A stretch of DNA of 64,000 nucleotides, from the NCBI RefSeq assembly GCF_000317515.1, contig NC_019738.1, positions 285,501 through 349,500 of the forward strand, in the 5' to 3' direction. Source of the DNA: Allocoleopsis franciscana PCC 7113. GTDB taxonomy: Bacteria > Cyanobacteriota > Cyanobacteriia > Cyanobacteriales > Coleofasciculaceae. Below, piece by piece: positions 1-64,000 of the stretch. The notes below the pieces were generated by a model. That model had not been told where the DNA came from, did not search any database, and saw nothing but the letters and a program-made list of their open reading frames with translations. The position numbers and the translations under genes were made by a program. Numbering within the stretch: position 1 is the stretch's first letter; every line of letters starts with the position of its first letter.

Positions 1-19
1 GGAAATATGTTTCAACCGA

Positions 20-3000
20 ATGAAAGCTCCCGTGCCCACTCATGAAACAGCCAGACTTGAGGCTCTTAGTCAGTACAACATTCTCGACACGGCTCCTGAA
101 GAGGCATTCGATGATTTCACCTGTTTAGCCGCGCAAATTTGTGAAACGCCAATTGCTCTGATCACGCTGGTTGATCATCATCGTCAATGGGTTAAATCAA
201 AAATTGGTTGGACAGTCTCGGAAACAAGCCGTGAAATTTCCTTTTGCGCCCATACCATCCTAGGAACTGAAATCTTGGTTGTCCAAGATGCTTGGGCTGA
301 CGAACGATTTGTCACGAACCCTTTAGTCACCGCTGAGCCTCACGTTCGGTTTTATGCAGGCGCACCTCTAATTACCGCCGCTGGCTATGCGCTAGGGTCA
401 CTTTGCGTGATTGACTACGTACCACGAGAACTAAGTCCCCAGCAGTTGAGCGCCTTACAAACCTTAAGCCGCCAAGTGATGACGCAACTGGAGCTAAAAC
501 GCACCGTAGCAGAATTGGCGCAGACGAAGCAACAGAGCCAGCAACTCATAAAGTTGACTTATGACATTAGGGAGTATCAGCAAGCACAAGAGGAGCGCAA
601 TGCCTTACAGGGAGCTTTGCAAGGCTTCTTCAACCTATCTCTTGATTTACTCTGTATTGCAGGTTTGGATGGCTATTTCAAACACTTAAACCCAGCCTAT
701 GAAAAGACGCTGGGATACAGCCGTGAAGAACTGCAAAGCCAACCCTTCCTAAATTTTGTTCATCCGGACGACAAAGCAGCAACTCTTGCAGAAGTGCAGA
801 AGCTGACGAGAGGTGCGCCCACCATCTACTTGGAGAATCGCTATCGCTGTAAAGATGGTTCTTACAAGTGGCTTGCTTGGACTGCTTTTCCTCATGTTAA
901 AGATGGTTTGCTCTATTGTGTAGCCCGCGACATTACCCAACTCAAGCAAGCTGAGCAAGAGCGGCTTCAACTTTTGCATAGAGAGCAGGCGGCACATAAC
1001 CAGATTACAAAAATTCTAGAGAGTATCACCGATGCCTTCTTCGCTTTAGATGGTGAGTGGCGATTTACCTATGTCAATCAGCAAGCCGAACGTCTGTTAC
1101 AAAGAAAGCGATCAGAACTTTTGGGACAATCCGTCTGGGACGAGTTTCCGGAAGCTGTCACGTCCCTGTTTTATCAGGAGTATCACCGAGCCGTAACAGA
1201 AGAAGTTAGCGTTGAATTTGAAGCTTTTTATCCTCCCCTCAAAACTTGGTTCTCTGTCCATGCCTACCCTGGAAAGCAAGGATTATCCGTTTATTTTGAG
1301 GATATCAACCAACGGAAACAGGCACAGGAATCACTACAAAGTTCAGAGGAACGCTATCGGCTGCTGTTTGAAAACAATCCTCAACCAATGTGGGTGAATG
1401 ACCTGGAAACGTTAGCAATTGTAGCGGTCAATGAAGCGGCAATTAACCACTACGGGTACTCGCGAGAGGAATTTCTCGCTATGACAATCGCCGATATTCG
1501 TCCTGCCGCCGATATTCCGGCTTTACTGGAAAATATGGCTAACGTTACTCCTGGACTCAACAAGAAAGGGGTATGGAGACATCGGAAGAAGGATGGCTCT
1601 TTGATTGAGGTTGAAATTACGACCTACAGTCTCACTTTTGTCGGCAGACAAGCTCAACTGGTTCTAGCGAACGATGTCACGGAACGCAGGCGAGCGGAGA
1701 AGGCTCTGATCGAAACGACTCAGTTCCAGCGCGCCATCTTAGATAGTGCCAACTACGCGATTATTTCCACCACCCCCGATGGCATCATTCGCACTTTCAA
1801 TGCGGCAGCACAACGTCTGTTGGGCTACACCGCAGAAGAAGTGGTGGGTAAAGTAACGCCTTTGGTGATCCACGATTATGCAGAAGTGGTGCAACGCGCA
1901 CAAGAATTAAGCGAGGAATTGGGATTTTGGGTTGAACCGGGATTTGAATCCTTTGTCGCCAAAACTCGGCTGGGAAAAATTGATGAGCGCGAATGGACTT
2001 ACATCCGTAAGGATGGTTCGCGCTTTCCCGTATTACTTTCCATCACGGCTGTGCGGGATTTAGAAGGTAATATTACCGGATTTTTGGGCATTGGTCATGA
2101 CATCACGGAATGCCAGCAGGCGGAAGCGGAGTTACAGCGTCAACATCGGCGATCGCAACTGTTTACCGAAATTACGCTGAAGATTCGTCAATCCTTACAG
2201 CTTGAAGACATTTTGCAAACCACTGTTACAGAGGTGCAAAAAATTCTTCAGGTTGATCGGGTGTTAATTTATCGGGTATGGCCTGATGGTAAGGGGTGTA
2301 CGGTGACAGAGGCGGTTCAGCCTGGATGGCCTGCCATTCTCGGTATGTCTTTTGCTGAAGAAGTGTTTCCTTTAAAGTACCAGGAACTCTACCGACAGGG
2401 ACAGGTACATGCGATCGCGGATGTAGAACAAGCTTATGCTGAAATGACGCCTTGCTTGTTAGAATTTCTCCATCCTTGGGGAGTTAAGGCTAAGTTAGTC
2501 GTCCCCATTTTGCTCTCCGGGCAACTCTGGGGTCTTTTGATTGCCCATCATTGTACCCATCCCAGGCCGTGGACGAGTTTTGAAACGGAACTGTTGCAAC
2601 AGTTGTCCGAGCAAATTGGTCTTGCCTTGGCTCAAGCTCAACTCTTGGAACGAGAAACCAGACAGCGATTGGAACTCGCACGCTCTAATGCAGAACTGCA
2701 AGAATTTGCCTATGTTGCCTCCCACGACTTGCAAGAACCATTACGCAAAATTCAGGCATTTGGCGATCGGCTTAAGGTCAAGTATAGTGAGGTCTTAACC
2801 GAGCAAGGGCGTGATTACCTGAAACGGATGCAAAATGCTGCCGAACGGATGCAAGCTTTGATCAACGACTTGCTGACTCTTTCGCGGGTAACAACCAGGG
2901 CACAGCCTTTTGTGACAACGAAGCTAACGCAGGTGCTACAAGAAGTTTTATCTGATTTAGAAGTGAGCATTCAGCAGGCTAATGGACGAATTGAGGTAGG

Positions 3001-3421
3001 CGAACTACCTATCCTAGAAGCTGATCCCATCCAAATGCGTCAGTTGCTGCAAAACCTGATCGGCAATGCCCTAAAATTCTACCGCCAAGAGGAACCCCCC
3101 ATTATTAAAATTTATAGCCAACAGCTAACCGATTGGGAACGGCAACCCACTCAGGGACTCAACAGAATCGAGCGTTGTCAAATCTTTATTGAAGATAACG
3201 GCATTGGATTTGATGAAAAATATCTGGATCGAATTTTTAACGCTTTCCAACGCCTACATGGTCGTAGCGAATACGAAGGAACTGGAATGGGCTTAGCAAT
3301 CTGTCGTAAGATTGTTGAACGCCACGACGGCACTATTACAGCTCAAAGCTCACCAAACCTTGGAGCGACCTTCATCATAACACTACCCCTCCAACAACGT
3401 CAAGGAGATCGGGCAAAGTGA
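20..3421 (+). CDS. Multi-sensor histidine kinase (GAF-PAS4-GAF-HisKA-HATPase)
   Basis: Soluble sensor kinase, 1133 aa, no membrane segment. Domains in order: an N-terminal GAF (about 8-160, opening with the common cyanobacterial pattern RLEALSQYNILDTAPEEAFD), four PAS domains (about 200-315, 325-440, 445-560, 565-705), a phytochrome-type GAF (about 708-880), HisKA with phospho-acceptor His902 in [11 protein letters not shown], and an HATPase with DNGIGF and GTGMGLAIC boxes. The second GAF has Cys812 near the cyanobacteriochrome chromophore position but Leu follows instead of the usual His, so bilin binding is doubtful. The reading frame stays open to the left window edge. The ATG at 20 is preferred because GAF proteins of this type begin this way. 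The stop overlaps the next gene (GTGA), implying coupling to the receiver downstream. The signal sensed is unknown. Confidence 0.9.
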   Translation: MKAPVPTHETARLEALSQYNILDTAPEEAFDDFTCLAAQICETPIALITLVDHHRQWVKSKIGWTVSETSREISFCAHTILGTEILVVQDAWADERFVTNPLVTAEPHVRFYAGAPLITAAGYALGSLCVIDYVPRELSPQQLSALQTLSRQVMTQLELKRTVAELAQTKQQSQQLIKLTYDIREYQQAQEERNALQGALQGFFNLSLDLLCIAGLDGYFKHLNPAYEKTLGYSREELQSQPFLNFVHPDDKAATLAEVQKLTRGAPTIYLENRYRCKDGSYKWLAWTAFPHVKDGLLYCVARDITQLKQAEQERLQLLHREQAAHNQITKILESITDAFFALDGEWRFTYVNQQAERLLQRKRSELLGQSVWDEFPEAVTSLFYQEYHRAVTEEVSVEFEAFYPPLKTWFSVHAYPGKQGLSVYFEDINQRKQAQESLQSSEERYRLLFENNPQPMWVNDLETLAIVAVNEAAINHYGYSREEFLAMTIADIRPAADIPALLENMANVTPGLNKKGVWRHRKKDGSLIEVEITTYSLTFVGRQAQLVLANDVTERRRAEKALIETTQFQRAILDSANYAIISTTPDGIIRTFNAAAQRLLGYTAEEVVGKVTPLVIHDYAEVVQRAQELSEELGFWVEPGFESFVAKTRLGKIDEREWTYIRKDGSRFPVLLSITAVRDLEGNITGFLGIGHDITECQQAEAELQRQHRRSQLFTEITLKIRQSLQLEDILQTTVTEVQKILQVDRVLIYRVWPDGKGCTVTEAVQPGWPAILGMSFAEEVFPLKYQELYRQGQVHAIADVEQAYAEMTPCLLEFLHPWGVKAKLVVPILLSGQLWGLLIAHHCTHPRPWTSFETELLQQLSEQIGLALAQAQLLERETRQRLELARSNAELQEFAYVASHDLQEPLRKIQAFGDRLKVKYSEVLTEQGRDYLKRMQNAAERMQALINDLLTLSRVTTRAQPFVTTKLTQVLQEVLSDLEVSIQQANGRIEVGELPILEADPIQMRQLLQNLIGNALKFYRQEEPPIIKIYSQQLTDWERQPTQGLNRIERCQIFIEDNGIGFDEKYLDRIFNAFQRLHGRSEYEGTGMGLAICRKIVERHDGTITAQSSPNLGATFIITLPLQQRQGDRAK

Positions 3422-3882
3422 AAGGACGGCGACACCCTGTGACGATTTTGATGGCAGATGACGATCCGGATGATTGCATGTTGGCAAGAGAAGCCCTAGC
3501 TGAAAGCCGCTTAGCCAATGATTTGCATTTCGTCAGTGATGGCGAAGAACTGATGGATTATCTCTACCAACGTGGCAAATATTCAGTTCCGGGCAGTGCG
3601 CCGCGTCCAGGTCTCATCCTGCTAGACCTGAACATGCCGAAAAAAGATGGTCGTGAGGTACTCAAGGAACTCAAATCAGACCCGCATTTGCGACAAATTC
3701 CTGTTTTAGTACTGACCACCTCGCAGGCGGAAGAAGATATTCTTCGGAGCTATTATCTCGGCGCGAATTCTTACATCACCAAGCCTGTGACTTTTAGCTC
3801 CTTAATTGAAGTCATGCAAACCTTGAGTAAATACTGGTTTGAAATTGTTGAATTGCCCTCTCAAGAGGGAGGAAACTGGTAA
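3418..3882 (+). CDS. Single-domain response regulator, Rcp1-like
   Basis: A stand-alone receiver of 154 aa starting with GTG that overlaps the upstream kinase stop by 4 nt. It has the acidic pocket (D14-D16), the phospho-acceptor Asp70 in LILLDLNMPKKDG, the Thr100/Thr101 switch position and Lys122 in TKP. The DLNMPKKDGREVL pattern and the extended loop before it are typical of the Rcp1 family that partners with phytochrome-like kinases. The likely phosphodonor is the kinase encoded immediately upstream. There is no output domain, so it acts by protein-protein contact. Its stop codon is the first TAA of a TAATGGG repeat array. Confidence 0.92.
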   Translation: MKGRRHPVTILMADDDPDDCMLAREALAESRLANDLHFVSDGEELMDYLYQRGKYSVPGSAPRPGLILLDLNMPKKDGREVLKELKSDPHLRQIPVLVLTTSQAEEDILRSYYLGANSYITKPVTFSSLIEVMQTLSKYWFEIVELPSQEGGNW

Positions 3883-3907
3883 TGGGTAATGGGTAATGGG
3901 TAATGGG
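3880..3907 (+). repeat. Heptanucleotide tandem repeat (TAATGGG)x4
   Basis: Four perfect copies of TAATGGG. The first copy supplies the stop of the receiver gene and the fourth supplies the ATG of the hydrolase gene. Short tandem heptanucleotide repeats are a known cyanobacterial genome feature (STRR sequences). The ATG of the first copy is in the hydrolase frame but meets TAA after four codons. Confidence 0.9.
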
Positions 3908-4703
3908 AACTAGCATCCTTGAGCGGAATAATGTAAAAATACTGGGTAATGGTAGTAAAACCATTATCTTTGCCCCTGGCTTTGGCTCCGATCAGACTGC
4001 TTGGCGGCATCAGGTTGCGGCATTTTCGTCTAATTATCGTATTGTCCTATTTGATCATGTTGGAGCAGGGAAGTCAGATTTTTCGGCCTATAGTCCCCAC
4101 CGCTACAGTAGCCTCTACAGCTATTCTGAGGATTTGCTGGATTTGTGCGCCGAATTAAAGTTGACCCAGTGCATTCTGGTGGGTCACTCTGTGAGTGGCA
4201 TGGTGAGTCTACTGGCGGCCTTAGTCGAACCCCAGCGCTTCAGTCAACTGATCTTTATTAGTGCCTCTCCCCGTTATCTCAATGATGAGGGGTATATCGG
4301 TGGCTTTGATCAGTCTGACCTGGATGCCCTGTATGCGGCGATGTCATCCAATTACTATGCTTGGGTAAGTGGTTTTGCGCCCATCGCCATGGGTAACCCC
4401 GAAAAACCCGAACTAGCGTTGGAGTTTGCCAATACCTTAGGAGCCATCCGTCCTGATATCGCCCAAGCCGTCGCCCGTGTAATCTTCCAATCTGATCACC
4501 GAGCGGAGTTGCCGCGACTCACATTACCTACAACAATTCTACAGGCCAGTGATGACATCGCGGTACCGATTGAAGTGGGTCAGTATATGGCGGATAAGAT
4601 TGCAGACAGTCAACTGATTCCCATCCAGGCGCGGGGACACTTACCTCATATCAGCGCACCCGATGTGGTCACCCATGCGATCGCCTCATGTCTTGCTGCT
4701 TAA
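3903..4703 (+). CDS. RsbQ/KAI2-type alpha/beta hydrolase
   Basis: A 266-aa alpha/beta hydrolase closely resembling Bacillus RsbQ, the positive regulator of the energy-stress phosphatase RsbP, and the plant KAI2/D14 receptor family. Visible features are the oxyanion region FAPGFGSDQ, nucleophile Ser96 in GHSVSG, acid Asp218 in the SDD pair and His246 in ARGHLPH. The triad numbering nearly coincides with that of RsbQ as I recall it. The N-terminus SILERNNVK also matches the family start, which supports the ATG inside the repeat array. It lies between a receiver and a hybrid kinase, so a role in a signalling pathway sensing a small hydrophobic ligand is inferred. No RsbP-like PP2C gene is seen beside it. 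Confidence 0.85.
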
Positions 4704-4716
4704 CCGGAAATTCTCT

Positions 4717-7700
4717 ATGTCATGGTTACAGCTTCGTCCTCCTGACGGGCTACCGACGTTTCGACCGCTCCTATTCGCACTCACCCTCGTCCTAAGCGGA
4801 TGGGTGTGCCACGATGGATGGGCACCGATGCAGATATTAACCCTGCTAGGTTGGCTCGGTTTTACCTTGTTGCCCCTACGTCTTGGGCAAGTGATACCTT
4901 TAGTGGGTTTAGGTACCCTGTTAGTAGGACTGTTGCATGGGGATGGAGTGAATGCAGTGCGCCCATCTCTGGAATTTGGGATTGCGGCTGGGCTGGGTAT
5001 CGGGTTACGCCAGTTTTTACTAGGTTTGGAGTGGCGCTTAGCCTCTCAATCGGTACTTGCGACCCTTACTCATACTGATACCACAGATACTTCTAACACC
5101 CTGATTGATCAAGCCGTCGCCCTCCTACGTGACATCGTCTGTGCTGACGCCGCGATCGCTGTGCGCCGACTCGATGAGGTAACCGCTCAAGCATTGGTTT
5201 GTCTACCCCCCAAGGCACTTCCCGACCCACTGACAACACCCACACTGTTTGAAGAAGCGACCAGGGAAAACCGTTGTCTCTACTATTCCAATTACCCCGC
5301 AACTCCCAGTGCTTCCCATGTTCTGCTCGCCCAAGGCATCCAATCCCTAGCTGTCGTGCCCCTCACCTTATCCGATGGCAGAGAGGGGGCAATTCTGCTG
5401 CTGTGGCAACGCCGGACGGATTTTCCCTCCCATCTGCAAGACTTTATCGAATCCCTACGGGGTGAGTTACGTACCCTACTGAGCTTTAGTGATACCACCT
5501 TACGCTTGGACAAATTACAGGCACGCTTCAGTTCCATGTTACAAACGATTCATCAAGGCGTAGTGTTCATTGATGAAAGTGGAGAGCAAGGCTGGCTCAA
5601 TCAATCTGCCGCCAATCAATTGGAACTCTCCCCAGGCGCTGTAGAACCTCCGATGCTGGCTCAGGCGATGGCGATGTTACGTACCCGTGCGGATAATCAA
5701 ACTGAAATTGTGGCACAGGCCGCACAATTTTTCTCCCAACCTCAGGCCGAAATTCGTAACTGGAACTGGATTTTCAGTCAGCCACAACCTAAAGTGCTGA
5801 GTATCTCTAGCACCCCCACCCGTGTCCGCGATGTGCCCGGTCGTCTCTGGATATTAGATGATATTACCGAGCCGTATTTAGCTCAATTAGAACTTGTGGC
5901 TAGCAGCCAAGAATTATCTCAAACAAATCAACAACTGGAAAAGGCAAAAGCCGAATCGGAAGAAGCAACTCGCATCAAGAGTCAATTCCTGGCGAATATG
6001 AGCCACGAAATTCGGACTCCCATGAATGCGATTATCGGCATGACGGGCTTGCTTTTGACCACAGAATTAACACCCCAACAGCGAGATTTTGTCACAACCG
6101 CTCAGAGCAGTAGTGAGGCTTTACTTGCCCTGATTAATGATATTCTTGACCTCTCAAAAATTGAGTCCGGCAGCGTCGAATTGGAAAAACAGGCGTTTAA
6201 TTTGCAAAGTTGCATTGAAGAATCCCTGGATATTTTAGCCCTTAAAGCCGCAGAAAAAGGCATCGAACTGGCTTACGGGATGCATCCTCAAACCCCCAGC
6301 ATAATTGTGGGAGATGTCACTCGTTTACGCCAAATTTTAGTGAATTTAGTCAGTAATGCGGTTAAGTTCACACAGACAGGAGAAGTGGTGGTTTCAGTGA
6401 CAGCCAAAGAGTTGGAGGGGGACAAGGGAGACAAGGGGGATAAGGGGGATAAGGGGGACAAGGGAGAGAAAATACTATATACGAATGAAACTTGCTATAA
6501 CCTGCAACCTGCAACCAAGTTCGAGTTCCAATTTGCCGTTAAGGATACAGGCATTGGAATTCCCCCCGATCGCATCGACCGATTGTTCAAATCCTTCAGT
6601 CAAGTGGATGCTTCCACCACCCGTAAATATGGTGGAACCGGATTGGGATTAGCGATCGGTAAACAGTTGAGTGAAATGATGGGGGGTCGGATGTGGGTAG
6701 AAAGCCAAGTGAATCGGGGTTCCACATTTTATTTCACTCTCGTGGCAGCGGCTACTGCTGATTCATCCCCTATGAATTCTGACAACTTCCCGCCTCAATT
6801 CCAAGGTAAGCGCCTGCTGATTGTGGATGATAACGACACTTATCGGCAAATTTTAACCCAGCAACTCCAGTCTTGGGGAATGCTCATTTATGGGGCGGCA
6901 TCGGCAGCGGAAGCGTTCGACTGGCTCAATCAAGGACAACCCTTGGACATGGCACTTCTAGATATGCAGATGCCCGGAATGGATGGTCTAACCCTCGCGA
7001 CGAAAATCCGCAGCTATTCTAATTATCAAACCTTACCCCTAGTTTTGTTGACCTCGATCAACGGGTTAGAAAGGGCTAACCAGACTCATGTACCTGTAGA
7101 TTTAGCCGCTTTCCTGACGAAGCCGATTAAACAGTCCCAGCTTGACTCGGTCTTGAATCAGATTTTAGCTGGGTCATCTATCTCGGTGAATCCCCTCCCC
7201 GTGACTCTACCAGAGAACCCTCTGCAACTCGCCACACAGTTGCCCTTGCGGATTTTGTTAGCGGAGGACAATGGGGTAAATCAAAAGGTTGCCTTGCATC
7301 TATTAAAACGGATTGGCTATCAAGCCGATGTGGTGAGTAATGGATTAGAAGTACTCGATGCTGTCAAGCGTAAATCCTATGATGTGGTGCTGATGGATGT
7401 GCAAATGCCGCTGATGGATGGGTTAACCGCCACACGTTGTATTTGTCAAGAGCTTTCAGGCGATGGGGAATTCGGCGAAGCCAATCAGAATTCTCAGAAC
7501 TCGGACAGGAACCAACCATCCAAGCCTGCAACATCTCACAAGCGCCCTCGGATTATTGCCATGACGGCGAATGCCATGCAAGGCGATCGGGAGGAGTGCC
7601 TGAATGCAGGCATGGATGACTACCTATGTAAACCCATCAGCTTGAAAGCTTTAATCCAAGCTTTGAGCCATTGTCAACCCCTGCCAGATAGAGAGATAGA

Positions 7701-8190
7701 GAACTGGGGGCTAAGTGAGAGCTACGTGGGCAGTCCTGGAAAAGGAAACCCAAAGACAACCCTGGAGGGAGATGGGGAGATGAGGGAATTCTCGCCACTC
7801 AAAGCCACGAACCTCAATCCACCTTCATCCTCTGAGCCGATTGAAGCCAAGGTGCTGCAATCCTTTCGGGAAATGGCGGGTGACATGGCTGATTTGGTCT
7901 TGGTAGAGATGATTGATTGCTATCTCGAAGACGCGCCAAAACTCCTGAGTGCGATCGCCCAAGCGATTGTCCAAAATGATGCTGTGCAGTTGCGATCGAG
8001 CGCACATAATCTCAAAGCCAGCAGTGCCACATTGGGTGCTATTACCCTCTCGAATGTATGCCGCAAGTTAGAAGTTATGAGTCGGATTGGCAATACTGAG
8101 TATGGGGTAGATAAGTTACCTCAGCTAGAAGCTGAGTATGAAAGAGTCAAGGTAGCTTTGCAATTAGAACGCCAAAACGCTCAAAAATGA
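4717..8190 (+). CDS. BarA-like hybrid histidine kinase (TM-GAF-PAS-HisKA-HATPase-REC-REC-HPt)
   Basis: Membrane hybrid kinase of 1157 aa. Hydrophobic N-terminal segments (about 12-85) are followed by a GAF (130-265), a PAS-like domain, a coiled linker, HisKA with His430 in SHEIRTPMN, HATPase, receiver 1 (Asp749 in [11 protein letters not shown]), receiver 2 (Asp894 in [11 protein letters not shown]) and a C-terminal HPt with His1097 in [10 protein letters not shown] full phosphorelay is therefore carried on one chain. A (GDK)n low-complexity insert splits the HATPase. The longest ORF begins at 4663 but would overlap the hydrolase by 41 nt; the ATG at 4717 lies 13 nt after that stop, so it is chosen. 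The stop overlaps the next gene by 4 nt. Confidence 0.9.
6417..6468 (+). repeat. 9-bp minisatellite inside the kinase gene
   Basis: Tandem units of the type GGGGACAAG/GGGGATAAG encode a run of Gly-Asp-Lys triplets between the N box and G1 box of the HATPase domain. The length is a multiple of three, so the frame is kept. Confidence 0.9.
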
Positions 8191-10274
8191 ACATCACCCA
8201 GCCTGAGAAAGATGCTCCGTTAATCCTCGTGATCGAGGACGACAAGTTCATGCGGATTCAGTTACAGCGAGCGATGGAACAAGCCGGCTATCAGGTTGCA
8301 CAAGCGTGTGATGGCGAGGAAGGGTTAGCGGCATACCTTCACCTACAGCCCGATATTGTGCTTTTGGACGCCCTCATGCCGGTGATGGATGGCTTTACCT
8401 GTTGCACTCAATTGCGATCGCTTCCAGGCGGCGATCGCATACCTGTGTTAATGATCACCGCTCTTGAAGACCGAGAATCAGTGGATCGAGCCTTTGAGGC
8501 TGGGGCACTGGATTACATTACCAAGCCGATTCATTGGGCGGTTCTGCGCCAACGAGTGCGTCGTCTGCTTCAGGCGAGTCGTGCGGTAGAGGACTTACGA
8601 CAGCAGACGGAACGGGCGCAACGGAGCGAGGAGCGACTGCGGTTAGCTCTAGACGCGGCTCAGATGGGGACTTGGGATTGGGATCTCCAACACGACAAAG
8701 TGATTCACTCGGAGACGACCGAAGCCATTCATGGTCTTGCCCCAGGTTCCTTTGAGGGTACGTTTAAAAGCTTCCTAAAAAGTCTTCATCCGGATGATCG
8801 GGAAGGAGTTACTCAATCCCTACAATCTGCCTTGGTAGAGGGAGCTGACTACAACATTGAGTTTCGCGTAATTTGGCCTGACGGTAGTATCCACTGGGTC
8901 GCGAGTAAAGGTCAAGTTTATTACGACAACTTCGGTCAGCCTGTGCGGATGACCGGAATTAATATGGATATTACCAATCGCAAGCAAGCACAAGAAGAAT
9001 TACAGCGACAGAATTTGCGATCGCAATTGTTTGCCGAAGTCACGCTCAAGATTCGCCAGTCTTTGCACATTGAGGACATTCTCCAAACTGCTGTCAACGA
9101 AGTGCAACGGATTCTCGTTAGCGATCGCGTTTTAATCTTTCAATTGGGTTCGGATGGATTGGGCAAAGTCGTCACAGAAGCCCTGGCTCCTGGCTATCCC
9201 TCTGTATTAGGTTGTAAGGTTACGGATGATTATTTAGCCTCAGAGTACTTAAGTCGGTATCGTCAAGGCCGAGTTTACACCATTGATCACGTAGAAAAGG
9301 CGGATGTGCCAGCTTGTTTCATGGAATTTATGCAAAATTTCCAGATCAAGGCCAAGCTAGCTGTACCAATTTTATTAAAAGAACAACTCTGGGGTTTACT
9401 GGTGGCTCATCAGTGTAACCGTCCCAGACATTGGTCTAGTTTTGAAACCGATCTGCTCAAACAGCTAGCCGATCAAATTGGCATTGCTTTAGCTCAAGCT
9501 CAACTTTTAGAACAAGAAACCCATCAGCGTCAGGAACTGGCTCGTTCTAATACCGAACTGGAAAACTTTGCCCATGTCGCTTCCCACGACTTGCAAGAAC
9601 CCCTACGGAAGATTATCACCTTCGGCGAACGACTTCAAAGTAAGTATGGAGAAGTGCTAACGGAGCAAGGATGTGACTACCTAGAACGGATGCAAAAAGC
9701 CGCAGAACGGATGCAGACGTTAATCCATGATTTGCTAACGCTCTCGCGCATTACCACCCAGGCTCAACCCTTTGTTGCAGTGGATCTGGCTCAGATTGTG
9801 CAAGAAGTGTTATCCGATTTAGAAGTTTGTCTAGAGCAGAATCAGGGACAGGTAGAAGTGGGCGAGTTGCCAACCCTGAACTCCGATCCCTTGCAGATGC
9901 GTCAATTGATGCAGAACTTAATCGGTAATGCTTTGAAATTCCACCGAAAGGGCGAACTGCCGAAAGTGAGGATTTATAGTCAATCGCTCAAGGGTGAAAA
10001 TCAGTCAGTTTCAGGAGATGCGGCTAAGCCTACACATTGTCAAATCTGTGTCGAAGACAATGGTATTGGCTTTGATACACAGTATCTGGAGCGCATCTTT
10101 CAAGCTTTCCATCGGCTGCACGGTCGTAACGACTATGAGGGAACTGGCATGGGTTTGGCAATCTGCCGTAAGATTGTCGAACGCCATAATGGCACTATTA
10201 GCGCCCACAGCACACAAGGGCAAGGGTCAACCTTTATCGTCACTTTGCCCCTACAAAAACGTCAATCAGGCTAA
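8187..10274 (+). CDS. REC-PAS-GAF histidine kinase
   Basis: A 695-aa soluble kinase beginning with an N-terminal receiver (Asp61 in [11 protein letters not shown], Lys in ITKPI), then a PAS of the PAS_3 type (about 148-265, TWDWD start), a phytochrome-type GAF (270-440), HisKA with His467 in [11 protein letters not shown], and HATPase. The GAF-HisKA-HATPase half is clearly paralogous to that of the first kinase in the window. Its GAF has Cys377 followed by Phe rather than His at the position where cyanobacteriochromes bind bilin. ATG overlaps the stop of the upstream hybrid kinase (ATGA), and the upstream HPt domain could phosphorylate this N-terminal receiver, which would couple the two kinases (inference). 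Confidence 0.9.
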
Positions 10275-10572
10275 CACACAGTCTCTATGTTTAGGGTGTG
10301 TAACGATAGCGTAACACCCATGAGCGCTATAGATGGTGTCAATATATAAGTTCTGGTCAATTGAAGTATGAAGGCTCAAAGAACCTTATCCGGGAGAGAT
10401 ACCCCTATTGTTTTTAAATGGCTTGATGTCAAGAAGGCATGATGGAATAACAGAACTTCTCTACTCTGAGAGATTTCGATCCTGAGATTTAACTGCTTAA
10501 TTAAGGTGAAGACCTTGAGCCACTGCTGTTGTGAGATTATTGAACGACCATCCAAAGAGGTTAGGGACTGAG

Positions 10573-12468
10573 ATGGATAACCACCCAGTCAGAATTTTGC
10601 TCGTTGATGATGACGAAGATGATTATATCCTGACCCGCGATTTACTCTCTGAAAGTCAGGGAACTCGCTTCGAGGTGGAATGGGCTAGTGATTGGGATTG
10701 TGCCTTAGATGTGATGGGTAAAAATCAGCATGATATCTATCTGCTGGACTATCGTCTCGGCGAGCATAATGGATTGGAACTCTTGCAGCAAGCAGTTGCC
10801 CAAGGGTGTAGAGCACCGATGATTTTACTCACCGGTCAAGGCGATCGCGAAATTGACATCGAAGCGATGAAAGCGGGAGCGGCAGATTACCTGGACAAAA
10901 GCCAGCTCAGAGCGCCTCTATTAGAGCGTTCCATCCGTTACGCGATCGAACGTAAGCGAGCTGAACAAAAAATTCGTGAACAGGCAGCTCTTTTGGATAT
11001 TGCCACCGATGCCATTCTGGTGCAAAATCTGCAAAATCAAATCTTATTTTGGAATCAAGGTGCCCAACGGATGTACGGCTGGAAGGCAGAGGAAGTGCTG
11101 GGGCGAGATGCCAATCAGCTCTTGTGTACACCTGAAAACTGCCTTCGGCTTAAAGAGGTGCAAACCTTAGTCGCTCTTGAAGGTAACTGGTATGGAGAGT
11201 TGCAGCAAGTCACCCAAGACGGCAAAGCCATTATTGTCGAAAGTCGATGGACACTGGTGCAAAATGAGCAGGAGCAACCCACCTCAATTTTAATCGTCAA
11301 TACAGATATCACCGAAAAGAAGCAACTCGAAGCCCAGTTTCTCCGTGCCCAACGGATGGAGAGTATTGGCACGCTGGCAAGCGGTATTGCCCATGACTTG
11401 AACAATGTCCTCGCCCCGATTTTAATGTCGGTTCAGCTTTTGGCGCTCAAACTCCACGATGAGCAAGCTCGGCAGTGGTTGAAAATTTTAGAAGATAATG
11501 CCAGACGGGGAGCGGAATTAGTTAAGCAAGTGGTTTCCTTTGCACGAGGCGTGAAAGGCGATCGCACCCTGGTACAAGTCAGGCATATTATATCAGAAAT
11601 TAGACAGATTGCCAAAGAAACGTTTCCTAAATCCATTGAAGTGCATACTGATCTTGCACCGGATTTATGGACGGTTTCCGCAGATGCTACCCAACTGCAT
11701 CAGGTGCTGATGAATTTGTGTGTGAATGCTCGCGATGCCCTACCCGATGGGGGGACTTTGGGCATTTCCGCCCAAAATTTGTTCCTAAACGAACAATCAG
11801 CGCGGATGAATATTGATGCGAAAGCGGGTTCTTATATTGTCATTACCATCTCGGATACAGGAACGGGAATCCCCCCTGAGATTTTGGATCGAATTTTTGA
11901 GCCGTTTTTCACCACCAAAGAAGTAGGTAAGGGGACAGGATTAGGTCTTTCTACCGTGATCGGCATTGTCAAAAGTCACGGGGGTTTTGTCAATGTAGTG
12001 AGCAAGCTGGGGCAAGGTACAGAATTTGAGGTGTATTTGCCAGCATTAAAGGAAACACCTATACCCATCAGTGAAGACGCTGAAATGCCGAGAGGACATG
12101 GCGAAGTGATTCTTGTGGTGGATGATGAGGCCGCCATTCGCCAGATTACTCAAACCTCCCTAGAAACTTATGCCTACAAAGTGCTGACGGCTAGCGATGG
12201 CATTGAGGCGCTGGCAGTGTATGCCCAACACAAGGAAGACATTAACGTGGTCTTGATTGATATGATGATGCCCGTTATGGATGGCCCTACGACGATTCGC
12301 ACGTTACGGAGAATGAACCCTCAAGGCAAGATTGTGGCGGTGACAGGACTCGTATCGGATGAGAAGTTGGCACAGGCGCGTGATCTGGGTGTGCAAACCT
12401 TTTTGTATAAACCATACACGGCAAAGGAGTTACTTAAAACCCTTAATGCAGTACTCCGAAGTCCCTAA
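10573..12468 (+). CDS. REC-PAS-HisKA-HATPase-REC hybrid kinase
   Basis: A 631-aa soluble hybrid kinase with an N-terminal receiver (Asp59 in [12 protein letters not shown]), PAS (about 130-250), HisKA with His274 in [13 protein letters not shown] (NtrB/PAS-kinase type), HATPase with GTGIPPEIL and GTGLGLSTV boxes, and a C-terminal receiver (Asp563 in [11 protein letters not shown]). An in-frame GTG at 10531 would give a longer form, but the ATG at 10573 begins directly before the conserved receiver strand VRILLVDDD and is preferred. The 298-bp gap upstream, which holds no gene, separates it from the preceding overlapping gene run, so it probably has its own promoter. Confidence 0.88.
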
Positions 12469-12730
12469 GTGTAAGGAGGCAGATGAGGGAAGGCAGATGG
12501 CAGGAGGAAAGAAAGCTTGTAAAGTAACGCTTGTAACCTTTTTCAAATGCATCGTTATTTTTGCCCCGCTGCACTCCGTTCCAATTGCAGTACAGTGAAG
12601 CAACTACCCAACAAAATTTTACTAATTGTATCTTTTGTAACCAAAAATCCCCGTATCCATTTCGACGCTAGACGACAATAGGGATAGCGGTAATAGCTGT
12701 GTTTTTGGCAGAAACAGCGGAGACTCACCC

Positions 12731-15700
12731 ATGTACGTCTATCGCACCTCTGGATGCAACGACAAGGCAGAACTCTATGGTCTTCAAGGTCGGATTGATG
12801 ACCTGTGTCTAGAACTGGAAACTCAAAGAATTGATGAGGTACAGGCACGTTTTGAACGAGTCTATCCTTACTTCAAGCGCCGAATCCTTAACCGCAGACT
12901 GATTGCACGCATCCTGAGAGTCGATGACGAGCAACTATTATGCTTACTCGATATCTTTAAACGAGGTGACAACGACTACGAACAGTTTCTCGAAGATCCA
13001 CGAGAGTACGGCAGAACGCACCTCGAACCTCAACTCAATCTACAAAACATCCGAGACTGGCTTACCCGTGAAAAAAACAAGCAGCCTCCCGTTGAGAAAC
13101 TCCCAGAACTTCCATCCGAACTGCGTCCTTGGTTAGAACCTCCTGGGTGGGAGATGGAAACACTTACAGAAGATTGGTTGATTTACGAAAGTGAAGAATG
13201 GGTTACCCGGTTTAGACAGCCCGAAATCCGAAAGGCTTGGGAAACTTATTATCAACTGGTTGCAGGAATTAGAAGCGGAACCCATCCTTGTGAAGGTTTT
13301 CCGGATCTGCTCAATATCAAGTTGTGTACATTGAACCAACATTATGTGCTTTACAGCGAGATGCAAACCGCTGACACTTTTGTTGGGGGTGTATTGTTTC
13401 TACTTGCGCCTTTTAATCACAAACCCTCCAGGGAAGAAATTCTGCAAGTGGGTCAAAAAACCGCCTTATTTGATGGCTCTACAACCAGCAACGTCTTGGC
13501 ACGTCCCTTAAGTTTGCATGAGTTGACCCCCTTTGCTCAACGTTCCTATCCCTCTTATCTGCTGGCGGATGAACAGAGTTGGCTAGCAATTGAGGGGGGA
13601 AAAGAAGCTAATTTGGCTCTTTCCGTGGAAGAAGAGCAGATTCTTCAGTCGGTTTCCAGTGTCGCACCCGGTCAAGGTTCATTGCCTTTATTCATCAATG
13701 GACGAGCGGGTAGCGGTAAGTCTACCATGCTGCTTTATCTGTTTGCCGATTACTGCTACCGCAAGTATTACGACAAACGAGGACATCGGCGTGAGCAACC
13801 TCTGCCTGGGGAGCCGTTATTTCTCACCTATAATGAGCGATTGCTGGAGGTAGCGAGGGATGGAGTGAGTACCCTGCTGGCGTCTCATTACCGCTTTGTC
13901 GCCGAGAGGAGTCAGGGGAACGAGAAAGATAACATTGAACACTATTTTCAACCATTCCAAAAATTCTTGTTTGGCTTGCTTCCGCCACAGGAAAAAGCGC
14001 AGTTTGACCCGGAAAAATATATTTCTTTCCATCGTTTTAAACAACTGTATCAGGGAAAAAGTCCCTGTGAATCGTTAGCCAAAGTTGTTCTCCACCTGCC
14101 TCAGGGGAGACGCTATTCCCCAGAAACCTGCTGGCACATTATCCGCAGTTTTATTAAGGGGTATGGTTTGGAAGAATTCATGACTCCCGAAGACTACCAG
14201 CAGGAAGTTCCTCGTAAGGAACATACCGTCTCTGTTGAAAAATTCCAAGGTATTTATGACACAATCTGGGAACGCTGGTATAAGCGCATCACCACTGAGC
14301 AAGGCTATTGGGATGACCAAGATTTAATTGCTAAAGTACTCCAACTGAAGTGTTATCGTGCTGAGTATACGGCGATTTTCTGCGACGAAGCCCAAGACTT
14401 TACCCGACTGGAACTTCAGCTCATTATGCGGCTGTCGATGTTCTCCCAATATCATTTGGGATACCAGCCGATTCAGAGTCTACCTTTCGCCTTTGCGGGA
14501 GATCCTTTTCAGACCTTAAACCCCACAGGATTCCATTGGTCTAGTGTACAAGCTATCTTTGATGCGGAAGTGATTACAGCACTAGACCCTGCGGATCAGT
14601 TAAAACTGATGATTAATTTCCAAGAATTAGCGAATAATTACCGCTCTACTCCACCCATTGTGCAAGTTACCAACTTAATTCAGTTGTGGCGTCATGTTTT
14701 GTTTGATATCCCTGAACTCAAGCCTCAGACAGCATGGCAGCAGGGCAATTTCCCCGAACCGCAAAAGTTTATTTTGAACCGGAATATTAGTCCTGAAGCC
14801 CTAGCGGACTATATCAGAGACACGATTATTATTGTGCCTTGCGAAGAAGGGGAAGAAGTGGCTTATGCCCAAGCCGATGAGATACTCTCGGAAATTTTTC
14901 CCCAGTTCTCTCAAGGGGAAGAGGGGGACACCGTGACGCAGGTAGAAGTCTCAAGTCCCAATTCGCCTGAACCGCTAAAGAATGTCTTGAGTGCGATCGC
15001 TGCGAAAGGATTGGAGTTTAAGAAGGTTATTCTTTACAAGTTTGGGGAAGATTGTAACCAAAACGTTTGGAATCTCAGTGGGAAAGGGATTGACCAACGG
15101 GTTAAGGTGGAATACTTTTTCAATAAGCTTTATGTGGCTGCATCAAGAGCCACTGAACATTTGTTTGTCGTGGACTCGGAAAAAGGCGATCGCCAGTTGT
15201 GGCAATACGCCAGTGACGAAGCATTGTTGCAAGCCATGCTCTATTACGCCAAAAGCAAAGAGCGTTGGGAAGAAAATGTTCGTACTCTCAGTACAGGTAC
15301 TCCCAAAACTATACAAGAATTGCGCGAGGATGACCCAGGAGCGATCGCCTATGAGTTTGAGACAAAAGGATTAAACACACAAAATCCCGATTTACTCAGA
15401 CGCGCCAGACAGTTTTACAAGGCGCTTGATGACACCGAAAAAGGTAATTTTTGTGAAGCTTGGGCGCTCAAATTTGAAGAGAAATTTTTGGAGGCAGGAA
15501 ACTACTTTTTCAGCTTAAACAAAAGCGAAGAGGCTTGGGAATGCTACTGGCAAGGAATGTGCTGGTCAGAGTTAGTGCTTTGGTACAACCGACACCCTGA
15601 GAATCAGGCAATTGAGCGTTCTTTAGCTCTGTTTATGATTGCTGATTCTACGGATTTAGAGGCTATCAACACTCTCACCTCTTTAATTAGAGGTAATAAG

Positions 15701-17209
15701 TTGTTGAGTGTGGAGAGTTCTAGCCCATCTTCCCACCTTCAAGCTTCAACCCTTCATAGTAAACAATGGAAAAAAGCGATTGAGGAATATGCTAAGCGCA
15801 TTGAAGGGTTACTGAACATTCCCAGCCTTCAACCCACTCAATGGCAACAGTTCGGGGAGGTATTAGAAAGTTTAGCAATACATGGTTATAGCCCTCTATC
15901 CGAGCATAGTGATCAACTTAATGCACTAACGGCAGCGTGTTTCTACCGTGCCGAAAACTATGAAGAAGCGGTGCGAATTTGGGAAGAATGTGAACTCATC
16001 CAAAATCCTGAGTATAACCGTGCGAAAGCCAAACTTTTAGGTATTCCTGAAGGATTAGAATATCTGGCGCAAGCTGGGGAACACAACAGTATCATTGCCG
16101 AATGGGAGAAGGCAGGAAAACCACGTCTGCTCCACTGGCTTCCCTACGTTGCCCCTGCGTTAGAAATAAAACAGCAATATCAACAAGCTTTCGTTGTCTA
16201 TATTTGGTTGGATGAATTAACCAAGGTTAAAGAATCTTTTGAAAAGGCATGTCAGGGTGCACCAACCATCAAGATGCTTGCCGTCTTATTGCAATATTTT
16301 TATCGCAAAAAGCATTGGTCAGATGCCATTAAATTTATTGAGAAATATTCACCTAAGCTTATCGGTTCTGAACGTCAAAAAGCAGATTTAAAGTTTGATT
16401 TTGTATATGAAATTGCCATTTCAGAATTAACTCCAAATGACATTATCAAAGAGCATCGTAAGCTTTATGAAAAATTTCTCAAAGAACAAGTTTTATTAGC
16501 CTCTGACTGGCAGCAATCTCTGTTGATGCAGCAAGTAGGAATTGCTCTAGAAAAAATTGGTTCACTAGTCGAAACCCTGGAATTTTACGAGCAATTTGTC
16601 TCCTACCCTAACCCAGAATTACGTCAGTTTGCCCAAGAGCGTTGGATTGCAACCAAGAAGAAACAGGAAGATTATGCCAGAACTCATGGGCAAACAGAAA
16701 AAGCTGCAAAAAGTCACTCAGAATTGCTCAAAAAAGCGGTTAAATGGGCAATTTCTCCGGACACAGTGCCACTTGCCCCCCCAGCCGCACCGAAAGAGCG
16801 TCCAACCCCCCAAGTTTCTGTTTCTCAGTCTACGGCTACCTCCGCAGAACCATCAAAGTCGTCAACGGCTACGAACTTTGTGATTAAAGGCTTGCCAAAT
16901 GGAACAAAGATAGAGCAACTAGGGGATGCAGTCATTCGGTTTGGGGTTCGTCACCTAGTAATCAAGGTGATGAGACAGGGTAAACAAGTTTTAATTACAG
17001 ATGCACTCAACAGTCGGGAAATACGAGTGGATGGAGCACAATGTAAAGTCATGATTGGGGACGCAACTGTAGAAGCTGTGGGTGGGAATCAATTAGCATT
17101 TGCACTTTCCACAAGCGGTTACAGTGGTAGCTTAATCTGCGATGATAAAAAGCCACGACTGGAACTGAATGTCCAAGGTTTGCCGAACCAAATTTTTATT
17201 GAGCTTTAG
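12731..17209 (+). CDS. Giant UvrD-like SF1 helicase with superhelical C-terminal region
   Basis: A 1492-aa protein. SF1A helicase motifs are all visible: Walker A GRAGSGKST (from Gly324, Lys330), motif II FCDEAQD (Asp552-Asp556), motif III AFAGDPFQTLNPTG, motif IV NYRST (from Asn636), motif V AAKGLEFKKVIL and motif VI YVAASRA (from Tyr801). The first ~300 residues and the last ~650 are not helicase. The latter reads as alpha-helical TPR-like repeats with many Trp/Tyr residues, ending in a small beta-rich domain after a Ser/Thr/Pro linker near 1345-1385. This layout recalls the TRANK1-like helicases; the comparison is from memory. Substrate and role are unknown; nucleic-acid surveillance or defence is possible. 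ATG at 12731 is the first start after a 262-bp gap. Confidence 0.8.
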   Translation: MYVYRTSGCNDKAELYGLQGRIDDLCLELETQRIDEVQARFERVYPYFKRRILNRRLIARILRVDDEQLLCLLDIFKRGDNDYEQFLEDPREYGRTHLEPQLNLQNIRDWLTREKNKQPPVEKLPELPSELRPWLEPPGWEMETLTEDWLIYESEEWVTRFRQPEIRKAWETYYQLVAGIRSGTHPCEGFPDLLNIKLCTLNQHYVLYSEMQTADTFVGGVLFLLAPFNHKPSREEILQVGQKTALFDGSTTSNVLARPLSLHELTPFAQRSYPSYLLADEQSWLAIEGGKEANLALSVEEEQILQSVSSVAPGQGSLPLFINGRAGSGKSTMLLYLFADYCYRKYYDKRGHRREQPLPGEPLFLTYNERLLEVARDGVSTLLASHYRFVAERSQGNEKDNIEHYFQPFQKFLFGLLPPQEKAQFDPEKYISFHRFKQLYQGKSPCESLAKVVLHLPQGRRYSPETCWHIIRSFIKGYGLEEFMTPEDYQQEVPRKEHTVSVEKFQGIYDTIWERWYKRITTEQGYWDDQDLIAKVLQLKCYRAEYTAIFCDEAQDFTRLELQLIMRLSMFSQYHLGYQPIQSLPFAFAGDPFQTLNPTGFHWSSVQAIFDAEVITALDPADQLKLMINFQELANNYRSTPPIVQVTNLIQLWRHVLFDIPELKPQTAWQQGNFPEPQKFILNRNISPEALADYIRDTIIIVPCEEGEEVAYAQADEILSEIFPQFSQGEEGDTVTQVEVSSPNSPEPLKNVLSAIAAKGLEFKKVILYKFGEDCNQNVWNLSGKGIDQRVKVEYFFNKLYVAASRATEHLFVVDSEKGDRQLWQYASDEALLQAMLYYAKSKERWEENVRTLSTGTPKTIQELREDDPGAIAYEFETKGLNTQNPDLLRRARQFYKALDDTEKGNFCEAWALKFEEKFLEAGNYFFSLNKSEEAWECYWQGMCWSELVLWYNRHPENQAIERSLALFMIADSTDLEAINTLTSLIRGNKLLSVESSSPSSHLQASTLHSKQWKKAIEEYAKRIEGLLNIPSLQPTQWQQFGEVLESLAIHGYSPLSEHSDQLNALTAACFYRAENYEEAVRIWEECELIQNPEYNRAKAKLLGIPEGLEYLAQAGEHNSIIAEWEKAGKPRLLHWLPYVAPALEIKQQYQQAFVVYIWLDELTKVKESFEKACQGAPTIKMLAVLLQYFYRKKHWSDAIKFIEKYSPKLIGSERQKADLKFDFVYEIAISELTPNDIIKEHRKLYEKFLKEQVLLASDWQQSLLMQQVGIALEKIGSLVETLEFYEQFVSYPNPELRQFAQERWIATKKKQEDYARTHGQTEKAAKSHSELLKKAVKWAISPDTVPLAPPAAPKERPTPQVSVSQSTATSAEPSKSSTATNFVIKGLPNGTKIEQLGDAVIRFGVRHLVIKVMRQGKQVLITDALNSREIRVDGAQCKVMIGDATVEAVGGNQLAFALSTSGYSGSLICDDKKPRLELNVQGLPNQIFIEL

Positions 17210-17313
17210 ATATTTTTAGCTCAGGTTTGAAGGTTGATTGTTTATTAACTATTTAATGTTATTGGTCAGATGATGTCCGGTTGATTATCCTTAATAAATT
17301 AATAAAAGCGTGT

Positions 17314-17366
17314 TTGTAGTGAGCGCTTCAGCGTCCACTCCGACAGGACTAAAGTCCTCACTACAA
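17314..17366. repeat. Small inverted-repeat element
   Basis: A 53-bp element bounded by perfect 10-bp inverted repeats TTGTAGTGAG and CTCACTACAA. It contains two inner palindromes, CGCTTCAGCG and GGACTAAAGTCC. It lies between two genes and could form a multi-branched hairpin. It looks like a dispersed cyanobacterial miniature repeat, but only one copy is in this window. Confidence 0.75.
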
Positions 17367-17430
17367 CCTAATGCATAGTGTGGTTTTCTTAAGGGAAATG
17401 ATTTCATTGGATATGAGGAGTTAAATAAAT

Positions 17431-18300
17431 TTGCGATTTATTAAGGTTAGGCGTAAGTTGATTTTCGCTATTATCCTCTTATTAGCACTTCCGTTTTTGT
17501 TATTTTTTTTTCAGTTTAGCAGACCTCTCCCGGCTAAGGAAACTCCTTGGGAAATAATAACAGGAAAGGAAAAAGTAACCCGTTTTGAGTTTTTGTCTTG
17601 GTTTGACCAAGATGCAAGACTGTATACTCTTCCCGCTCAGAATCACGAATTTGTCTTGACTCCATCTTCTCCCTTTTATGTTTTTCCTTGGTTTCCTCAA
17701 GGGAAAGAGGAAGGTAGATATATATGGAAATTAAATCTTAATCCCTTATCAATACAACCAATTCTTTATGATGAATTTCTGGTATTAAATCCCCAACCTC
17801 CAGGGGAACTGCCAACTCCCATAGAGAAGATATTACAGCAGCAACTTGACTATGAAATCTCCAAAAATGCTCCTTCCTCAGAGATGATTATGGAGGTAAT
17901 TCGATTTAATACGTCCAAGAAAACTTATGAGGCAAAACTTTCGGTTTCAGATTTTAAAAGATTAACTCGGCGACGATTTGGCACTGAGTTTACGAATGAT
18001 GAGCCTAGAGGATGGCATACGGGAATTTATTATTCAGGAATTATGCGTTTTGAGATTTCATCTTTATCTGAACCAAACCAACCAATCGTAGCTCTTAAAA
18101 AAGAATTAAAAAATTGGAATTACCCTTTGAGGAGAAATGATAAGAAGTTAGTTCAGCCTTCCTATATCGGCGCGATCGGTAAACTGTATTTCTTGCCGGA
18201 TTCCCAGCCCGTTTTTATACTGTTTTCTAAAGTTTATAGAGGCATTTATCAACCCCGTAAAGGCATTGATGATGCAGCTTTTAGTGTAATCGTGCCTTAA
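17431..18300 (+). CDS. Hypothetical membrane-anchored protein
   Basis: A 289-aa protein of unrecognised family. A basic start is followed by a strongly hydrophobic segment (about residues 10-30, with runs of Leu, Ile and Phe), which indicates an inner-membrane anchor with the remainder outside. The soluble part is rich in aromatic residues and has no motif I recognise. No ATG is available; the TTG start at 17431 has GAGGAG at 17415-17420, a good ribosome-binding distance. Base composition is more AT-rich than the neighbouring helicase gene. Confidence 0.65.
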   Translation: MRFIKVRRKLIFAIILLLALPFLLFFFQFSRPLPAKETPWEIITGKEKVTRFEFLSWFDQDARLYTLPAQNHEFVLTPSSPFYVFPWFPQGKEEGRYIWKLNLNPLSIQPILYDEFLVLNPQPPGELPTPIEKILQQQLDYEISKNAPSSEMIMEVIRFNTSKKTYEAKLSVSDFKRLTRRRFGTEFTNDEPRGWHTGIYYSGIMRFEISSLSEPNQPIVALKKELKNWNYPLRRNDKKLVQPSYIGAIGKLYFLPDSQPVFILFSKVYRGIYQPRKGIDDAAFSVIVP

Positions 18301-18539
18301 ATATAGCGATTCTCATCCGAGTGAGGTACAGATTGATCCATCCCCGACACGAGAGGGTAGTAAAACTCCAGTTCCCCTTCGCTAGTTGAGCCACCGGAGC
18401 GATCGCAACTCATACATTTTACAAACACAAAGATTTGTCAACGACCTTTGTGAATAAAAGTTATTTTTTCGGGTGAGTACTATTGCTTAGGCTTACCATA
18501 TTTTCATAGTATCTATCTCTCTGTATTGAGAGAAATCCC

Positions 18540-21500
18540 ATGATACGCCCTGTCTTCCCTTTCTGGAGAGCTGGCTATCTTCTCCTTGGGTGTTTGGCAA
18601 GCGCAAAAAACCTGGCACTGCCTGTTAGTTGGCGACATTGTTGGCCGTTGGGGATAGGGGTAGCGTTGGGGATAAGTAGTGGGATTGCTTTTTCTGGAAA
18701 CCGTGCCTTAGCTCAGATTATTCCCGATACCACGTTGGGTGTAGAAAGTTCCGTTGTGACACCTCTCGATCCCGACTTGCCTGTTGATGTAATTGATGGT
18801 GGAGCTCAACGAGGGCAAAATTTGTTCCACAGTTTTCAGGATTTTAATGTTAGCGAAAACAGAGGAGTCTATTTTTACAGTTCTGATGCCAATATCCAGA
18901 ATATCTTAGCACGAATAACGGGTGCTAATCGCTCTGATATCCTAGGGACACTCGGCACTTTTGGTGAATCTCAGCCAAGCTTATTTTTAATTAATCCTAA
19001 CGGAATTATCTTTGGTCCGAACGCTAACTTAGATATAGGTGGTTCTTTCGTTGCAACGACAGCAAATGCAGTGGGGTTGGGTGAAACGGGACGATTTAGC
19101 GCCTCAGAACCTCAGACAAGTAACTTACTTGCAATCAACCCCAACGCCTTCTTTTTTAACCAATTCTCTAATCAAGGACAAATTGTCAATCGTTCCACTG
19201 CAACAAGTACGGTATTGGGCTTTTCTGTAAATGGTCTTCCCTTTACCTATGGACTCCAAGTTCTCGGTCGAAGTCTGTTACTGCTTGGAGGTAATGTAAA
19301 TCTAGAAGGTGGCATTGTGTTTGCTCCCGGTGGTCGAGTTGAGTTGGGGGGGTTAGCAGGAGCTGGAACAGTAAGGTTAGATACTAATGGCAATCTATTG
19401 AACTTGAGTTTTCTTGATGGTGTTGCACGAGCTGATGTATCCCTTAATAACCAAGCTGTATTAGATGTCGTTGCCAACGATGGCGGTAGTATTGCGATTC
19501 ATAGCCGAAATATAAATATTTTTGGCAACAGTAAGCTTTGGGCTGGTATTTGGTCAGGTTTAGGGACTGTTGACTCGCAAGCTGGAGATATTACACTTGA
19601 TGCCACTGATGCGGTAACAGTTGTAGACAGCAATATTCTCAACGAGGTACAGGAACAAGCAATAGGAAATGGTGGCAACATCAATATTCGAGCTGAGTCA
19701 CTCTCTTTATCCGGCGATTCGGATTATGTTATTGTGAGCGCGGATACTCATGGTCAAGGAAATGCTGGGAGTGTCTCGGTTCAGGTGAGTGGCCCAGTTT
19801 CGTTGAATTCCAGTAGGATTTCTAGCCAAGTGCTATATGGGGCAGTAGGAAATTCCGGAGGTATTAATATACAAGCGCAATCGCTCCGGATGACAGATGG
19901 TGCGGAATTGTATGCACAAGTAGCTTTTGCTAGAGGCAATGCTGGAGATATATCCATTAAGGTAGCTGATTCAGTAGAAGTGATTGATGGCTCTGTTATT
20001 GTTACCTATGCCGGGGATGGAGCAGTGGGAAATGGTGGCAATATCAGCCTTGAGGCGAGATCGCTCTTTATGGAAAATAATGCGAGTTTGCTGGCAGAAA
20101 CTCTAGGGCAAGGAAATGCTGGAAACATATCGGTTCAGGTGGCTGATTTCGTCACGCTGATTGATAGTTATTTCTATAACGCAGCAGCTAACGATGAGGA
20201 GCAGACAGTAGGGAACGGGGGCAATATCACAGTCGAGGCGCGATCTCTCTTTATGGCTGATGGTTCGGAGTTGAAATCATCAACTGACGCTCAAGGCAAT
20301 GCGGGAAATATATTAGTTCGGGCAACTGACTCAGTAGAGTTGATAGACAGTCATATTCTCAGCCACGTAGAACTTGATGACCGTAGCTATATAGAAACAG
20401 TAGGCAATGGTGGCGATATTACCATTGAGACGCGATCTCTCTCATTAACCGACGCTTCCCTAAATGCAAGTACTCAAGGACAAGGACATGCTGGCAGTAT
20501 TTTTGTCCGAGGTGCAGACTCAGTTTTGCTTTCCGATAGCTCAATTTCCACAGCAGTCAAGACAGAAGGCATTGCCAATCAACCGAGTAACATTGAGATT
20601 CACACGCGATCGCTTGCCTTAACGAATAACTCTCAGATTGATGCCACTACTTCTGGGCGGGGAGATGGCGGTACTGTATCAGTAATAGCTCCTGGTGGCT
20701 CTATTTCTCTAGCCAACAATAGCAGCATCAAAACGGCTGTAGAAGTAGGAGCAATTGGTCAGGGGGGCGACATCAAACTTACAGCTAACTCCATTTCTTT
20801 AACAGGTGGTTCCAGATTGGAAGCTCAAACTCGCGGTGAGGGAGATGCTGGAAATATTCAACTTGATGCCACTGAATTTGTTGATATCTCTGGAGCCAAC
20901 CCATTGGGACTCTCCAGCGGTATTCTCACTTCCACTGAGACAAGCAACAGCGGTAAGGGTGGCAAAATTACAGTAGGATTACCGCATGGGAGCTTGGATA
21001 GTTTGCGTCTATCTGATGGAAGCGTTTTGAGTGCCCGAACCTTAAATAGTGCTCCTGGTGGTGACATTGAGGTTAATGTCGATCAGTTAGAAATTACTAC
21101 CGGGGGACAAATCATCACCTCAGCCTCAAGCCTTGGCAGTGCCGGTAATATTAATATCAGAGCTACTGAAAGCGTCACGATTTCCGGCAGCAATCCCAAC
21201 TTTATTGACAGGGGTGGAAGTACGGGCAACACTGGCAACGGCATTGGTAGGGTGAGCGAAATAGAACCAAATAACTCAATTGCTGAAGCACAGTTTATTG
21301 CTCCTGAACTCTTTTCGCTGCAAGCCAACCCAGATATTGAAGCATCTACCGACATTCCCCATGTCTCTATTTTTGGCACCGGAGACGGTACGTTTGACTA
21401 CTACTCGTTGATGATTCAAGCGCCAGGAAGTCGGGGAATTTTCGAGATCGACAATAGTAGCGCTGCTGGAACGGGTTATTTAGATACACAAATCTTCCTG

Positions 21501-22676
21501 TTTGATAGTGCTGGGAGAAGGTTAACTCAGAATGATGACTCTTCAACAGCATTGGGTGCAGGCGGAAGCACCAGCAGATTGGACTCTTTCATTAGCTATG
21601 AAATTGAAACTCCTGGCATCTACACGATTGGAGTGGGCAGATATTTTTCTTTCGCCGGAAATGGGAGCATAGCAGGCAACCCTCTAGCTCCAGGAAATCA
21701 GTACACACTCCAAGTTTCGATTGATAACCGAAATACTAACCCCAATCAAAACCCCAATAGCGGACTGTTTGCTCAGGCAACCAATGGTGGCACAGCAGGA
21801 AACTTGACTATTGAAACTGGACAGATGTTTGTTAGGGACGGAGGACAAGTAACCGTCAGCAGCCCTCAAGGACAAGCAGGCAATTTGAGCATTACCGCTA
21901 ATACCCTAACCCTCAACCAAGGTACAATTTCTGCTGTCACCGGCACCAGTGGTGCTGAAGGCGGAGCCAACATCACCCTAAAAGGCTTAGATTTCCTGCG
22001 GATGGACAATGAAAGCCTCATCTCCGCCAGTGCTCTCGGCAACGCCAACGGTGGTAACGTCACCATCGACTCCACCTTCATCGTTGCCACACCCCCAACC
22101 GGCCCTGAAGGCAGCGACATCATCGCCAACGCCGAACAAGGCAACGGAGGACGAGTCTATGTCACCACTCAAGGACTCTTCGGCATCCAATTTCGACCCC
22201 AACGCACTCCCAAAAATGACATTACTGTTAGTTCTACCTTCGGTTTATCAGGAGAATTTGCCCTCAACACCCCTGGTGTTGACCCCAGTCGAGGCTTAGC
22301 TCAATTACCTGTTAATGTAGTCGATGCTTCACAACAAATTGATCAGCGTTGTACTCCCAAAGCCGCCAACCAAGGTGGAAGTTTTACCGTTACCGGACGT
22401 GGCGGTATCCCACCCAGCCCCAACGATACGTTACAAGCTGAATCTTTAATCACACCCAACTGGGTCATCCTCGACTCGGAGAGGGAGAATAACACGTCCT
22501 CAGCACCAACAACGCCCAGCAATTCTGCCCCCAAACAACTAGTAGAAGCCCAAGGATGGAGAATTAATGAGCAAGGGCAGGTTGTTCTTACGGCTTCTGC
22601 ACCGAACGTAACACCTCATAATACCTGGCAAACTCCAGTGGAGTGTACAGCAGATGCTAACCCAGTACAAAAGTAA
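18540..22676 (+). CDS. Two-partner-secretion adhesin (filamentous haemagglutinin N-terminal domain)
   Basis: A 1378-aa secreted protein. A long signal peptide likely ends after Ala58 (NRALA-Q). It is followed by the TPS domain (about 60-290, with NLFHSFQDFNV, SLFLINPNGIIFGPNA and LGFSVNG-type signatures), which is recognised by a TpsB outer-membrane translocator. The middle is a beta-helix of many degenerate repeats of the pattern GNAGNI-x-V-x-A-x-SV. A PPC-like domain (about 905-1062, starting EIEPNNSIAEA) interrupts the helix. The C-terminus is a cyanobacterial tail with conserved Cys residues (QRCTPK and PVECTA). Often annotated as S-layer family or TPS adhesin. No TpsB partner is visible within the window. 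It ends 9 nt from the convergent GTPase gene. Confidence 0.88.
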   Translation: MIRPVFPFWRAGYLLLGCLASAKNLALPVSWRHCWPLGIGVALGISSGIAFSGNRALAQIIPDTTLGVESSVVTPLDPDLPVDVIDGGAQRGQNLFHSFQDFNVSENRGVYFYSSDANIQNILARITGANRSDILGTLGTFGESQPSLFLINPNGIIFGPNANLDIGGSFVATTANAVGLGETGRFSASEPQTSNLLAINPNAFFFNQFSNQGQIVNRSTATSTVLGFSVNGLPFTYGLQVLGRSLLLLGGNVNLEGGIVFAPGGRVELGGLAGAGTVRLDTNGNLLNLSFLDGVARADVSLNNQAVLDVVANDGGSIAIHSRNINIFGNSKLWAGIWSGLGTVDSQAGDITLDATDAVTVVDSNILNEVQEQAIGNGGNINIRAESLSLSGDSDYVIVSADTHGQGNAGSVSVQVSGPVSLNSSRISSQVLYGAVGNSGGINIQAQSLRMTDGAELYAQVAFARGNAGDISIKVADSVEVIDGSVIVTYAGDGAVGNGGNISLEARSLFMENNASLLAETLGQGNAGNISVQVADFVTLIDSYFYNAAANDEEQTVGNGGNITVEARSLFMADGSELKSSTDAQGNAGNILVRATDSVELIDSHILSHVELDDRSYIETVGNGGDITIETRSLSLTDASLNASTQGQGHAGSIFVRGADSVLLSDSSISTAVKTEGIANQPSNIEIHTRSLALTNNSQIDATTSGRGDGGTVSVIAPGGSISLANNSSIKTAVEVGAIGQGGDIKLTANSISLTGGSRLEAQTRGEGDAGNIQLDATEFVDISGANPLGLSSGILTSTETSNSGKGGKITVGLPHGSLDSLRLSDGSVLSARTLNSAPGGDIEVNVDQLEITTGGQIITSASSLGSAGNINIRATESVTISGSNPNFIDRGGSTGNTGNGIGRVSEIEPNNSIAEAQFIAPELFSLQANPDIEASTDIPHVSIFGTGDGTFDYYSLMIQAPGSRGIFEIDNSSAAGTGYLDTQIFLFDSAGRRLTQNDDSSTALGAGGSTSRLDSFISYEIETPGIYTIGVGRYFSFAGNGSIAGNPLAPGNQYTLQVSIDNRNTNPNQNPNSGLFAQATNGGTAGNLTIETGQMFVRDGGQVTVSSPQGQAGNLSITANTLTLNQGTISAVTGTSGAEGGANITLKGLDFLRMDNESLISASALGNANGGNVTIDSTFIVATPPTGPEGSDIIANAEQGNGGRVYVTTQGLFGIQFRPQRTPKNDITVSSTFGLSGEFALNTPGVDPSRGLAQLPVNVVDASQQIDQRCTPKAANQGGSFTVTGRGGIPPSPNDTLQAESLITPNWVILDSERENNTSSAPTTPSNSAPKQLVEAQGWRINEQGQVVLTASAPNVTPHNTWQTPVECTADANPVQK

Positions 22677-22685
22677 CAGCCATTC

Positions 22686-24095
22686 TTATTCGCCCACTTT
22701 ATCCAATTGTTGCCCTAATTCCTGACGCAAACGATATAGAATCGTATCAGGTTCAACCTGATTGAGAATGTCTTGAATGACTGTACTTGGCCCTATTGGC
22801 CCCCAACTGCAACCTTGTTCTAGATAAACTTGCGCCGCCTGACCCACTGTATAAGTGCCATAGCCTGCAATTCCCGCTTGTGCGATCGCACTCCCAGTAT
22901 ACGCAGTCACCCCTGAAGCGCTGTCAAACACCGAGGTAACAGCAGAGGCACTTTTCCCCAACCCCAACAACATACTGCTACCCATTTCACCCAGTAGTAA
23001 GCCACCGGAACTAACGACAATCTTCTTCCAAAGTTTACCGGCTTCGTAACTGGTCATGGGTAAACCATACAGCCGCGATAGAGAACGAATCAAGGCTAAA
23101 TCTGCGATCGCACCGCCCAACACATCCAGCACCCCAATCGGATTGAGCGCCACCGCTAGAGACTTATACTTGGTAAAGCGCCAGATTAACTCTTCCGCTT
23201 CAGCTTTACGGAACTCAAGGGTTTTCTTTGCCATGTTTGTCTCTGCATCCCGCGCCTGAAATAGGGCATTGAGGGCAAGAAGCGATCGCCCCTCCCGATT
23301 GAGTATCTTAAAAATCTTCTGTTTCAACTGATCAATCTGCGGTTGCGGCGTTTCCCATTCATAAGTTACCCGACCATCAGGCCACTCGACGCGCACTTCT
23401 AAAGGTGCGGGTTCTGCCGCCACCATCACAATCTCATCTTCCGTCAACGTCTTTTGCAGACGTCGATCTTTTGGACTCCCCGTACCGAGTTGTTGCAACT
23501 GACGGTAAATCGCCTCCCGGTCTTGGTCGGGATAGAGGTCGATTTTGTTGAATACCAGGATAATCGGCTTTTGCGCTTGCCGCAGTTCACACAGCGCCTG
23601 ATACTCGGTGCGTGTAATGTCACCCGCCACCACAAACAAAATTAAATCCGCTTGCGATGCCACCTCCCGCGCCATCTGTGCCCGTGATTCACCCTGAATT
23701 TCATCCAATCCAGGGGTATCAATTAACTCCACCTGTACTTTCCCCTCTGTGCCCGGTGTCCAGCGTACAGACCGAGGCCATTGGGTGACGCCGTGCAGGG
23801 GGCCGGTTTGCAGAATTTTCTGCCCTAGCAAGGCATTGACGACGGCTGATTTCCCGCGACTGACCAGACCAAACGCAGCAATGCGAATTACTCCCTGGTC
23901 TAGCTTGTCGAGGGATGATTTTAAACTCTCGATTTCAGTTCGTAGCGCCGCTTGCAGTTCCACATCGGGGAGATTATCACTGTGGCGGCGCAGGTTGGAA
24001 TACCAGGAGAGGGCGTCGCGCAAACTGGTACGAGTGCGGTTGAAGAGTGTGTCTTGTGGCTGGTTTCGGGTTGGGGGGGTTTTGGAGTAACTCAA
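22686..24095 (-). CDS. Dynamin/Era-like GTPase with DUF697-type membrane tail
   Basis: A 469-aa GTP-binding protein. G1 is GLVSRGKS (Lys82, Ser83), G3 is DTPG (from Asp126) and G4 is NKID (Asn183-Asp186). The C-terminal third (about 315-440) is Gly/Ala/Leu rich with hydrophobic stretches typical of DUF697-linked GTPases and probably contacts membrane. No ATG precedes the conserved region, so TTG at 24095 is the working start. The gene is convergent with the adhesin gene (9 nt gap). Its cellular role is not established; membrane association is inferred. Confidence 0.8.
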   Translation of the reverse strand: MSYSKTPPTRNQPQDTLFNRTRTSLRDALSWYSNLRRHSDNLPDVELQAALRTEIESLKSSLDKLDQGVIRIAAFGLVSRGKSAVVNALLGQKILQTGPLHGVTQWPRSVRWTPGTEGKVQVELIDTPGLDEIQGESRAQMAREVASQADLILFVVAGDITRTEYQALCELRQAQKPIILVFNKIDLYPDQDREAIYRQLQQLGTGSPKDRRLQKTLTEDEIVMVAAEPAPLEVRVEWPDGRVTYEWETPQPQIDQLKQKIFKILNREGRSLLALNALFQARDAETNMAKKTLEFRKAEAEELIWRFTKYKSLAVALNPIGVLDVLGGAIADLALIRSLSRLYGLPMTSYEAGKLWKKIVVSSGGLLLGEMGSSMLLGLGKSASAVTSVFDSASGVTAYTGSAIAQAGIAGYGTYTVGQAAQVYLEQGCSWGPIGPSTVIQDILNQVEPDTILYRLRQELGQQLDKVGE

Positions 24096-24497
24096 GGTTA
24101 GACCGGGAAAGACAGGCTACAAATCTATTTTCCTCGATCTGAGGTTTTGTAACATTCTCGGTCGATATACTCCGCAGGGTTAGAATGTGTCATTCTAAAC
24201 TGACCGATAGGAGAGTGTTAGCGAAATCTCTTATTTTTTTAATTCAATTCTATTTAGCATCCCACATTTATCTTAAGACGAGTTTAATTTATCCAAAAAT
24301 CTCTTAGTGAATCAATTCAAACAATCTCTATGTTTATTCTCTAAAAAGAGTGAATCAAGATAGGTTAAAGATTGAGTTGAAATGCAAAAAAATGACTATA
24401 AACGTAATTTTTTGCGGCTGATATTCTAATTACTGCATAAAGTGTATAAGTTTCTGTGATAAAGCCATAGAGGCTTGCAGTAGAGGAATGACTGAAC
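24096..24497. promoter_or_regulatory. 402-bp divergent intergenic region with palindrome
   Basis: AT-rich DNA between two divergent genes. It contains an interrupted palindrome TTAGAATG-TGT-CATTCTAA at 24180-24198, about 85 bp upstream of the GTPase start, which could be an operator. No convincing ORF or RNA gene is seen here. Confidence 0.45.
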
Positions 24498-24779
24498 ATG
24501 AGTCAGGTGAGAGTTAAGGTTCTGACAAATAATGAACTGGAAATTTTAGGAGAGATTAGAACCAGCTTATTTGATGATGGTTATTATTTCCATATTTCAG
24601 ATGTACTCAATAATTCACGCACATTTATTGAGTTAACGGATGTCGAAGTATACAGTCAGGGTCAACTCCTTACTCAGATGGAATCTCTTTGCATCAATAA
24701 AAATGCGATCGCATTTTTGGGCGAGGGATATAGCGATCGCCAGAAGGATTACGGCAGACTAAAAGGGCTAAAGGGGTGA
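24498..24779 (+). CDS. Small hypothetical protein
   Basis: A 93-aa protein of unrecognised family, mostly acidic in the middle, with no signal or membrane segment. Start ATG at 24498 is preceded by AGAGGA about 9 nt upstream. The sequence reads as a small beta-rich domain (EILGEIRTSLFDDGYYFHISDVL) with a basic tail that includes a HIP1-encoded stretch (two GCGATCGC-type sites in the last 70 bp). It may be part of the family of short regulatory proteins common in cyanobacteria, but no function can be assigned. Confidence 0.6.
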   Translation: MSQVRVKVLTNNELEILGEIRTSLFDDGYYFHISDVLNNSRTFIELTDVEVYSQGQLLTQMESLCINKNAIAFLGEGYSDRQKDYGRLKGLKG

Positions 24780-24809
24780 CAGCTATAACCAAAAACCAGC
24801 TCTCATCTT

Positions 24810-24856
24810 CTCTGCGCCCCTTGGCGAAAACCTCTGTGATCCTCTGCGTTAAAAAA
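24810..24856. repeat. Dispersed CTCTGCG-type repeat, copy 1
   Basis: An intergenic repeat reading CTCTGCGCCCC...CTCTGCGTTAAAAAA. The last 15 bases CTCTGCGTTAAAAAA recur exactly at 53735-53749. This is a familiar cyanobacterial intergenic repeat type of unknown function. Confidence 0.7.
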
Positions 24857-24895
24857 CATCCGACTCCGATGCTTCCGATGCTAACGAATACAAAA

Positions 24896-27800
24896 TCACA
24901 TCCCTAGAGCCTGATTAATCTGCTCCAATAACTGGGTCATGGACAGGGCATTTCCACGCAGAATTTGAGTAGCAACGGCAGTGAGTACAGAGTCCAGAGT
25001 AGATGTAGAGTCAACCCTCCCGATCATTCCTTGATTCCTGGGTGATAACCGCGCCCCTACAGCTTGACTATCGCTATTTAATCGATGATCCAGCACTAAA
25101 ATTGGTGGTAGCTTTTGCTTTTGTAGCTGAGTCAGAGCCAGCAGTCCGCTCACCAACCCTGAAGCATCACTGATATCCTTAATCCGAATCAACAGTAAGT
25201 CCACACTTTGCTCTTGGAGTTGATGATATATTTCTGTCCAAGAGCCGGAAAGTACGCTTCTAAACCCAGCGGTTTGAAGATATTGCATCAGGGCTTGAAG
25301 CCAAGAAGATTGAGGTTTTAAGGGTGTGGCAGTTTGGGAATATCTTCCCTTACCCCCTGCACTTCGTACCCTTCGACTCTGCCTCACTGGTAGGCGATGG
25401 AGTTCCTGTGGAGTAACTCTGTTGTGCATCCCACCCATTTCCCGTTCGACGTGACTGACAGAACCCCCTGTTCCCTGAAAGCATTGCTGAAACGTTTGGC
25501 AGGGGAGAGCTTCTTGTCCTCCTGATGATAAGGCATAGGAGTCTGCTGACGTGCGCTGTGGGACTTCGTGCTGCAACCCTTTGGCACCCGACTGACTCAA
25601 ATCCCGCCGTACTGAACCCAACGGTTCTAATACGATTTCACCATGGCTTCCCGCACAGCCGGAAGCCGAGAAAGCAAGAGGATTGATGCTGGAGTCTTGC
25701 CAGGGTGCAATTTGAGATAAGGAGTGATCGTCTACCTGTGTAACCCCCTGCTCCCCAATATCCATCACTAAAATGCTGGGCATGTAACTTATCCCAGCTG
25801 CCACTTGCAGAACTTGCAGCAAAGCCGTGATTTTTGAAGCGTTATCGGGCGCTAAACAAGGATAAACGGAAAGACCGGTGACTTGATTCGCCGCCTCTGT
25901 CGTCTGGTGATCCAACGTTACCAGAGGTATAGAGAGCAAACCAGGATATAACGAAAACTGTTCTAAGTATGAGAGCGAATCTGCAATTTTCGCCGCATTA
26001 AGCAACACCACATCGGGTTGCCAAACACGAGCCAATAATTCGGCCTGCTCTAAATCATCGGCTTCAAGAACCCGGTAATTGAGGTCTGAATGCTGAAGAC
26101 TCAAGAGTTCAGTAATCCCAGAACTCAGGTTAGAGGAGTCAGAGGATGCTGGCAAATCGACCGGGGTTTGAGGGTACATCTCTACAGGACTCAGATGTAG
26201 AATCGTCAAACCCTTGCTGCTAGTTGTTGGACGCTCTTGCTGTTCCAATCCCGTGAGGCTCTGAAGTAAGGCGGGTTTTTGCACGGGTAGGCTTAAGAAG
26301 CCATCGGCTTTATTTTGATAAGCTTGCTGTTTTTCAGCCTGTGTCGCAGTCACCAACACTGGGATGTGGCGGGTTTGGGCATCTGACTTGAGGAGAGTCA
26401 AGACATCCCAGCCGGAAAGTTGGGGGAGGAGGGGATTGAGTAAGATGGCACAGGGTTGCAAGCCACGGGCTTTTTCGATCGCTTCCGTACCGGAACGGGC
26501 AATCACCACCCGATAGCCCAGACTCTTAAGCTGTTCCGTTAAACTGTCCAGGTAGCGAGGTACAGTTTCGACAATTAACACCAAACGGTTGCGGATGGGG
26601 CATTGGGCATGAGGACTCGGACAGGTGTAAATCTCCCCATCGACTCCCCTAGACTGAGGGGGACAGGGGGGTAAGAGTAGAGTAAATTGGCTACCTTCCC
26701 CTGGCTTGGAAATAAACGAGACATCTCCGCCGTGTAAGCGTGCAAGGCGTTGAGTTAAGACCAATCCCAGACCCGTTCCCTCGAAACGACGAGTTAGAGG
26801 TTGTTCTAGTTGTTGGAATTTCTGAAAGATCAAGTGCTGCTTTTCCGGTGGGATACCAATGCCGGTGTCCCAGACAGTGAAAGCAATCCAGCCTTCCCAA
26901 CGATTGACCCTCAAACCCATTTTACCGCCGACATCTGTAAATTTAAGGGCGTTGGACAGTAGATGCACGAGCATTTGGCGCAGGCGTAGCTCGTCGGCAA
27001 CCAGCGTGTCTAAACCGGGTTCAATCTCTAGGGTAAATTGGGTTTCTGTGGTGGGGTCTTCCTGTTGCTCTTTTTCCTGGTGGAGTTGACCGGCTTGGGA
27101 ATAGGCGCGATCGCATACACTTTGAATCTGTACTGGCTCACAGCTCAGTTCCAGTTGACCGGTCTCCATCCGCGTCAAATCCAGAATATCGTTGACCAGC
27201 GTCATGAGCTGACGCCCACTTTGATAAATCAGCCGAGCATAGCGGGCTTGACGTTCATTGAGTTCTCCCAAAGCTTGGTCTTTCAACAACGTGGATAAAC
27301 CCAACACAGCCGTGAGGGGTGTTTTCAGCTCATGGCTAATACAGGCTAAAAACTCATCTTTAAGTCGGTTGAGATGGATTAAATCTGCATTTTTGGCAGC
27401 CAATTCTTTGGTCACTTGCTGCTGCTCTGTGGTGTCTTGAGCCAGCACAACACACAGGTCGGAGATGCTCGAAGGATAGGAAGAAGAGTTAGGGTTGGAT
27501 AAATCCTCCCACGCTTGTGCTTTTTCTCCCTCAAACACGGCAGACGATAGGGGAATTTTGACAAACGAGAAGACTCGCTCCTGACTATTTTTCAGCGCTT
27601 CCGGTGTTTGGGAAGAGGCTTGCCCAACCATCGATGATTCCTGGGTTTGGCTCATCACTGGTGCGGATAAGATCACCTGCTGTGTAGAAACCGTTGTTGT
27701 CAAGCGGGGGGTATCCATGGCGCAGAAGGACTGAATCCCCGCTTGTTCCGCCCTCTTACCTCGTTCTTTCACTCCACGAGGAGCAGGCAAGAGGGATTCA

Positions 27801-28789
27801 CAGGATGCCTGATTGGCTGCATTCGCTAGGGTTGTGACACCATCCGGTCTAGAAACGCTCTCTCTTGTAGAGCATGGCTCATTCGATGAAAAATCCAACA
27901 TTGCAGCCGTTGTGCGTCTGACCCAGTCTAAGTTTGGTGATGTTCCAATCTGTTGACGCCAAATGAGATTTTGAGCCAGCACTTGCCCTGTTGTCGTTTG
28001 TATGCTTAAGGGTAAGGGCAGGTGTTCTAGCAGTTGCACTAAGGGTTTGAGGTTCGTGGGCTGGGGCTGTTTATCCCGATTTGTCGTCTCAGGTTGGGTA
28101 GTGTTTGGAGCTAAGGATTTTAAGAGCCGCCAGCTATTGAGCAATCCTGAAAACTTGCCCTGTTCATCTACCAATGCCCAGTGCTGAGGAGATGACTGAC
28201 ATTGATCACAGCAGGGAACCGGCTCTGGAGTGAATCGGTGAGAATTCAAGGGGATATTGGCGTAGCGAGTTGTCCGCTCCGGGGGAGAGTCTCCGTAGGA
28301 GTTGTGGAACCCTCGCTGAGTTCGGGGGTGAATGTCTCTGTCTCTCCCCTCCGGGCTACATCCCGCCCACTCTTGTGGGGCTGGACGGCTCAGACTCTTA
28401 CTCAAGCTTTGGCTCCCCTGTACCCAACCTCCCCAGTTCGGCGTTAGGCTTTCTTCTGATTCTTGGAGATAAGGCCAGAATTGGCTTAAACTCAACTGAG
28501 CTGGTAGGATTGCCAATGGTTCAATAATCGGCGGCTCTAGCTCACAGATAGGTCTGTCGCCATCTCTCGTTGTCATCGTGAGGGGAAAATCCCCTGACTG
28601 CCGTGCACCGAGTAGGTGGGGCATCACTTTGGGCAGGTTGACGACTCCCAGGGGACAATGCTCTGGGCTGACGACCACAATTGCATGACACCCTGAAGAG
28701 GAAAAAATCTCCAGCAGGTCAGCAAGGCCAGATGTTTGTGAGCAAACAGGAGTGGCTTGAGCAAATTCTTTTAGACTGGGAGTTGGCAT
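24896..28789 (-). CDS. CBS-domain histidine kinase with degenerate receivers, divergent from kaiA
   Basis: A 1297-aa protein. The N-terminus reads as a CBS pair (about 15-60, and about 195-225), split by a repeat-derived insert. A PAS-like/low-complexity region follows, then HisKA with His486 in CISHELKTPLTAVLG, HATPase with [10 protein letters not shown] and GTGLGLVL boxes, and a receiver-like domain in which the phospho-Asp position is Asn (AILLNPLLPQLSG). At least one more receiver-like domain follows, lacking a clear phosphorylation site. The 1301-aa ORF starts with TTG at 28801; ATG at 28789 is preferred. It shares the upstream region with kaiA in divergent orientation. Degenerate receivers next to a kinase also occur in the clock kinase CikA, but the domain order differs and no link is proven. 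Confidence 0.8.
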   Translation of the reverse strand: MPTPSLKEFAQATPVCSQTSGLADLLEIFSSSGCHAIVVVSPEHCPLGVVNLPKVMPHLLGARQSGDFPLTMTTRDGDRPICELEPPIIEPLAILPAQLSLSQFWPYLQESEESLTPNWGGWVQGSQSLSKSLSRPAPQEWAGCSPEGRDRDIHPRTQRGFHNSYGDSPPERTTRYANIPLNSHRFTPEPVPCCDQCQSSPQHWALVDEQGKFSGLLNSWRLLKSLAPNTTQPETTNRDKQPQPTNLKPLVQLLEHLPLPLSIQTTTGQVLAQNLIWRQQIGTSPNLDWVRRTTAAMLDFSSNEPCSTRESVSRPDGVTTLANAANQASCESLLPAPRGVKERGKRAEQAGIQSFCAMDTPRLTTTVSTQQVILSAPVMSQTQESSMVGQASSQTPEALKNSQERVFSFVKIPLSSAVFEGEKAQAWEDLSNPNSSSYPSSISDLCVVLAQDTTEQQQVTKELAAKNADLIHLNRLKDEFLACISHELKTPLTAVLGLSTLLKDQALGELNERQARYARLIYQSGRQLMTLVNDILDLTRMETGQLELSCEPVQIQSVCDRAYSQAGQLHQEKEQQEDPTTETQFTLEIEPGLDTLVADELRLRQMLVHLLSNALKFTDVGGKMGLRVNRWEGWIAFTVWDTGIGIPPEKQHLIFQKFQQLEQPLTRRFEGTGLGLVLTQRLARLHGGDVSFISKPGEGSQFTLLLPPCPPQSRGVDGEIYTCPSPHAQCPIRNRLVLIVETVPRYLDSLTEQLKSLGYRVVIARSGTEAIEKARGLQPCAILLNPLLPQLSGWDVLTLLKSDAQTRHIPVLVTATQAEKQQAYQNKADGFLSLPVQKPALLQSLTGLEQQERPTTSSKGLTILHLSPVEMYPQTPVDLPASSDSSNLSSGITELLSLQHSDLNYRVLEADDLEQAELLARVWQPDVVLLNAAKIADSLSYLEQFSLYPGLLSIPLVTLDHQTTEAANQVTGLSVYPCLAPDNASKITALLQVLQVAAGISYMPSILVMDIGEQGVTQVDDHSLSQIAPWQDSSINPLAFSASGCAGSHGEIVLEPLGSVRRDLSQSGAKGLQHEVPQRTSADSYALSSGGQEALPCQTFQQCFQGTGGSVSHVEREMGGMHNRVTPQELHRLPVRQSRRVRSAGGKGRYSQTATPLKPQSSWLQALMQYLQTAGFRSVLSGSWTEIYHQLQEQSVDLLLIRIKDISDASGLVSGLLALTQLQKQKLPPILVLDHRLNSDSQAVGARLSPRNQGMIGRVDSTSTLDSVLTAVATQILRGNALSMTQLLEQINQALGM

Positions 28790-29104
28790 GGATATGACCA
28801 ATCTTGCTGCAATACGAAGAGGATGGCTACAAGCGCAGCGCCTCTTCGTCTGAACTGAAAATAAAGCCGATTCATAGTCAAATCAGCTAAAGCATAAAAT
28901 TTTAGGCTAAAGCATAAGGACTAGGTATTGCTCAATTATTGCTCTCGATCGGGGACACGGATGGCATAGCAATTACAATTACTTACAATTTACAGATGGC
29001 TTAAATTATTGTTAAGTATTTTTCTAAAGAAATTGTTAAAATGTACCCCAGAAGAGTGATGTAACACTGTCAATCAATCCTTTGTTTTTTTAAACTATAT
29101 TGTC
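28790..29104. promoter_or_regulatory. kaiA / histidine kinase divergent promoter region
   Basis: About 315 bp without genes. It contains a perfect 12-bp direct repeat GCTAAAGCATAA at 28886-28897 and 28906-28917, whose copies start exactly 20 bp apart (two helical turns). A TAAAAT hexamer at 29037-29042 could be the -10 of kaiA, but a good -35 at standard spacing is not evident. Confidence 0.4.
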
Positions 29105-30022
29105 TTGCCTCCCCAACTGACTGTCTGTACCTTTGTAAATTCTGAACCCCTGGCTCAGTCATTGAGTCAGATTCTAAGTGGCGATCGCTATATTTGGCTT
29201 GCAGCTTGTTCAGAATCTGATTTTTTCGATGTGATTGAGCAACATAAACACCAGATCGATTGCTTAGTGTTAGAGGATGATGGTTCCTTAAAAAATGTGA
29301 CTCACCGCTTGTCGGAACAAGGAACGCTGCTCCCTGTGGTTATTTTGCCCCAGGAATCCAAAGTCATCTCTTTTCACGCAACCACTAACCAATCACTTCC
29401 TCCCGCTCAAAAAAACAATAACTCTTCCTCCGCGCAGACCAATCCTCTGTTCCATGCGGCTGAAGTTCGCCTCCATTTTAGCCAACTGCCTGAACTCAGT
29501 GGCTTTATTGACAAGGCGATCGCTCAGTTTGTCACTCTTTCTCCTGTTTCTAGCTTACCCGATCTATTTACCACAGATGAGATCGCCACCGAACTGTCCC
29601 ACCGAAGTTTCCTGCTCCAGCAGCAGCGTCGATTATCTGAAAAACTCAAGGAGCGACTCGGATACCTAGGCGTGTATTACAAACGAAACCCTCAACTGTT
29701 TCTACGCCACTTACCGCCCAGCGAGAGGCAAAAGATCTTAGAAAATTTAAAGTCAGAGTATCGTCAGATCGTTCTGAAGTACTTTTCCCAGGACAATACT
29801 CTCAATCAAAGAATTGATAACTTTGTTGATAAATCTTTTTTTGCTGATATTTCAGTATCGAGGATTGTCGAAATTCATATGGAACTGATGGAGGAATTTT
29901 CTAAACAGTTGAAGCTAGAAGGGAGAAGTGAGGATATTTTACTAGACTATCGCCTGACTCTGATCGATGTAATCGCTCACTTGGGCGAAATGTATCGCCG
30001 GTCAATCCCCAGAGAGTCGTAA
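29105..30022 (+). CDS. kaiA: Circadian clock protein KaiA
   Basis: A 305-aa KaiA, which stimulates KaiC autophosphorylation by binding its C-terminal tail. The N-terminal pseudo-receiver (about 1-150) lacks a phospho-acceptor Asp. The C-terminal four-helix dimer and KaiC-binding domain (about 195-305) is highly conserved, for example ERLGYLGVYYKRNP, VEIHMELM and the end GRSEDILLDYRLTLIDV. The TTG start at 29105 aligns with the start of the Synechococcus elongatus protein (PPQLTVCTFVNSE versus LSQIAICIWVEST), so the full-length form is present, not the short Nostoc type. It is somewhat longer than the 284-aa elongatus protein because of a Ser/Asn/Gln-rich linker near 90-115. First gene of kaiABC. 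Confidence 0.97.
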   Translation: MPPQLTVCTFVNSEPLAQSLSQILSGDRYIWLAACSESDFFDVIEQHKHQIDCLVLEDDGSLKNVTHRLSEQGTLLPVVILPQESKVISFHATTNQSLPPAQKNNNSSSAQTNPLFHAAEVRLHFSQLPELSGFIDKAIAQFVTLSPVSSLPDLFTTDEIATELSHRSFLLQQQRRLSEKLKERLGYLGVYYKRNPQLFLRHLPPSERQKILENLKSEYRQIVLKYFSQDNTLNQRIDNFVDKSFFADISVSRIVEIHMELMEEFSKQLKLEGRSEDILLDYRLTLIDVIAHLGEMYRRSIPRES

Positions 30023-30037
30023 AAGCGGAATTTAGCG

Positions 30038-30086
30038 ATAAGCTTTAGTGAGGCTCTTAACTATACATGTTTTAGTGAGAGCTTAT
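30038..30086 (+). promoter_or_regulatory. Repeats in the kaiA-kaiB intergenic region
   Basis: The gap contains two direct copies of TTTAGTGAG starting at 30044 and 30071 (27 bp apart). These are enclosed by the inverted pair ATAAGCT (30038-30044) and AGCTTAT (30080-30086). In S. elongatus a separate kaiBC promoter lies in this gap, so these repeats are candidate regulator sites (inference). Confidence 0.4.
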
Positions 30087-30143
30087 TCCAGGTCGTTCTT
30101 GTATTCTGAACCATCTCCTTGCTGATTGCTCATTACTTTCTTT

Positions 30144-30458
30144 ATGAGTCCATTAAAGAAAACTTATGTTCTGAAGCTCTATGTCGCTGGAAACACACCC
30201 AACTCCGTCAGGGCTTTGAAAACACTAAAAACGATTCTAGAACAGGAATTTCAAGGGGTTTATGCTCTCAAGGTGATTGATGTATTAAAAAGCCCACAGC
30301 TAGCTGAGGAAGATAAAATTTTGGCGACCCCCACTCTGTCGAAAGTCTTGCCGCCTCCTGTCCGCAAAATTATTGGTGATCTTTCAGACCGAGAAAAAGT
30401 CTTGATCGGATTGGATCTACTTTATGAGGAACTACAGGAAGGGGAAGCAGACGATTAG
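30144..30458 (+). CDS. kaiB: Circadian clock protein KaiB
   Basis: A 104-aa KaiB, the thioredoxin-like fold-switching protein that binds phosphorylated KaiC and sequesters KaiA. The sequence is near-identical to the S. elongatus protein across [39 protein letters not shown] and [21 protein letters not shown]. The ORF can be extended upstream to a TTG at 30126, but the ATG at 30144 gives the conserved MSPLKKTY start and is chosen. It lies 93 nt ahead of kaiC and is probably co-transcribed with it. Confidence 0.98.
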
Positions 30459-30551
30459 AAAATTGAATAAATAGCAGACTTTGGGTCTGTATAGGCTAAA
30501 ATACATATTTTCTTTTCCTTTGAGTAATATCTTTGTTTTAGATCGATAAAT

Positions 30552-32111
30552 ATGAGTCAACTTAACCCCACTGAGCCAAAGCCAGACGAATCTGCATTAA
30601 TGGGAGTCCAGAAAATACGGACTTTGATCGAAGGCTTCGATGATATCAGTCATGGGGGCCTACCAGTTGGTCGAACCACATTAGTCAGTGGAACATCAGG
30701 CACGGGTAAAACCTTGTTAGCCGTTCAGTTTCTTTATAACGGTATTATCTACTTTGATGATGCCGGTGTTTTTGTTACCTTTGAAGAATCTCCTACAGAT
30801 ATCATTAAAAATGCCTATAGTTTTGGTTGGGACTTACAAAAATTAATTAATGATGGCAAGCTATTTATATTAGATGCTTCACCCGATCCGGAGGGACAAG
30901 AAGTTGTAGGAAACTTCGATCTTTCTGCTTTAATTGAGCGAATTCAGTATGCGATTCGTAAATACAAAGCCAAGCGAGTTTCTATTGACTCGATTACCGC
31001 AATATTTCAGCAGTATGATGCTGCCTCGGTAGTAAGGCGAGAAATTTTTCGCTTAGTGGCACGCCTCAAACAAATTGGCGTAACCACAGTCATGACGACA
31101 GAACGAATTGAAGAGTATGGGCCGGTAGCGCGGTTTGGGGTTGAAGAGTTTGTTTCAGATAATGTGGTGATTGTGCGTAACGTTTTAGAAGGAGAACGTC
31201 GCCGTCGTACCATGGAAATTCTCAAGCTGCGCGGCACAACTCACATGAAAGGAGAATATCCTTTTACGATGACGAATCAGGGCATTAATATCTTCCCCTT
31301 AGGAGCGATGCGATTGACTCAGCGTTCTTCTAATGCCCGTGTCTCTTCTGGGGTTAAAACTCTGGATGAAATGTGCGGGGGTGGTTTTTTCAAAGATTCA
31401 ATTATTCTGGCAACGGGGGCGACTGGTACGGGCAAAACCTTGTTAGTTAGTAAGTTTATTGAAGATGCCTGCTTACGAGGCGATCGCGCTATTCTTTTCG
31501 CTTACGAGGAATCACGAGCTCAGCTATCTCGGAATGCTTATTCTTGGGGGATTGATTTTGAAGATTTGGAACACAAGGGATTACTGAAAATCCTTTGTAC
31601 TTATCCCGAATCAGCCGGGTTAGAAGACCATTTACAAATCATTAAATCGGAGATTGCTGAGTTCAAGCCATCTCGAATTGCAATTGATTCGCTTTCAGCA
31701 TTGGCACGGGGAGTTAGTAATAACGCTTTTCGGCAATTTGTAATTGGTGTAACTGGCTACGCCAAGCAAGAAGAAATTACTGGCTTTTTCACCAATACAA
31801 CTGACCAATTTATGGGTTCCCACTCAATTACAGATTCCCATATTTCTACGATTACGGACACAATTTTGATGTTGCAATACGTGGAAATTCGAGGGGAAAT
31901 GTCCCGTGCCATTAACGTCTTTAAAATGCGGGGTTCCTGGCACGATACGGCGATTCGGGAGTATACCATCAGTGAGGAGGGACCAGATATCAAAGATTCG
32001 TTCCGCAATTACGAACGAATTATTAGTGGTTCTCCCACTCGTATTGCTGTGGATGAAAAGAGTGAACTTTCCCGGATTGTTCAGGGAGTTCGTGGCAAGT
32101 CAGAGGAATAA
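30552..32111 (+). CDS. kaiC: Circadian clock ATPase/kinase KaiC
   Basis: A 519-aa double-domain RecA-like ATPase, the same length as in S. elongatus. CI has Walker A GTSGTGKT (Lys53) and catalytic Glu78-Glu79. CII has Walker A GATGTGKT and the EE pair in FAYEESRAQ. The phosphorylation cluster ITDSHIST gives Thr427, Ser432 and Thr433, which correspond to Thr426/Ser431/Thr432 of S. elongatus with an offset of one. The A-loop and KaiA-binding tail (SPTRIAVDEKSELSRIV) is present, so this is a complete, typical KaiC1. Its hexamer drives the clock output. The gene is followed at once by a minus-strand accessory island. Confidence 0.98.
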   Translation: MSQLNPTEPKPDESALMGVQKIRTLIEGFDDISHGGLPVGRTTLVSGTSGTGKTLLAVQFLYNGIIYFDDAGVFVTFEESPTDIIKNAYSFGWDLQKLINDGKLFILDASPDPEGQEVVGNFDLSALIERIQYAIRKYKAKRVSIDSITAIFQQYDAASVVRREIFRLVARLKQIGVTTVMTTERIEEYGPVARFGVEEFVSDNVVIVRNVLEGERRRRTMEILKLRGTTHMKGEYPFTMTNQGINIFPLGAMRLTQRSSNARVSSGVKTLDEMCGGGFFKDSIILATGATGTGKTLLVSKFIEDACLRGDRAILFAYEESRAQLSRNAYSWGIDFEDLEHKGLLKILCTYPESAGLEDHLQIIKSEIAEFKPSRIAIDSLSALARGVSNNAFRQFVIGVTGYAKQEEITGFFTNTTDQFMGSHSITDSHISTITDTILMLQYVEIRGEMSRAINVFKMRGSWHDTAIREYTISEEGPDIKDSFRNYERIISGSPTRIAVDEKSELSRIVQGVRGKSEE

Positions 32112-32171
32112 TTCAGGATGTATGGTTGTCCTTGGCGCGTCAATAACTTCTATAAAGATGGTATCTATAAG

Positions 32172-32468
32172 CTAGTTTTGCAGAATGTAGTGACCGATAA
32201 TCTCTTTGAGTTCTTGAGGCGCTTCAATGGCAATAGCCGCTCCCAAATCGGGACGGACAACCCACCACCAAACTAAGGTTTCCAAAAGGTTGAGTGGCTC
32301 ATTATTGGGACACCATTCGATGAACGATTCATTCACGCCAATAATATTGGCACAAAGGTCATTGGCTATAGCAACACGCTCATCGAGTTGATCGAACTGG
32401 ACGATGTCTTGCCAACGAACTTCATTGGAAATGGATTTTAAGATGGATTGTACGTCTAGGGTAAGCAT
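32172..32468 (-). CDS. Putative immunity protein for the WHH-type toxin
   Basis: A 98-aa acidic protein of unrecognised family with several Trp residues (LLETLVWWWVVRPDLG). Its ATG overlaps the stop of the upstream toxin-like gene by one base (TAATG), the usual arrangement for toxin-immunity pairs. Small size, acidic nature and tight coupling suggest it neutralises that nuclease; the assignment rests on context and not on a family match. Confidence 0.55.
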   Translation of the reverse strand: MLTLDVQSILKSISNEVRWQDIVQFDQLDERVAIANDLCANIIGVNESFIEWCPNNEPLNLLETLVWWWVVRPDLGAAIAIEAPQELKEIIGHYILQN

Positions 32469-32755
32469 TAAACGATTTCTCCAAAAGTTTGAATAACTCT
32501 AATGCCAAAGTCTTGTTGTTCTTCAAAAGATTGAGTACTGAGCCATTCTCTAACTGTGATATCTGATGAGTCGCTTAGAGCGGGTTGTACAGAATTGTAG
32601 AAATTGGTGATTTCTTGATGAATCGAGCCTTTCCCATGTGCGAGTCGAACCAGATTACCTGTGTTATGGATTGCTACAGCACCGAATCTCTGTAAATTTG
32701 ATGTGGTTTGTCCGGCAATATGATGCCAAGTATGTCCCGTGCCAGCAGCGCCCAT
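32468..32755 (-). CDS. Orphan C-terminal toxin tip, WHH-type HNH/EndoVII nuclease (5'-truncated)
   Basis: A 95-aa protein with the signature GHTWHHIAGQ, then NLQRFGAVAIHNTGNLV and later His residues (KGSIHQEITNFY). This matches the tip nuclease of polymorphic toxins in the HNH/EndoVII superfamily (WHH group), as I recall the family. In-frame codons upstream of the ATG, back to a TAG at 32795-32797, still encode toxin-like sequence (FKTFGEFKRA). The gene is therefore likely a fragment left from a larger delivery protein, now starting at an internal Met. No RHS, secretion or delivery domain is nearby. It is translationally coupled to the downstream putative immunity gene. Whether the fragment is active is unknown. 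Confidence 0.65.
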   Translation of the reverse strand: MGAAGTGHTWHHIAGQTTSNLQRFGAVAIHNTGNLVRLAHGKGSIHQEITNFYNSVQPALSDSSDITVREWLSTQSFEEQQDFGIRVIQTFGEIV

Positions 32756-33072
32756 TGCTCTTTTAAATTCACCAAACGTCTTAAAACCTTGACCCTACCT
32801 TTTGGGAGGAATTATGGTTCTTGATGCTAGCTCTCTAGCAAGTGGTCTGGCTATTTATTGTCTGGTTTCGTCTGTCACTTATGTTAGTTCGATCGCACTC
32901 CTCTACTCAATGGTATCTTTAGCGAGCGCTCCTCAGCTTCCCAGGGAAAACAACGTGCGATCGCATTTCCTTTATCTAGTTATAATTCAGCCTTAATCTT
33001 GCGTAGGAAGTAGAAGCGATCGCTCTTCCACTCACTTCCCTCTTTTCGTCTCAAAACATCTCTCCAAACGCA

Positions 33073-33435
33073 TTACGGTAAGGGTAAATACACAATCTGA
33101 TCTTGATATTCATCCTCCTCAGAGGCAAGAGCAGCTAATATCAATTCTTCTAAATTTTCGCCGACACTTAAATTAGGATTTAGAATAAAAATACCTGGCA
33201 CATGACGACCTAGCGCGATGTGGTCAACCAAGTGTACTGGCATAGAGGTGCGGTTATTGGTTACCAGCACAAAATTATTCTCTTCACACCAACAGAGAAT
33301 CTCTGGATCGAGGGTACTTCTCGGAGGTGTTTCCGGTTCTCCCACGACTTTGATAACGATATCGGGTTCTAGCTGTCTAATCTGATTGGGATAAAGGGGA
33401 TTAACATTTTCATCAATCAGATATTTAAGACTCAT
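33073..33435 (-). CDS. DUF5615-like PIN-fold toxin
   Basis: A 120-aa protein with the DUF5615 (Mut7-C-like PIN) pattern: LIDENVNP at the start, DPEILCWCEENNFVLVTNN in the middle and a conserved R-T-S-M-P motif. These proteins are predicted RNases and the toxin half of a common cyanobacterial pair with DUF433 proteins. The gene overlaps the upstream DUF433 gene by 11 nt, as expected for an antitoxin-toxin operon with the antitoxin first. Confidence 0.85.
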   Translation of the reverse strand: MSLKYLIDENVNPLYPNQIRQLEPDIVIKVVGEPETPPRSTLDPEILCWCEENNFVLVTNNRTSMPVHLVDHIALGRHVPGIFILNPNLSVGENLEELILAALASEEDEYQDQIVYLPLP

Positions 33436-33772
33436 TGGCTTGTTTCACTGCTCTTCGTGCTGCCCTCAATTGCCGGAGTTTTTCGGAAACGGGTGGGGGA
33501 TTAAGGCGCTGTTGTTCCCTCATTGTGTGACCGTGTTCGATCCAGTTTCTCATGTATTCGCTAATGGTTTTTCGGTCTTGAAGGTAATAAAGAATTGTGG
33601 CATAGACTTGTTCTAAAGTGAGCGAGGGGTAAGTTTGGGCAATTTCTTCTGGAGAGTGACCGCGATCGATGTAATCGTAAAGAATTGTTTCAATTCCGAT
33701 TCTTGACCCTTTGAGTCGAATATCCCCAGGAGCGAGGAAGTTGAAATAATCAGGAAGCTGTTGAGTGGACAT
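33425..33772 (-). CDS. DUF433 antitoxin-like protein
   Basis: A 115-aa protein with the DUF433 winged-helix core: RLKGSRIGIETILYDYIDRG, SPEEIAQTYPSLTLEQVYATILYYL. It probably binds DNA and neutralises the adjacent DUF5615 protein. First gene of a two-gene operon with an 11-nt overlap. The C-terminal ~40 residues are basic and helical and may hold the toxin-binding part. Confidence 0.85.
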   Translation of the reverse strand: MSTQQLPDYFNFLAPGDIRLKGSRIGIETILYDYIDRGHSPEEIAQTYPSLTLEQVYATILYYLQDRKTISEYMRNWIEHGHTMREQQRLNPPPVSEKLRQLRAARRAVKQANES

Positions 33773-33905
33773 TTATCAGATGCAAAGACTTCTATTAGGT
33801 TTGTTTTATCTTAGCGAAATGGTATTGTCGCGGTGATATATAGAGCGATCGCTTCTCAGTTTGCCAGGAAAAAAAAGGTGCGATCGCATTTCATACATCA
33901 AGTAA

Positions 33906-35021
33906 TCAATCAACCTTAAGCTCGCGCAGGAAGTAGAAGCGATCGCGCCTCCAATCGTCTCCCTCTTTTCGTCCCAAATAACCGGTTAAAGGCGAGGAAA
34001 GCTCAACTAGCATTTCGTGCAGTTTCTCTAACTTCAACGGTTGAGGTGGGTTGGAGATTGCATACGCACCATGAAGGGAATGGACACTGACCCTCTCATT
34101 ACCTGTGTTTTCTAGGTACGTTTTCACAAGCTGAACGATGTGCGATCGCAGCTTAATTTGGCTGGAAACCTGCTCAATATATTTTTCCACCTCATCATCA
34201 GCTTGTCCTGGCTTCAAATATTCCTTCAACTTAAACAAGTCTATTGAGTTGCGATACACAGCTTGAAGTTTGACCAGCTTTTCAAGAGTTTCGGGGTTGA
34301 TAATCGACATACTATGTATTGTTGCGGCGTCTGCTAGTTGCTGAGTCGGTTCACCGGGGCCAATGATTAATTTAGCCGTTTGCTTGAGTAGTTCTTCGTT
34401 TTTCAAGCGTAGCGTTCCCAGATTCAACAGTTGGACTGCCGTATCGTTAGGAATTTTTTTACCTGCCTTACACTCACCAACGAGCGGATAGGGTTTTGAG
34501 CAGAATAAATCTAAGCCACCAGCGCCCCCTTTGTGGGAGTAGTCAATGGTAAATCCTAGGAACTCAAGGCTATCGCGCACAACATTTTCAAAATCTGTTC
34601 CAGCTTGATAGTTGCTTTTTCCAGTATCTTGTTCTTTGCTGCGATTCCCTAAGTCAGCAATACTGTTTATCCAGGCAGGCTGGGAATTAAGTCGCTGGGT
34701 GGGTGAGTTGCTAGCCCACCCTAAGAATTGTCTAAGTTCATTATTCAGCGGTTGGGCATCTGGGTTGTCGAGTTGAGCGATCGCACTTTCCAACTCTTCC
34801 AATTCAGGATGCAATGGTGGCTCTAGCTTTTCCAGTTGGCGGCGGCGTTGGGTGAAGATGCGATCGCTCAATACTGGCGAAGATTCAGTAACACTCAGCG
34901 AATGCGGCAAAGGCACAAACCGAGGGTTAAAATTAACTGGCACTTCCAGTGGCTGAGGTAGCCTATAAACTCTTAGGTAAGCAAGAAAGATATTCCCCCG
35001 CTTTGAGAGAGTTTGCAGCAA
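33906..35021 (-). CDS. PD-(D/E)XK nuclease-like protein of a three-gene cassette
   Basis: A 371-aa protein. The central part (about 138-215) reads as a restriction-endonuclease fold: FENVVRDSLEFLGF, then GGLDLFC (Asp171), then LVGECKAGK (Glu183, Lys185), giving a D-x12-ExK triad. Flanking N- and C-terminal regions are unrecognised. No ATG is available near the start; TTG at 35021 has AAAGGA just before it. The reading frame is the same as that of the upstream ATPase: only one TAG and eight codons separate them. It is the last gene of the cassette with the ATPase and the winged-helix-like protein. Nuclease activity is predicted from motif only. Confidence 0.7.
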   Translation of the reverse strand: MLQTLSKRGNIFLAYLRVYRLPQPLEVPVNFNPRFVPLPHSLSVTESSPVLSDRIFTQRRRQLEKLEPPLHPELEELESAIAQLDNPDAQPLNNELRQFLGWASNSPTQRLNSQPAWINSIADLGNRSKEQDTGKSNYQAGTDFENVVRDSLEFLGFTIDYSHKGGAGGLDLFCSKPYPLVGECKAGKKIPNDTAVQLLNLGTLRLKNEELLKQTAKLIIGPGEPTQQLADAATIHSMSIINPETLEKLVKLQAVYRNSIDLFKLKEYLKPGQADDEVEKYIEQVSSQIKLRSHIVQLVKTYLENTGNERVSVHSLHGAYAISNPPQPLKLEKLHEMLVELSSPLTGYLGRKEGDDWRRDRFYFLRELKVD

Positions 35022-35045
35022 GGCTTCCTTTGTCCATACGGTTAG

Positions 35046-36974
35046 CTATATGTTCAGTTCGATGTTATCTACTGAATCAGATACAGTTTGAGGAATGCTA
35101 ACGGGCATATCTTCATCAAATAAGTTTTCAGGCTCTTGACCAGAAGGATCGCTTAGAATCTCTCGAATGAGAGGGTTATCAATCGCTAACCTCTTGTGCT
35201 GAATAAAATCGATAATTTGCTCCTCGCTCAACTCATAACTTTCACGGTTATCGTGAACAAACAAGATAGCTAAAAGAGGCTTTATGTCTTGAGCCTGCAA
35301 GAGTACCCACTCTCCGCCTTTCTGACTCAAAAGTTTTCTCACACCATCTCTAGCTGCTTTAGCCCCAGGATTAATTTTCTTGGAACGAACTAGGCAACCG
35401 CGAGTTAAGTCAAATTTTTCATAGTCAGTTAGCCGCTTTAATGCAGCTCCCTGATATTTCCCACCTGATTGCTGAAGAACAGCCACTCCAATCTTGACTG
35501 CTTTTTTATTTTCTTTACCGACAACTTTGAAGTGAATGTATCCTTTGTCAGCACTACTGGCTTGAATTTCTTCAATTTCATGAATTGTTACACCTTCTAA
35601 TGTTTGTTTTTTTATAGTCCGTAATGCTAACAATAAAGCATCAGCAATGGCATCATTATTCTCCTCCGACAATACATCTATATCACCTTCAATATTTGCC
35701 AGCTCTGTCTCGAAGTAAGGTTCAACAGGATGGGTGTCCCTTGTTGTTCCTGAACCACCATTACCTGAGCCTGTATTGTCCTTCCCTGTATCGTCATCTG
35801 AAATAGATACAACAAAATGTTCAGCACACCACTTCAAGACCGCTCTTATGGTAGGCTTACCCTTGCCAAGGTCTCTAAGTTTATTTTCATCAAATGGATA
35901 GAAAGGATGAGGTGGATTTAGTTGATTTTCTTCGTAAAAATCTTTCAACCAATAAAAAACTATTGCTAAAACATCATCAGAGTTCAGATAGTTTAAGGTG
36001 ATAGGTTGTCTGTCCCTTTGTTCACTTACCAGCCGATCAATAACCGCTTCTGCTTGTGGCAAAGTCTTAACCTGATCTCTCCAGGTTTCAGGATACATCG
36101 CCAGCAGCAAAACACCGCGTTCGAGGTTATTGTATAAATCTTTTGTTAAGTTGGCAATGACTTGTGCTGCTGTAAAGCCATTATCATCAGCGTCTGCAAT
36201 ATCTAATTCATCAAAGCAAATTACAGGAACTCTGTAGTCACTTGTTATATCTAGAATCTGGCGAATAGTGCTTAATGCTTCCGCTTCCTTGTCCTCTCTC
36301 TTGGGATTGGGGAGTACCATTGTCTCGGCTTGGGTCTGCGTTAATTCAAAGCCAGAGAGCCAATGAGTTGCATAGATAGCATGTGCAGAAGAGAGTGTCC
36401 AAAGAATAGCTTTCACTATGTAGGGATTGTTGATATGAGGCTTTATCTGAAGAATACAATCAGTGAAGTGTTCGACTACTTTGTTTGAATGTTTACTCAA
36501 CCATGATGGAAATAGACTAATATACTGCTGAGGTGTGTAATTCCATTTCTTTCCTTCGTTAATCAAAGTCGCTGCTAGTTCTTGCCACTGCATTACCCCT
36601 TGGTAACTACCAAATGCTCTGAGGCTAGACACTACAGTTTGCAGAAATTGATACTTAATTTGGTTCAGGTTGTCATACTTACTCATGTAGATAAACAAAG
36701 CACCAGTTTCTACCTGCAAACGGTGCCGAATCCGACTGATAATTTGGCTTTTTCCTAGCCCTTTTTCCGCCGTAATAGTAATGCCTACAACTTGACGTTG
36801 CCCTTGACGTACTTGTTTAACGGCTTCCAAAACAGCATTAGAGGCGTGAGCATTGATTGAAGGAACATCAGGAAAACTCTTTGCCCATATCTGCGGTGGT
36901 CTAACAACAGTATGACCTGCGAAGGGATTGTGATTTCTAATGAGGTTGTCGATATTAGATATAGTACTGGTCAT
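35046..36974 (-). CDS. P-loop ATPase of a three-gene cassette
   Basis: A 642-aa protein. The N-terminal ATPase has Walker A AEKGLGKS (Lys75) and Walker B VPVICFDELD (Asp255, Glu256), separated by a long helical insertion typical of STAND/ORC-like P-loop ATPases. An Arg-rich stretch (VSEQRDRQPITLNYL) follows. A Gly/Ser/Thr/Asp linker near 395-420 leads to a C-terminal domain (about 440-640) of unrecognised fold. It lies between the winged-helix gene (44 nt upstream) and the nuclease gene (25 nt downstream). The likely role is ATP-driven sensing or loading for the nuclease. I cannot assign it to a named defence system. Confidence 0.7.
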   Translation of the reverse strand: MTSTISNIDNLIRNHNPFAGHTVVRPPQIWAKSFPDVPSINAHASNAVLEAVKQVRQGQRQVVGITITAEKGLGKSQIISRIRHRLQVETGALFIYMSKYDNLNQIKYQFLQTVVSSLRAFGSYQGVMQWQELAATLINEGKKWNYTPQQYISLFPSWLSKHSNKVVEHFTDCILQIKPHINNPYIVKAILWTLSSAHAIYATHWLSGFELTQTQAETMVLPNPKREDKEAEALSTIRQILDITSDYRVPVICFDELDIADADDNGFTAAQVIANLTKDLYNNLERGVLLLAMYPETWRDQVKTLPQAEAVIDRLVSEQRDRQPITLNYLNSDDVLAIVFYWLKDFYEENQLNPPHPFYPFDENKLRDLGKGKPTIRAVLKWCAEHFVVSISDDDTGKDNTGSGNGGSGTTRDTHPVEPYFETELANIEGDIDVLSEENNDAIADALLLALRTIKKQTLEGVTIHEIEEIQASSADKGYIHFKVVGKENKKAVKIGVAVLQQSGGKYQGAALKRLTDYEKFDLTRGCLVRSKKINPGAKAARDGVRKLLSQKGGEWVLLQAQDIKPLLAILFVHDNRESYELSEEQIIDFIQHKRLAIDNPLIREILSDPSGQEPENLFDEDMPVSIPQTVSDSVDNIELNI

Positions 36975-37018
36975 AGGTTTGTGAAATGAGTAAGTGAGGA
37001 GTGAACGACAATTTAGAA

Positions 37019-37699
37019 TTACAGAAGTCTGGCATAGCAGCGTAATCCATCGAGCTCTGTGGTGATGGAATCTTCAATTTTGTCTGGAGCGCTGTCTTCT
37101 ACACTGCCGCCTTGAAGCTGAAAAATGTCATTAGCCTGCATCTCCATCAGCCACTCACTGAACTGGGAACGGCTAACCCGATCGCCTATTTCCCGCCGAA
37201 TCCGATAAATCGGCACCAAATCATCTAAGTTGTAGTCACGGTTCAGCCTTTCGTAGACTTCCAACGCTACTGGCTTAAACTGATCGTAGGATGCGATCGC
37301 CTTTTCCTTAGTCTTCGCTTTTGCAGCAGGAGTGCTGACAGCACCATCCATCTGTGCAATCCACCTGACTAAGGCATTAGCAACCCAAGTCCCGACAATC
37401 GTTCCCTCAAACTGAAGTTCAGGATTTTTCAGACACTCGCCTAGCCTTGCCACGCCTTGAGGAGAGAGAGAAAATTTATTTTTTTCACTTGCGATCGCGC
37501 CCTCTTTTTCCAATTCATCAAAGATTCCTTGATAGTCTGATGCCTTGTGACTCTTTTGTACAACTCGTTTAGTCAGTTGACCTTTCATCACTTCCGTCTT
37601 AGTTGCGCCCATATCCCACAAGGCAAGCAGCAAGCGAGTTTTGGCTTGCTGTTCGTTAACTCCTGAATCATTAGCTTTGGCTTTATTCTTTGCTGACAT
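37019..37699 (-). CDS. Winged-helix-like protein, first gene of the three-gene cassette
   Basis: A 226-aa protein, unrecognised by name. The first ~90 residues (LLLALWDMGATKTEVMKGQL ... FDELEKEGAIASEKNKFSLSPQGVARL) have the helix and beta-hairpin pattern of a winged helix, and a second such unit may lie near 165-200. This suggests DNA binding, either as an autoregulator or as the recognition subunit. It is preceded by an 18-bp palindrome and a 13-bp inverted repeat. The start ATG is 44 nt upstream-spaced from the ATPase gene on the same strand. Confidence 0.6.
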   Translation of the reverse strand: MSAKNKAKANDSGVNEQQAKTRLLLALWDMGATKTEVMKGQLTKRVVQKSHKASDYQGIFDELEKEGAIASEKNKFSLSPQGVARLGECLKNPELQFEGTIVGTWVANALVRWIAQMDGAVSTPAAKAKTKEKAIASYDQFKPVALEVYERLNRDYNLDDLVPIYRIRREIGDRVSRSQFSEWLMEMQANDIFQLQGGSVEDSAPDKIEDSITTELDGLRCYARLL

Positions 37700-37728
37700 T
37701 TTGATAATTCTCAGTAATTTGAGTGATA

Positions 37729-37849
37729 CGATAAAAGATTTACAGACTAATCCCTCAAGTTATTGTAACTACGCCGATTAAAAACAATAATCAGGAACGG
37801 CAATATATAATGCTTCCGTAAATTTACGGAAATCTAAAATCTTTTATCG
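37729..37849. promoter_or_regulatory. Operator-like inverted repeats upstream of the cassette
   Basis: A perfect 13-bp inverted repeat CGATAAAAGATTT (37729-37741) / AAATCTTTTATCG (37837-37849) encloses a perfect 18-bp palindrome TTCCGTAAATTTACGGAA (37814-37831). The left arm starts 30 nt before the cassette's first ATG. This fits a control region for a DNA-binding cassette protein, though a relic of a small mobile element cannot be excluded. Confidence 0.65.
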
Positions 37850-37951
37850 GTAGGTTGAGGGCGGGTTTTGGATAACAGTTATCGATTTACATAAAAATTG
37901 ATGGACTAAACCCACCCCTACAAACATATTGTTGAGGTTGCAATATCAGTA

Positions 37952-38725
37952 ATGAAATTTTTAGGAATTGACCTCGGCTGGACTTCAGGAGCAAGTGGTT
38001 TGTGCTGCCTAGAATGGTCAGATGGCAGCCTACAGCTACTAGATTTAAACCGACAGCAAACAACCACAGACATCCTAAATTGGGTAGACCAATGGACGGC
38101 ACCCAGCGAACCCGCCATGATTGCCGTCGATGCCCCCACCCTCATCCCCAACCTCACAGGGATGCGCCTACCCGACAAACTCACCCACCAGCACTTTCGT
38201 CACTATCACGCCGGTTGCTACCCCGCCAATCTCGGACGCCCCTTTGCCCAACACACCATCGAATTTGGTCTAGTCCTAGAAGCACGAGGCTTTACCCACG
38301 CCCCCATCATTACCCCCCAAATTCCAGGACGCTACCAAATCGAAGTCTATCCCCATCCTGCGATCGTGCATCTATTTGGGCTAACCCGCATCCTAAAATA
38401 CAAAAAAGGCAAACTCAGCGATCGCCGCTCAGAACTCCTGAAACTCCACCAATACATCCTCAACATCCTACCCACCCTCACCCCCTCCCTGTGCCCCCCG
38501 TCTCTGTGTGGTTCGTTCCCCCAGGAAATCCCCACCGCCGGAATCGCCCTCAAAGCCGTGGAAGACCAACTCGATAGCCTGATCTGCGCCTATGTCGCCG
38601 CCCACTGGTGGTACTGGGGAAGCGATCGCAACTGGGTACTCGGCGACAGCACCACCGGCTATATCGTCATTCCCGCCCCCACCATCAATCACTCAAAGCT
38701 GAGCGATCGCTTTGTGGCAAAATGA
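37952..38725 (+). CDS. DUF429 family protein (RNase H-like fold)
   Basis: A 257-aa protein with the DUF429 layout: [10 protein letters not shown] at the start (acidic residue in an RNase H-like strand), [12 protein letters not shown] in the middle, then [14 protein letters not shown] and a late acidic pair in [16 protein letters not shown]. Predicted nuclease-like; the biochemical function of the family is not known. It overlaps the longest form of the chlI ORF by 14 nt, but not the preferred chlI start. Confidence 0.85.
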
Positions 38726-38762
38726 TAAGCGTAAAGAAAAGATTAACTATCAGGTAATTGAA

Positions 38763-39857
38763 GTGAGTCCAACTGCCCCAGCACCAATGACCGCTCGCCG
38801 CATGGTTTTTCCATTCACTGCCATTGTGGGTCAGGAAGAAATGAAACTGGCGCTACTGTTGAATGTGATTGACCCCAAGGTCGGCGGAGTTATGATCATG
38901 GGCGATCGCGGCACCGGTAAATCCACCACCATTCGGGCGTTGGCTGACCTCTTACCAGAAATTGATGTCATTGCCGACGACCCCTTTAACAGCGACCCCA
39001 ACGACCCAGACGGGATGAGTGATCATAGCTCATCACAAAATCCCTCAATTGTCAAGAAAAAAGTCCCAATGGTTGACCTCCCCTTAGGCGCAACCGAAGA
39101 CCGAGTCTGCGGCACCATTGATATTGAAAAAGCCTTATCCGAAGGCGTGAAAGCCTTTGAACCCGGACTCCTTGCCAAAGCCAATCGTGGCATCCTCTAC
39201 GTAGACGAAGTCAACCTATTAGACGACCATTTAGTCGATGTCCTCCTAGACTCCGCCGCCAGTGGATGGAACACCGTTGAACGAGAAGGCATCTCCATTC
39301 GTCACCCCGCCCGCTTTGTACTCGTCGGTTCCGGCAACCCCGAAGAAGGCGAACTGCGTCCCCAACTCCTCGATCGCTTTGGGATGCACGCAGAAATCCG
39401 CACCGTCAAAGAGCCAGCCTTGCGTGTCGAGATTGTGGAACAACGAGCAGCCTTTGACCTAAATCCCCAAGCCTTCATGGAGCAGCATCAGCCGGAGCAA
39501 GAAGCCATGCAGCAAAAGCTCGTTGCCGCTCAACAGCTACTGCCTCAAGTCGAGCTGGACTATGACTTGCGAGTCAAAATTTCTCAAGTCTGCTCAGAAC
39601 TCGATGTGGATGGACTTAGAGGTGATATTGTAACCAACCGTGCCGCCAAAGCACTAGCTGCCTTGGAAGGACGGAACGAAGTCACCGTTGATGATATTCG
39701 CCGTGTGATCACATTATGTCTGCGTCACCGTCTACGCAAAGACCCACTCGAATCCATTGACTCCGGTTACAAGGTAGAAAAAGCCTTTAGCCGTGTTTTT
39801 GGCTTAGAAGCCTCATCAGAGGCCAATTCAGCCGCGACAGCCAATGGAGTTCGCTAA
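38763..39857 (+). CDS. chlI: Magnesium chelatase ATPase subunit I
   Basis: The AAA+ motor subunit of magnesium chelatase, which with ChlD and ChlH inserts Mg2+ into protoporphyrin IX for chlorophyll synthesis. It has Walker [10 protein letters not shown], the ChlI block [26 protein letters not shown], Walker [11 protein letters not shown], and the sensor/arginine-finger region [18 protein letters not shown]. The ORF extends to a GTG at 38712 inside the DUF429 gene, but the GTG at 38763 gives the conserved cyanobacterial N-terminus MSPTAPAP...[15 protein letters not shown] and a length of 364 aa, usual for the family. Confidence 0.96.
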
Positions 39858-39908
39858 TTCAATAGTGAGCCGTAACCAACTGTTCACTGCTCACTGCTCA
39901 CTATTAAA

Positions 39909-40013
39909 AGTTGGAAGGTTGGAACGTTAGCAGGTTAAACGTTCTAACCTTCAACTTGTTAACCTGTTAACTAACCAATAATCTGTTAACCTTCAACCTA
40001 TTAACCTGCAACT
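39909..40013. repeat. Intergenic GTTAACCTT/AACCTGTTAA repeats
   Basis: The gap between chlI and the ABC ATPase gene is filled with imperfect repeats of AACCTGTTAAC, AACCTTCAACC and their complements, ending 4 bp before the ATG. This can form several hairpins and probably arose by slippage. Confidence 0.7.
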
Positions 40014-40017
40014 GGAA

Positions 40018-40800
40018 ATGACAGAACCCCTGATTGAACTAAAGGGAGTTAGCAAGTCTTTCGGTGATAACATTATCCTGGATCATGTTGACTTGACTAT
40101 TTATCGGGGCGAGGCGCTGGGGATTATTGGTCCTTCTGGCACCGGGAAATCAACCATTCTGCGAATTATTGCGGGTCTCACTCCCGTTGAAACTGGTGAA
40201 ATTTATGTGGCAGGGCAACAACGCCAAGGTTTAATCGAGGATGCCCAAGACCCCATTGGTATTGGCATGGTGTTTCAGCAGGCGGCGTTGTTCGACTCAT
40301 TAACGGTGGAAGAGAATGTTGGTTTCTTGCTTTACCAGCACTCAAAATTACCGCGAAGGCGGATTCGGGACTTGGTTGCGCGCAGCCTGGAGATGGTCGG
40401 TTTACCGGGTATCGGCAACCGCTACCCCTCTGAGTTATCCGGAGGAATGCGTAAACGTGTCAGTTTTGCCCGTGCTATTATGGCGAATCCCGATAATGCC
40501 AAAGACAACCCCCAAGTTTTGCTGTACGATGAACCCACAGCGGGTCTTGACCCGATCGCTTCCACCGTTATTGAGGATTTAGTCCGTCAACTCCAGTTTG
40601 CTGATGAGGGTTGCGGTTCTTACGTCATGGTAACCCACCAAGATAGTACGATTCGCCGCACGACTGACCGGGTTGTGTTTCTCTACAGAGGCAAAATACA
40701 GTGGCAAGGTAAGGTTAGCGAGATTGATACGACGGATAATCCTCTAGTACGGCAATTTTTTAGTGCTAGTGTCACTGGACCCATTCAGGCGATTGGGTAA
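40018..40800 (+). CDS. Mla-type lipid ABC transporter ATP-binding protein
   Basis: A 260-aa ATPase of the MlaF/Ttg2A group that powers phospholipid transport across the envelope. Walker A is GPSGTGKST, the Q loop is VFQQAALFDSLTVEENV, the signature is LSGGMRKRV, and Walker B is VLLYDEPTAGLDP. The H loop is VTHQD. The AALFDSLTV and SGGMRKR patterns distinguish it from general importers. The MCE-domain gene follows on the same strand, which supports the assignment; no MlaE-like permease is present in the window. Confidence 0.92.
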   Translation: MTEPLIELKGVSKSFGDNIILDHVDLTIYRGEALGIIGPSGTGKSTILRIIAGLTPVETGEIYVAGQQRQGLIEDAQDPIGIGMVFQQAALFDSLTVEENVGFLLYQHSKLPRRRIRDLVARSLEMVGLPGIGNRYPSELSGGMRKRVSFARAIMANPDNAKDNPQVLLYDEPTAGLDPIASTVIEDLVRQLQFADEGCGSYVMVTHQDSTIRRTTDRVVFLYRGKIQWQGKVSEIDTTDNPLVRQFFSASVTGPIQAIG

Positions 40801-40944
40801 GATATCGATTAGCATACTTAATATAGTAGATAGCGATCAGTTCACTGACGGTTAGCTGTTATTTGTGATTCAGTATTAGTTCTGGGTAAGAGGTAGAGAG
40901 CACAAAGCTAAAAGTTAACAGCTAATAGCGAAGGAAGAAAAATC

Positions 40945-42414
40945 ATGCGATCGCGAACAGTTCGAGAAGGCTCTGTTGGATTATTAATCCTGGTAGGACT
41001 TGCTGTATTTGTTGGTTTGGTGATATGGATACGAGGCCAAACATTTGGTGCTCGTAGCTACCAGTTCATCGTGAAATTTGCCAATGTTGCTGGCATGAAA
41101 ACGGGGGCGATGGTACGCTATCGCGGCGTTAAGGTGGGGAGAATTACGGAAGTTACACCGGAAACCAACGGCGTTAATGCCACTGTGGAAATTAGTGACC
41201 CGGATTTATTAATCCCTAAAGATGTGGTCATTGAAGCCAATCAAGCCGGTTTAGTTGGCGAAACCTCAATTGATATCACACCCCAAAAACCACTGCCAGC
41301 CAAAGCAGAATCGATCGATCCTCTGAGCCGTCAATGCAATTCCACCCTAGTAATTTGTAACAATGATCGACTTGCGGGTCGGATTGGTGTCAGTTTTGAA
41401 GAACTACTGCGCTACACCATTCGCCTTGCTGAAGTTTATACCGACCCTAAGTTTTTTGGTAACGTTGAAACTCTGACTCAAAACGCTGCGGTTGCGGCTA
41501 CGAGTGTCACCCAACTCACTAACGAATTGACTCTTTTGTCTCGTTCGGCGCGACAAGAATTGGGCAGCTTCTCCACGGCTACCAATACCCTTTCTCGGAC
41601 AGCCAATCAAACCATGGCTCAAGTTGGTGTCGCAGCGAATCGCTTTGGGAACACGGCGGATAGCTTAAGTAACACAGCTAATCAATATAGTTTGACGGCT
41701 GGCGAATTAACCAAACTGGTTGCTACCGCCAATAATTTAGTAGCTACAAATCGAGCCAGTTTAGTCGGAACCTTAGATAGTGTCCGTCAAACCAGCGATC
41801 AACTGCGTGGACTTGTAGCCAGCTTCACACCGATATCAACGCAGCTCAGCTCTGCCGCTGGTAAGCTTAACACCACAGCCGGTCAGATTAATGTGGGGGG
41901 ACTGCTCAAGAATTTAGAAACCCTCTCCGCTAATGCAGCAACCGCGTCCGCTAATCTGCGTGACATCTCCACATCTCTGAATAACCCGAATAACGTAGTC
42001 CTCTTGCAACAAACTCTAGATTCAGCACGGGCAACGTTTGAAAATGCCCAAAAAATTACATCGGATTTAGATGATTTAACGGGTGATCCAGCCTTCCGCG
42101 AAAATCTGAAACAGTTAGTCAATGGCTTGGGTAAACTGGTTTCCTCCACAGAACAATTGCAACAACAAGTCCAGGTGGCTCAGACTATTGAACCCGTCAG
42201 TACCGCGATTAATGCAACTGCCGACAGCGCGACTTCCAAAGCTGTAAAAAATGGACAACCTCAGCCTAACGTTGAGCTACCCGATCCCACTAAACAGCTC
42301 AATAGTCAGAAGGATTTACCCCCCCTATTTCCCCCAGCACCGAAGAAGCTGCCTGTACCTCAAGCCACCTCCCAGCCGTTAGCTGAGATTAAAGGTGAGA
42401 GTCCGCCGAACTAG
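40945..42414 (+). CDS. MCE (MlaD-like) family lipid transport protein
   Basis: A 489-aa protein with one N-terminal membrane anchor (about 10-30), an MCE domain (about 35-115, FANVAGMKTGAMVRYRGVKVG) and a long helical/coiled region of Asn/Thr/Leu-rich repeats (about 155-420) that probably forms an oligomeric tunnel or bridge. It ends in a proline-rich tail. It would act as the periplasmic substrate-binding ring of the Mla-type transporter whose ATPase is encoded just upstream. The start ATG overlaps a HIP1-like site (ATGCGATCGCG) and has AAGGAAG upstream. Confidence 0.9.
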   Translation: MRSRTVREGSVGLLILVGLAVFVGLVIWIRGQTFGARSYQFIVKFANVAGMKTGAMVRYRGVKVGRITEVTPETNGVNATVEISDPDLLIPKDVVIEANQAGLVGETSIDITPQKPLPAKAESIDPLSRQCNSTLVICNNDRLAGRIGVSFEELLRYTIRLAEVYTDPKFFGNVETLTQNAAVAATSVTQLTNELTLLSRSARQELGSFSTATNTLSRTANQTMAQVGVAANRFGNTADSLSNTANQYSLTAGELTKLVATANNLVATNRASLVGTLDSVRQTSDQLRGLVASFTPISTQLSSAAGKLNTTAGQINVGGLLKNLETLSANAATASANLRDISTSLNNPNNVVLLQQTLDSARATFENAQKITSDLDDLTGDPAFRENLKQLVNGLGKLVSSTEQLQQQVQVAQTIEPVSTAINATADSATSKAVKNGQPQPNVELPDPTKQLNSQKDLPPLFPPAPKKLPVPQATSQPLAEIKGESPPN

Positions 42415-42427
42415 GAGAGATAGGTTC

Positions 42428-42727
42428 CTAACTCCAATCATCTTGCCCTTGTGAGTTGTTACCCCGTTTGTAAACTTGACCCGTTGCATGGATCTGACGG
42501 GTTAACTCAAATAGCTGTTCTTCCGTCATCTGCCAACGCTGGAGAATAGCGTCCAAGTTTTGTTGAATCTCTCTAGCACCTGGAAAACTACAATAGCGAA
42601 TCCGTAATCGGGCAAGTTCTGCATAATGGCGATTGCTGGGTTCTTCTCGTAAGAGACGCTCAACAATGTCTTTGTCGTTCTTCTCTTGAGGATGTTGTTG
42701 GTCTTTATTTTCTGCGGCTGAAGCCAT
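42428..42727 (-). CDS. DUF3288-like small protein
   Basis: A 99-aa cyanobacterial protein that matches my recollection of DUF3288: QHPQEKNDKDIVERLL, then LARLRIRYCSFPGAREIQ-x-L and a late TRQIHATGQVYK. No signal or membrane segment. The ribosome-binding sequence AGAGG lies within the end of the small ORF immediately upstream (7 nt gap), so translation is likely coupled. Role unknown. Confidence 0.75.
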   Translation of the reverse strand: MASAAENKDQQHPQEKNDKDIVERLLREEPSNRHYAELARLRIRYCSFPGAREIQQNLDAILQRWQMTEEQLFELTRQIHATGQVYKRGNNSQGQDDWS

Positions 42728-42734
42728 GATTTAT

Positions 42735-42857
42735 TTAACCTCTTATCGTTGTGATGGGTTTAGTCATTTGCTTATAGTTCCATAAACCAAAAATTACCCA
42801 GAAGACGAGCAGGATTACAGCCCCAATAATCAGTAAAATGGGTTGAATTTTCCGCAT
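42735..42857 (-). CDS. Small single-span membrane peptide (40 aa)
   Basis: A short ORF, MRKIQPILLIIGAVILL..., of 40 residues with one hydrophobic segment (about 7-25), a Trp-rich interface and a basic tail. It lies in the same strand and order as its neighbours: 7 nt after the MOSC gene stop (AGGA just before its ATG) and 7 nt before the DUF3288-like start. The spacing and coding pattern support a real gene that is too short for routine calling. Possible roles include membrane regulator or complex subunit. Confidence 0.65.
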   Translation of the reverse strand: MRKIQPILLIIGAVILLVFWVIFGLWNYKQMTKPITTIRG

Positions 42858-42864
42858 ATCCTGC

Positions 42865-43659
42865 TTAAGCCTTTACTGTATCTTGAATATTCACTTCATT
42901 TCCTACTTGTAAAATCTTATCCGCTTGGGATTCTGGTATACGTGTATTGACACTGAGGCGGTAAAAGTGATTAAAACGAGAAGCCGCTACCCCAGAAGGT
43001 AAGCTTTCTTGACGTTTAGTGATGAATATTTTCTGAAAGTCTGTATAAGCTTCGCCTGTGAGAGAATTTCGTGTCGGTACTACACAACGCTGACAAGGAT
43101 TAATTCCCTCAAACTGAATCGAGCCGATTTGAAACTGAATGATGTTATCCGCTTCGCCAAATAATTGGTCTTCCCAAAAGGGTGGAACATTGGCAATTTC
43201 AACATTGGTTCTTAGGCGTCGTCGCATCTCATTGGTGCTGATTTCGGAAAACCAACTGGCTACTGTTTCTATCGTGGCGGTACTAATTACAGTTGGCCCA
43301 GGGGCATTGGTATCATCAGGAAAACCTTGAAAGATGTTCTGTTGCAACTGTACCGTTTTGCCGAAATAGTGACTCAACCACGCTTCTAGTGCCGTTCTTT
43401 CCTCATCGAGGTGAAACACTTGAGTTGACTCTGTATCTTGAATCTGTAAGGATACAGTCCGAGCATTGAGGTCAAAGGATGATCGCAATAAGTGAATTTT
43501 AGGATTACGCTTACCATTGACGAATCGCCCTTGCTCATCAACCATGGCAAATTCTCGGTCATGCTCTAAAGCACCACTTTTGAGTACCTTGGCTTGGGTT
43601 ACGGCGACACCGTCTAAGGATTTGATGGGATAAATCAAAATTTGGGCAAGATCAGGCAT
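42865..43659 (-). CDS. MOSC domain protein with MOSC_N
   Basis: A protein of about 264 aa with the MOSC N-terminal beta-barrel (LAQILIYPIKSLDGVAV, EHDREFAMVDEQGRFVNGKR) and the C-terminal MOSC domain including the NPCQRCVVPTRNSLTGE region with the conserved Cys. These domains bind molybdenum cofactor or transfer sulfur, as in mARC-type reductases. The ORF starts at 43677, but the second Met (43659) gives the family start PDLAQILIYPIKSL. First gene of a minus-strand run with the 40-aa peptide and the DUF3288-like gene; divergent from the next gene. Confidence 0.85.
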   Translation of the reverse strand: MPDLAQILIYPIKSLDGVAVTQAKVLKSGALEHDREFAMVDEQGRFVNGKRNPKIHLLRSSFDLNARTVSLQIQDTESTQVFHLDEERTALEAWLSHYFGKTVQLQQNIFQGFPDDTNAPGPTVISTATIETVASWFSEISTNEMRRRLRTNVEIANVPPFWEDQLFGEADNIIQFQIGSIQFEGINPCQRCVVPTRNSLTGEAYTDFQKIFITKRQESLPSGVAASRFNHFYRLSVNTRIPESQADKILQVGNEVNIQDTVKA

Positions 43660-43727
43660 GGGGCAGACCAAGAGCATTGCATCAGATAATACCCTGGTAG
43701 AATGTCGTTCGCACTCTATCGTCGTTG

Positions 43728-44324
43728 ATGCTCACAACTCTAGAATTGCGTTGGTTTGTTCGCGGTACACCCGCCAATGAGGTGGAACACTGGTTTAATG
43801 TGGATTGTCCTGGTAAACTCTTGGGTTCGCCAGAAAAACGGGAAGACCTGTATTTATATACACCAGAGTGCGATTATCTCAATATCAAACTGCGCCAGGG
43901 ACGTTTAGAAGTGAAGTGGCGCAAGGCAGAATTGGGGATTTTACAATTGGGTGAGTGTTGGGAGGGGAAAGCTGAAAAATGGCTGAAGTGGATTTGTGAT
44001 GACTCCGATCAACAGAGCATGATACCAGCGAATGTTGTGGAGGAAAAAGCGTGGGTTGGGGTTAAGAAAGTGCGATCGCAGCGCCACTATCAAGGCGTGA
44101 CTTACGAACTCACCCAACTGAGTGTCAGAAATGAAGTCTGGTGGAGTATCGCGCTAGAAATGTTCGTACCAGAGGGTAACAGAAATGATAGCAGCCTTGG
44201 GGTGCAAGTCGATCCTCATTTTCAGGAGATCGTCAGCCAAGTCAGCCAAACTTACCGAGGGCCAAAGTTAGAATGCGATCGCTCTTTTGCCTATCCGACC
44301 TGGTTAGCTCGTTTGACTCGATAG
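43728..44324 (+). CDS. Hypothetical protein, possible CYTH-like fold
   Basis: A 198-aa protein without a firm family. The start LELRWFVRG and later REDLYLYTPECDYLNIKLRQ and LEVKWRK show alternating charged residues (E-x-R, K-x-R, E-x-K) like the tunnel strands of triphosphate tunnel/CYTH proteins, but the canonical ExExK start motif is missing. The ORF can begin with TTG one codon earlier; ATG at 43728 is used. It is divergent from the MOSC operon. Confidence 0.6.
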   Translation: MLTTLELRWFVRGTPANEVEHWFNVDCPGKLLGSPEKREDLYLYTPECDYLNIKLRQGRLEVKWRKAELGILQLGECWEGKAEKWLKWICDDSDQQSMIPANVVEEKAWVGVKKVRSQRHYQGVTYELTQLSVRNEVWWSIALEMFVPEGNRNDSSLGVQVDPHFQEIVSQVSQTYRGPKLECDRSFAYPTWLARLTR

Positions 44325-44451
44325 TAAGCTAACGCGCATTTAAATTTTATCTTCTGAAAACCGGATAAAAGCGCTTCATTCCTTTCCCCAACTCCTCTGC
44401 TCCCCAGCGCCCCAGCTACGTTAACAGCTAAATTAAATATGTCACAGCTTA

Positions 44452-44955
44452 TTAAAGGTCTGTCGTATTCACTTGGTTTTTAATATCGTTCCAAACCGAC
44501 AATACACCCTCAATCCAACCCTTGACAAAAGCCGATTTGTTGTGCTCGCTAATGACGAGTAGGCCGCATAATCCCTCTTCATCCAATCCCATTTCCGCTT
44601 GAGGTTTATGAGCATTGAGAAATTCCCACATATTTTCAAAGTCTGCTGCATCAAGGCTTGCCGTAATATCCTTTCTCTGCTCAAGCCGTTGAAAATCTTG
44701 ATAACTCAAATTATGAGCCGATTTCTGACCAAACTTGAATCCTTTTTCCTTAATTTGGATTAAAACAGCTTTCCGTTCTAACCTGAGGCGCTCAATCAAT
44801 GTTTCACGCTCACCAGAATCAATGGTTAGTTCTTTCAACGTCACAGCCATTTCCAAAGCCTCCTGGCATACGCCAGATATATTGATTTCCTGCTTAACAT
44901 TCTGTAATCGTTCGTATAACGATTCGGGTACAGCGATGGTTAGCCTTCGAGACAC
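44452..44955 (-). CDS. Ribbon-helix-helix-like regulator with extra domain
   Basis: A 167-aa protein. The first ~45 residues (RRLTIAVPESLYERLQNVKQ) resemble a CopG/MetJ-type ribbon-helix-helix. The remainder is unrecognised, mixing helix and strand and ending in NKSAFVKGWIEGVLSVW. Twin direct repeats just upstream suggest autoregulation. No toxin gene is adjacent. Confidence 0.65.
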   Translation of the reverse strand: MSRRLTIAVPESLYERLQNVKQEINISGVCQEALEMAVTLKELTIDSGERETLIERLRLERKAVLIQIKEKGFKFGQKSAHNLSYQDFQRLEQRKDITASLDAADFENMWEFLNAHKPQAEMGLDEEGLCGLLVISEHNKSAFVKGWIEGVLSVWNDIKNQVNTTDL

Positions 44956-44998
44956 ATTTTTTAGGTTTTGGTTGTGTACTCTTTTACTATATTTAAAA

Positions 44999-45062
44999 AG
45001 TTACATAATGGCAAAAATCTTTGTGAGATGTTATATAAAAACAAAGAGAGTTACATAACGGC
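44999..45062. promoter_or_regulatory. Twin direct repeats upstream of the RHH-like gene
   Basis: Two copies of AGTTACATAAYGGC at 44999-45012 and 45049-45062, exactly 50 bp apart (start to start). This is a plausible pair of regulator sites for the divergent RHH-like or TetR genes. The 44956-45294 gap otherwise holds only the hairpin listed next. Confidence 0.45.
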
Positions 45063-45134
45063 GAATGGTCGCGGAGACTGGAGTTTGAGAGAGAATGCAA
45101 ACCCAGTCTAGGGGCAGACTGATAAATTTTGTAT

Positions 45135-45160
45135 CCCACGCTTTCTCATCCGTGGGTTTT
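45135..45160 (+). other. Hairpin followed by T-run
   Basis: CCCACG (45135-45140), a 10-nt loop and CGTGGG (45151-45156), then TTTT. It could be a weak terminator or a relic of an IS200/IS605-type end; no transposase is nearby. Confidence 0.4.
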
Positions 45161-45294
45161 ACGGCGTTTTCCATCAAGCTTCAAACATTTCTCTGTCCTG
45201 ATTTTGTAAGGAATTTGTGAGAAACTATAAAACTTTGGTCAATTATTAGGTATCCTGTTGGACAATAGCGCTACAGCTTTTGTTGGGACTTCAA

Positions 45295-45909
45295 ATGCGA
45301 ATTTTAAATCGGCCTCCTCAGTCAGAAACAGAGACAAGGCAGCGCATCCTCCAAGCCGCACAGCATTTATTTGCGAAGCGGGGGTATGACGGTACAACAA
45401 CCCGTGATTTAGCGAGTGCAGCTGGAGTAGCAGAAGGTACCCTATTTCGCCATTTTGAGAACAAAAAGGCAATCTTAATTGAGGTAGCCACTCAAGGCTG
45501 GATCGAAATTCTGACCGATTTGCTGACAGAACTCAGCGAGATGGGCAGTTATAAGGCGGTGGCACAGGTGATGCGGCGGCGGATGCTGCGAATGCATGAG
45601 AATGCCGATATGATGAAGGTTTGCTTCATGGAGGCGCAGTTTCATCCGGAGTTGCGCGATCGCATTCAGTCAGAAGTGATCATTAAAATGACCGATGTCG
45701 CGGAAGCCTTTTTCCAAACCGCCATGGATCGAGGCATTTATCGACGAGTCAATCCCAAAATAGTCGCTCAGGTGTTTTTGGGAATGTTTGCTGTTGCAGG
45801 TTTCAGCCATGAAACGATTATGGAGCCAGGAGCATCCCCCAAACAGATGCAAGAAATGGCAGAAGGAATTGCGGATATTTTCCTCAATGGCGTGTTAACC
45901 AAAGAGTAG
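45295..45909 (+). CDS. TetR/AcrR family transcriptional regulator
   Basis: A 204-aa regulator with the N-terminal TetR helix-turn-helix (TRQRILQAAQHLFAKRGYDG, TTRDLASAAGVAEGTLFRHF) and a C-terminal ligand/dimer domain ending in an AefR-like tail (GMFAVAGFSHETIM). TTG at 45280 would add five residues, but ATG at 45295 is used. No divergent efflux gene is adjacent, so its target is unknown. Confidence 0.9.
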   Translation: MRILNRPPQSETETRQRILQAAQHLFAKRGYDGTTTRDLASAAGVAEGTLFRHFENKKAILIEVATQGWIEILTDLLTELSEMGSYKAVAQVMRRRMLRMHENADMMKVCFMEAQFHPELRDRIQSEVIIKMTDVAEAFFQTAMDRGIYRRVNPKIVAQVFLGMFAVAGFSHETIMEPGASPKQMQEMAEGIADIFLNGVLTKE

Positions 45910-45956
45910 GAACTGATGAAGGCTGAAGCATGAAGTATCAAGTATACAATTTATGC

Positions 45957-46409
45957 TTATAATTCATGCTTTTCGGCTAAATCACGCGCTTGCTTAATCC
46001 AGGATGCTACTTGGTCTACCTGAGGACACAAATCTTTGCGCTGCATCATAGTCACTTGCAGACGTAAGATTTGTTGATGCAATCGGTGAATCGGAGTCTG
46101 AGCCAGTTGATTTACGGAACACACACCCGCATGAAGCACGAGTCCGCAATATTGGGAACCAATCCCCGGAAGGCGAGCCAAATCGGCTAGGGCAACCCAC
46201 TTGTTTACGTACTGAGTCTTGATTTGTAACTGATTAGCCAGTGCTTGCCTCAGTTGTGGAGTACTGGCTGTTTGTAGGAGTTGTCCAGTGGTTTTAATAC
46301 CAACTCCTTTGAGTTTGGTACGATCCTGAGGGCTTAATCCCGGTAGTTGATCAATCGACCAGTTACAGGGTTGGGTTGTGTTACGTGGAATTTTAGCTTT
46401 GGAGTACAT
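45957..46409 (-). CDS. DUF4332 family protein (helix-hairpin-helix)
   Basis: A 150-aa protein with two helix-hairpin-helix-like units: LPGLSPQDRTKLKGVGIKTT and LADLARLPGIGSQYCGLVLH. The DUF4332 pattern is common in cyanobacteria and suggests DNA binding, without catalytic residues. It stands alone, convergent with the TetR gene. Confidence 0.85.
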   Translation of the reverse strand: MYSKAKIPRNTTQPCNWSIDQLPGLSPQDRTKLKGVGIKTTGQLLQTASTPQLRQALANQLQIKTQYVNKWVALADLARLPGIGSQYCGLVLHAGVCSVNQLAQTPIHRLHQQILRLQVTMMQRKDLCPQVDQVASWIKQARDLAEKHEL

Positions 46410-46541
46410 CCCGATTACCTGGGAAATTTATCTGTGTAGGAGGTTATGGTTAAACAGTAAAGTCAATCTAGGGAGAGAAAATAGCTTCACAGTCATGATA
46501 ACTTTATAGTCATCCCCCTGAAGACTGATCGCCGTTTGGCA

Positions 46542-47303
46542 ATGCCACAACCTCCTCCCTCATCCTCTCAGACTCTGTCTGAGGACAAATCTCCAATTTG
46601 CGTATCCATCAAGTTGGGAGGAAAACTCATTCAAGCAGAAAAGCCGGGAATTTTCAACCTCAAGCGTCAATCGGCTGCAACAGACCAAATCAAACTGTAC
46701 TTGACTCTACAATTCAATGAACAGGAACAGCCTTTACCTATTGGTCGCCTTAAGTTTGGTCTAACAGGAGGAGAACTCCAGTTAAGGGTAGAAAATGGCA
46801 TCATTTTCCTGGCATCCCCTGGACTAAATCAAGCTTTTGAACTTTCTAGACAACAAGGAAGACAAAACCCGGAAGGTAGTGACACTCAAAGCTGTGTCAC
46901 CGTCTTTTTCAAAGAGAAAAAACTTGCAATCAAGGGAAGTATTGGCACTCAGAAAATAGCTGAGAAAGCGGAGCAAAACCAATTGTCTATTTCTCAGGTC
47001 AGTCATCAGGGTTCACAGGAAAATTTAACCTGGGTTGTCTTGGGAGAGCAGAATAATTGTATTTTACAAGGCTCACTCCAGCCTATCTTACTGGGAACCC
47101 TGAAGGTAACCGCCAAGCCCTGCCGTGTGGAATCCATCTTTTCCGTATCGCCACAAGATATACGTATAACCGATGTCACAGGTTTGTTACCCCACACCAT
47201 TGCTAAAAAGAAGAGGGTCGTTCTGGAGAGAGCGTTTGTTCGTCGCTTACTCAAGCGAAAATTAAAGACCTATCTGAGCCGATACGAATTGCGATATGAG
47301 TAA
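46542..47303 (+). CDS. Partner protein of pentapeptide module 1 (unrecognised family)
   Basis: A 253-aa protein of unknown family, paralogous to the 54936-55742 product. Shared blocks: LYLTLQFNEQ followed by GRLKFGLTGGELQLRVEN, PCRVESIFSVSPQDIRITD, and the end KLKTYLSRYELRYE. The middle is variable and mostly Ser/Thr/Gln rich. No signal peptide or membrane segment. The stop overlaps the pentapeptide gene by 8 nt (47296-47303), so the two are translationally coupled. An in-frame TTG six bases upstream (TTGGCAATG) is also conserved in the paralogue, so the exact start is uncertain. A chaperone, immunity or ligand-binding partner is possible; nothing in the sequence decides. Confidence 0.7.
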   Translation: MPQPPPSSSQTLSEDKSPICVSIKLGGKLIQAEKPGIFNLKRQSAATDQIKLYLTLQFNEQEQPLPIGRLKFGLTGGELQLRVENGIIFLASPGLNQAFELSRQQGRQNPEGSDTQSCVTVFFKEKKLAIKGSIGTQKIAEKAEQNQLSISQVSHQGSQENLTWVVLGEQNNCILQGSLQPILLGTLKVTAKPCRVESIFSVSPQDIRITDVTGLLPHTIAKKKRVVLERAFVRRLLKRKLKTYLSRYELRYE

Positions 47304-48324
47304 TGAAGCATTTGCTTTGCAATTTCACAACCTGAGCCAGCAAATTATGGGAGCAAGGACAGAAGACTTGTCCCGATTAGCACAAATTGCTGGCGTAAAT
47401 CTTTGTGAAGATTTTGTCGGTGTTGATCTCAGCGGTGAAGATTTAAGTGGTGATAAGTTGAGAGGTGCTAATTTGAGCCGCGCCGATTTGAGTGGCACCA
47501 ATCTGAGCCGTGCGGATCTCAATCGTGCTGAACTTAATCATGCCGACTTGAGCGGTGCCGACTTGAGTCGTGCTGACTTGGGTAGTGCTAATTTGAAGAA
47601 TGCAAATCTCAGTGGTGCAAATCTCAGAGATACCAACCTCAGAGATGCCAATTTATGGGGTGCGAATCTCAGTGGTGCTTGCCTAATTAGTAGCAACTTG
47701 ATCAATGCCAACTTAATCGGAGCTAATTTAAGTAGCGTTAACTTGATTAATGCCAATCTTAGGGATGCTAAGCTGATCAACTCTGACTTGAGTGGTGCGA
47801 ACCTCAGCCGTGCTGATCTCAGAGATGCTAGTCTAATTCATGCCAAGCTCATCAGTGCCAATCTTAGGGATGCCAACCTGAACGAGGCAGACTTGAGGGG
47901 AGCTACTCTGATTAGCGCCATTCTTAACCGTATCAACTTAAGGGATGCTAACTTAATCGGAGCGGAACTCAGTGGTGCAGACCTGAGCGAAGCGGATTTG
48001 AGTGGCGCTAACCTGCTTAAGGCTAATCTAACTCGCGCCAATCTCAGTAACACCAACCTGAATGGCGCAAATATGAGTCGCGTCAATCTTATCGGCGTTA
48101 AGCTCAGTGGTGCCAATCTCCGCAGCACCAACTTGAATCGTGCCAACTTGAGTAATGCTAATTTGTGTGGTGCTGATTTGAAACTGGCTAATCTCAGCCT
48201 TGCTAATCTCAGCTTTGCGGATGTGAACCAGACAGTGTTTGCTTATAATTTGGGAATTACAGAAGTAATCAAGCGCGATTTGGTGCAACGAGGAGCCATT
48301 TTTGAAGATACGGCAGGCAATTGA
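47296..48324 (+). CDS. Pentapeptide-repeat protein, module 1
   Basis: A 342-aa protein. After a helical cap (about 1-40, TEDLSRLAQIAGVNLCEDFVG) come about 50 tandem pentapeptides of the A(D/N)LSx type (about 44-310), folding as a right-handed quadrilateral beta-helix. A C-terminal cap (FAYNLGITEVIKRDLVQRGAIFED) is shared with two paralogues. No signal peptide and no second catalytic domain. Pentapeptide proteins can mimic DNA or act as scaffolds; the function here is unknown. The start lies inside the partner gene stop (ATGAGTAA). Confidence 0.92.
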   Translation: MSNEAFALQFHNLSQQIMGARTEDLSRLAQIAGVNLCEDFVGVDLSGEDLSGDKLRGANLSRADLSGTNLSRADLNRAELNHADLSGADLSRADLGSANLKNANLSGANLRDTNLRDANLWGANLSGACLISSNLINANLIGANLSSVNLINANLRDAKLINSDLSGANLSRADLRDASLIHAKLISANLRDANLNEADLRGATLISAILNRINLRDANLIGAELSGADLSEADLSGANLLKANLTRANLSNTNLNGANMSRVNLIGVKLSGANLRSTNLNRANLSNANLCGADLKLANLSLANLSFADVNQTVFAYNLGITEVIKRDLVQRGAIFEDTAGN

Positions 48325-48587
48325 TCACAGGTTATGACCCTTAGACTTCTTGCAAAAGTCAATTTTTGCCCCCTCTACTCAAACATCCTGTTTTTGGAAT
48401 GAGAAAGTGTTAGATATTACATGGTAATGTTATTCTAAGTTTTCCCTAGGACTGAGGACACGCTTTATTTTCCGCAGTTTGACAGCGTGACTATCCTGGT
48501 TAGGACTTGCTGTTGTTTGCTATTGCAGGCAGACCGATAACGGCTTTCTCCTACAGGTTTATCCTCGAACCGAAATGAGCAATTACA

Positions 48588-49115
48588 ATGACTTCAACAA
48601 TATCAAAAAAAATCTGCATGTTGGGCGATTTTAGTGTAGGAAAGACCAGCCTAATCCGCCGTTTTGTAGATCGTCAGTTTAGTGATCAATATCTTTCCAC
48701 TGTTGGTGTAAAAATTTCTAGAAAGACGGTTGAATGCCAATCATTTGAACAGCAAAAACAGGTAAATGTACAACTGCTCATCTGGGATTTAGAAGGAAAT
48801 ACTAAATTCAAGGCAGTGACTCCTACTTATTTGCAAGGTGCTAGTAGTGCCGTTGTTGTTGCAGATATCAATCGTCAGGTGACTATCGATCATGTTTCCG
48901 ACCATATTCAATGCTTTTTATCCGTTAATCCTAAAAGTTTTGTCATTGTTGCTTTAAATAAATCAGACTTAATCGATGAGGAAACTCGAAACAAATATTT
49001 AGCCTGTATTGTGATGAATGCTCCCGATAAAATAGTAGCTGCCTATTCGACTTCAGCTAAGACCGGTTTATTTGTTGATGAAATTTTTCAAAAACTAGCC
49101 TACCAAATGCTCTAA
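48588..49115 (+). CDS. Ras-like small GTPase
   Basis: A 175-aa Ras/Rab-type GTPase: G1 GDFSVGKTS (Lys19), G2 with Thr39 in STVGVK, G3 WDLEGN (Asp67), G4 NKSD (Asn124-Asp127) and G5 TSAK. The position of the usual catalytic Gln of Ras proteins is Asn71, which would lower intrinsic hydrolysis and make the protein depend on a partner (inference). The gene is 5 nt upstream of a PAS protein and likely co-translated. No GAP-like or roadblock gene is next to it. Confidence 0.88.
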   Translation: MTSTISKKICMLGDFSVGKTSLIRRFVDRQFSDQYLSTVGVKISRKTVECQSFEQQKQVNVQLLIWDLEGNTKFKAVTPTYLQGASSAVVVADINRQVTIDHVSDHIQCFLSVNPKSFVIVALNKSDLIDEETRNKYLACIVMNAPDKIVAAYSTSAKTGLFVDEIFQKLAYQML

Positions 49116-49120
49116 TTCTA

Positions 49121-49891
49121 ATGGATTCTGTCTTACAGCAACTATTATCTCTTCGCCAAATTGAATACTTGGTTGTGGATCGGCAGTTGAATATTCTAGA
49201 GACATCATTAGGAGTCAAGAAGTTTGCTGATTTTCCTCAAGAAGTAAAGCCAACAAAGCCCCTCTGTCTTGGTTTTCCAGAACTGGTGGGCGTCGAAGAT
49301 ATTCTAATCGCTATCCTGGAAGGACGAAAAGATAGTTTTGAGTTAAAAGGGATTGGACGTTTATCCGTCCAAGGTCACCCATTATATGTGGATCTTTATG
49401 TCCTTAAACCTCAAAATACGCAAGATTTAGGGAATCGGTTAGTGGTCTTTGTTGAAGATGTTACTGAAAGAATGGTTTTAGAACAAAAATTAGTTCAGAG
49501 ATCGAATGAAGTCAGCCTTTTATTAGAAGCGTGGGATTCTTCTAATGAGTATTTAAATAAAATTATACAGTCTCTGGCTAATGCTTTGTTGGTAACGACT
49601 CGCTCAGGGATTATCAAAATGGTCAATCAATCGGCTAATAACTTATTTGGATATAGCAAAGAAGAATTAATGGGTACGCAAATTTCTAAAGTTATTGTTG
49701 AATCTAATTTATTATTAGAAGCCAGTCAACGCTATTTTTTAGCACAAGAATTTTCGCGGGATATAGAAGTGGTCGGTCTAACCAAACAGGGAACACAGGT
49801 GGCGATCGCATTTTCCTGTTCAGCCATTCAAACTAATAGAGAGAACATCCCAGATTACATCTATGTGGGTCGGGCGATTAGCAAGCGCTAG
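49121..49891 (+). CDS. PAS-domain protein linked to the Ras-like GTPase
   Basis: A 256-aa protein with two PAS-like domains: a first (about 5-120) ending LVVFVEDVTERMVLE and a second (about 145-256, SLANALLVTTRSGIIKMVNQSANNLFGYSKEEL), joined by a helix. No kinase, HAMP or output domain. The 5-nt gap to the GTPase gene suggests that it senses a signal and controls the GTPase or binds it. It ends without a further gene in the operon. Confidence 0.85.
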   Translation: MDSVLQQLLSLRQIEYLVVDRQLNILETSLGVKKFADFPQEVKPTKPLCLGFPELVGVEDILIAILEGRKDSFELKGIGRLSVQGHPLYVDLYVLKPQNTQDLGNRLVVFVEDVTERMVLEQKLVQRSNEVSLLLEAWDSSNEYLNKIIQSLANALLVTTRSGIIKMVNQSANNLFGYSKEELMGTQISKVIVESNLLLEASQRYFLAQEFSRDIEVVGLTKQGTQVAIAFSCSAIQTNRENIPDYIYVGRAISKR

Positions 49892-50436
49892 TGAAATCAC
49901 AAACATTTCGAGAGCAGCACAGCACGCTCCCTAATACGAAGTTGCGTTCAAACAGGATAGATCAGAAGCAGCAGGGCTGGAACTGTACGAGGACGGGGGA
50001 TCAGGGGAGCAAAGCCTGTGCCGGTAGGAACTAGGGGTAGTGTGTAACGTACCAACCGAAGACGAATCCCATTCTCTTGTCGTGCTAACTTATCTCTTCC
50101 CTCAAGTTAATTCCAGTTTTGCTGTCTCTAACTGAGAAAGAATTTAAGTATAGGTCAGGGTGAGGCATTATACCCATATACCTAGGCAACCGATTGAAGC
50201 CTCGTGCTAGCCTAGCTTTGTAGCGAAAGCAATCTCTAACCACTAATTCCCATCTTAACCATGCTACATCCTCTCCCCACAACACCATTGCCAGAGCTTG
50301 AGAATGATTACCCTAAAGGCTTTTTCAGGGAATTGAAGAAAACTCCAGTTGAAGTGAGAAGCTTCAATGGAAGCCACAAGGGGTAATCTTTGAGTAATCT
50401 CCCAGTGATCGTTTTTCAACTATTTATTATTCTTCG
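49892..50436. other. 545-bp gap without recognisable gene
   Basis: No coding frame with convincing codon usage on either strand. A 67-codon minus-strand ORF at 50085-50288 is present but unsupported. No tRNA, CRISPR or strong terminator is seen. It probably holds the FHA gene promoter. Confidence 0.6.
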
Positions 50437-50859
50437 ATGCCTACACAACCCAATCAAAACCATTTATTGATTATTGAAGACGAGAAGGGACGTAGAGAAT
50501 TTCCCTTAGAAGAAGCCGTGTATTCTCTCGGCAGAGACCCCAGCTCTGATATCCGTCTATTCTCTCAGTTTGTTTCTCGCCATCACGCTACTTTGGTGCG
50601 ACGGCAGCGCGAGGATGGCAGTCACTACTATCAGATTGTGGATGGGAATCTCAAAGGGAAACCTAGTGCCAACGGACTTTTGATTAATGGTCGCAAACTA
50701 CAAGCCCACGATCTTGTAAATGAGGATGAGATTGTCTTTGGTCCTCAGGTGAGTGCCAAATACTACCTACTCAGACAAAATACCAATCCAACGGGGCCAC
50801 TCGATGAGTTTGACATTACCCTGATTAGTCCTGGGATGATAGACGAATTTGAAGATTAA
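50437..50859 (+). CDS. FHA domain protein
   Basis: A 140-aa single FHA domain that binds phosphothreonine peptides: LGRDPSSDIRLFSQFVSRHHA contains the conserved Gly-Arg, Ser-Arg and His residues, and NGLLINGRKL the Asn-Gly pair. The acidic tail is not part of the fold. It presumably reads Ser/Thr kinase signals; no such kinase gene is in the window. Confidence 0.93.
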   Translation: MPTQPNQNHLLIIEDEKGRREFPLEEAVYSLGRDPSSDIRLFSQFVSRHHATLVRRQREDGSHYYQIVDGNLKGKPSANGLLINGRKLQAHDLVNEDEIVFGPQVSAKYYLLRQNTNPTGPLDEFDITLISPGMIDEFED

Positions 50860-51184
50860 CGACTAGTACCAGAAGGCAGTTCGCGTAGCGTTCTCCGTAG
50901 GAGTAGGCTCCAAGGCAGGAAGCAGAAGGTAAGAAAGTTTGTACAGTAAGCTTTTTAACCTTGTTCAACGGGATGGTTATTTCTGCCGCGCTGCCCTGGG
51001 TTTTGCCTCTATGGGGTTGAGGAAACCTTAGGAAGGCAAGCCAGGACGTGCCATAGAGAATCCCCACGGTTGTAGCGTTAGTGCAATTTGGTGTGACGCT
51101 AGCGCGACCGTGGGAGGAGTAATTTTGAGATTGAGGATGTGAACCCGCATAACGACGTGATCCCAAATAGCTGAAAATAAGGGT
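50860..51184. repeat. 325-bp gap with dispersed repeat and long hairpin
   Basis: A cyanobacterial repeat with GCGTAGCG (50883-50890) and palindrome CTCCGTAGGAG (50893-50903) is present, also seen within the 24896-28789 kinase gene. A 52-bp hairpin spans 51063-51114 (arms CCCACGGT/ACCGTGGG with inner TAGCGT/ACGCTA). No gene. Confidence 0.6.
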
Positions 51185-51823
51185 ATGACCAGCAACATGC
51201 TCAGGCAACCAGAACAATGTATCCAGCTATCAAGTATTAGTTGGCAGACCTATCAAACGTTGTTAGGGGAACTGAGCGAACGTCGATTGCGCCTTACTTA
51301 CAATCGTGGCATCCTCGAAATCATGGCTCCCTCACCTGAGCATGAGCTTTACAAAAAGTTAGCCAGTCGCTTTGTCGAAACCATCGCTGAAGAACTGAGG
51401 ATTAGCATCTATCCTCTGGGTTCCACGACGTTCACCCGTTCAGACCTCAGTATGGGTCTAGAACCGGATGAGTGTTTTTATATCCAGAATCAAAGTGCGG
51501 TTAAAGGCAAAAGGAAAATTGACCTGACTCAAGATCCACCGCCTGATTTAGTGATCGAAATCGATATGACCAGTAGCGCTAAAAATCGCTTAGAAGTTTT
51601 TGCCCATATCGGTGTTCCAGAAATCTGGCGCTACGACGGCATATTTCTGACCCTCTACCAGCTACAAAACAAGACCTATGTTCCATGCCAGCAAAGTCTG
51701 AGTTTTCCAACTTTGTACATGGAAAAAGTTGACCATTTTCTGCTTCAGGCTGGAGTTGTGGATTATTTAGAGCTAGTTAACTCTTTTCGGCGCTGGGTTA
51801 AAAGCCAGATTCGACAACAATAA
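51185..51823 (+). CDS. Uma2 family (DUF820) restriction-endonuclease-like protein
   Basis: A 212-aa Uma2 protein with a PD-(D/E)XK core: GLEPDECFYIQN, then PPDLVIEIDM and the downstream AKNRLEVFAHIGVPEIWRYDG block. These proteins are very numerous in cyanobacteria; catalysis has not been shown for most. Single gene, no partner. Confidence 0.9.
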   Translation: MTSNMLRQPEQCIQLSSISWQTYQTLLGELSERRLRLTYNRGILEIMAPSPEHELYKKLASRFVETIAEELRISIYPLGSTTFTRSDLSMGLEPDECFYIQNQSAVKGKRKIDLTQDPPPDLVIEIDMTSSAKNRLEVFAHIGVPEIWRYDGIFLTLYQLQNKTYVPCQQSLSFPTLYMEKVDHFLLQAGVVDYLELVNSFRRWVKSQIRQQ

Positions 51824-51858
51824 TCAAGAAGTATGCAGAAAATGTTAGACTTCATCCT

Positions 51859-53238
51859 TTATTGGACGAGTTGCTCGATCGCATCCGCATGAGTTGGCAA
51901 AGCGGCTGTGATCACTTCGCTACCCTCCTCCGTGACTAAAACATCATCTTCAATGCGAATACCTCGAACATCGCTAAATTGGGCAAGACGCTCCCAATTG
52001 ACCACTTCCTGATATTTTGAACGGAGTTGTTGGTCATGCAAAATTGCCGGGACTTGATAAAACCCTGGTTCAATCGTCACCAGCATTCCCGCTTTTAAGG
52101 GTCGATTGAGTCGCAGGTAACATAAGCCAAAGCGCGAGCTCCTCTTTCTTCCCTCCTCATAACCCGCTAAATCTCCCAAATCTTCCATATCATGGACATC
52201 CAAGCCCAGCAGATGACCCACACCGTGAGGAAAAAACAGGGCATGAGCATCCATTTCCACCAAATCTGACACCTGTCCTCGCAGAATGCCTAAATCCACC
52301 AAGCCTTGGGAAATCACCGATGCCGCCAACAGATGAATATCTAAATATTCGATGCCAGGGCGGATTTTGTCGATACAGGCATCATGGGCGGCTAAAACAA
52401 TCTCGTAGAGATCGCGTTGGGTGGAGGAAAACGTTCCTGTAACAGGCCAAGTGCGCGTGACATCAGACGCCCAACCCATCGGTGTTTCAGCCCCAACATC
52501 AGCCAGTAGCAAATCTCCCGGTTGCAAGGGATGGTGATACTGCTCGTTGTGCAACACTTCACCATAAACTGTGACAATGCCGGCATAGGCATCTGTCATG
52601 TTGTGAGCCATAATTACATGTTCCATCGCCCCCCGCACCTCGGCTTCTAACTTAGCCGTCGGGGTTGCCCTCATCCCCGCTTGATGAGCTTCTACGGTGA
52701 CGGCGGCGGCTTGTCGTAATTCGGAGAGAGCACCTGGGTCATGACACAATCGCAAAGATGCGATCGCACGGACTAACTCTCCATCAATCTCTTCAGCCCC
52801 ATCGGCTGGCGCTACGGAGCGATTTAAGATTTGAGTTTGTTGTTGGTAAGTAGTGACATCTTGAACAGCAATAGTCGCCGCCCCTGTGCTCCGTGATGGC
52901 AGTTCTGACAGAGGAAAAGCCCCATCCGCCCCAATCGCTTGAGCGATTTCCTCCCGCTTGGGCATCTCCCCATGCCAGAGAGCATGGCTAGAAGGTGCCT
53001 CGTCCATAAACAATTCTAGCTTTCCACCATGCAGGAAAATTGCCACATTTTCTAGCGGTATACCTGCAAAATAAAGAAAGTGGCTGCTCGCCCGAAACGG
53101 GTAAACATTTGCCGGAAAATTGCGCGAACTGCGCTGCCCTGACCAGAGAATGGCGGGAAAATCAATCATTTTAGCGAGGCGTTGACGGCGCTCTCGCAGC
53201 GTTGTTGCAAGCGTACTGTGATGCTGTAGAATCTCCAT
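51859..53238 (-). CDS. M24 family aminopeptidase (Xaa-Pro aminopeptidase type)
   Basis: A 459-aa metallopeptidase with an N-terminal AMP_N-like domain (about 1-140) and the C-terminal pita-bread fold. Metal ligands are readable: Asp247 (LLADVGAE), Asp259 (SDVTRTWP), His342 (HGVGHLLGLDVHD), Glu390 (TIEPGFY) and Glu430 (IRIEDDVLV). It removes N-terminal residues that precede proline, most likely in the cytoplasm as no signal peptide is present. Complete; single gene. Confidence 0.93.
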   Translation of the reverse strand: MEILQHHSTLATTLRERRQRLAKMIDFPAILWSGQRSSRNFPANVYPFRASSHFLYFAGIPLENVAIFLHGGKLELFMDEAPSSHALWHGEMPKREEIAQAIGADGAFPLSELPSRSTGAATIAVQDVTTYQQQTQILNRSVAPADGAEEIDGELVRAIASLRLCHDPGALSELRQAAAVTVEAHQAGMRATPTAKLEAEVRGAMEHVIMAHNMTDAYAGIVTVYGEVLHNEQYHHPLQPGDLLLADVGAETPMGWASDVTRTWPVTGTFSSTQRDLYEIVLAAHDACIDKIRPGIEYLDIHLLAASVISQGLVDLGILRGQVSDLVEMDAHALFFPHGVGHLLGLDVHDMEDLGDLAGYEEGRKRSSRFGLCYLRLNRPLKAGMLVTIEPGFYQVPAILHDQQLRSKYQEVVNWERLAQFSDVRGIRIEDDVLVTEEGSEVITAALPTHADAIEQLVQ

Positions 53239-53277
53239 AATTTGGAGGGTAGCACGAGACGCTAAAAAGATCAGCCG

Positions 53278-53544
53278 TTATTCGGGATCATCATCATCCT
53301 GTGTATCCTCATCCGGGTTTGTCTTTTGATTAGCCTTGGTAGACTGCTTTTGTTTGAGTTGTTTATTAGATTTCTGCTGCTCAATCTTGGTAGGCTGCTT
53401 TTGGGTTGCTTCCTCAGTGTTTTTACTTCCTGGAAAGACTTTTTGGCAACCAGAGAGAGTAACTCCGCTCGCTATTAATAACAAGACAAAAACGGCGAAA
53501 TTAGCCCAAATTGGTCTTTTAATTTTCCTATTTGCTTCCAACAT
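53278..53544 (-). CDS. Small lipoprotein, Lys/Gln-rich
   Basis: An 88-aa protein with a hydrophobic signal (about 12-30) and lipobox LSGC (Cys33), so it is anchored through a lipid. The mature part is low-complexity Lys/Gln/Thr followed by an acidic Asp/Glu tail. No domain is recognised. Divergent from no gene; it lies 39 nt after the M24 peptidase gene start on the same strand. Confidence 0.7.
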   Translation of the reverse strand: MLEANRKIKRPIWANFAVFVLLLIASGVTLSGCQKVFPGSKNTEEATQKQPTKIEQQKSNKQLKQKQSTKANQKTNPDEDTQDDDDPE

Positions 53545-53860
53545 CAGCCACCTTTACTCTTAAAATTAGAAATCATACGCAGTTGCCTTCAAACATAGTA
53601 ATTGAGACAGAAACCCAGAAGCCTGTACACTCCAGCCACGGATAAAATGAATCTGCTAGGTATGCATACCACTTGGTATCCACAGAAATTGTGCTGCAAA
53701 AACTCTGCGTTCCTCTGCGCGTTCCTCCGTGTCCCTCTGCGTTAAAAAAATATTTCGATGCTCACAGATTCGATATGAATCCTAACCGAGACCGATAAAT
53801 TTTTAACTTCAGAAATTGAGACACAATTTAATCACTCGATGTTCCCGTATCTTCTAATTT
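53545..53860. repeat. 316-bp gap with dispersed CTCTGCG-type repeat, copy 2
   Basis: Contains the repeat CTCTGCGTTAAAAAA at 53735-53749 (same as 24842-24856), preceded by further CTCTGCG copies from 53703. A 12-bp palindrome GGTATGCATACC is at 53659-53670. No gene seen. Confidence 0.6.
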
Positions 53861-54943
53861 TTAATAAGGCGCTAGAACTTCCGAACGGTCACTCGTTGAA
53901 TCTTCAAAAATTGCCCCCCGCCGGAGCAAAACACGTTGTGTCTGAGCCGAAATTCCCATATTCCTAGCAAACTGAGCATTTTTGACATCCGCCCCCCTCA
54001 AGTCTGCCTCACTGAGGTTGGCATCGCTGAGGTTAGCACCACACAATTCAGCAATGCTCAGGTTGGCACGAATCAGGTTAGCACTGCCTAAATTAGCAAG
54101 GCAGAGGTTGGCAAGGCTCAAATCGGCAAGACTCAAGTCTGCACCCCTGAGATCTGCACCGCTCAGGTTGGTACGGATTAAGTCCGCATCCCTAAGGTTG
54201 GCACGCATGAGGTCAGCACTACTCAGGTTCGCCCGAATTAGGTTAACATCACTCAAATCGGCAAGACTCAAATTAGCCGCCTTAAGGTTCGTTCCCCTTA
54301 ATTTGGCACAATTGAGTTTAGCTTCGCTCAGGTCGGCTTCTGTGAGATCCGCCCCATCAATTTCGGCACATCTAAGATCGGCACCCCCAAGGTAGGCACG
54401 AATCAGATAAGCTCCTTTAAGATTGGCATGGCTCAAGTTCACACGACCCAAATTAGCTCCCCTAAGTTTGGCATCGCTCAAGCTCACGCCTTGAAGGTTA
54501 GAATCCCTGATATCGGCACCCCTAAGGTCGGCACGGCTTAGATTAGCACTACAAAGTATCGTTTCGCTGAGGTTGGTATCACTCAGGTTCGCACTGTTCA
54601 ACTCAGTACTCTGGAGGTCAGCGCCCCTCAGGTTGGCACCTCTGAGATTGGCACCTCTGAGATTGGCATTGTCAAGATGAGCACCCCTGAGATCAGCCCC
54701 CCTCAAGTCAGCACCTTGGAGATGAGCGCCTTTAAGATGAGTGCCCCTAAGGTTGCAACCTCTAAAATCAACCTCAATCAGGTCAGCTTCACTCAAGTCA
54801 GTACCGCTCAAGTCAGCTTCGGCAAAATCTTCAGCAAGATTCAGACCCGCCAGGGTTGCGAGTTGCTCAAGATTGTCTGTTTCTGTTTCTACAATGCGCT
54901 GGATCAGGGTTTGTAGATCCAGTCGAGATTGGTCATCACTCAT
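53861..54943 (-). CDS. Pentapeptide-repeat protein, module 2
   Basis: A 360-aa paralogue of the module-1 pentapeptide protein: the same N-terminal cap (LIQRIVETETDNLEQLATLAGLN then AEDFAEADL), a long beta-helix of A(D/N)L repeats (about 45-325), and the same C-terminal cap (FARNMGISAQTQRVLLRRGA). No extra domain. The start ATG overlaps the partner gene stop by 8 nt (ATGAGTGA). Encoded on the opposite strand to module 1. Confidence 0.92.
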   Translation of the reverse strand: MSDDQSRLDLQTLIQRIVETETDNLEQLATLAGLNLAEDFAEADLSGTDLSEADLIEVDFRGCNLRGTHLKGAHLQGADLRGADLRGAHLDNANLRGANLRGANLRGADLQSTELNSANLSDTNLSETILCSANLSRADLRGADIRDSNLQGVSLSDAKLRGANLGRVNLSHANLKGAYLIRAYLGGADLRCAEIDGADLTEADLSEAKLNCAKLRGTNLKAANLSLADLSDVNLIRANLSSADLMRANLRDADLIRTNLSGADLRGADLSLADLSLANLCLANLGSANLIRANLSIAELCGANLSDANLSEADLRGADVKNAQFARNMGISAQTQRVLLRRGAIFEDSTSDRSEVLAPY

Positions 54944-55742
54944 AATGCAACTCCGCTCGACTGAGATAGGGCTTTAATTTGGGTTCCAGTAAACGCTGGA
55001 TAATGAGTCTGTCTAACACTGCCCTTTTATTCCGACTAATGTCTGGCGGCCATAATCCTTCAGCATCCGTTAGACACACATCTCGTTTGGAAACTTCAAA
55101 CCTTGCTTCTATTCGACAAGGCAACGCAAATACATTTACGGTGGCAAGCTTGACCTGATTGAGTACCCCTTTTAATACGGGTTCACCCATTTCTTCTTCA
55201 AAAATCCAGACGGGATTTTCCTCAGTTACTTTAGTGGTTACGTGGCAAACCGTAACGGACGCTTCCGTTAAAGACGACTTTGGCTGTGTACCAAAAGTTA
55301 CTTGAGATTGAGGTTTATTACCGTTGAAGTGAGAGGCAATGGTGATTGGTTTTGTCGTCGCCCTTGGCGCAATGACCTGTCCCAGCGTATTCTTTCGCGA
55401 CTGACTCCTACGGTGATCTGGCATTTCTGGAGAATTTCCCAATACAAGGGAGCCGACTAACTCACGAGACTCATAGGGAATTTCACTATTTTCCAGTCTG
55501 AGTCTCAACTCTCCACCTTTGAGGCCAAACTTAACGCGTCCTTTATCTAGTGATTCCCACTGCTCGTTAAAGCGGAGGGTCAAGTACAGGTCAATCGGTT
55601 GCCTCTGAGTTGATGTTGTCCAAAATGCTAAATGCTCTGGGCTGTCAGGTTGAACTAAAATTCCTGACAACTCCATATACAAGCAATCTGGATATTTGTT
55701 TTCAGGCTTCGGTTGAGGCTGTTTTGAAAGGGGAGAATGCAT
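54936..55742 (-). CDS. Partner protein of pentapeptide module 2 (unrecognised family)
   Basis: A 268-aa paralogue of the module-1 partner. Conserved blocks: LYLTLRFNEQW followed by GRVKFGLKGGELRLRLEN, PCRIEARFEVSKRDVCLTD, and the end KLKPYLSRAELHYE. The N-terminus and a central region (about 105-170) are variable. An in-frame TTG precedes the ATG (TTGGCAATG), as in module 1. The stop overlaps the downstream pentapeptide gene by 8 nt. No known domain; the conserved coupling is the main clue to function. Confidence 0.7.
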   Translation of the reverse strand: MHSPLSKQPQPKPENKYPDCLYMELSGILVQPDSPEHLAFWTTSTQRQPIDLYLTLRFNEQWESLDKGRVKFGLKGGELRLRLENSEIPYESRELVGSLVLGNSPEMPDHRRSQSRKNTLGQVIAPRATTKPITIASHFNGNKPQSQVTFGTQPKSSLTEASVTVCHVTTKVTEENPVWIFEEEMGEPVLKGVLNQVKLATVNVFALPCRIEARFEVSKRDVCLTDAEGLWPPDISRNKRAVLDRLIIQRLLEPKLKPYLSRAELHYE

Positions 55743-56389
55743 TGCCAAGCTTGAATCAGATAGTTCAAGGGGTTACTTTTGACACTCCCACGCGACGAAA
55801 TGCGTGGAACTCTTGGGCTGAGACGGCCTCTTTCAGTTAGCTTACTTAAGGTCTTCTATTCTGATGTCGAGCCGTTTTAATCTCCTCCTCAAGCGTTCGT
55901 TCCCGTGAGTTCCACGGTACTTTGGCAGCTATTCAATCACAATGCTATTCCTGAGTCTCACTACAAGATTTTACTTTTCCAATGAGTTCCTCAAACTTTT
56001 GGGTTGAACCTCATGGCCTGTATTGCTTTGTCTAGGTTCACTCCTTCTGTAGATGGCATAGCTATGTTTAACGTAATTTTCGCTATCCATATTTATTCAA
56101 CATCATACCAATCTTAATTAAAGTGAAATAAATATCTATATATGTGTAGCAAATTGTAAAACAGCTCAATCTTGACGCAGCAGAAAGGGGCCTTTATTTT
56201 ACAAAACTTTATATTTTAATTGACTTGTTTTCACCAAATTTGCTTAGGTTCCGGAGGCTGCATCCTCTTTGAACTCCGGTTTCCTGGTAGAGTAGCAGTG
56301 AGAGAATCATAATAGGATATTCATCGGGTGAGACCGCCCCTACTTGTTAAGTAAAATGAAGTACAAACTACAAAACTTAACGATTTATC
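55743..56389. other. 647-bp gap with possible IS200/IS605-type relic
   Basis: At 55787-55807 a hairpin CCCACGC...GCGTGG is followed by AACTCTTGGG, resembling the ends of IS200/IS605 elements as I remember them. No transposase or TnpB ORF remains. The rest is AT-rich without a supported gene; a short minus-strand ORF (55991-56059) is not supported. Confidence 0.4.
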
Positions 56390-57295
56390 TCAGTTTGGCA
56401 GATTAGCCAAGCTGTAACTATTGTGCTTACCATTCGCCTCCTCAAAAATTGCTCCTTGACGAATTAAATCCAGTTGTGTTTGCTCGGAAATTCCTAAATT
56501 TCTAGAGAACTGAGCATTTTTGACTGTAATACCTCGTTGCTGGGTGTCACTGAGGTTGGCACCACTGAGGTTGGCATCACTGAGGTTGGCACCACTGAGG
56601 TTGGCACCACTGAGGTTGGCACCACTGAGGTTGGCACCACTGAAATTGGCAAGACTCAGATCAGCACCAATCAGATCTGCTCCACACAAGCTAGCTGAGC
56701 TTAAATCGGCACAGATGAGATCCGCTAAGCAGAGATTGGCACGAATTAAGACAGCATGGCACAAATCAGCCCGGATCAAATTCACCCCACTGAGGTTGGT
56801 TGCACCCAAGCTAGAACCACAAAGATTGGCACCTCCTAAATTTGCCCCTCCTAAGTTAGCTTGACTCAGTTCTGCTCCGCCCAAGTTGGCTCCTCTCAAA
56901 TCCGCCTCGCTCACATCAGCCCGGAGCAAATTGGCAATAATTAGATTTGTATAGCTCAAATTAGCAGAATTCAACTTGGCTTCGCTCAGGTTGGCACGCA
57001 TGAGGTTGGCATAACTCAAGTTGGATCGGCTCAAATTAGCAGAAATCAAGTTGGCGTTGCTCAGAATGGCACCTCTAATGTTGGCACCTCTGAGGTTAGC
57101 CCCACTGAGGTTAGCATTACTGAGGATTGCACCTCTGAGGCTGGTATTTCTCAGATCGGCTCCAGCAAAATCTTCAGCAGGATTGAGACGCGCAATTTTT
57201 ACGATCTCTGAAAGATTGTCGGTTTGTGCTGTGATTACACATTGGATCAGGTCTTGCAGTTCCTGGAGCGACTTTTCGTCAATTGTGTCAATCAT
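56390..57295 (-). CDS. Pentapeptide-repeat protein, module 3 (partner decayed)
   Basis: A 301-aa paralogue of the other two pentapeptide proteins, with the N-terminal cap (LIQCVITAQTDNLSEIVKIARLN then AEDFAGADL) and C-terminal cap (FSRNLGISEQTQLDLIRQGA). The beta-helix (about 45-260) includes a block of near-perfect 15-bp repeats. It lacks an intact partner gene, but a remnant of one ends inside its start with the same 8-nt overlap. Gene order on this strand: receiver-DUF3685, remnant, this gene, partner 2, pentapeptide 2. Confidence 0.92.
   Translation of the reverse strand: MIDTIDEKSLQELQDLIQCVITAQTDNLSEIVKIARLNPAEDFAGADLRNTSLRGAILSNANLSGANLRGANIRGAILSNANLISANLSRSNLSYANLMRANLSEAKLNSANLSYTNLIIANLLRADVSEADLRGANLGGAELSQANLGGANLGGANLCGSSLGATNLSGVNLIRADLCHAVLIRANLCLADLICADLSSASLCGADLIGADLSLANFSGANLSGANLSGANLSGANLSDANLSGANLSDTQQRGITVKNAQFSRNLGISEQTQLDLIRQGAIFEEANGKHNSYSLANLPN
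56551..56640. repeat. 15-bp tandem repeat, six units, inside pentapeptide gene 3
   Basis: Six consecutive 15-bp units TGAGGTTGGCACCAC (plus-strand reading); five are identical and one has a single base change. Each encodes one Ser-Gly-Ala-Asn-Leu pentapeptide, which indicates very recent expansion of the beta-helix. Confidence 0.92.
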
Positions 57296-57380
57296 AGGGC
57301 AACGACTTTCTACCGAGATTGGGCTGAACTTTGAGTGTAATACTGGTCTGAGTTGTCAGATTTAGGGCTACTGAAAAGCT
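57288..57380 (-). pseudogene. 3' remnant of a pentapeptide partner gene
   Basis: About 30 codons reading ...QTSITLKVQPNLGRKSLPYD-stop align with the end of the two intact partners (QRLLEPKLKPYLSRAELHYE-stop), with Q, K, P, L, R, L and Y matching and several similar residues. The stop overlaps the pentapeptide-3 ATG by 8 nt (57288-57295), exactly as in the two intact modules. No start or upstream coding is left; the receiver-DUF3685 gene ends at 57405. Confidence 0.65.
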
Positions 57381-57404
57381 CCATCTCCTGATGAATAGGG
57401 CGGT

Positions 57405-59207
57405 TCACTTCCCTCGTTCGCTATTTTTCCCAAACCGTGCGTCCTGCAAGGTATTTCCAATGCCTTGGATCACACCACGAACCACCAATCCAATGCTTCT
57501 ACCGATGACTTGGGTGAGGATGTAAACGACACCTTTCCCCGCCCAGGCAACAGTAGAACGCAGGCGAGGCGCGATCGCATCTCGTGACTCAAAGGCTAAC
57601 GTCACCGCTAACGGAATACCTTGCAGTTGTTCTAACTCTTGACGGCGGGGGGCATAAATAGAAGTTTGTTTGATGCCCGCGTCGCTTAGGACGAACAACG
57701 GATATCGGCTCTCGAAGATCGCTTTTGGCTCTTCTATCCATTGAGCAAGGCGATATTTCCAAGATAAATTGTTGCGAAATCGAGCCACTTCTCGTGATGA
57801 AATCAGATGTTGAGCGTAAAAATTTTGTTTAATCGCTTCAAGATCAGCAAATTCATTTAATAGCGGCTGCATCACAGCATTGGCAACTTGAATAATCAAG
57901 TTTTGTAGTAACATCTCTGCCTGGACAAGAGCTTCAGGTGTCCGAGCCGAATAAGAGACATTATCAATTAATAAAGGGGTTTCAAAGAGTTGTTGAGATA
58001 AAAACTCAACGACTAAAGGAATTTTATCTAGAGTAGAAGCTTGGACAATAACCGCGTAACCAAGTAAAACATTAACAATTTCTAAGTTTTGGTTACCCAA
58101 GGGCAACGTGTAATATTTGCCAAAAAAATCGGTGATTGAGGCTTGCCATAAATCCAGCAAAATTTGCGATCGCTTAGGGGGAAGTTGCTCAAGGGTGACC
58201 TGAGAAAAACGCAACTCTTCTAAAATTTCTTGTAATTTTCGTAAGACGATATACAGTAAATCTCGTTTTTTTTCAGTTACGAGAATATCAATTTCTAACG
58301 GCACACCACTGAGATTGGGCAAGTCAGATTGGAGCATGGATAAGGTCAGCTCAAAGGGTGTGGCTGGCTGGACAGTTTCGGCTTGGGGATTGGGACTTGG
58401 GGATTGGACTTTTGCCGAGAGGGAAGCCGGGGGAGAGAGCGCGATCGCAGAACGGGAGGGTAGCGCCGGGGAACGTCCCCCAGCCCGGGACGGAATGGGT
58501 TCTATTCTTGGCTTTGAACTTCGTCCCACTCCTGCTGGGAGGCGTTCCGAATGCCCACTATCTTCTACCACGATCACATCGGTGGGCAATAGCTGATTAA
58601 CTAACCAACGGGCGGCCAAAAGTTCTCGACGGCGTCCACTCCAGAACAGCCAATCAAAGTTGGAAAGATTGGGTTTTTGTAGCTCTTGGGTCACCAGTGC
58701 CAAGGACTCTTCGATTTGTTGCAGTCCATAAGAGCGCACTTGATGATGCCAACTTGGAGGGCGTACAGAATTGATTGGGGTGGGTGGCAAGTCGGGTAGC
58801 CTCTGCCAATCGGATTGACCGATGGCAAGCTGACGGATAGCCTGGACGAGATCGGCAATGGCAACGCCTTTGGGGCAATAGCCTTCAATGCCGAACTGTT
58901 GTGCTGCCCTGAGGAAGAGAGGCTCGGATTGTGAGGTGAGCAGTAAGACGGGCAATTCAGGGTAATCACCCTTCAACCGTTGGCACAACGGCAATCCAGA
59001 CAAGGGATTGATGTTAGAGCGACCACTAACAGGTTCCAAAATGATCACACTCACCGTATTGGGCTGCAAGCGCATCAGGATATCTAGAGCTTCTGTTCCA
59101 GAATTAGCTTGTGTCGCCACTTTTAGGTCAGAAAAATCTTCGAGAGCTGTGCGTAGACCCAGCCGGAAGATGGGATCATCATCAATCAGGAGCAGGCGAA
59201 TCGGCAT
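57405..59207 (-). CDS. Degenerate receiver fused to DUF3685 (Ycf55-like)
   Basis: A 600-aa protein. The N-terminal receiver (about 1-130) has the acidic pocket IDDDP and a conserved Lys-type switch region, but the phospho-acceptor position is Glu58 (IILEPVSG) instead of Asp. A Pro/Ser-rich linker follows, then a long DUF3685-type domain (about 280-600), which I associate with Ycf55 of algal plastids. The ORF can start at a GTG at 59261, but ATG at 59207 directly precedes the receiver strand (PIRLLLIDDD) and is preferred. Function unknown; the Glu may mimic a permanently phosphorylated state. Confidence 0.82.
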   Translation of the reverse strand: MPIRLLLIDDDPIFRLGLRTALEDFSDLKVATQANSGTEALDILMRLQPNTVSVIILEPVSGRSNINPLSGLPLCQRLKGDYPELPVLLLTSQSEPLFLRAAQQFGIEGYCPKGVAIADLVQAIRQLAIGQSDWQRLPDLPPTPINSVRPPSWHHQVRSYGLQQIEESLALVTQELQKPNLSNFDWLFWSGRRRELLAARWLVNQLLPTDVIVVEDSGHSERLPAGVGRSSKPRIEPIPSRAGGRSPALPSRSAIALSPPASLSAKVQSPSPNPQAETVQPATPFELTLSMLQSDLPNLSGVPLEIDILVTEKKRDLLYIVLRKLQEILEELRFSQVTLEQLPPKRSQILLDLWQASITDFFGKYYTLPLGNQNLEIVNVLLGYAVIVQASTLDKIPLVVEFLSQQLFETPLLIDNVSYSARTPEALVQAEMLLQNLIIQVANAVMQPLLNEFADLEAIKQNFYAQHLISSREVARFRNNLSWKYRLAQWIEEPKAIFESRYPLFVLSDAGIKQTSIYAPRRQELEQLQGIPLAVTLAFESRDAIAPRLRSTVAWAGKGVVYILTQVIGRSIGLVVRGVIQGIGNTLQDARFGKNSERGK

Positions 59208-59421
59208 CGCCTCTGTTGGATGGGGCGGTGAAGGTATCGGGGGAGGGGAGGAGGATTTCACAGTTCAATTCGGGGACTTGGGACTTTTGTTAGAGGGGAA
59301 TTTGCGCTTGACGGCGTACACGCTAAAAACCGGCCTACACTAAAGAACTCTGGTTAGCATTGGGTAAGAATTTGCCTGCTGATTTAAGATCCCCATCTCC
59401 CCCTTCTTGCATCAACTGTCT

Positions 59422-61365
59422 TTAGTTTGACTCAAAGGGAGCGGATCGCGCTTCACCTTGGCTGGTCGCTTTTTGTGCAGCCCAAGTGGAAATCGCCGCT
59501 TGAGCTTGTGGGTAAAGTGCTCGTTCGGGCGGAATCTGAGAAGCGGTGGCGATCGCAGCATCAAAACGTCCTTGAGCGGCTAGGGCGGCTGCCGCATCCA
59601 GAATCGGACGGTCTTGGGCGGTTTGAACTTGGGCGACCCAGTTGGCGATCGCCTTTTGTGCTTCAGGATATAAGGGTCGATTAGAACGAATCTGTCCAGC
59701 GGTAGAAATTGCCGCCATTAAATCTCGACGTTGAGCAAAGGCTTCAGCTAAATCCAAGATCGGTTGGTCTTCGAGGGCTTGAATCTGCCGAGTCCATTTC
59801 GCAATCTCCGTTTGAGCCTCAATTCGCTGCGGCTGCCCCAGCTTAATTTGACGGGCGAGTTCTACGGCTCCTTTGAGTTCTACGATGGTTCCCCCTTGAG
59901 CTAGTTGTTGGGCACTGACAAGGGTATTGCGGTCATCAATGAGCTGAATTTCCTTGCGCCACTGGGCAATCAACGTTTGGGCGCGTTGACGTTGGGGGCG
60001 TCCTAGGGCGATGCGAGCGGCTTGGTCAATGGCAGAAGCCAGCCCGGTGCGTTGTCCGGTGCTAGCGAAAAGGTTGGCTAATTGCAATTGAGAGAGGTCT
60101 TGCAACTGAGATTGCCAGAGCGTGACTGTTGATGAGGTTAGTTTGTGTACAGGACTTTTTGAGTCAATTGGGCGCACTGCCGCCAGCGCATCCACTAGGG
60201 CGAGGATATTGTCCTTCTTGGCGGTTTCACTGGCACGACTCAGGCGAATCCAATCCTGAGCTTCTCTGTACTGGGGAGTTGTGACCGGAATCTTCTCTAG
60301 CACCCTAACAACCCCGGTAAAATCCTGCTGTTGGAACAGATTGGTCGCCATTTGCACCAGAGAGCGACTCCATCGGGACTGTTCCTCTAAGACTTGAGCT
60401 TTGACATAGCTGTTGGGATTGATTTTAGTACTCAGGGTGACTGCCGCCATCAACGGCTCCAAACTATTAGAGCTGGCTAACTCTCGCGCCTCCTCCAGTT
60501 GCTGCCATGCCTCTTTTTCGGCGGCGAGCTGCTTAAGCAGACTATCAACACGGGATAAAGTCCAGGAGTCTTGATTAAGCTGCGAGAGTTGTGTAATCAG
60601 CAAGCTAGCTTTCTGGAAGCCTTGCACTTTTAGGGCGTCTTTAAACTGACGAGTAATGTCTTCCGCCCGTTGGAGGTGCTGTTGCCAGGTGGTGATTTTG
60701 GTTCGCGCTTCAGCATAAATGGGGCTGCTGAATGGAATTTTACTGGCGATTGCGATCGCCTCTTTCGGGTTCCCCTCATAAATTTTCTGCTGCGCCAGAG
60801 CCAGAATCGCCTGACTCCATGCGGTCATTTGGCGCTGTGCTTCTGGGTAGAGCGGGTGCCCTTCTGGCCAATGTTGAACTAACCCAATGGCTGCCACTAA
60901 CTGGTCTAATTTCCCGGATGCCGCCGCCGCTCTAGCACAGTACAAGCGGTCACCATCAGCCGATAAGGCCGAGATGCGCCGACAATTGATCGGAGGCGGC
61001 AGCTTCGTCAGCAACAACACTCCTGAGGTAACAGCCACCCCCATGATGGAAAAAACACTCAGCCAAAGCAGCGTCCACCGCCACCGGCGAATCTGGAATC
61101 GTCGCTTGGGAAGAGGAACAAGGGCTGTGGAGATAGACGGTTGAGAAGCTTCTACATTCCCACCGCCCAACTCTCCTTTGGCAGATTGCGAAGGTCTGTG
61201 AGTGTGGTTTACCAGTCGGATGACCAGTTTGCGTCCCCGTCGTTTACCCAGTTTAAGGGGCGCTTGGACATGGAATCGGTGCAATTCTCTTTTTGGCACG
61301 GATACGCGATAAGTCCCTGGTAGGCGATATTGAAAAGATAAAGCATAGGATAAAGGATAAAACAA
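59422..61365 (-). CDS. Membrane-anchored helical-repeat protein
   Basis: A protein of up to 647 aa. A basic cytoplasmic N-terminal part (about 1-92) is followed by one membrane segment (about 95-118, LLWLSVFSIMGVAVTSGVLLL) and a large periplasmic region of ~45-residue repeats, with the pattern LYPEAQ-x-I-x-W-x-Q...ILD-x-A-x-LA...AIA-x-A-x-I. The last repeats are the most alike. There is no ATG upstream of the anchor; TTG at 61365 and GTG at 61299 are possible starts. Often labelled chromosome-segregation-like in cyanobacteria, but nothing here shows that. Confidence 0.75.
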   Translation of the reverse strand: MFYPLSYALSFQYRLPGTYRVSVPKRELHRFHVQAPLKLGKRRGRKLVIRLVNHTHRPSQSAKGELGGGNVEASQPSISTALVPLPKRRFQIRRWRWTLLWLSVFSIMGVAVTSGVLLLTKLPPPINCRRISALSADGDRLYCARAAAASGKLDQLVAAIGLVQHWPEGHPLYPEAQRQMTAWSQAILALAQQKIYEGNPKEAIAIASKIPFSSPIYAEARTKITTWQQHLQRAEDITRQFKDALKVQGFQKASLLITQLSQLNQDSWTLSRVDSLLKQLAAEKEAWQQLEEARELASSNSLEPLMAAVTLSTKINPNSYVKAQVLEEQSRWSRSLVQMATNLFQQQDFTGVVRVLEKIPVTTPQYREAQDWIRLSRASETAKKDNILALVDALAAVRPIDSKSPVHKLTSSTVTLWQSQLQDLSQLQLANLFASTGQRTGLASAIDQAARIALGRPQRQRAQTLIAQWRKEIQLIDDRNTLVSAQQLAQGGTIVELKGAVELARQIKLGQPQRIEAQTEIAKWTRQIQALEDQPILDLAEAFAQRRDLMAAISTAGQIRSNRPLYPEAQKAIANWVAQVQTAQDRPILDAAAALAAQGRFDAAIATASQIPPERALYPQAQAAISTWAAQKATSQGEARSAPFESN

Positions 61366-61509
61366 TTGTTCATACTTCGTCCTTCGTCCTTCCTACTTCA
61401 GCGGATCACGGTGTCTCCAGTCTTCTAGACTGAAATCGGAGTGATTCGCACTTATTGTATAGGGTTCACAATAAGATGAGTGAGCAATTTTTGGAGTGAC
61501 TAGGGTGGC

Positions 61510-64000
61510 ATGAGCCTAAGCATTCGGCATTGGCTAGCGGAGCGCCACATTGAACGCCGCCAACTGGGACATGATAGTGCCCAGATTGCGGGCATTGCTT
61601 TTCGCCTTGCCCAGGATATGGAAGTCAAGAGCCTTAATCCTTTTGCGATTAGTGCCTTGACAGATGTTTTGGAGTTGCCTTTAAAAGCCGCGTGGGAAGC
61701 AGCTCCAGCCCTCTCCCAGTTGACGGTGGGACTGTTGCGGATTTTGAGCCGGAAAAAACCATTAAAACGTAATGAAGGCACTTGGCTCACCTTTCAAGTT
61801 GCTTATCTAAATGCGTTACAAGGAATTTTAGAACAAGAATCTCAATTGAGAAGACCTTGGGTCAACCGAGCATTAGTCCCCACAGGTCAAGAGGCTGACC
61901 AATCCCTGGGCGACCCGCAATTGGTCGCACTGATCAAAACCTTACGACCGGGACGGCTCAGTGATAGTCAGGCAGAACAAGCTCTGTCGCTGGTGTCTGA
62001 CTCGTTTTTGGTGCAGCAGATGAATAATTTGGCGATCGCATGGTTTGTCGCCAATGGTACAGAAGACACTGAAGCCAAATTGCTCACGCAACGCCTGAGT
62101 AACGGACTTCCCGGTTATCTGCTCACGGTCATTGCGGAGAATCCCCTCCCTTTATCACAGCTGCAAAAGTTTGTGCGCTTAGGTAATTTAGGCCCGTTGC
62201 GAGACACCACCATTGCACCCGTCCCAGCTCAACCCTCTGAACTTTCAACGGCTTCACTGCCACTGAACCTGAATCGGGAATACTATCGAGCTGCCCTCAC
62301 CTGTGCCCTCAGTGAACCTCTCCTGGCAGAACCCTTTTCCCTCAAGGATTTATATATTCCTCTCAAAGGGCGAGTCCTTCGGGAAGAGGAATACCACACG
62401 CCAGATTACTCCGCTTCAGCCTCTAGCTCCTCACGAGCGGTCGATTTGATGCAATGGGCGATTTCCCAGCTAGACAATAAAACCAGTATCGCCGTGATCG
62501 AGGCGGCTCCTGGCGGTGGCAAGACCAGTTTCTGCCAGATTTGGGCGGCTCGTGTGGCTCAGAAACTTTATCCCAATTGGATGCCCGTCTTAATCCGGCT
62601 CAGAGATGCCACCTTAGGGCAAACCTTGGAGCAGACGCTGGAATCCGCTTTCCCGGTAGGACGCTTCACGGATACCGATGGCTGGCTCTCCCCTCATTCA
62701 CCCCCCTGCTTACTCATCCTGGATGGTGTGGATGAACTGCCTCGCTCTACTCAGACGGAGCGCTATCTCTGGACGTTTATGGAACAAGTTATGCGTTTCC
62801 ATAATCAGGACACCGATGCGATCGGTTTACCCCGGCATAAAATTTTTCTGACCAGCCGTCGTGCGACGTTAGATGGTTTGATCAAAAAATCCCGGCAAAC
62901 CAGTACTCTTTACTTACCCGACCAGCTACATCGAATTGTGGTTGAGCCGATGGGGCAGGATGAGTTCCGGCAATGGTTCAGTGCTTGGGCCAAGCTGCAA
63001 TCTAAATCCATCGCTCAGGCTTATTTTAGTTTTTTGAAGCATGGGGGAGCTTTTCGGCAACGTTCATCCGACAATAAGGTCGCCAGTTTAGTGACGCGCC
63101 CTCTGATGCTTTATCTGTTGGGCATCTTACATCGAGATGGCTGGGTGGATGAGAGCATTTTTCTGATGGAATCGCCCCAAGTCAAGTTTGAAATTTACGA
63201 CCGGATGACGCGCTGGCTATTGGGCGAACCCGCCACTGGAGATGGTCCCCTCCCAGAGTTAATCCGGGAAGGTTTGGCTCATGCCAGCCGCTCTCTAGAG
63301 GCGATCGCCAATTTACTTCAAGGTCGTGATCCCCAAGAGTTGCGTCGCCAGATGCAGGTGGCGGCTCTGACGATTATTCAAACGGGTCAATATCAAGTGT
63401 CATCGGATGCCATTACCCAAGGAGTACCGGCGAAGCTGAACACCCACCAGGCTCTGCCAGAGACGATTGCCCGCAGATCTGAGTTAAATCCCATCGTCAA
63501 ACATGCCAGTCGTGAGCCAATCACCCCGGCTTCCCCTCCAGTTCTCCCAGCCCTCTTTTTCCGCTCCCAACCGAAGGAGAAAGCCGGTGCAGGGGGGCAG
63601 GGGAGAGGCGAAGGTTTTAACGCCAACCCAGCCAAGTACAACAAACTCTCACTTCCTTACCAAGGCTCCAGTCACCTCCTGCCGAAAACATCGCTCACCC
63701 CCGAACTCCCTCCTACGGCGCTATCCTCTCCTCTTGTTCAGCTCGAATTCTCCCACCCCAGCTTAGGGGGATATTTGGGGGCTGAAGAAATTGCCAAGCA
63801 GTTAACGGCTCTAACCCAAACTGTTCCAGATCATTACAATGAGGTCACTTTTGTAATCCATGACGCGGTCAGTGTGGCTCAGCATCTTTACGCACTGCTA
63901 GGATATGGCATTTTGTCCGCAGAAATTGAAGCCCTGGTGATTGAGCGTCTACGCCGGGAGCAAAGGCGTAATTCTAGGGTTTTTTCCTTTTCTGTCCTGT
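61510..64000 (+). CDS. NACHT-domain NTPase, partial (runs off the window)
   Basis: At least 830 codons remain open to the right edge. The first ~300 residues are helical and unrecognised. The NACHT NTPase (about 325-520) has Walker A EAAPGGGKTSF, Walker B CLLILDGVDELP and the downstream KIFLTSRR motif. A helical region follows. STAND/NACHT proteins in cyanobacteria are signal hubs and many act in phage defence, often with C-terminal repeats; the C-terminus is outside the window. Transcription diverges from the helical-repeat gene. Confidence 0.85.
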   Translation, partial: MSLSIRHWLAERHIERRQLGHDSAQIAGIAFRLAQDMEVKSLNPFAISALTDVLELPLKAAWEAAPALSQLTVGLLRILSRKKPLKRNEGTWLTFQVAYLNALQGILEQESQLRRPWVNRALVPTGQEADQSLGDPQLVALIKTLRPGRLSDSQAEQALSLVSDSFLVQQMNNLAIAWFVANGTEDTEAKLLTQRLSNGLPGYLLTVIAENPLPLSQLQKFVRLGNLGPLRDTTIAPVPAQPSELSTASLPLNLNREYYRAALTCALSEPLLAEPFSLKDLYIPLKGRVLREEEYHTPDYSASASSSSRAVDLMQWAISQLDNKTSIAVIEAAPGGGKTSFCQIWAARVAQKLYPNWMPVLIRLRDATLGQTLEQTLESAFPVGRFTDTDGWLSPHSPPCLLILDGVDELPRSTQTERYLWTFMEQVMRFHNQDTDAIGLPRHKIFLTSRRATLDGLIKKSRQTSTLYLPDQLHRIVVEPMGQDEFRQWFSAWAKLQSKSIAQAYFSFLKHGGAFRQRSSDNKVASLVTRPLMLYLLGILHRDGWVDESIFLMESPQVKFEIYDRMTRWLLGEPATGDGPLPELIREGLAHASRSLEAIANLLQGRDPQELRRQMQVAALTIIQTGQYQVSSDAITQGVPAKLNTHQALPETIARRSELNPIVKHASREPITPASPPVLPALFFRSQPKEKAGAGGQGRGEGFNANPAKYNKLSLPYQGSSHLLPKTSLTPELPPTALSSPLVQLEFSHPSLGGYLGAEEIAKQLTALTQTVPDHYNEVTFVIHDAVSVAQHLYALLGYGILSAEIEALVIERLRREQRRNSRVFSFSVL

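Follow-up and report, generated by a model that had tools for sequence, protein, structure and literature searches.

A conserved winged-helix, ATPase and nuclease cassette as a candidate restriction-type defence system of cyanobacteria

A compact cassette in Allocoleopsis franciscana PCC 7113, encoding a winged-helix-like protein (wHTH), an AAA+ ATPase and a PD-(D/E)XK nuclease, belongs to a family that, judged from sequences and structure models, is fairly likely to be a three-component, ATP-dependent, nuclease-based restriction-type defence system of cyanobacteria. At fixed sites, cassettes have repeatedly been swapped for other versions, have disappeared or have given way to known antiviral genes, so the family probably represents an antiviral DNA-cutting system that has not been described before. 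This reading is based on the conservation of the unit, its predicted folds and conserved catalytic residues, the site-specific exchange of alleles and the replacement by antiviral genes; from these we infer a defence function, DNA as the substrate and an order of events, and from the folds a possible sensing of modifications. A first-pass annotation had likened the genes to a phage-defence operon without a name. That likeness agrees with the inheritance of the cassette as a unit, the turnover of its sites and the lack of a match to any named system, and the annotation as a whole is partly supported.

Conservation and genomic context of the cassette

In the window, the whole 64,000-nucleotide stretch of A. 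franciscana DNA analysed here, the three reading frames are open and lie on the minus strand where the first-pass annotation had placed them (Table 1). Of its intergenic gaps of 44 and 25 nt, the former was confirmed and the latter measures 24 nt. Among 79 loci of other cyanobacteria, 75 keep all three genes in the same order and on the same strand, so the arrangement is not due to chance. Single cassette genes are rare among relatives; homologues are thus not scattered singly through core regions, although the cassette itself does sit among core genes.

Table 1 Features of the cassette locus in the window.
Feature	Coordinates	Strand	Remarks
wHTH-like first gene	37019..37699	-	226 aa; probable double winged-helix DNA-binding protein
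AAA+ ATPase	35046..36974	-	642 aa; ORC/Cdc6-TnsC-MuB-like fold; Walker A/B
PD-(D/E)XK nuclease	33906..35021	-	371 aa; 5'-truncated gene; D171/E183/K185
Deletion junction	35022..35048	-	ATPase TAG stop, then in the same frame LTVWTKEA (residue ~105 of intact relatives)
18-bp perfect palindrome TTCCGTAAATTTACGGAA	37814..37831		starts at -132 of the wHTH gene; candidate operator
145-nt direct repeat, copy 1	32911..33055		orphan nuclease 3'-end remnant, beyond the DUF433/DUF5615 pair
145-nt direct repeat, copy 2	33834..33978		nuclease gene end and downstream DNA; 80% identical to copy 1
DUF433 protein, antitoxin-like	33425..33772	-	E=5e-12; between repeat copies; neighbour, outside cassette
DUF5615 protein, PIN-like toxin candidate	33073..33435	-	E=2.5e-7; between repeat copies; neighbour, outside cassette

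The proposed island of toxin-antitoxin genes holds for the window, where a DUF433/DUF5615 pair adjoins the operon, but this pair is absent from the sister species. Furthermore, for 25 cassettes outside the usual Nostocaceae site (see below) the neighbours are mostly ordinary genes, an observation that speaks against the defence reading. The few matches there include PDC-S03, Csx1, ShosA, PD-T4-6, REase_II and PsyrA, for which no enrichment is claimed, and Cas12f-type neighbour matches are probably IS605 TnpB. No methyltransferase was found among the recurrent neighbour families, nor among the top 25 families listed for 131 flanking proteins. A DUF429 neighbour (PADLOC PDC-S44, E=7e-108) was considered as a sign of a defence island; 13 of 15 relatives carry the gene whether or not they have the cassette, and it was therefore not counted as such evidence. 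Relatives of the cassette were not found in viral, phage, plasmid and IMG/VR collections, so the mobility that many defence systems show is not apparent here, which likewise speaks against a defensive role.

ATPase and DNA-binding components

The clear Walker motifs ascribed to the second gene product are both present and conserved. In Walker A (AEKGLGKS), G72, G74 and K75 are invariant across 49 relatives, and in Walker B (VICFDELD) D255 is invariant, with E256 retained in 46 of the 49. The AlphaFold model (pLDDT 85.6) matches ORC2, Cdc6 and TnsC with VIA Z values of 14-15. BrxC appears among its Foldseek matches, and the ATPase allele of the sister species scores just below the Pfam BrxC_BrxD cut-off (21.9 against 22.2 bits). 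The C-terminal domain (residues ~430-610) has a PD-(D/E)XK-like strand order, but no acidic ExK motif is conserved there.

The fit to E. coli and Scytonema TnsC (Z 14.2-14.7) could point to a remnant or domesticated Tn7-like transposition module of a TnsA-like nuclease and a TnsC-like ATPase, all the more as a FokI-like core followed by a C-terminal winged helix, the build of the cassette nuclease, is reminiscent of TnsA. However, ORC and Cdc6 match the ATPase equally well, neither a DDE transposase nor a TniQ family recurs beside the cassette, and its position is fixed, which makes such an origin highly improbable.

The first gene product had been called a probable DNA-binding protein. Sequence searches give it weak winged-helix matches to RIO2, MarR and SelB (E ~0.06-0.1), and the assignment is retained as probable. 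Its N-terminal ~92 aa persist as a 'bookend' in remnant loci. Upstream of the gene, the palindrome TTCCGTAAATTTACGGAA is a candidate operator of the cassette: it occupies the identical place in the sister species (L221), a 14-bp core is found at -130 in Symplocastrum (L122), and the 8-Mb genome contains this core only once. The palindrome is limited to the closest lineages and is not general to the cassette family.

Nuclease architecture and truncation of the window copy

Full-length nuclease relatives consist of an N-terminal DUF1802 domain, a catalytic core with a predicted FokI/BspD6I-like PD-(D/E)XK fold (Z 13-14) and a predicted ORC-like C-terminal winged helix (Z ~10). The nuclease-like residues D171, E183 and K185 singled out previously align with D/E/K in 49 of 52 relatives. 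In structure comparisons the DUF1802 domain of relatives adopts a predicted ASCH/PUA-like fold (Z 8.4-9.4), so that DUF1802 is ASCH-like by fold only; the usual ASCH motif is GxKxxExR, which is missing from the alignment of this domain. Some loci encode an active and a catalytically degenerate nuclease in tandem.

The putative PUA-superfamily-like sensor is largely gone from the window copy, which lacks about 112 N-terminal residues and retains a remnant of the DUF1802 domain, the core and the C-terminal winged helix. Every nuclease relative carries 84-143 more N-terminal residues than the window frame, in which the ATPase stop runs straight into residue ~105 of the usual nuclease (IELNI*LTVWTKEAL). 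The window allele has probably lost ASCH-dependent recognition through a deletion.

Whether the operon is decaying and non-functional, its nuclease start and ASCH domain gone, we consider evenly balanced; this would be compatible with a defensive role of the family. Such a truncation was found in none of about 120 relatives, the sister species has an intact operon and nuclease gene at the same site, and a duplicated 145-nt nuclease end and the toxin-antitoxin insert adjoin the window operon. Yet the wHTH, the ATPase and the catalytic residues are all intact, and AGGA lies ~4 nt ahead of a TTG at the junction, a possible start for the 371-aa nuclease. Moreover, a full-length paralogue at 5.51 Mb in the same genome, with an intact ASCH domain and a K-to-Q change in the active site, could complement it.

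Turnover and allele exchange at fixed sites

A full-type wHTH gene was present in 106 of 145 Nostocaceae genomes (about 73% of those sampled). The usual site of the cassette in this family lies between mdh and pgi, and the wHTH gene was located within 15 kb of pgi in 65 of the 82 genomes with pgi on the same contig. At this site, flanks that are 94-98% identical enclose ATPases only 40-50% identical, and median identities were 76-91% for flanking genes against 48% for the ATPase and 54% for the nuclease. Sharp crossovers inside genes part the ATPase and ASCH domain from the catalytic core; pairwise identities of the ATPase correlate with those of ASCH (r=0.67) but hardly with those of the core (r=0.07). 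At the kaiC-chlI site of the window's own genus, flanks are 92-98% identical and the cassette 55-68% at the DNA level. Strains without the cassette at the mdh-pgi site are empty there, retain end remnants, or carry Bunzi-like (BnzA/B-like) or PDC-S28 genes (PADLOC, BnzB E about 1e-62; PDC-S28 E=2e-276); the BnzA matches are weak, so the term 'Bunzi-like' rests on BnzB. These alternatives (empty, BnzB-like, PDC-S28) would fit a hotspot, but elsewhere the neighbours are mostly ordinary genes, as noted above.

The position of the cassette among core genes, its frequency in Nostocaceae and its closeness to pgi could also reflect a genome-maintenance complex inherited vertically in cyanobacteria, in which an ORC-like loader and a repair nuclease would act on the chromosome. 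This is rather improbable, because close relatives have empty sites, the cassette has decayed repeatedly, its alleles are exchanged far more than the flanks, and antiviral genes have taken its place. Similarly unlikely is an abortive-infection or toxin-like system. Here the wHTH protein would use the palindrome to repress the operon, infection would relieve or trigger the ATPase, and the nuclease would destroy the DNA of host and phage alike. In its favour, the palindrome ahead of the wHTH gene is unique and conserved, the nuclease core is exchanged independently, as effector modules are, and no methyltransferase recurs among neighbour families. By contrast, the ASCH-like sensor and an ATPase of a type that loads onto DNA point to discrimination between targets, and the tandem cassettes at some loci would be costly if the system were strongly toxic.

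A tentative extension of the restriction-type reading, to which we give somewhat less than an even chance, treats the site as an immune locus that works by cassette exchange. Its conserved ends (the wHTH 5' end with the operator, and the nuclease 3' end) would allow the DNA between them to be replaced by homologous recombination. What is replaced could be the recognition module (ATPase and ASCH), the catalytic core as the cutting module, or an entire system of another antiviral kind; close strains would then differ in immune specificity at a single chromosomal position. In the window strain, the truncated nuclease might pair, as one half of a split enzyme, with the distant paralogue that is full-length but altered in its active site.

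Proposed mode of action and implications

As a restriction-type system, the cassette would operate through a wHTH protein that binds DNA, probably including its own operator, and an ORC/TnsC-type ATPase that assembles on DNA entering the cell. Together with the ATPase, the nuclease would recognise the target by its ASCH/PUA-like domain, perhaps through a modified base, and the FokI-like PD-(D/E)XK core would then cut. Restriction enzymes that depend on modification are usually built from a PUA-superfamily sensor joined to a nuclease (PMC7897488). Fusions of a winged helix and a nuclease act as 6mA-dependent type IV enzymes, and ASCH domains are predicted, not shown, to read modified DNA (PMC11037411). 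The cassette may possibly sense modified bases as well.

If this holds, cyanobacterial immunity would include a new restriction-type system, widespread at the frequency seen in Nostocaceae, and DUF1802 would gain a probable fold and role. The site would represent an 'immigration-control' locus, with recognition and cutting modules recombining independently at a fixed position, and the reading of modified DNA by ASCH domains (PMC11037411) would become testable.

Comparison with known systems

Searches of PADLOC, NCBIfam, Pfam and PHROGs returned no named system, with sub-threshold or generic AAA matches only, and a PDB sequence search gave generic P-loop and wHTH matches; the lack of a PADLOC or NCBIfam match is a further point against a defence role. 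Among the papers searched, none described a system matching the cassette, and DUF1802 occurred in one unrelated paper. With respect to Tn7-like elements, a TnsB-type transposase and TniQ/TnsD are not among the recurrent neighbours. The ATPase fold is shared with BREX, as the BrxC similarities indicate, but the cassette lacks PglZ, a methyltransferase and BrxL, has a nuclease, is a unit of three genes only and gives no BREX match in PADLOC. In McrBC, too, an NTPase and a PD-(D/E)XK nuclease are encoded as partners, in principle for NTP-driven restriction. The cassette ATPase is instead ORC/TnsC-like, the PUA-like domain is on the nuclease rather than the NTPase, there is an additional wHTH gene, and McrB/McrC gave no match in Pfam, PADLOC or NCBIfam.

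The predicted catalytic-core fold resembles that of the type IIS enzymes FokI and Nt.BspD6I, and the tandem nucleases recall BspD6I heterodimers; the cassette differs in its ATPase partner, its ASCH-like N-terminus and the absence of a visible cognate methyltransferase. A paralogous cyanobacterial operon, encoding a wHTH protein (~280 aa), an ATPase (~700 aa) and a DEDD exonuclease/PD-(D/E)XK/FtsK fusion, reuses the same wHTH and ATPase pair with a nuclease as the third gene, which argues for the defence reading. There, however, nuclease and FtsK-type translocase form one fused protein, and ATPase identity to the cassette is only 20-25%. Modification-dependent (type IV) restriction enzymes such as VcaM4I, MspJI, DpnI and winged-helix fusions join a PUA-superfamily or winged-helix sensor to a nuclease. 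The predicted cassette nuclease resembles them in carrying a PUA-superfamily-like domain, a PD-(D/E)XK core and a winged helix in one chain, and no methyltransferase partner recurs among the neighbour families listed. It differs in that its putative sensor is ASCH-like rather than EVE or SRA, and in that its operon always includes genes for an ORC/TnsC-type ATPase and for a wHTH protein.

A conserved three-gene cassette

Window translations confirmed the coordinates and minus-strand orientation of the three open reading frames that the first-pass annotation had grouped as a winged-helix (wHTH) gene, an ATPase gene and a nuclease gene. The same translations suggest kaiABC-like genes within 29-32 kb and, at 38.7 kb, a gene of chlI type (cyanobacterial source genome: 7.97 Mb, 9 contigs). 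Of the Pfam models, the ATPase matched AAA_16, below the cut-off; the nuclease matched DUF1802 solely over its final third and, beyond that, Mrr_cat weakly. Searches of the cassette proteins against PADLOC, NCBIfam and PHROGs returned no named system; that annotation, too, had been unable to match one. The nearby DUF429 gene, kept in 13 of 15 relatives, strongly matched PADLOC PDC-S44, a defence candidate label that may be misleading. Neither of two small ORFs, of 98 and 95 aa, that adjoin a repeat remnant has a Pfam match.

Features of the cassette region and the orphan paralogue
Feature	Position	Remark
Nuclease gene	33906-35021	minus strand
ATPase gene	35046-36974	minus strand
wHTH gene	37019-37699	minus strand
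Direct repeat, 145 nt, 80%	32911-33055, 33834-33978	nuclease 3' end and following DNA; flanks DUF433/DUF5615 pair
Two small ORFs	32175-32755	
Perfect 18-bp palindrome	37814-37831	starts at -132 of wHTH gene
DUF429 gene	37952-38725	
Orphan nuclease paralogue	C1:5512677-5514137 (L099:9178-10656)	window's own genome (G000)

The three genes form a real unit. Among 292 cyanobacterial genomes, matches to the ATPase (60 genomes), wHTH (50) and nuclease (47) were found, the strong ones adjoining one another. The best 80 matches of a named-genome scan with a single peptide pattern gave 79 loci, 75 of which carry wHTH, ATPase and nuclease in this order on one strand. All 79 are cyanobacterial except one MAG labelled Planctomycetaceae (L181), possibly misbinned. 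Tandem cassettes (L140, L142, L190) and second nucleases that have lost the D/E/K motif (L123, L124, L187) also occur. Two Symploca MAGs (L138, L139) carry the family ATPase alone at a conserved place, and five loci (L140, L142, L143, L146, L162) encode upstream a protein of ~330 aa with a low-complexity N-terminus and a wHTH-like C-terminus.

Predicted folds

The AlphaFold model of a full-length nuclease relative (L184, pLDDT 86.8) comprises three domains. Residues 5-161 resemble ASCH proteins (EOLA1 6kir, Z 9.4, 142 aligned, 3.7 A; TTHA0113, Z 9.0; ZmASCH, Z 8.4); this predicted assignment is credible at a modest Z of 8-9 because the whole domain is covered and several independent ASCH entries match. 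Residues 224-402 resemble N.BspD6I and FokI (Z 13-14.3, 149-174 aligned, 3.2-3.6 A), and residues 403-483 ORC winged helices (Z about 10). In the model of the window ATPase (pLDDT 85.6), residues 1-397 resemble ORC2, Cdc6, TnsC and MuB (Z 13-15); BrxC was also among its Foldseek matches.

Allele exchange and site turnover

The gene order in Nostocaceae is psaE-mutM-ndhO-mdh-[cassette]-pgi-livM-livG. The full-type wHTH is present in 106 of 145 Nostocaceae genomes and lies within 15 kb of pgi in 65 of the 82 with both on the same contig. Median identity at syntenic loci is 76-91% for flanking genes, 70% for wHTH, 54% for the nuclease and 48% for the ATPase; ATPases can be as low as 42-50% identical between strains with 97% flanks. 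DNA profiles of syntenic loci show that crossovers fall inside genes: L125 and L160 are about 90% identical up to the wHTH gene, 53-67% across ATPase and ASCH and 95-96% in the catalytic core, which is the main difference between L131 and L125 (56%). Over 64 loci, pairwise ATPase identity correlated with that of ASCH (r=0.67) but hardly with that of the catalytic core (r=0.07; Mantel p-values take no account of phylogeny), although ASCH and core belong to a single polypeptide.

The window cassette is also a mosaic. It shares 84% identity with Symplocastrum in the ATPase but 55% in the nuclease, whereas with genome G203 it shares 70% in the nuclease and 47% in the ATPase. Within its genus, the kaiC and chlI flanks share 92-98% DNA identity and the cassette mostly 55-68%.

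Some cassette-less Nostocaceae show an empty site (L201, L206, L212); others keep remnants. A PDC-S28 helicase stands beside a 32-aa nuclease end at mdh-pgi in L112, and a SNF2/PLD-type protein adjoins an intact wHTH in L117. In three loci an N-terminal wHTH stub remains and the interior is replaced by a two-gene BnzA/BnzB-like system (BnzB E about 1e-62, BnzA weak): L120, with part of the mdh-side flank, and L102 and L121, not at mdh-pgi; L102 keeps a nuclease end on the opposite side. The window's repeated nuclease end fits the same end-recombination habit; the toxin-antitoxin-like pair between its copies is absent in the sister species. This pair bears out part of the toxin-antitoxin island first proposed, but neighbours of cassettes outside mdh-pgi are mostly ordinary genes, indicating a site-specific exchange pattern and not a classical defence island.

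A truncated nuclease and a candidate operator

All relatives carry 84-143 additional N-terminal nuclease residues, completing DUF1802. At the window junction, which reads IELNI*LTVWTKEALLQTL, the nuclease sequence resumes at about residue 105 of its usual length, directly after the ATPase stop and in the same frame; a TTG just downstream of AGGA is a possible start. The truncation is derived, since the sister species (L221, of the same genus) has at the same place an intact 484-aa gene whose start overlaps the ATPase stop. The only full-length relative elsewhere in the genome is the orphan at C1:5.51 Mb, with an intact ASCH-like domain, active-site K replaced by Q, and no adjoining wHTH or ATPase gene.

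The palindrome is conserved in position in two related species: in the sister species, and, as its 14-bp core, in Symplocastrum, where the cassette lies at a different location. The core is found once in the window's genome, and the palindrome is a candidate lineage-specific operator.

Putative function

The gene set, the residues, the turnover and, by prediction, the folds are documented here; we infer that the cassette is a putative defence system whose nuclease would cut DNA. A DNA-processing role is supported by a paralogous operon that combines the same wHTH and ATPase pair with an FtsK/exonuclease/PD-(D/E)XK fusion. This second operon, only distantly related, occurs at L103-L107 and L111; its wHTH has ~280 aa, its ATPases, one to three in number, ~700 aa each, and the DEDD exonuclease/PD-(D/E)XK/FtsK fusion, present at several of these loci, ~860 aa.

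Their co-exchange suggests that ATPase and ASCH would be coupled in recognition. The cassette may also sense modified bases. Published parallels for such sensing are PUA-superfamily sensors fused to nucleases (PMC7897488), type IV enzymes of wH-nuclease build (PMC11037411), where 6mA reading by ASCH has been put forward as an untested idea, and the link of EVE/ASCH to restriction systems (PMC7641849).

What the first reader, a model, noticed from the sequence alone, without database searches (positions are those of the whole stretch)
46542..55742. Duplicated two-gene module: unknown partner plus pentapeptide-repeat protein
Seen: the 46542-47303 and 54936-55742 products are paralogues sharing three sequence blocks, and each is followed by a pentapeptide-repeat gene with exactly 8 nt overlap (47296-47303; 54936-54943). 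The four pieces sit in two inverted modules. Both partner starts also share TTGGCAATG. Inference: the pair works together and the overlap fixes their translation ratio. I know of no named system with this composition.
Basis: partly seen in the sequence, partly recalled or inferred. Interest (0 to 1): 0.8.

Follow-up and report, generated by a model that had tools for sequence, protein, structure and literature searches.

The report
Paired Ig-like and pentapeptide-repeat protein module
Many cyanobacteria carry an unnamed protein domain that is almost always joined to a special kind of pentapeptide-repeat protein, either as one fused protein or as two overlapping genes, so the two very probably work as one complex whose job is still unknown.

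Summary
The two partners are paralogues (37% identical), and each overlaps a pentapeptide-repeat gene by exactly 8 nt. The arrangement is old and widespread. The same genome holds a third copy in which partner and pentapeptide protein are one polypeptide. The partner profile hits 216 of 389 genomes of the order. Of 99 distinct partner domains read in context, 39 are fused to pentapeptide repeats and 51 lie directly upstream of a pentapeptide gene. Five more precede a gene with the same N-terminal cap but no repeats. The 8-nt overlap is kept in 49 of 60 separate copies. One tree branch parts fused from separate forms. The specific link is a 45-residue helical cap on the pentapeptide protein. 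It occurs only four times in this 8-Mb genome (about 61 pentapeptide ORFs): three with a partner and once beside one. The partner folds as an Ig-like beta-sandwich, and a model of the fused protein gives pTM 0.88. Best reading: an adaptor domain packed on a capped pentapeptide tower, made as a translationally coupled heterodimer or a fusion, with tails that differ between lineages. The target is unknown. The partner has no Pfam, NCBIfam, PHROG, PADLOC or PDB sequence match.

The parts
46542..47303 (+). partner 1, 253 aa, Ig-like partner-domain family (profile A1)
47296..47303 (+). 8-nt overlap ATGAGTAA of partner 1 stop and pentapeptide 1 start
47296..48324 (+). capped pentapeptide-repeat protein 1, 342 aa
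47296..47430 (+). 45-residue N-terminal cap (profile A2) of pentapeptide protein 1
   Evidence: G000:C1:332796-332930
54936..55742 (-). partner 2, 268 aa, Ig-like partner-domain family; predicted beta-sandwich plus C-terminal helix
54936..54943 (-). 8-nt overlap ATGAGTGA of partner 2 stop and pentapeptide 2 start
53861..54943 (-). capped pentapeptide-repeat protein 2, 360 aa
54809..54943 (-). 45-residue N-terminal cap of pentapeptide protein 2
   Evidence: G000:C1:340309-340443
56390..57295 (-). third capped pentapeptide-repeat gene, 301 aa, upstream of module 2, without its own partner; a similar gene lies upstream of the partner in L036, L038 and L040
57152..57280 (-). N-terminal cap of the third pentapeptide protein
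   Evidence: G000:C1:342652-342780
46536..46544 (+). TTGGCAATG at partner 1 start
55740..55748 (-). TTGGCAATG at partner 2 start
45957..46409 (-). DUF4332 helix-hairpin-helix protein; neighbour that also lies near the module in other genera (context, not shown to be functional)
51859..53238 (-). aminopeptidase P-like gene (named from sequence, not searched); neighbour that also lies near the module in other genera (context only)

Best explanation
The partner is an adaptor-type Ig-like beta-sandwich domain that packs against the N-terminal cap and first coils of one particular class of pentapeptide-repeat beta-helix. In most genera of the order the two are one polypeptide. In a single clade that includes the window they are two chains from genes overlapping by 8 nt, which probably makes their translation coupled so that they assemble as a heterodimer. 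The composite particle is most likely a cytoplasmic scaffold or regulator that binds another protein through the side of the tower (as HetL binds HetR), not an enzyme. In some lineages the tower carries an extra signalling or catalytic domain as output. Shown: paralogy, overlap, fusion, co-occurrence, cap specificity. Predicted: the fold and the fixed packing. Inferred: heterodimer in the cell, coupling, binding role. Unknown: the target.
For: Third copy in the same genome is one 464-aa ORF, partner plus cap plus pentapeptides. Of 99 distinct partner domains, 39 are fused; of 60 separate ones, 56 are followed by a cap gene (51 with pentapeptide repeats) and 49 have the 8-nt overlap. Partner and cap profiles co-occur in 207 of 389 genomes, with 9 and 20 having only one. 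The cap occurs exactly four times in the genome, all at partner loci, against 204 PF00805 matches. One branch (SH-aLRT 98) parts fused from separate. AlphaFold2 of the fused paralogue: mean pLDDT 90.7 and pTM 0.88 despite a disordered linker at residues 208-222, which suggests a defined arrangement of the two domains. Best structural match of the partner domain in two separate models is the alpha-macroglobulin receptor-binding domain 1edy_B: Z 10.7, rmsd 3.0, 124 aligned; Z 9.5, rmsd 3.2, 124 aligned. In the fused class, outward-facing repeat positions are conserved at orthologue level (for example R, D, D and A-L at 92-95%), as for a fixed binding surface; in the separate class they are not. 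Tails of the second gene vary: protein kinase plus GTPase, cNMP-binding, NfeD, DUF5678, retropepsin-like.
Against: No experiment. pTM is from the fused form; no inter-chain prediction or PAE was available for the separate pair. The Ig-like assignment rests on fold comparison with Z about 10, and such sandwiches are common. Four partner domains have no cap gene after them, and the third capped gene in the window has no partner of its own. Eight-nt overlaps are common in bacteria generally, so coupling is inferred from conservation. Co-occurrence statistics are not corrected for phylogeny, and loci were chosen one or a few per genus, not at random.
Confidence: 0.62

Rival explanations
1. The pentapeptide protein is a DNA mimic of the Qnr/MfpA kind that protects or inhibits gyrase, and the partner controls it.
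For: The tower superposes on HetL, MfpA and QnrB1 at Z 20-24; NCBIfam Qnr models give sub-threshold matches.
Against: Net charge of the pentapeptide proteins ranges from +7 to -28 with no constant acidity; Qnr and MfpA scores are far below their cut-offs; many pentapeptide proteins share the tower.
Confidence: 0.08
2. A biological-conflict module of the modular cyanobacterial kind (constant adaptor, variable effector), for example part of caspase/STAND signalling.
For: In Moorena the partner domain ends a TPR protein next to a caspase-NB-ARC gene; the second gene's tail varies between lineages; Kaur et al. describe constant modules tied to pentapeptide, TPR and STAND partners in cyanobacteria (PMC7159879, PMC8195603).
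Against: No PADLOC match; no relatives on plasmids or phages; the fused orthologue is conserved through most families, and most members carry no effector domain.
Confidence: 0.17
3. A toxin-antitoxin pair, the overlap ensuring antidote supply.
For: Two small overlapping genes, duplicated.
Against: The pair is fused into one chain in 39 of 99 distinct domains, is chromosomal and widely inherited, and neither gene has a toxin or PADLOC match.
Confidence: 0.03
4. Neutral passenger linkage: the genes are neighbours only because the local region was duplicated.
For: The two window copies lie between conserved neighbours DUF4332 and aminopeptidase P.
Against: Adjacency or fusion to a cap or pentapeptide protein holds in 95 of 99 distinct domains across many genera and in an unlinked locus of the same genome.
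Confidence: 0.02

Closest known systems
HetL (heterocyst differentiation pentapeptide-repeat protein, Nostoc PCC 7120; PMC7476756)
   Same: Same pentapeptide tower (3du1, Z 23.5, rmsd 2.0, 167 aligned); a cytoplasmic pentapeptide protein that works by binding another protein (HetR).
   Different: HetL is a 237-aa single protein; no partner gene is described for it. The HetL model matches only the middle repeats of the window proteins, although protein 2 exceeds its cut-off (300 vs 260 bits).
Qnr / MfpA gyrase-binding pentapeptide proteins
   Same: Tower fold.
   Different: Scores far below the family cut-offs, no constant acidic surface, extra cap and partner.
Alpha-macroglobulin receptor-binding domain and bacterial pilin/adhesin Ig-like domains
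   Same: Fold of the partner domain (Z about 9-11).
   Different: 5-9% identity for the macroglobulin domains; those are extracellular; the partner shows no signal sequence by eye and is attached to a pentapeptide protein. Fold resemblance only.
Bacterial TRADD-N / EAD conflict systems (Kaur et al., PMC7159879, PMC8195603)
   Same: Constant module tied to varying domains, including pentapeptide repeats, in cyanobacteria.
   Different: TRADD-N is an RRM-like alpha/beta domain; the partner is predicted mostly beta with one long C-terminal helix.

Membership tests
Pentapeptide-repeat proteins (PF00805) | At least eight tandem A(D/N)LXX repeats over the family cut-off | tested here: met
   255, 306 and 203 bits vs cut-off 20.2 for the three window genes
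HetL (NF047416 equivalog) | Score over the curated cut-off of 260 bits | tested here: inconclusive
   Protein 2 scores 300, protein 1 199, third gene 138; repeat similarity can inflate this, and the best match covers only residues 94-295 of 360
HetL (NF047416 equivalog) | Binds HetR and counters PatS | not testable with these tools
   needs two-hybrid or pull-down
Qnr / MfpA | Score over the NCBIfam equivalog cut-off | tested here: not met
   Qnr 77-111 bits vs cut-off 240; MfpA 55-89 bits vs cut-off 360
Ig-like beta-sandwich fold (partner) | Beta-sandwich superposing over the whole domain on known Ig-like domains | tested here: met
   1edy_B Z 10.7, rmsd 3.0, 124 aligned of a 130-residue target; again Z 9.5 in a second model
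Any named Pfam, NCBIfam, PHROG or PADLOC family (partner) | Match over the curated cut-off | tested here: not met
   none for the window partners; in Pfam only single weak hits among the 31 members
TRADD-N conflict systems | RRM-fold TRADD-N domain in the constant component | tested here: inconclusive
   Model is mostly beta with one long C-terminal helix; no profile-profile test was run

The most novel reading that the evidence does not exclude
A previously undescribed cyanobacterial signalling architecture: a constant Ig-like partner docked on a constant 45-residue cap, with the pentapeptide tower as spacer and binding surface and a swappable C-terminal output (kinase plus GTPase, cyclic-nucleotide-binding, protease-like, NfeD, ribosomal protein L5). 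It passes between single-chain and translationally coupled two-chain forms.
Probability: 0.35. Interest if true: 0.75.

Novelty: new variant of a known kind. Interest (0 to 1): 0.6.

Why it matters
Cyanobacteria hold more pentapeptide-repeat proteins than any other group, yet almost none has a known partner or biochemical role (PMC8145042). Here is a class of them, recognisable by a 45-residue cap and found in over half of the sampled genomes of the order, with a near-obligate, previously unnamed partner domain. That makes a direct test possible: purify or delete one small module, ask what the composite surface binds, and use the fused orthologue with its strongly conserved face as bait.

Tried and rejected
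First genome-contig scan with partner 1 alone found nothing; the profile A1 then gave 32 named loci. PDB sequence search with the partner profile gave no hit, and the cap profile only chance hits. Foldseek alone listed pore-forming toxins for the partner, but with TM about 0.3 and rmsd 15-25, so this was rejected as a beta-sheet artefact; the second look gave Ig-like sandwiches instead. No significant viral structural match. No plasmid or phage relatives, no defence family. DNA mimicry was tested by net charge and is not supported. Conserved neighbours TetR, DUF4332 and aminopeptidase P recur at several loci, including genomes with the fused form, but look like shared ancestral position, not function. 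Paper searches for pentapeptide repeats with Ig-like domains, two-gene operons or translational coupling found nothing relevant. The careful tree did not finish; the quick tree was used.

Full report
Observation. Partner 1 (46542-47303, +) overlaps pentapeptide gene 1 (47296-48324) by ATGAGTAA, and partner 2 (54936-55742, -) overlaps pentapeptide gene 2 (53861-54943) by ATGAGTGA. The partners are paralogues (37% over full length, E 4e-51) and so are their neighbours (47%). A third pentapeptide gene of the same type, 56390-57295 (-), lies just upstream of module 2 and was not mentioned; in L036, L038 and L040 a similar gene also lies upstream of the partner.

The family. No Pfam, NCBIfam, PHROG or PADLOC model covers the partner and no PDB sequence matches its profile. 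The own genome has three copies. The third is a single 464-aa ORF in which the partner domain runs into the same kind of pentapeptide protein. A 31-sequence profile finds the domain in 216 of 389 genomes of the order, 91 of 149 genera, and rarely outside it (39 of 292 in a phylum sample, 37 of them within the order). Named members include Coleofasciculus, Symploca, Moorena, Nodosilinea, Microcystis, Tychonema, Microseira and Roseofilum.

Linkage. I read 99 distinct partner domains with their surroundings. Thirty-nine are fused to pentapeptide repeats in one ORF. Sixty are separate. Of these, 56 are followed by a gene that starts with the cap described next: 51 of these carry pentapeptide repeats, and five (four from Microcystis and one short gene in L024) keep the cap without repeats. 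The 8-nt overlap, of the form ATGNNTRA, is present in 49 of the 60. In a tree of the domains (a quick search with SH-aLRT support only) a single branch with support 98 parts fused from separate forms, so there was one fission or one fusion, and the overlap has been kept since across families. The direction depends on the root, which is midpoint only. The two window partners fall in different subclades, so their duplication is old.

The cap. The pentapeptide proteins begin with about 45 residues of the form LIQxIxxAxTDNFxELAKIAGLNPxxDFAGA, which the fused proteins also have between partner and repeats. This stretch occurs exactly four times in the 8-Mb genome: at the two operons, at the fusion and at the third gene of the window. 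The genome has 204 pentapeptide matches in about 61 ORFs among those listed. Across the 389 genomes, partner and cap are both present in 207, the partner alone in 9, the cap alone in 20 and neither in 153 (Fisher p 8e-73, not corrected for phylogeny). So the association is with this capped class, not with pentapeptide proteins in general.

Structure. AlphaFold2 of partner 2 gives a confident core (pLDDT over 90 in most strands) with a disordered insert at residues 108-158. VIA-align places it among Ig-like beta-sandwiches, best with the alpha-macroglobulin receptor-binding domain 1edy_B, Z 10.7, rmsd 3.0, 124 aligned. The fused paralogue, modelled separately, gives the same match (Z 9.5, rmsd 3.2, 124 aligned) and a pentapeptide tower with an N-terminal two-helix cap and a C-terminal helix. 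Its pTM of 0.88 over 424 residues, with a disordered linker between the halves, suggests that the partner domain has a defined place against the tower; PAE was not available, so this is inference. Conservation fits a fixed interface: in fused proteins, many outward repeat positions in coils 2-4 are 87-95% identical, whereas in the separate class they drift.

Variable tails. In some separate pairs the second gene carries an extra C-terminal domain: Ser/Thr kinase plus GTPase (L100), cyclic-nucleotide-binding domain (L106, L107), NfeD (L054), DUF5678 (L096), a retropepsin-like match (L098), ribosomal protein L5 (L065), or unknown sequence (L053, L056). In Moorena the partner domain ends a TPR protein encoded next to a caspase-NB-ARC gene. 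This fits a constant docking pair with changeable outputs, but most members, including those of the window, have no extra domain.

Mechanism. Most likely the Ig-like domain and the capped tower form one rigid unit, as a fusion or as a heterodimer from translationally coupled genes, and bind another cytoplasmic protein along the tower, as HetL binds HetR (PMC7476756). Fusion, adjacency, overlap and cap specificity are shown; packing is predicted; coupling and binding role are inferred; the target is unknown. DNA mimicry, toxin-antitoxin and passenger linkage are less likely for the reasons given under the rivals.

Novelty. Pentapeptide proteins are well known and their roles in cyanobacteria are largely open (PMC8145042). 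I found no description of this partner domain, its cap or the paired arrangement in the libraries and papers searched; the paper library lacks most subscription journals. I rate it a new variant of a known kind.

Noticed in passing
L065:5530-6573 (Drouetiella hepatica MAG): The second gene of the pair is cap plus pentapeptides plus a full ribosomal protein L5 (both L5 Pfam domains over cut-off); its partner gene carries an extra N-terminal HTH-like region (by eye, no Pfam match).
   Followed up: partly
L060:5722-6540 and L058, L059, L062 (Microcystis): The second gene keeps the cap and the 8-nt overlap, but the pentapeptide repeats are replaced by a weakly DUF1822-like region (below the Pfam cut-off).
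   Followed up: partly
L105:6172-9176 (-) (Moorena): Caspase-NB-ARC gene followed by an overlapping TPR gene that ends in the partner domain: the partner in a programmed-death-like setting.
   Followed up: partly
L100:6782-9676: 965-aa second gene: cap, short pentapeptide stretch, protein kinase and a GTPase domain.
   Followed up: partly
window 53861-54943 (-): Scores over NCBI's HetL equivalog cut-off (300 vs 260 bits), so automatic annotation may call it HetL; the cap, length and partner argue against simple equivalence.
   Followed up: no
window 48588-49891 (+): Ras-like small GTPase followed by a PAS-domain protein between the two modules; both are also present in the other genome of the genus.
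   Followed up: no
window 45280-46409 and 51859-53238: TetR regulator, DUF4332 and aminopeptidase P-like genes (one or more of them) also lie near the fused form of the module in several distant genera (L066, L073, L075, L077, L120), suggesting an ancestral locus that was later duplicated in place.
   Followed up: partly
window 46536-46544 and 55740-55748: TTGGCA directly before the ATG of the partner gene in 15 of 58 family members read, including two of another family; meaning unknown.
   Followed up: partly
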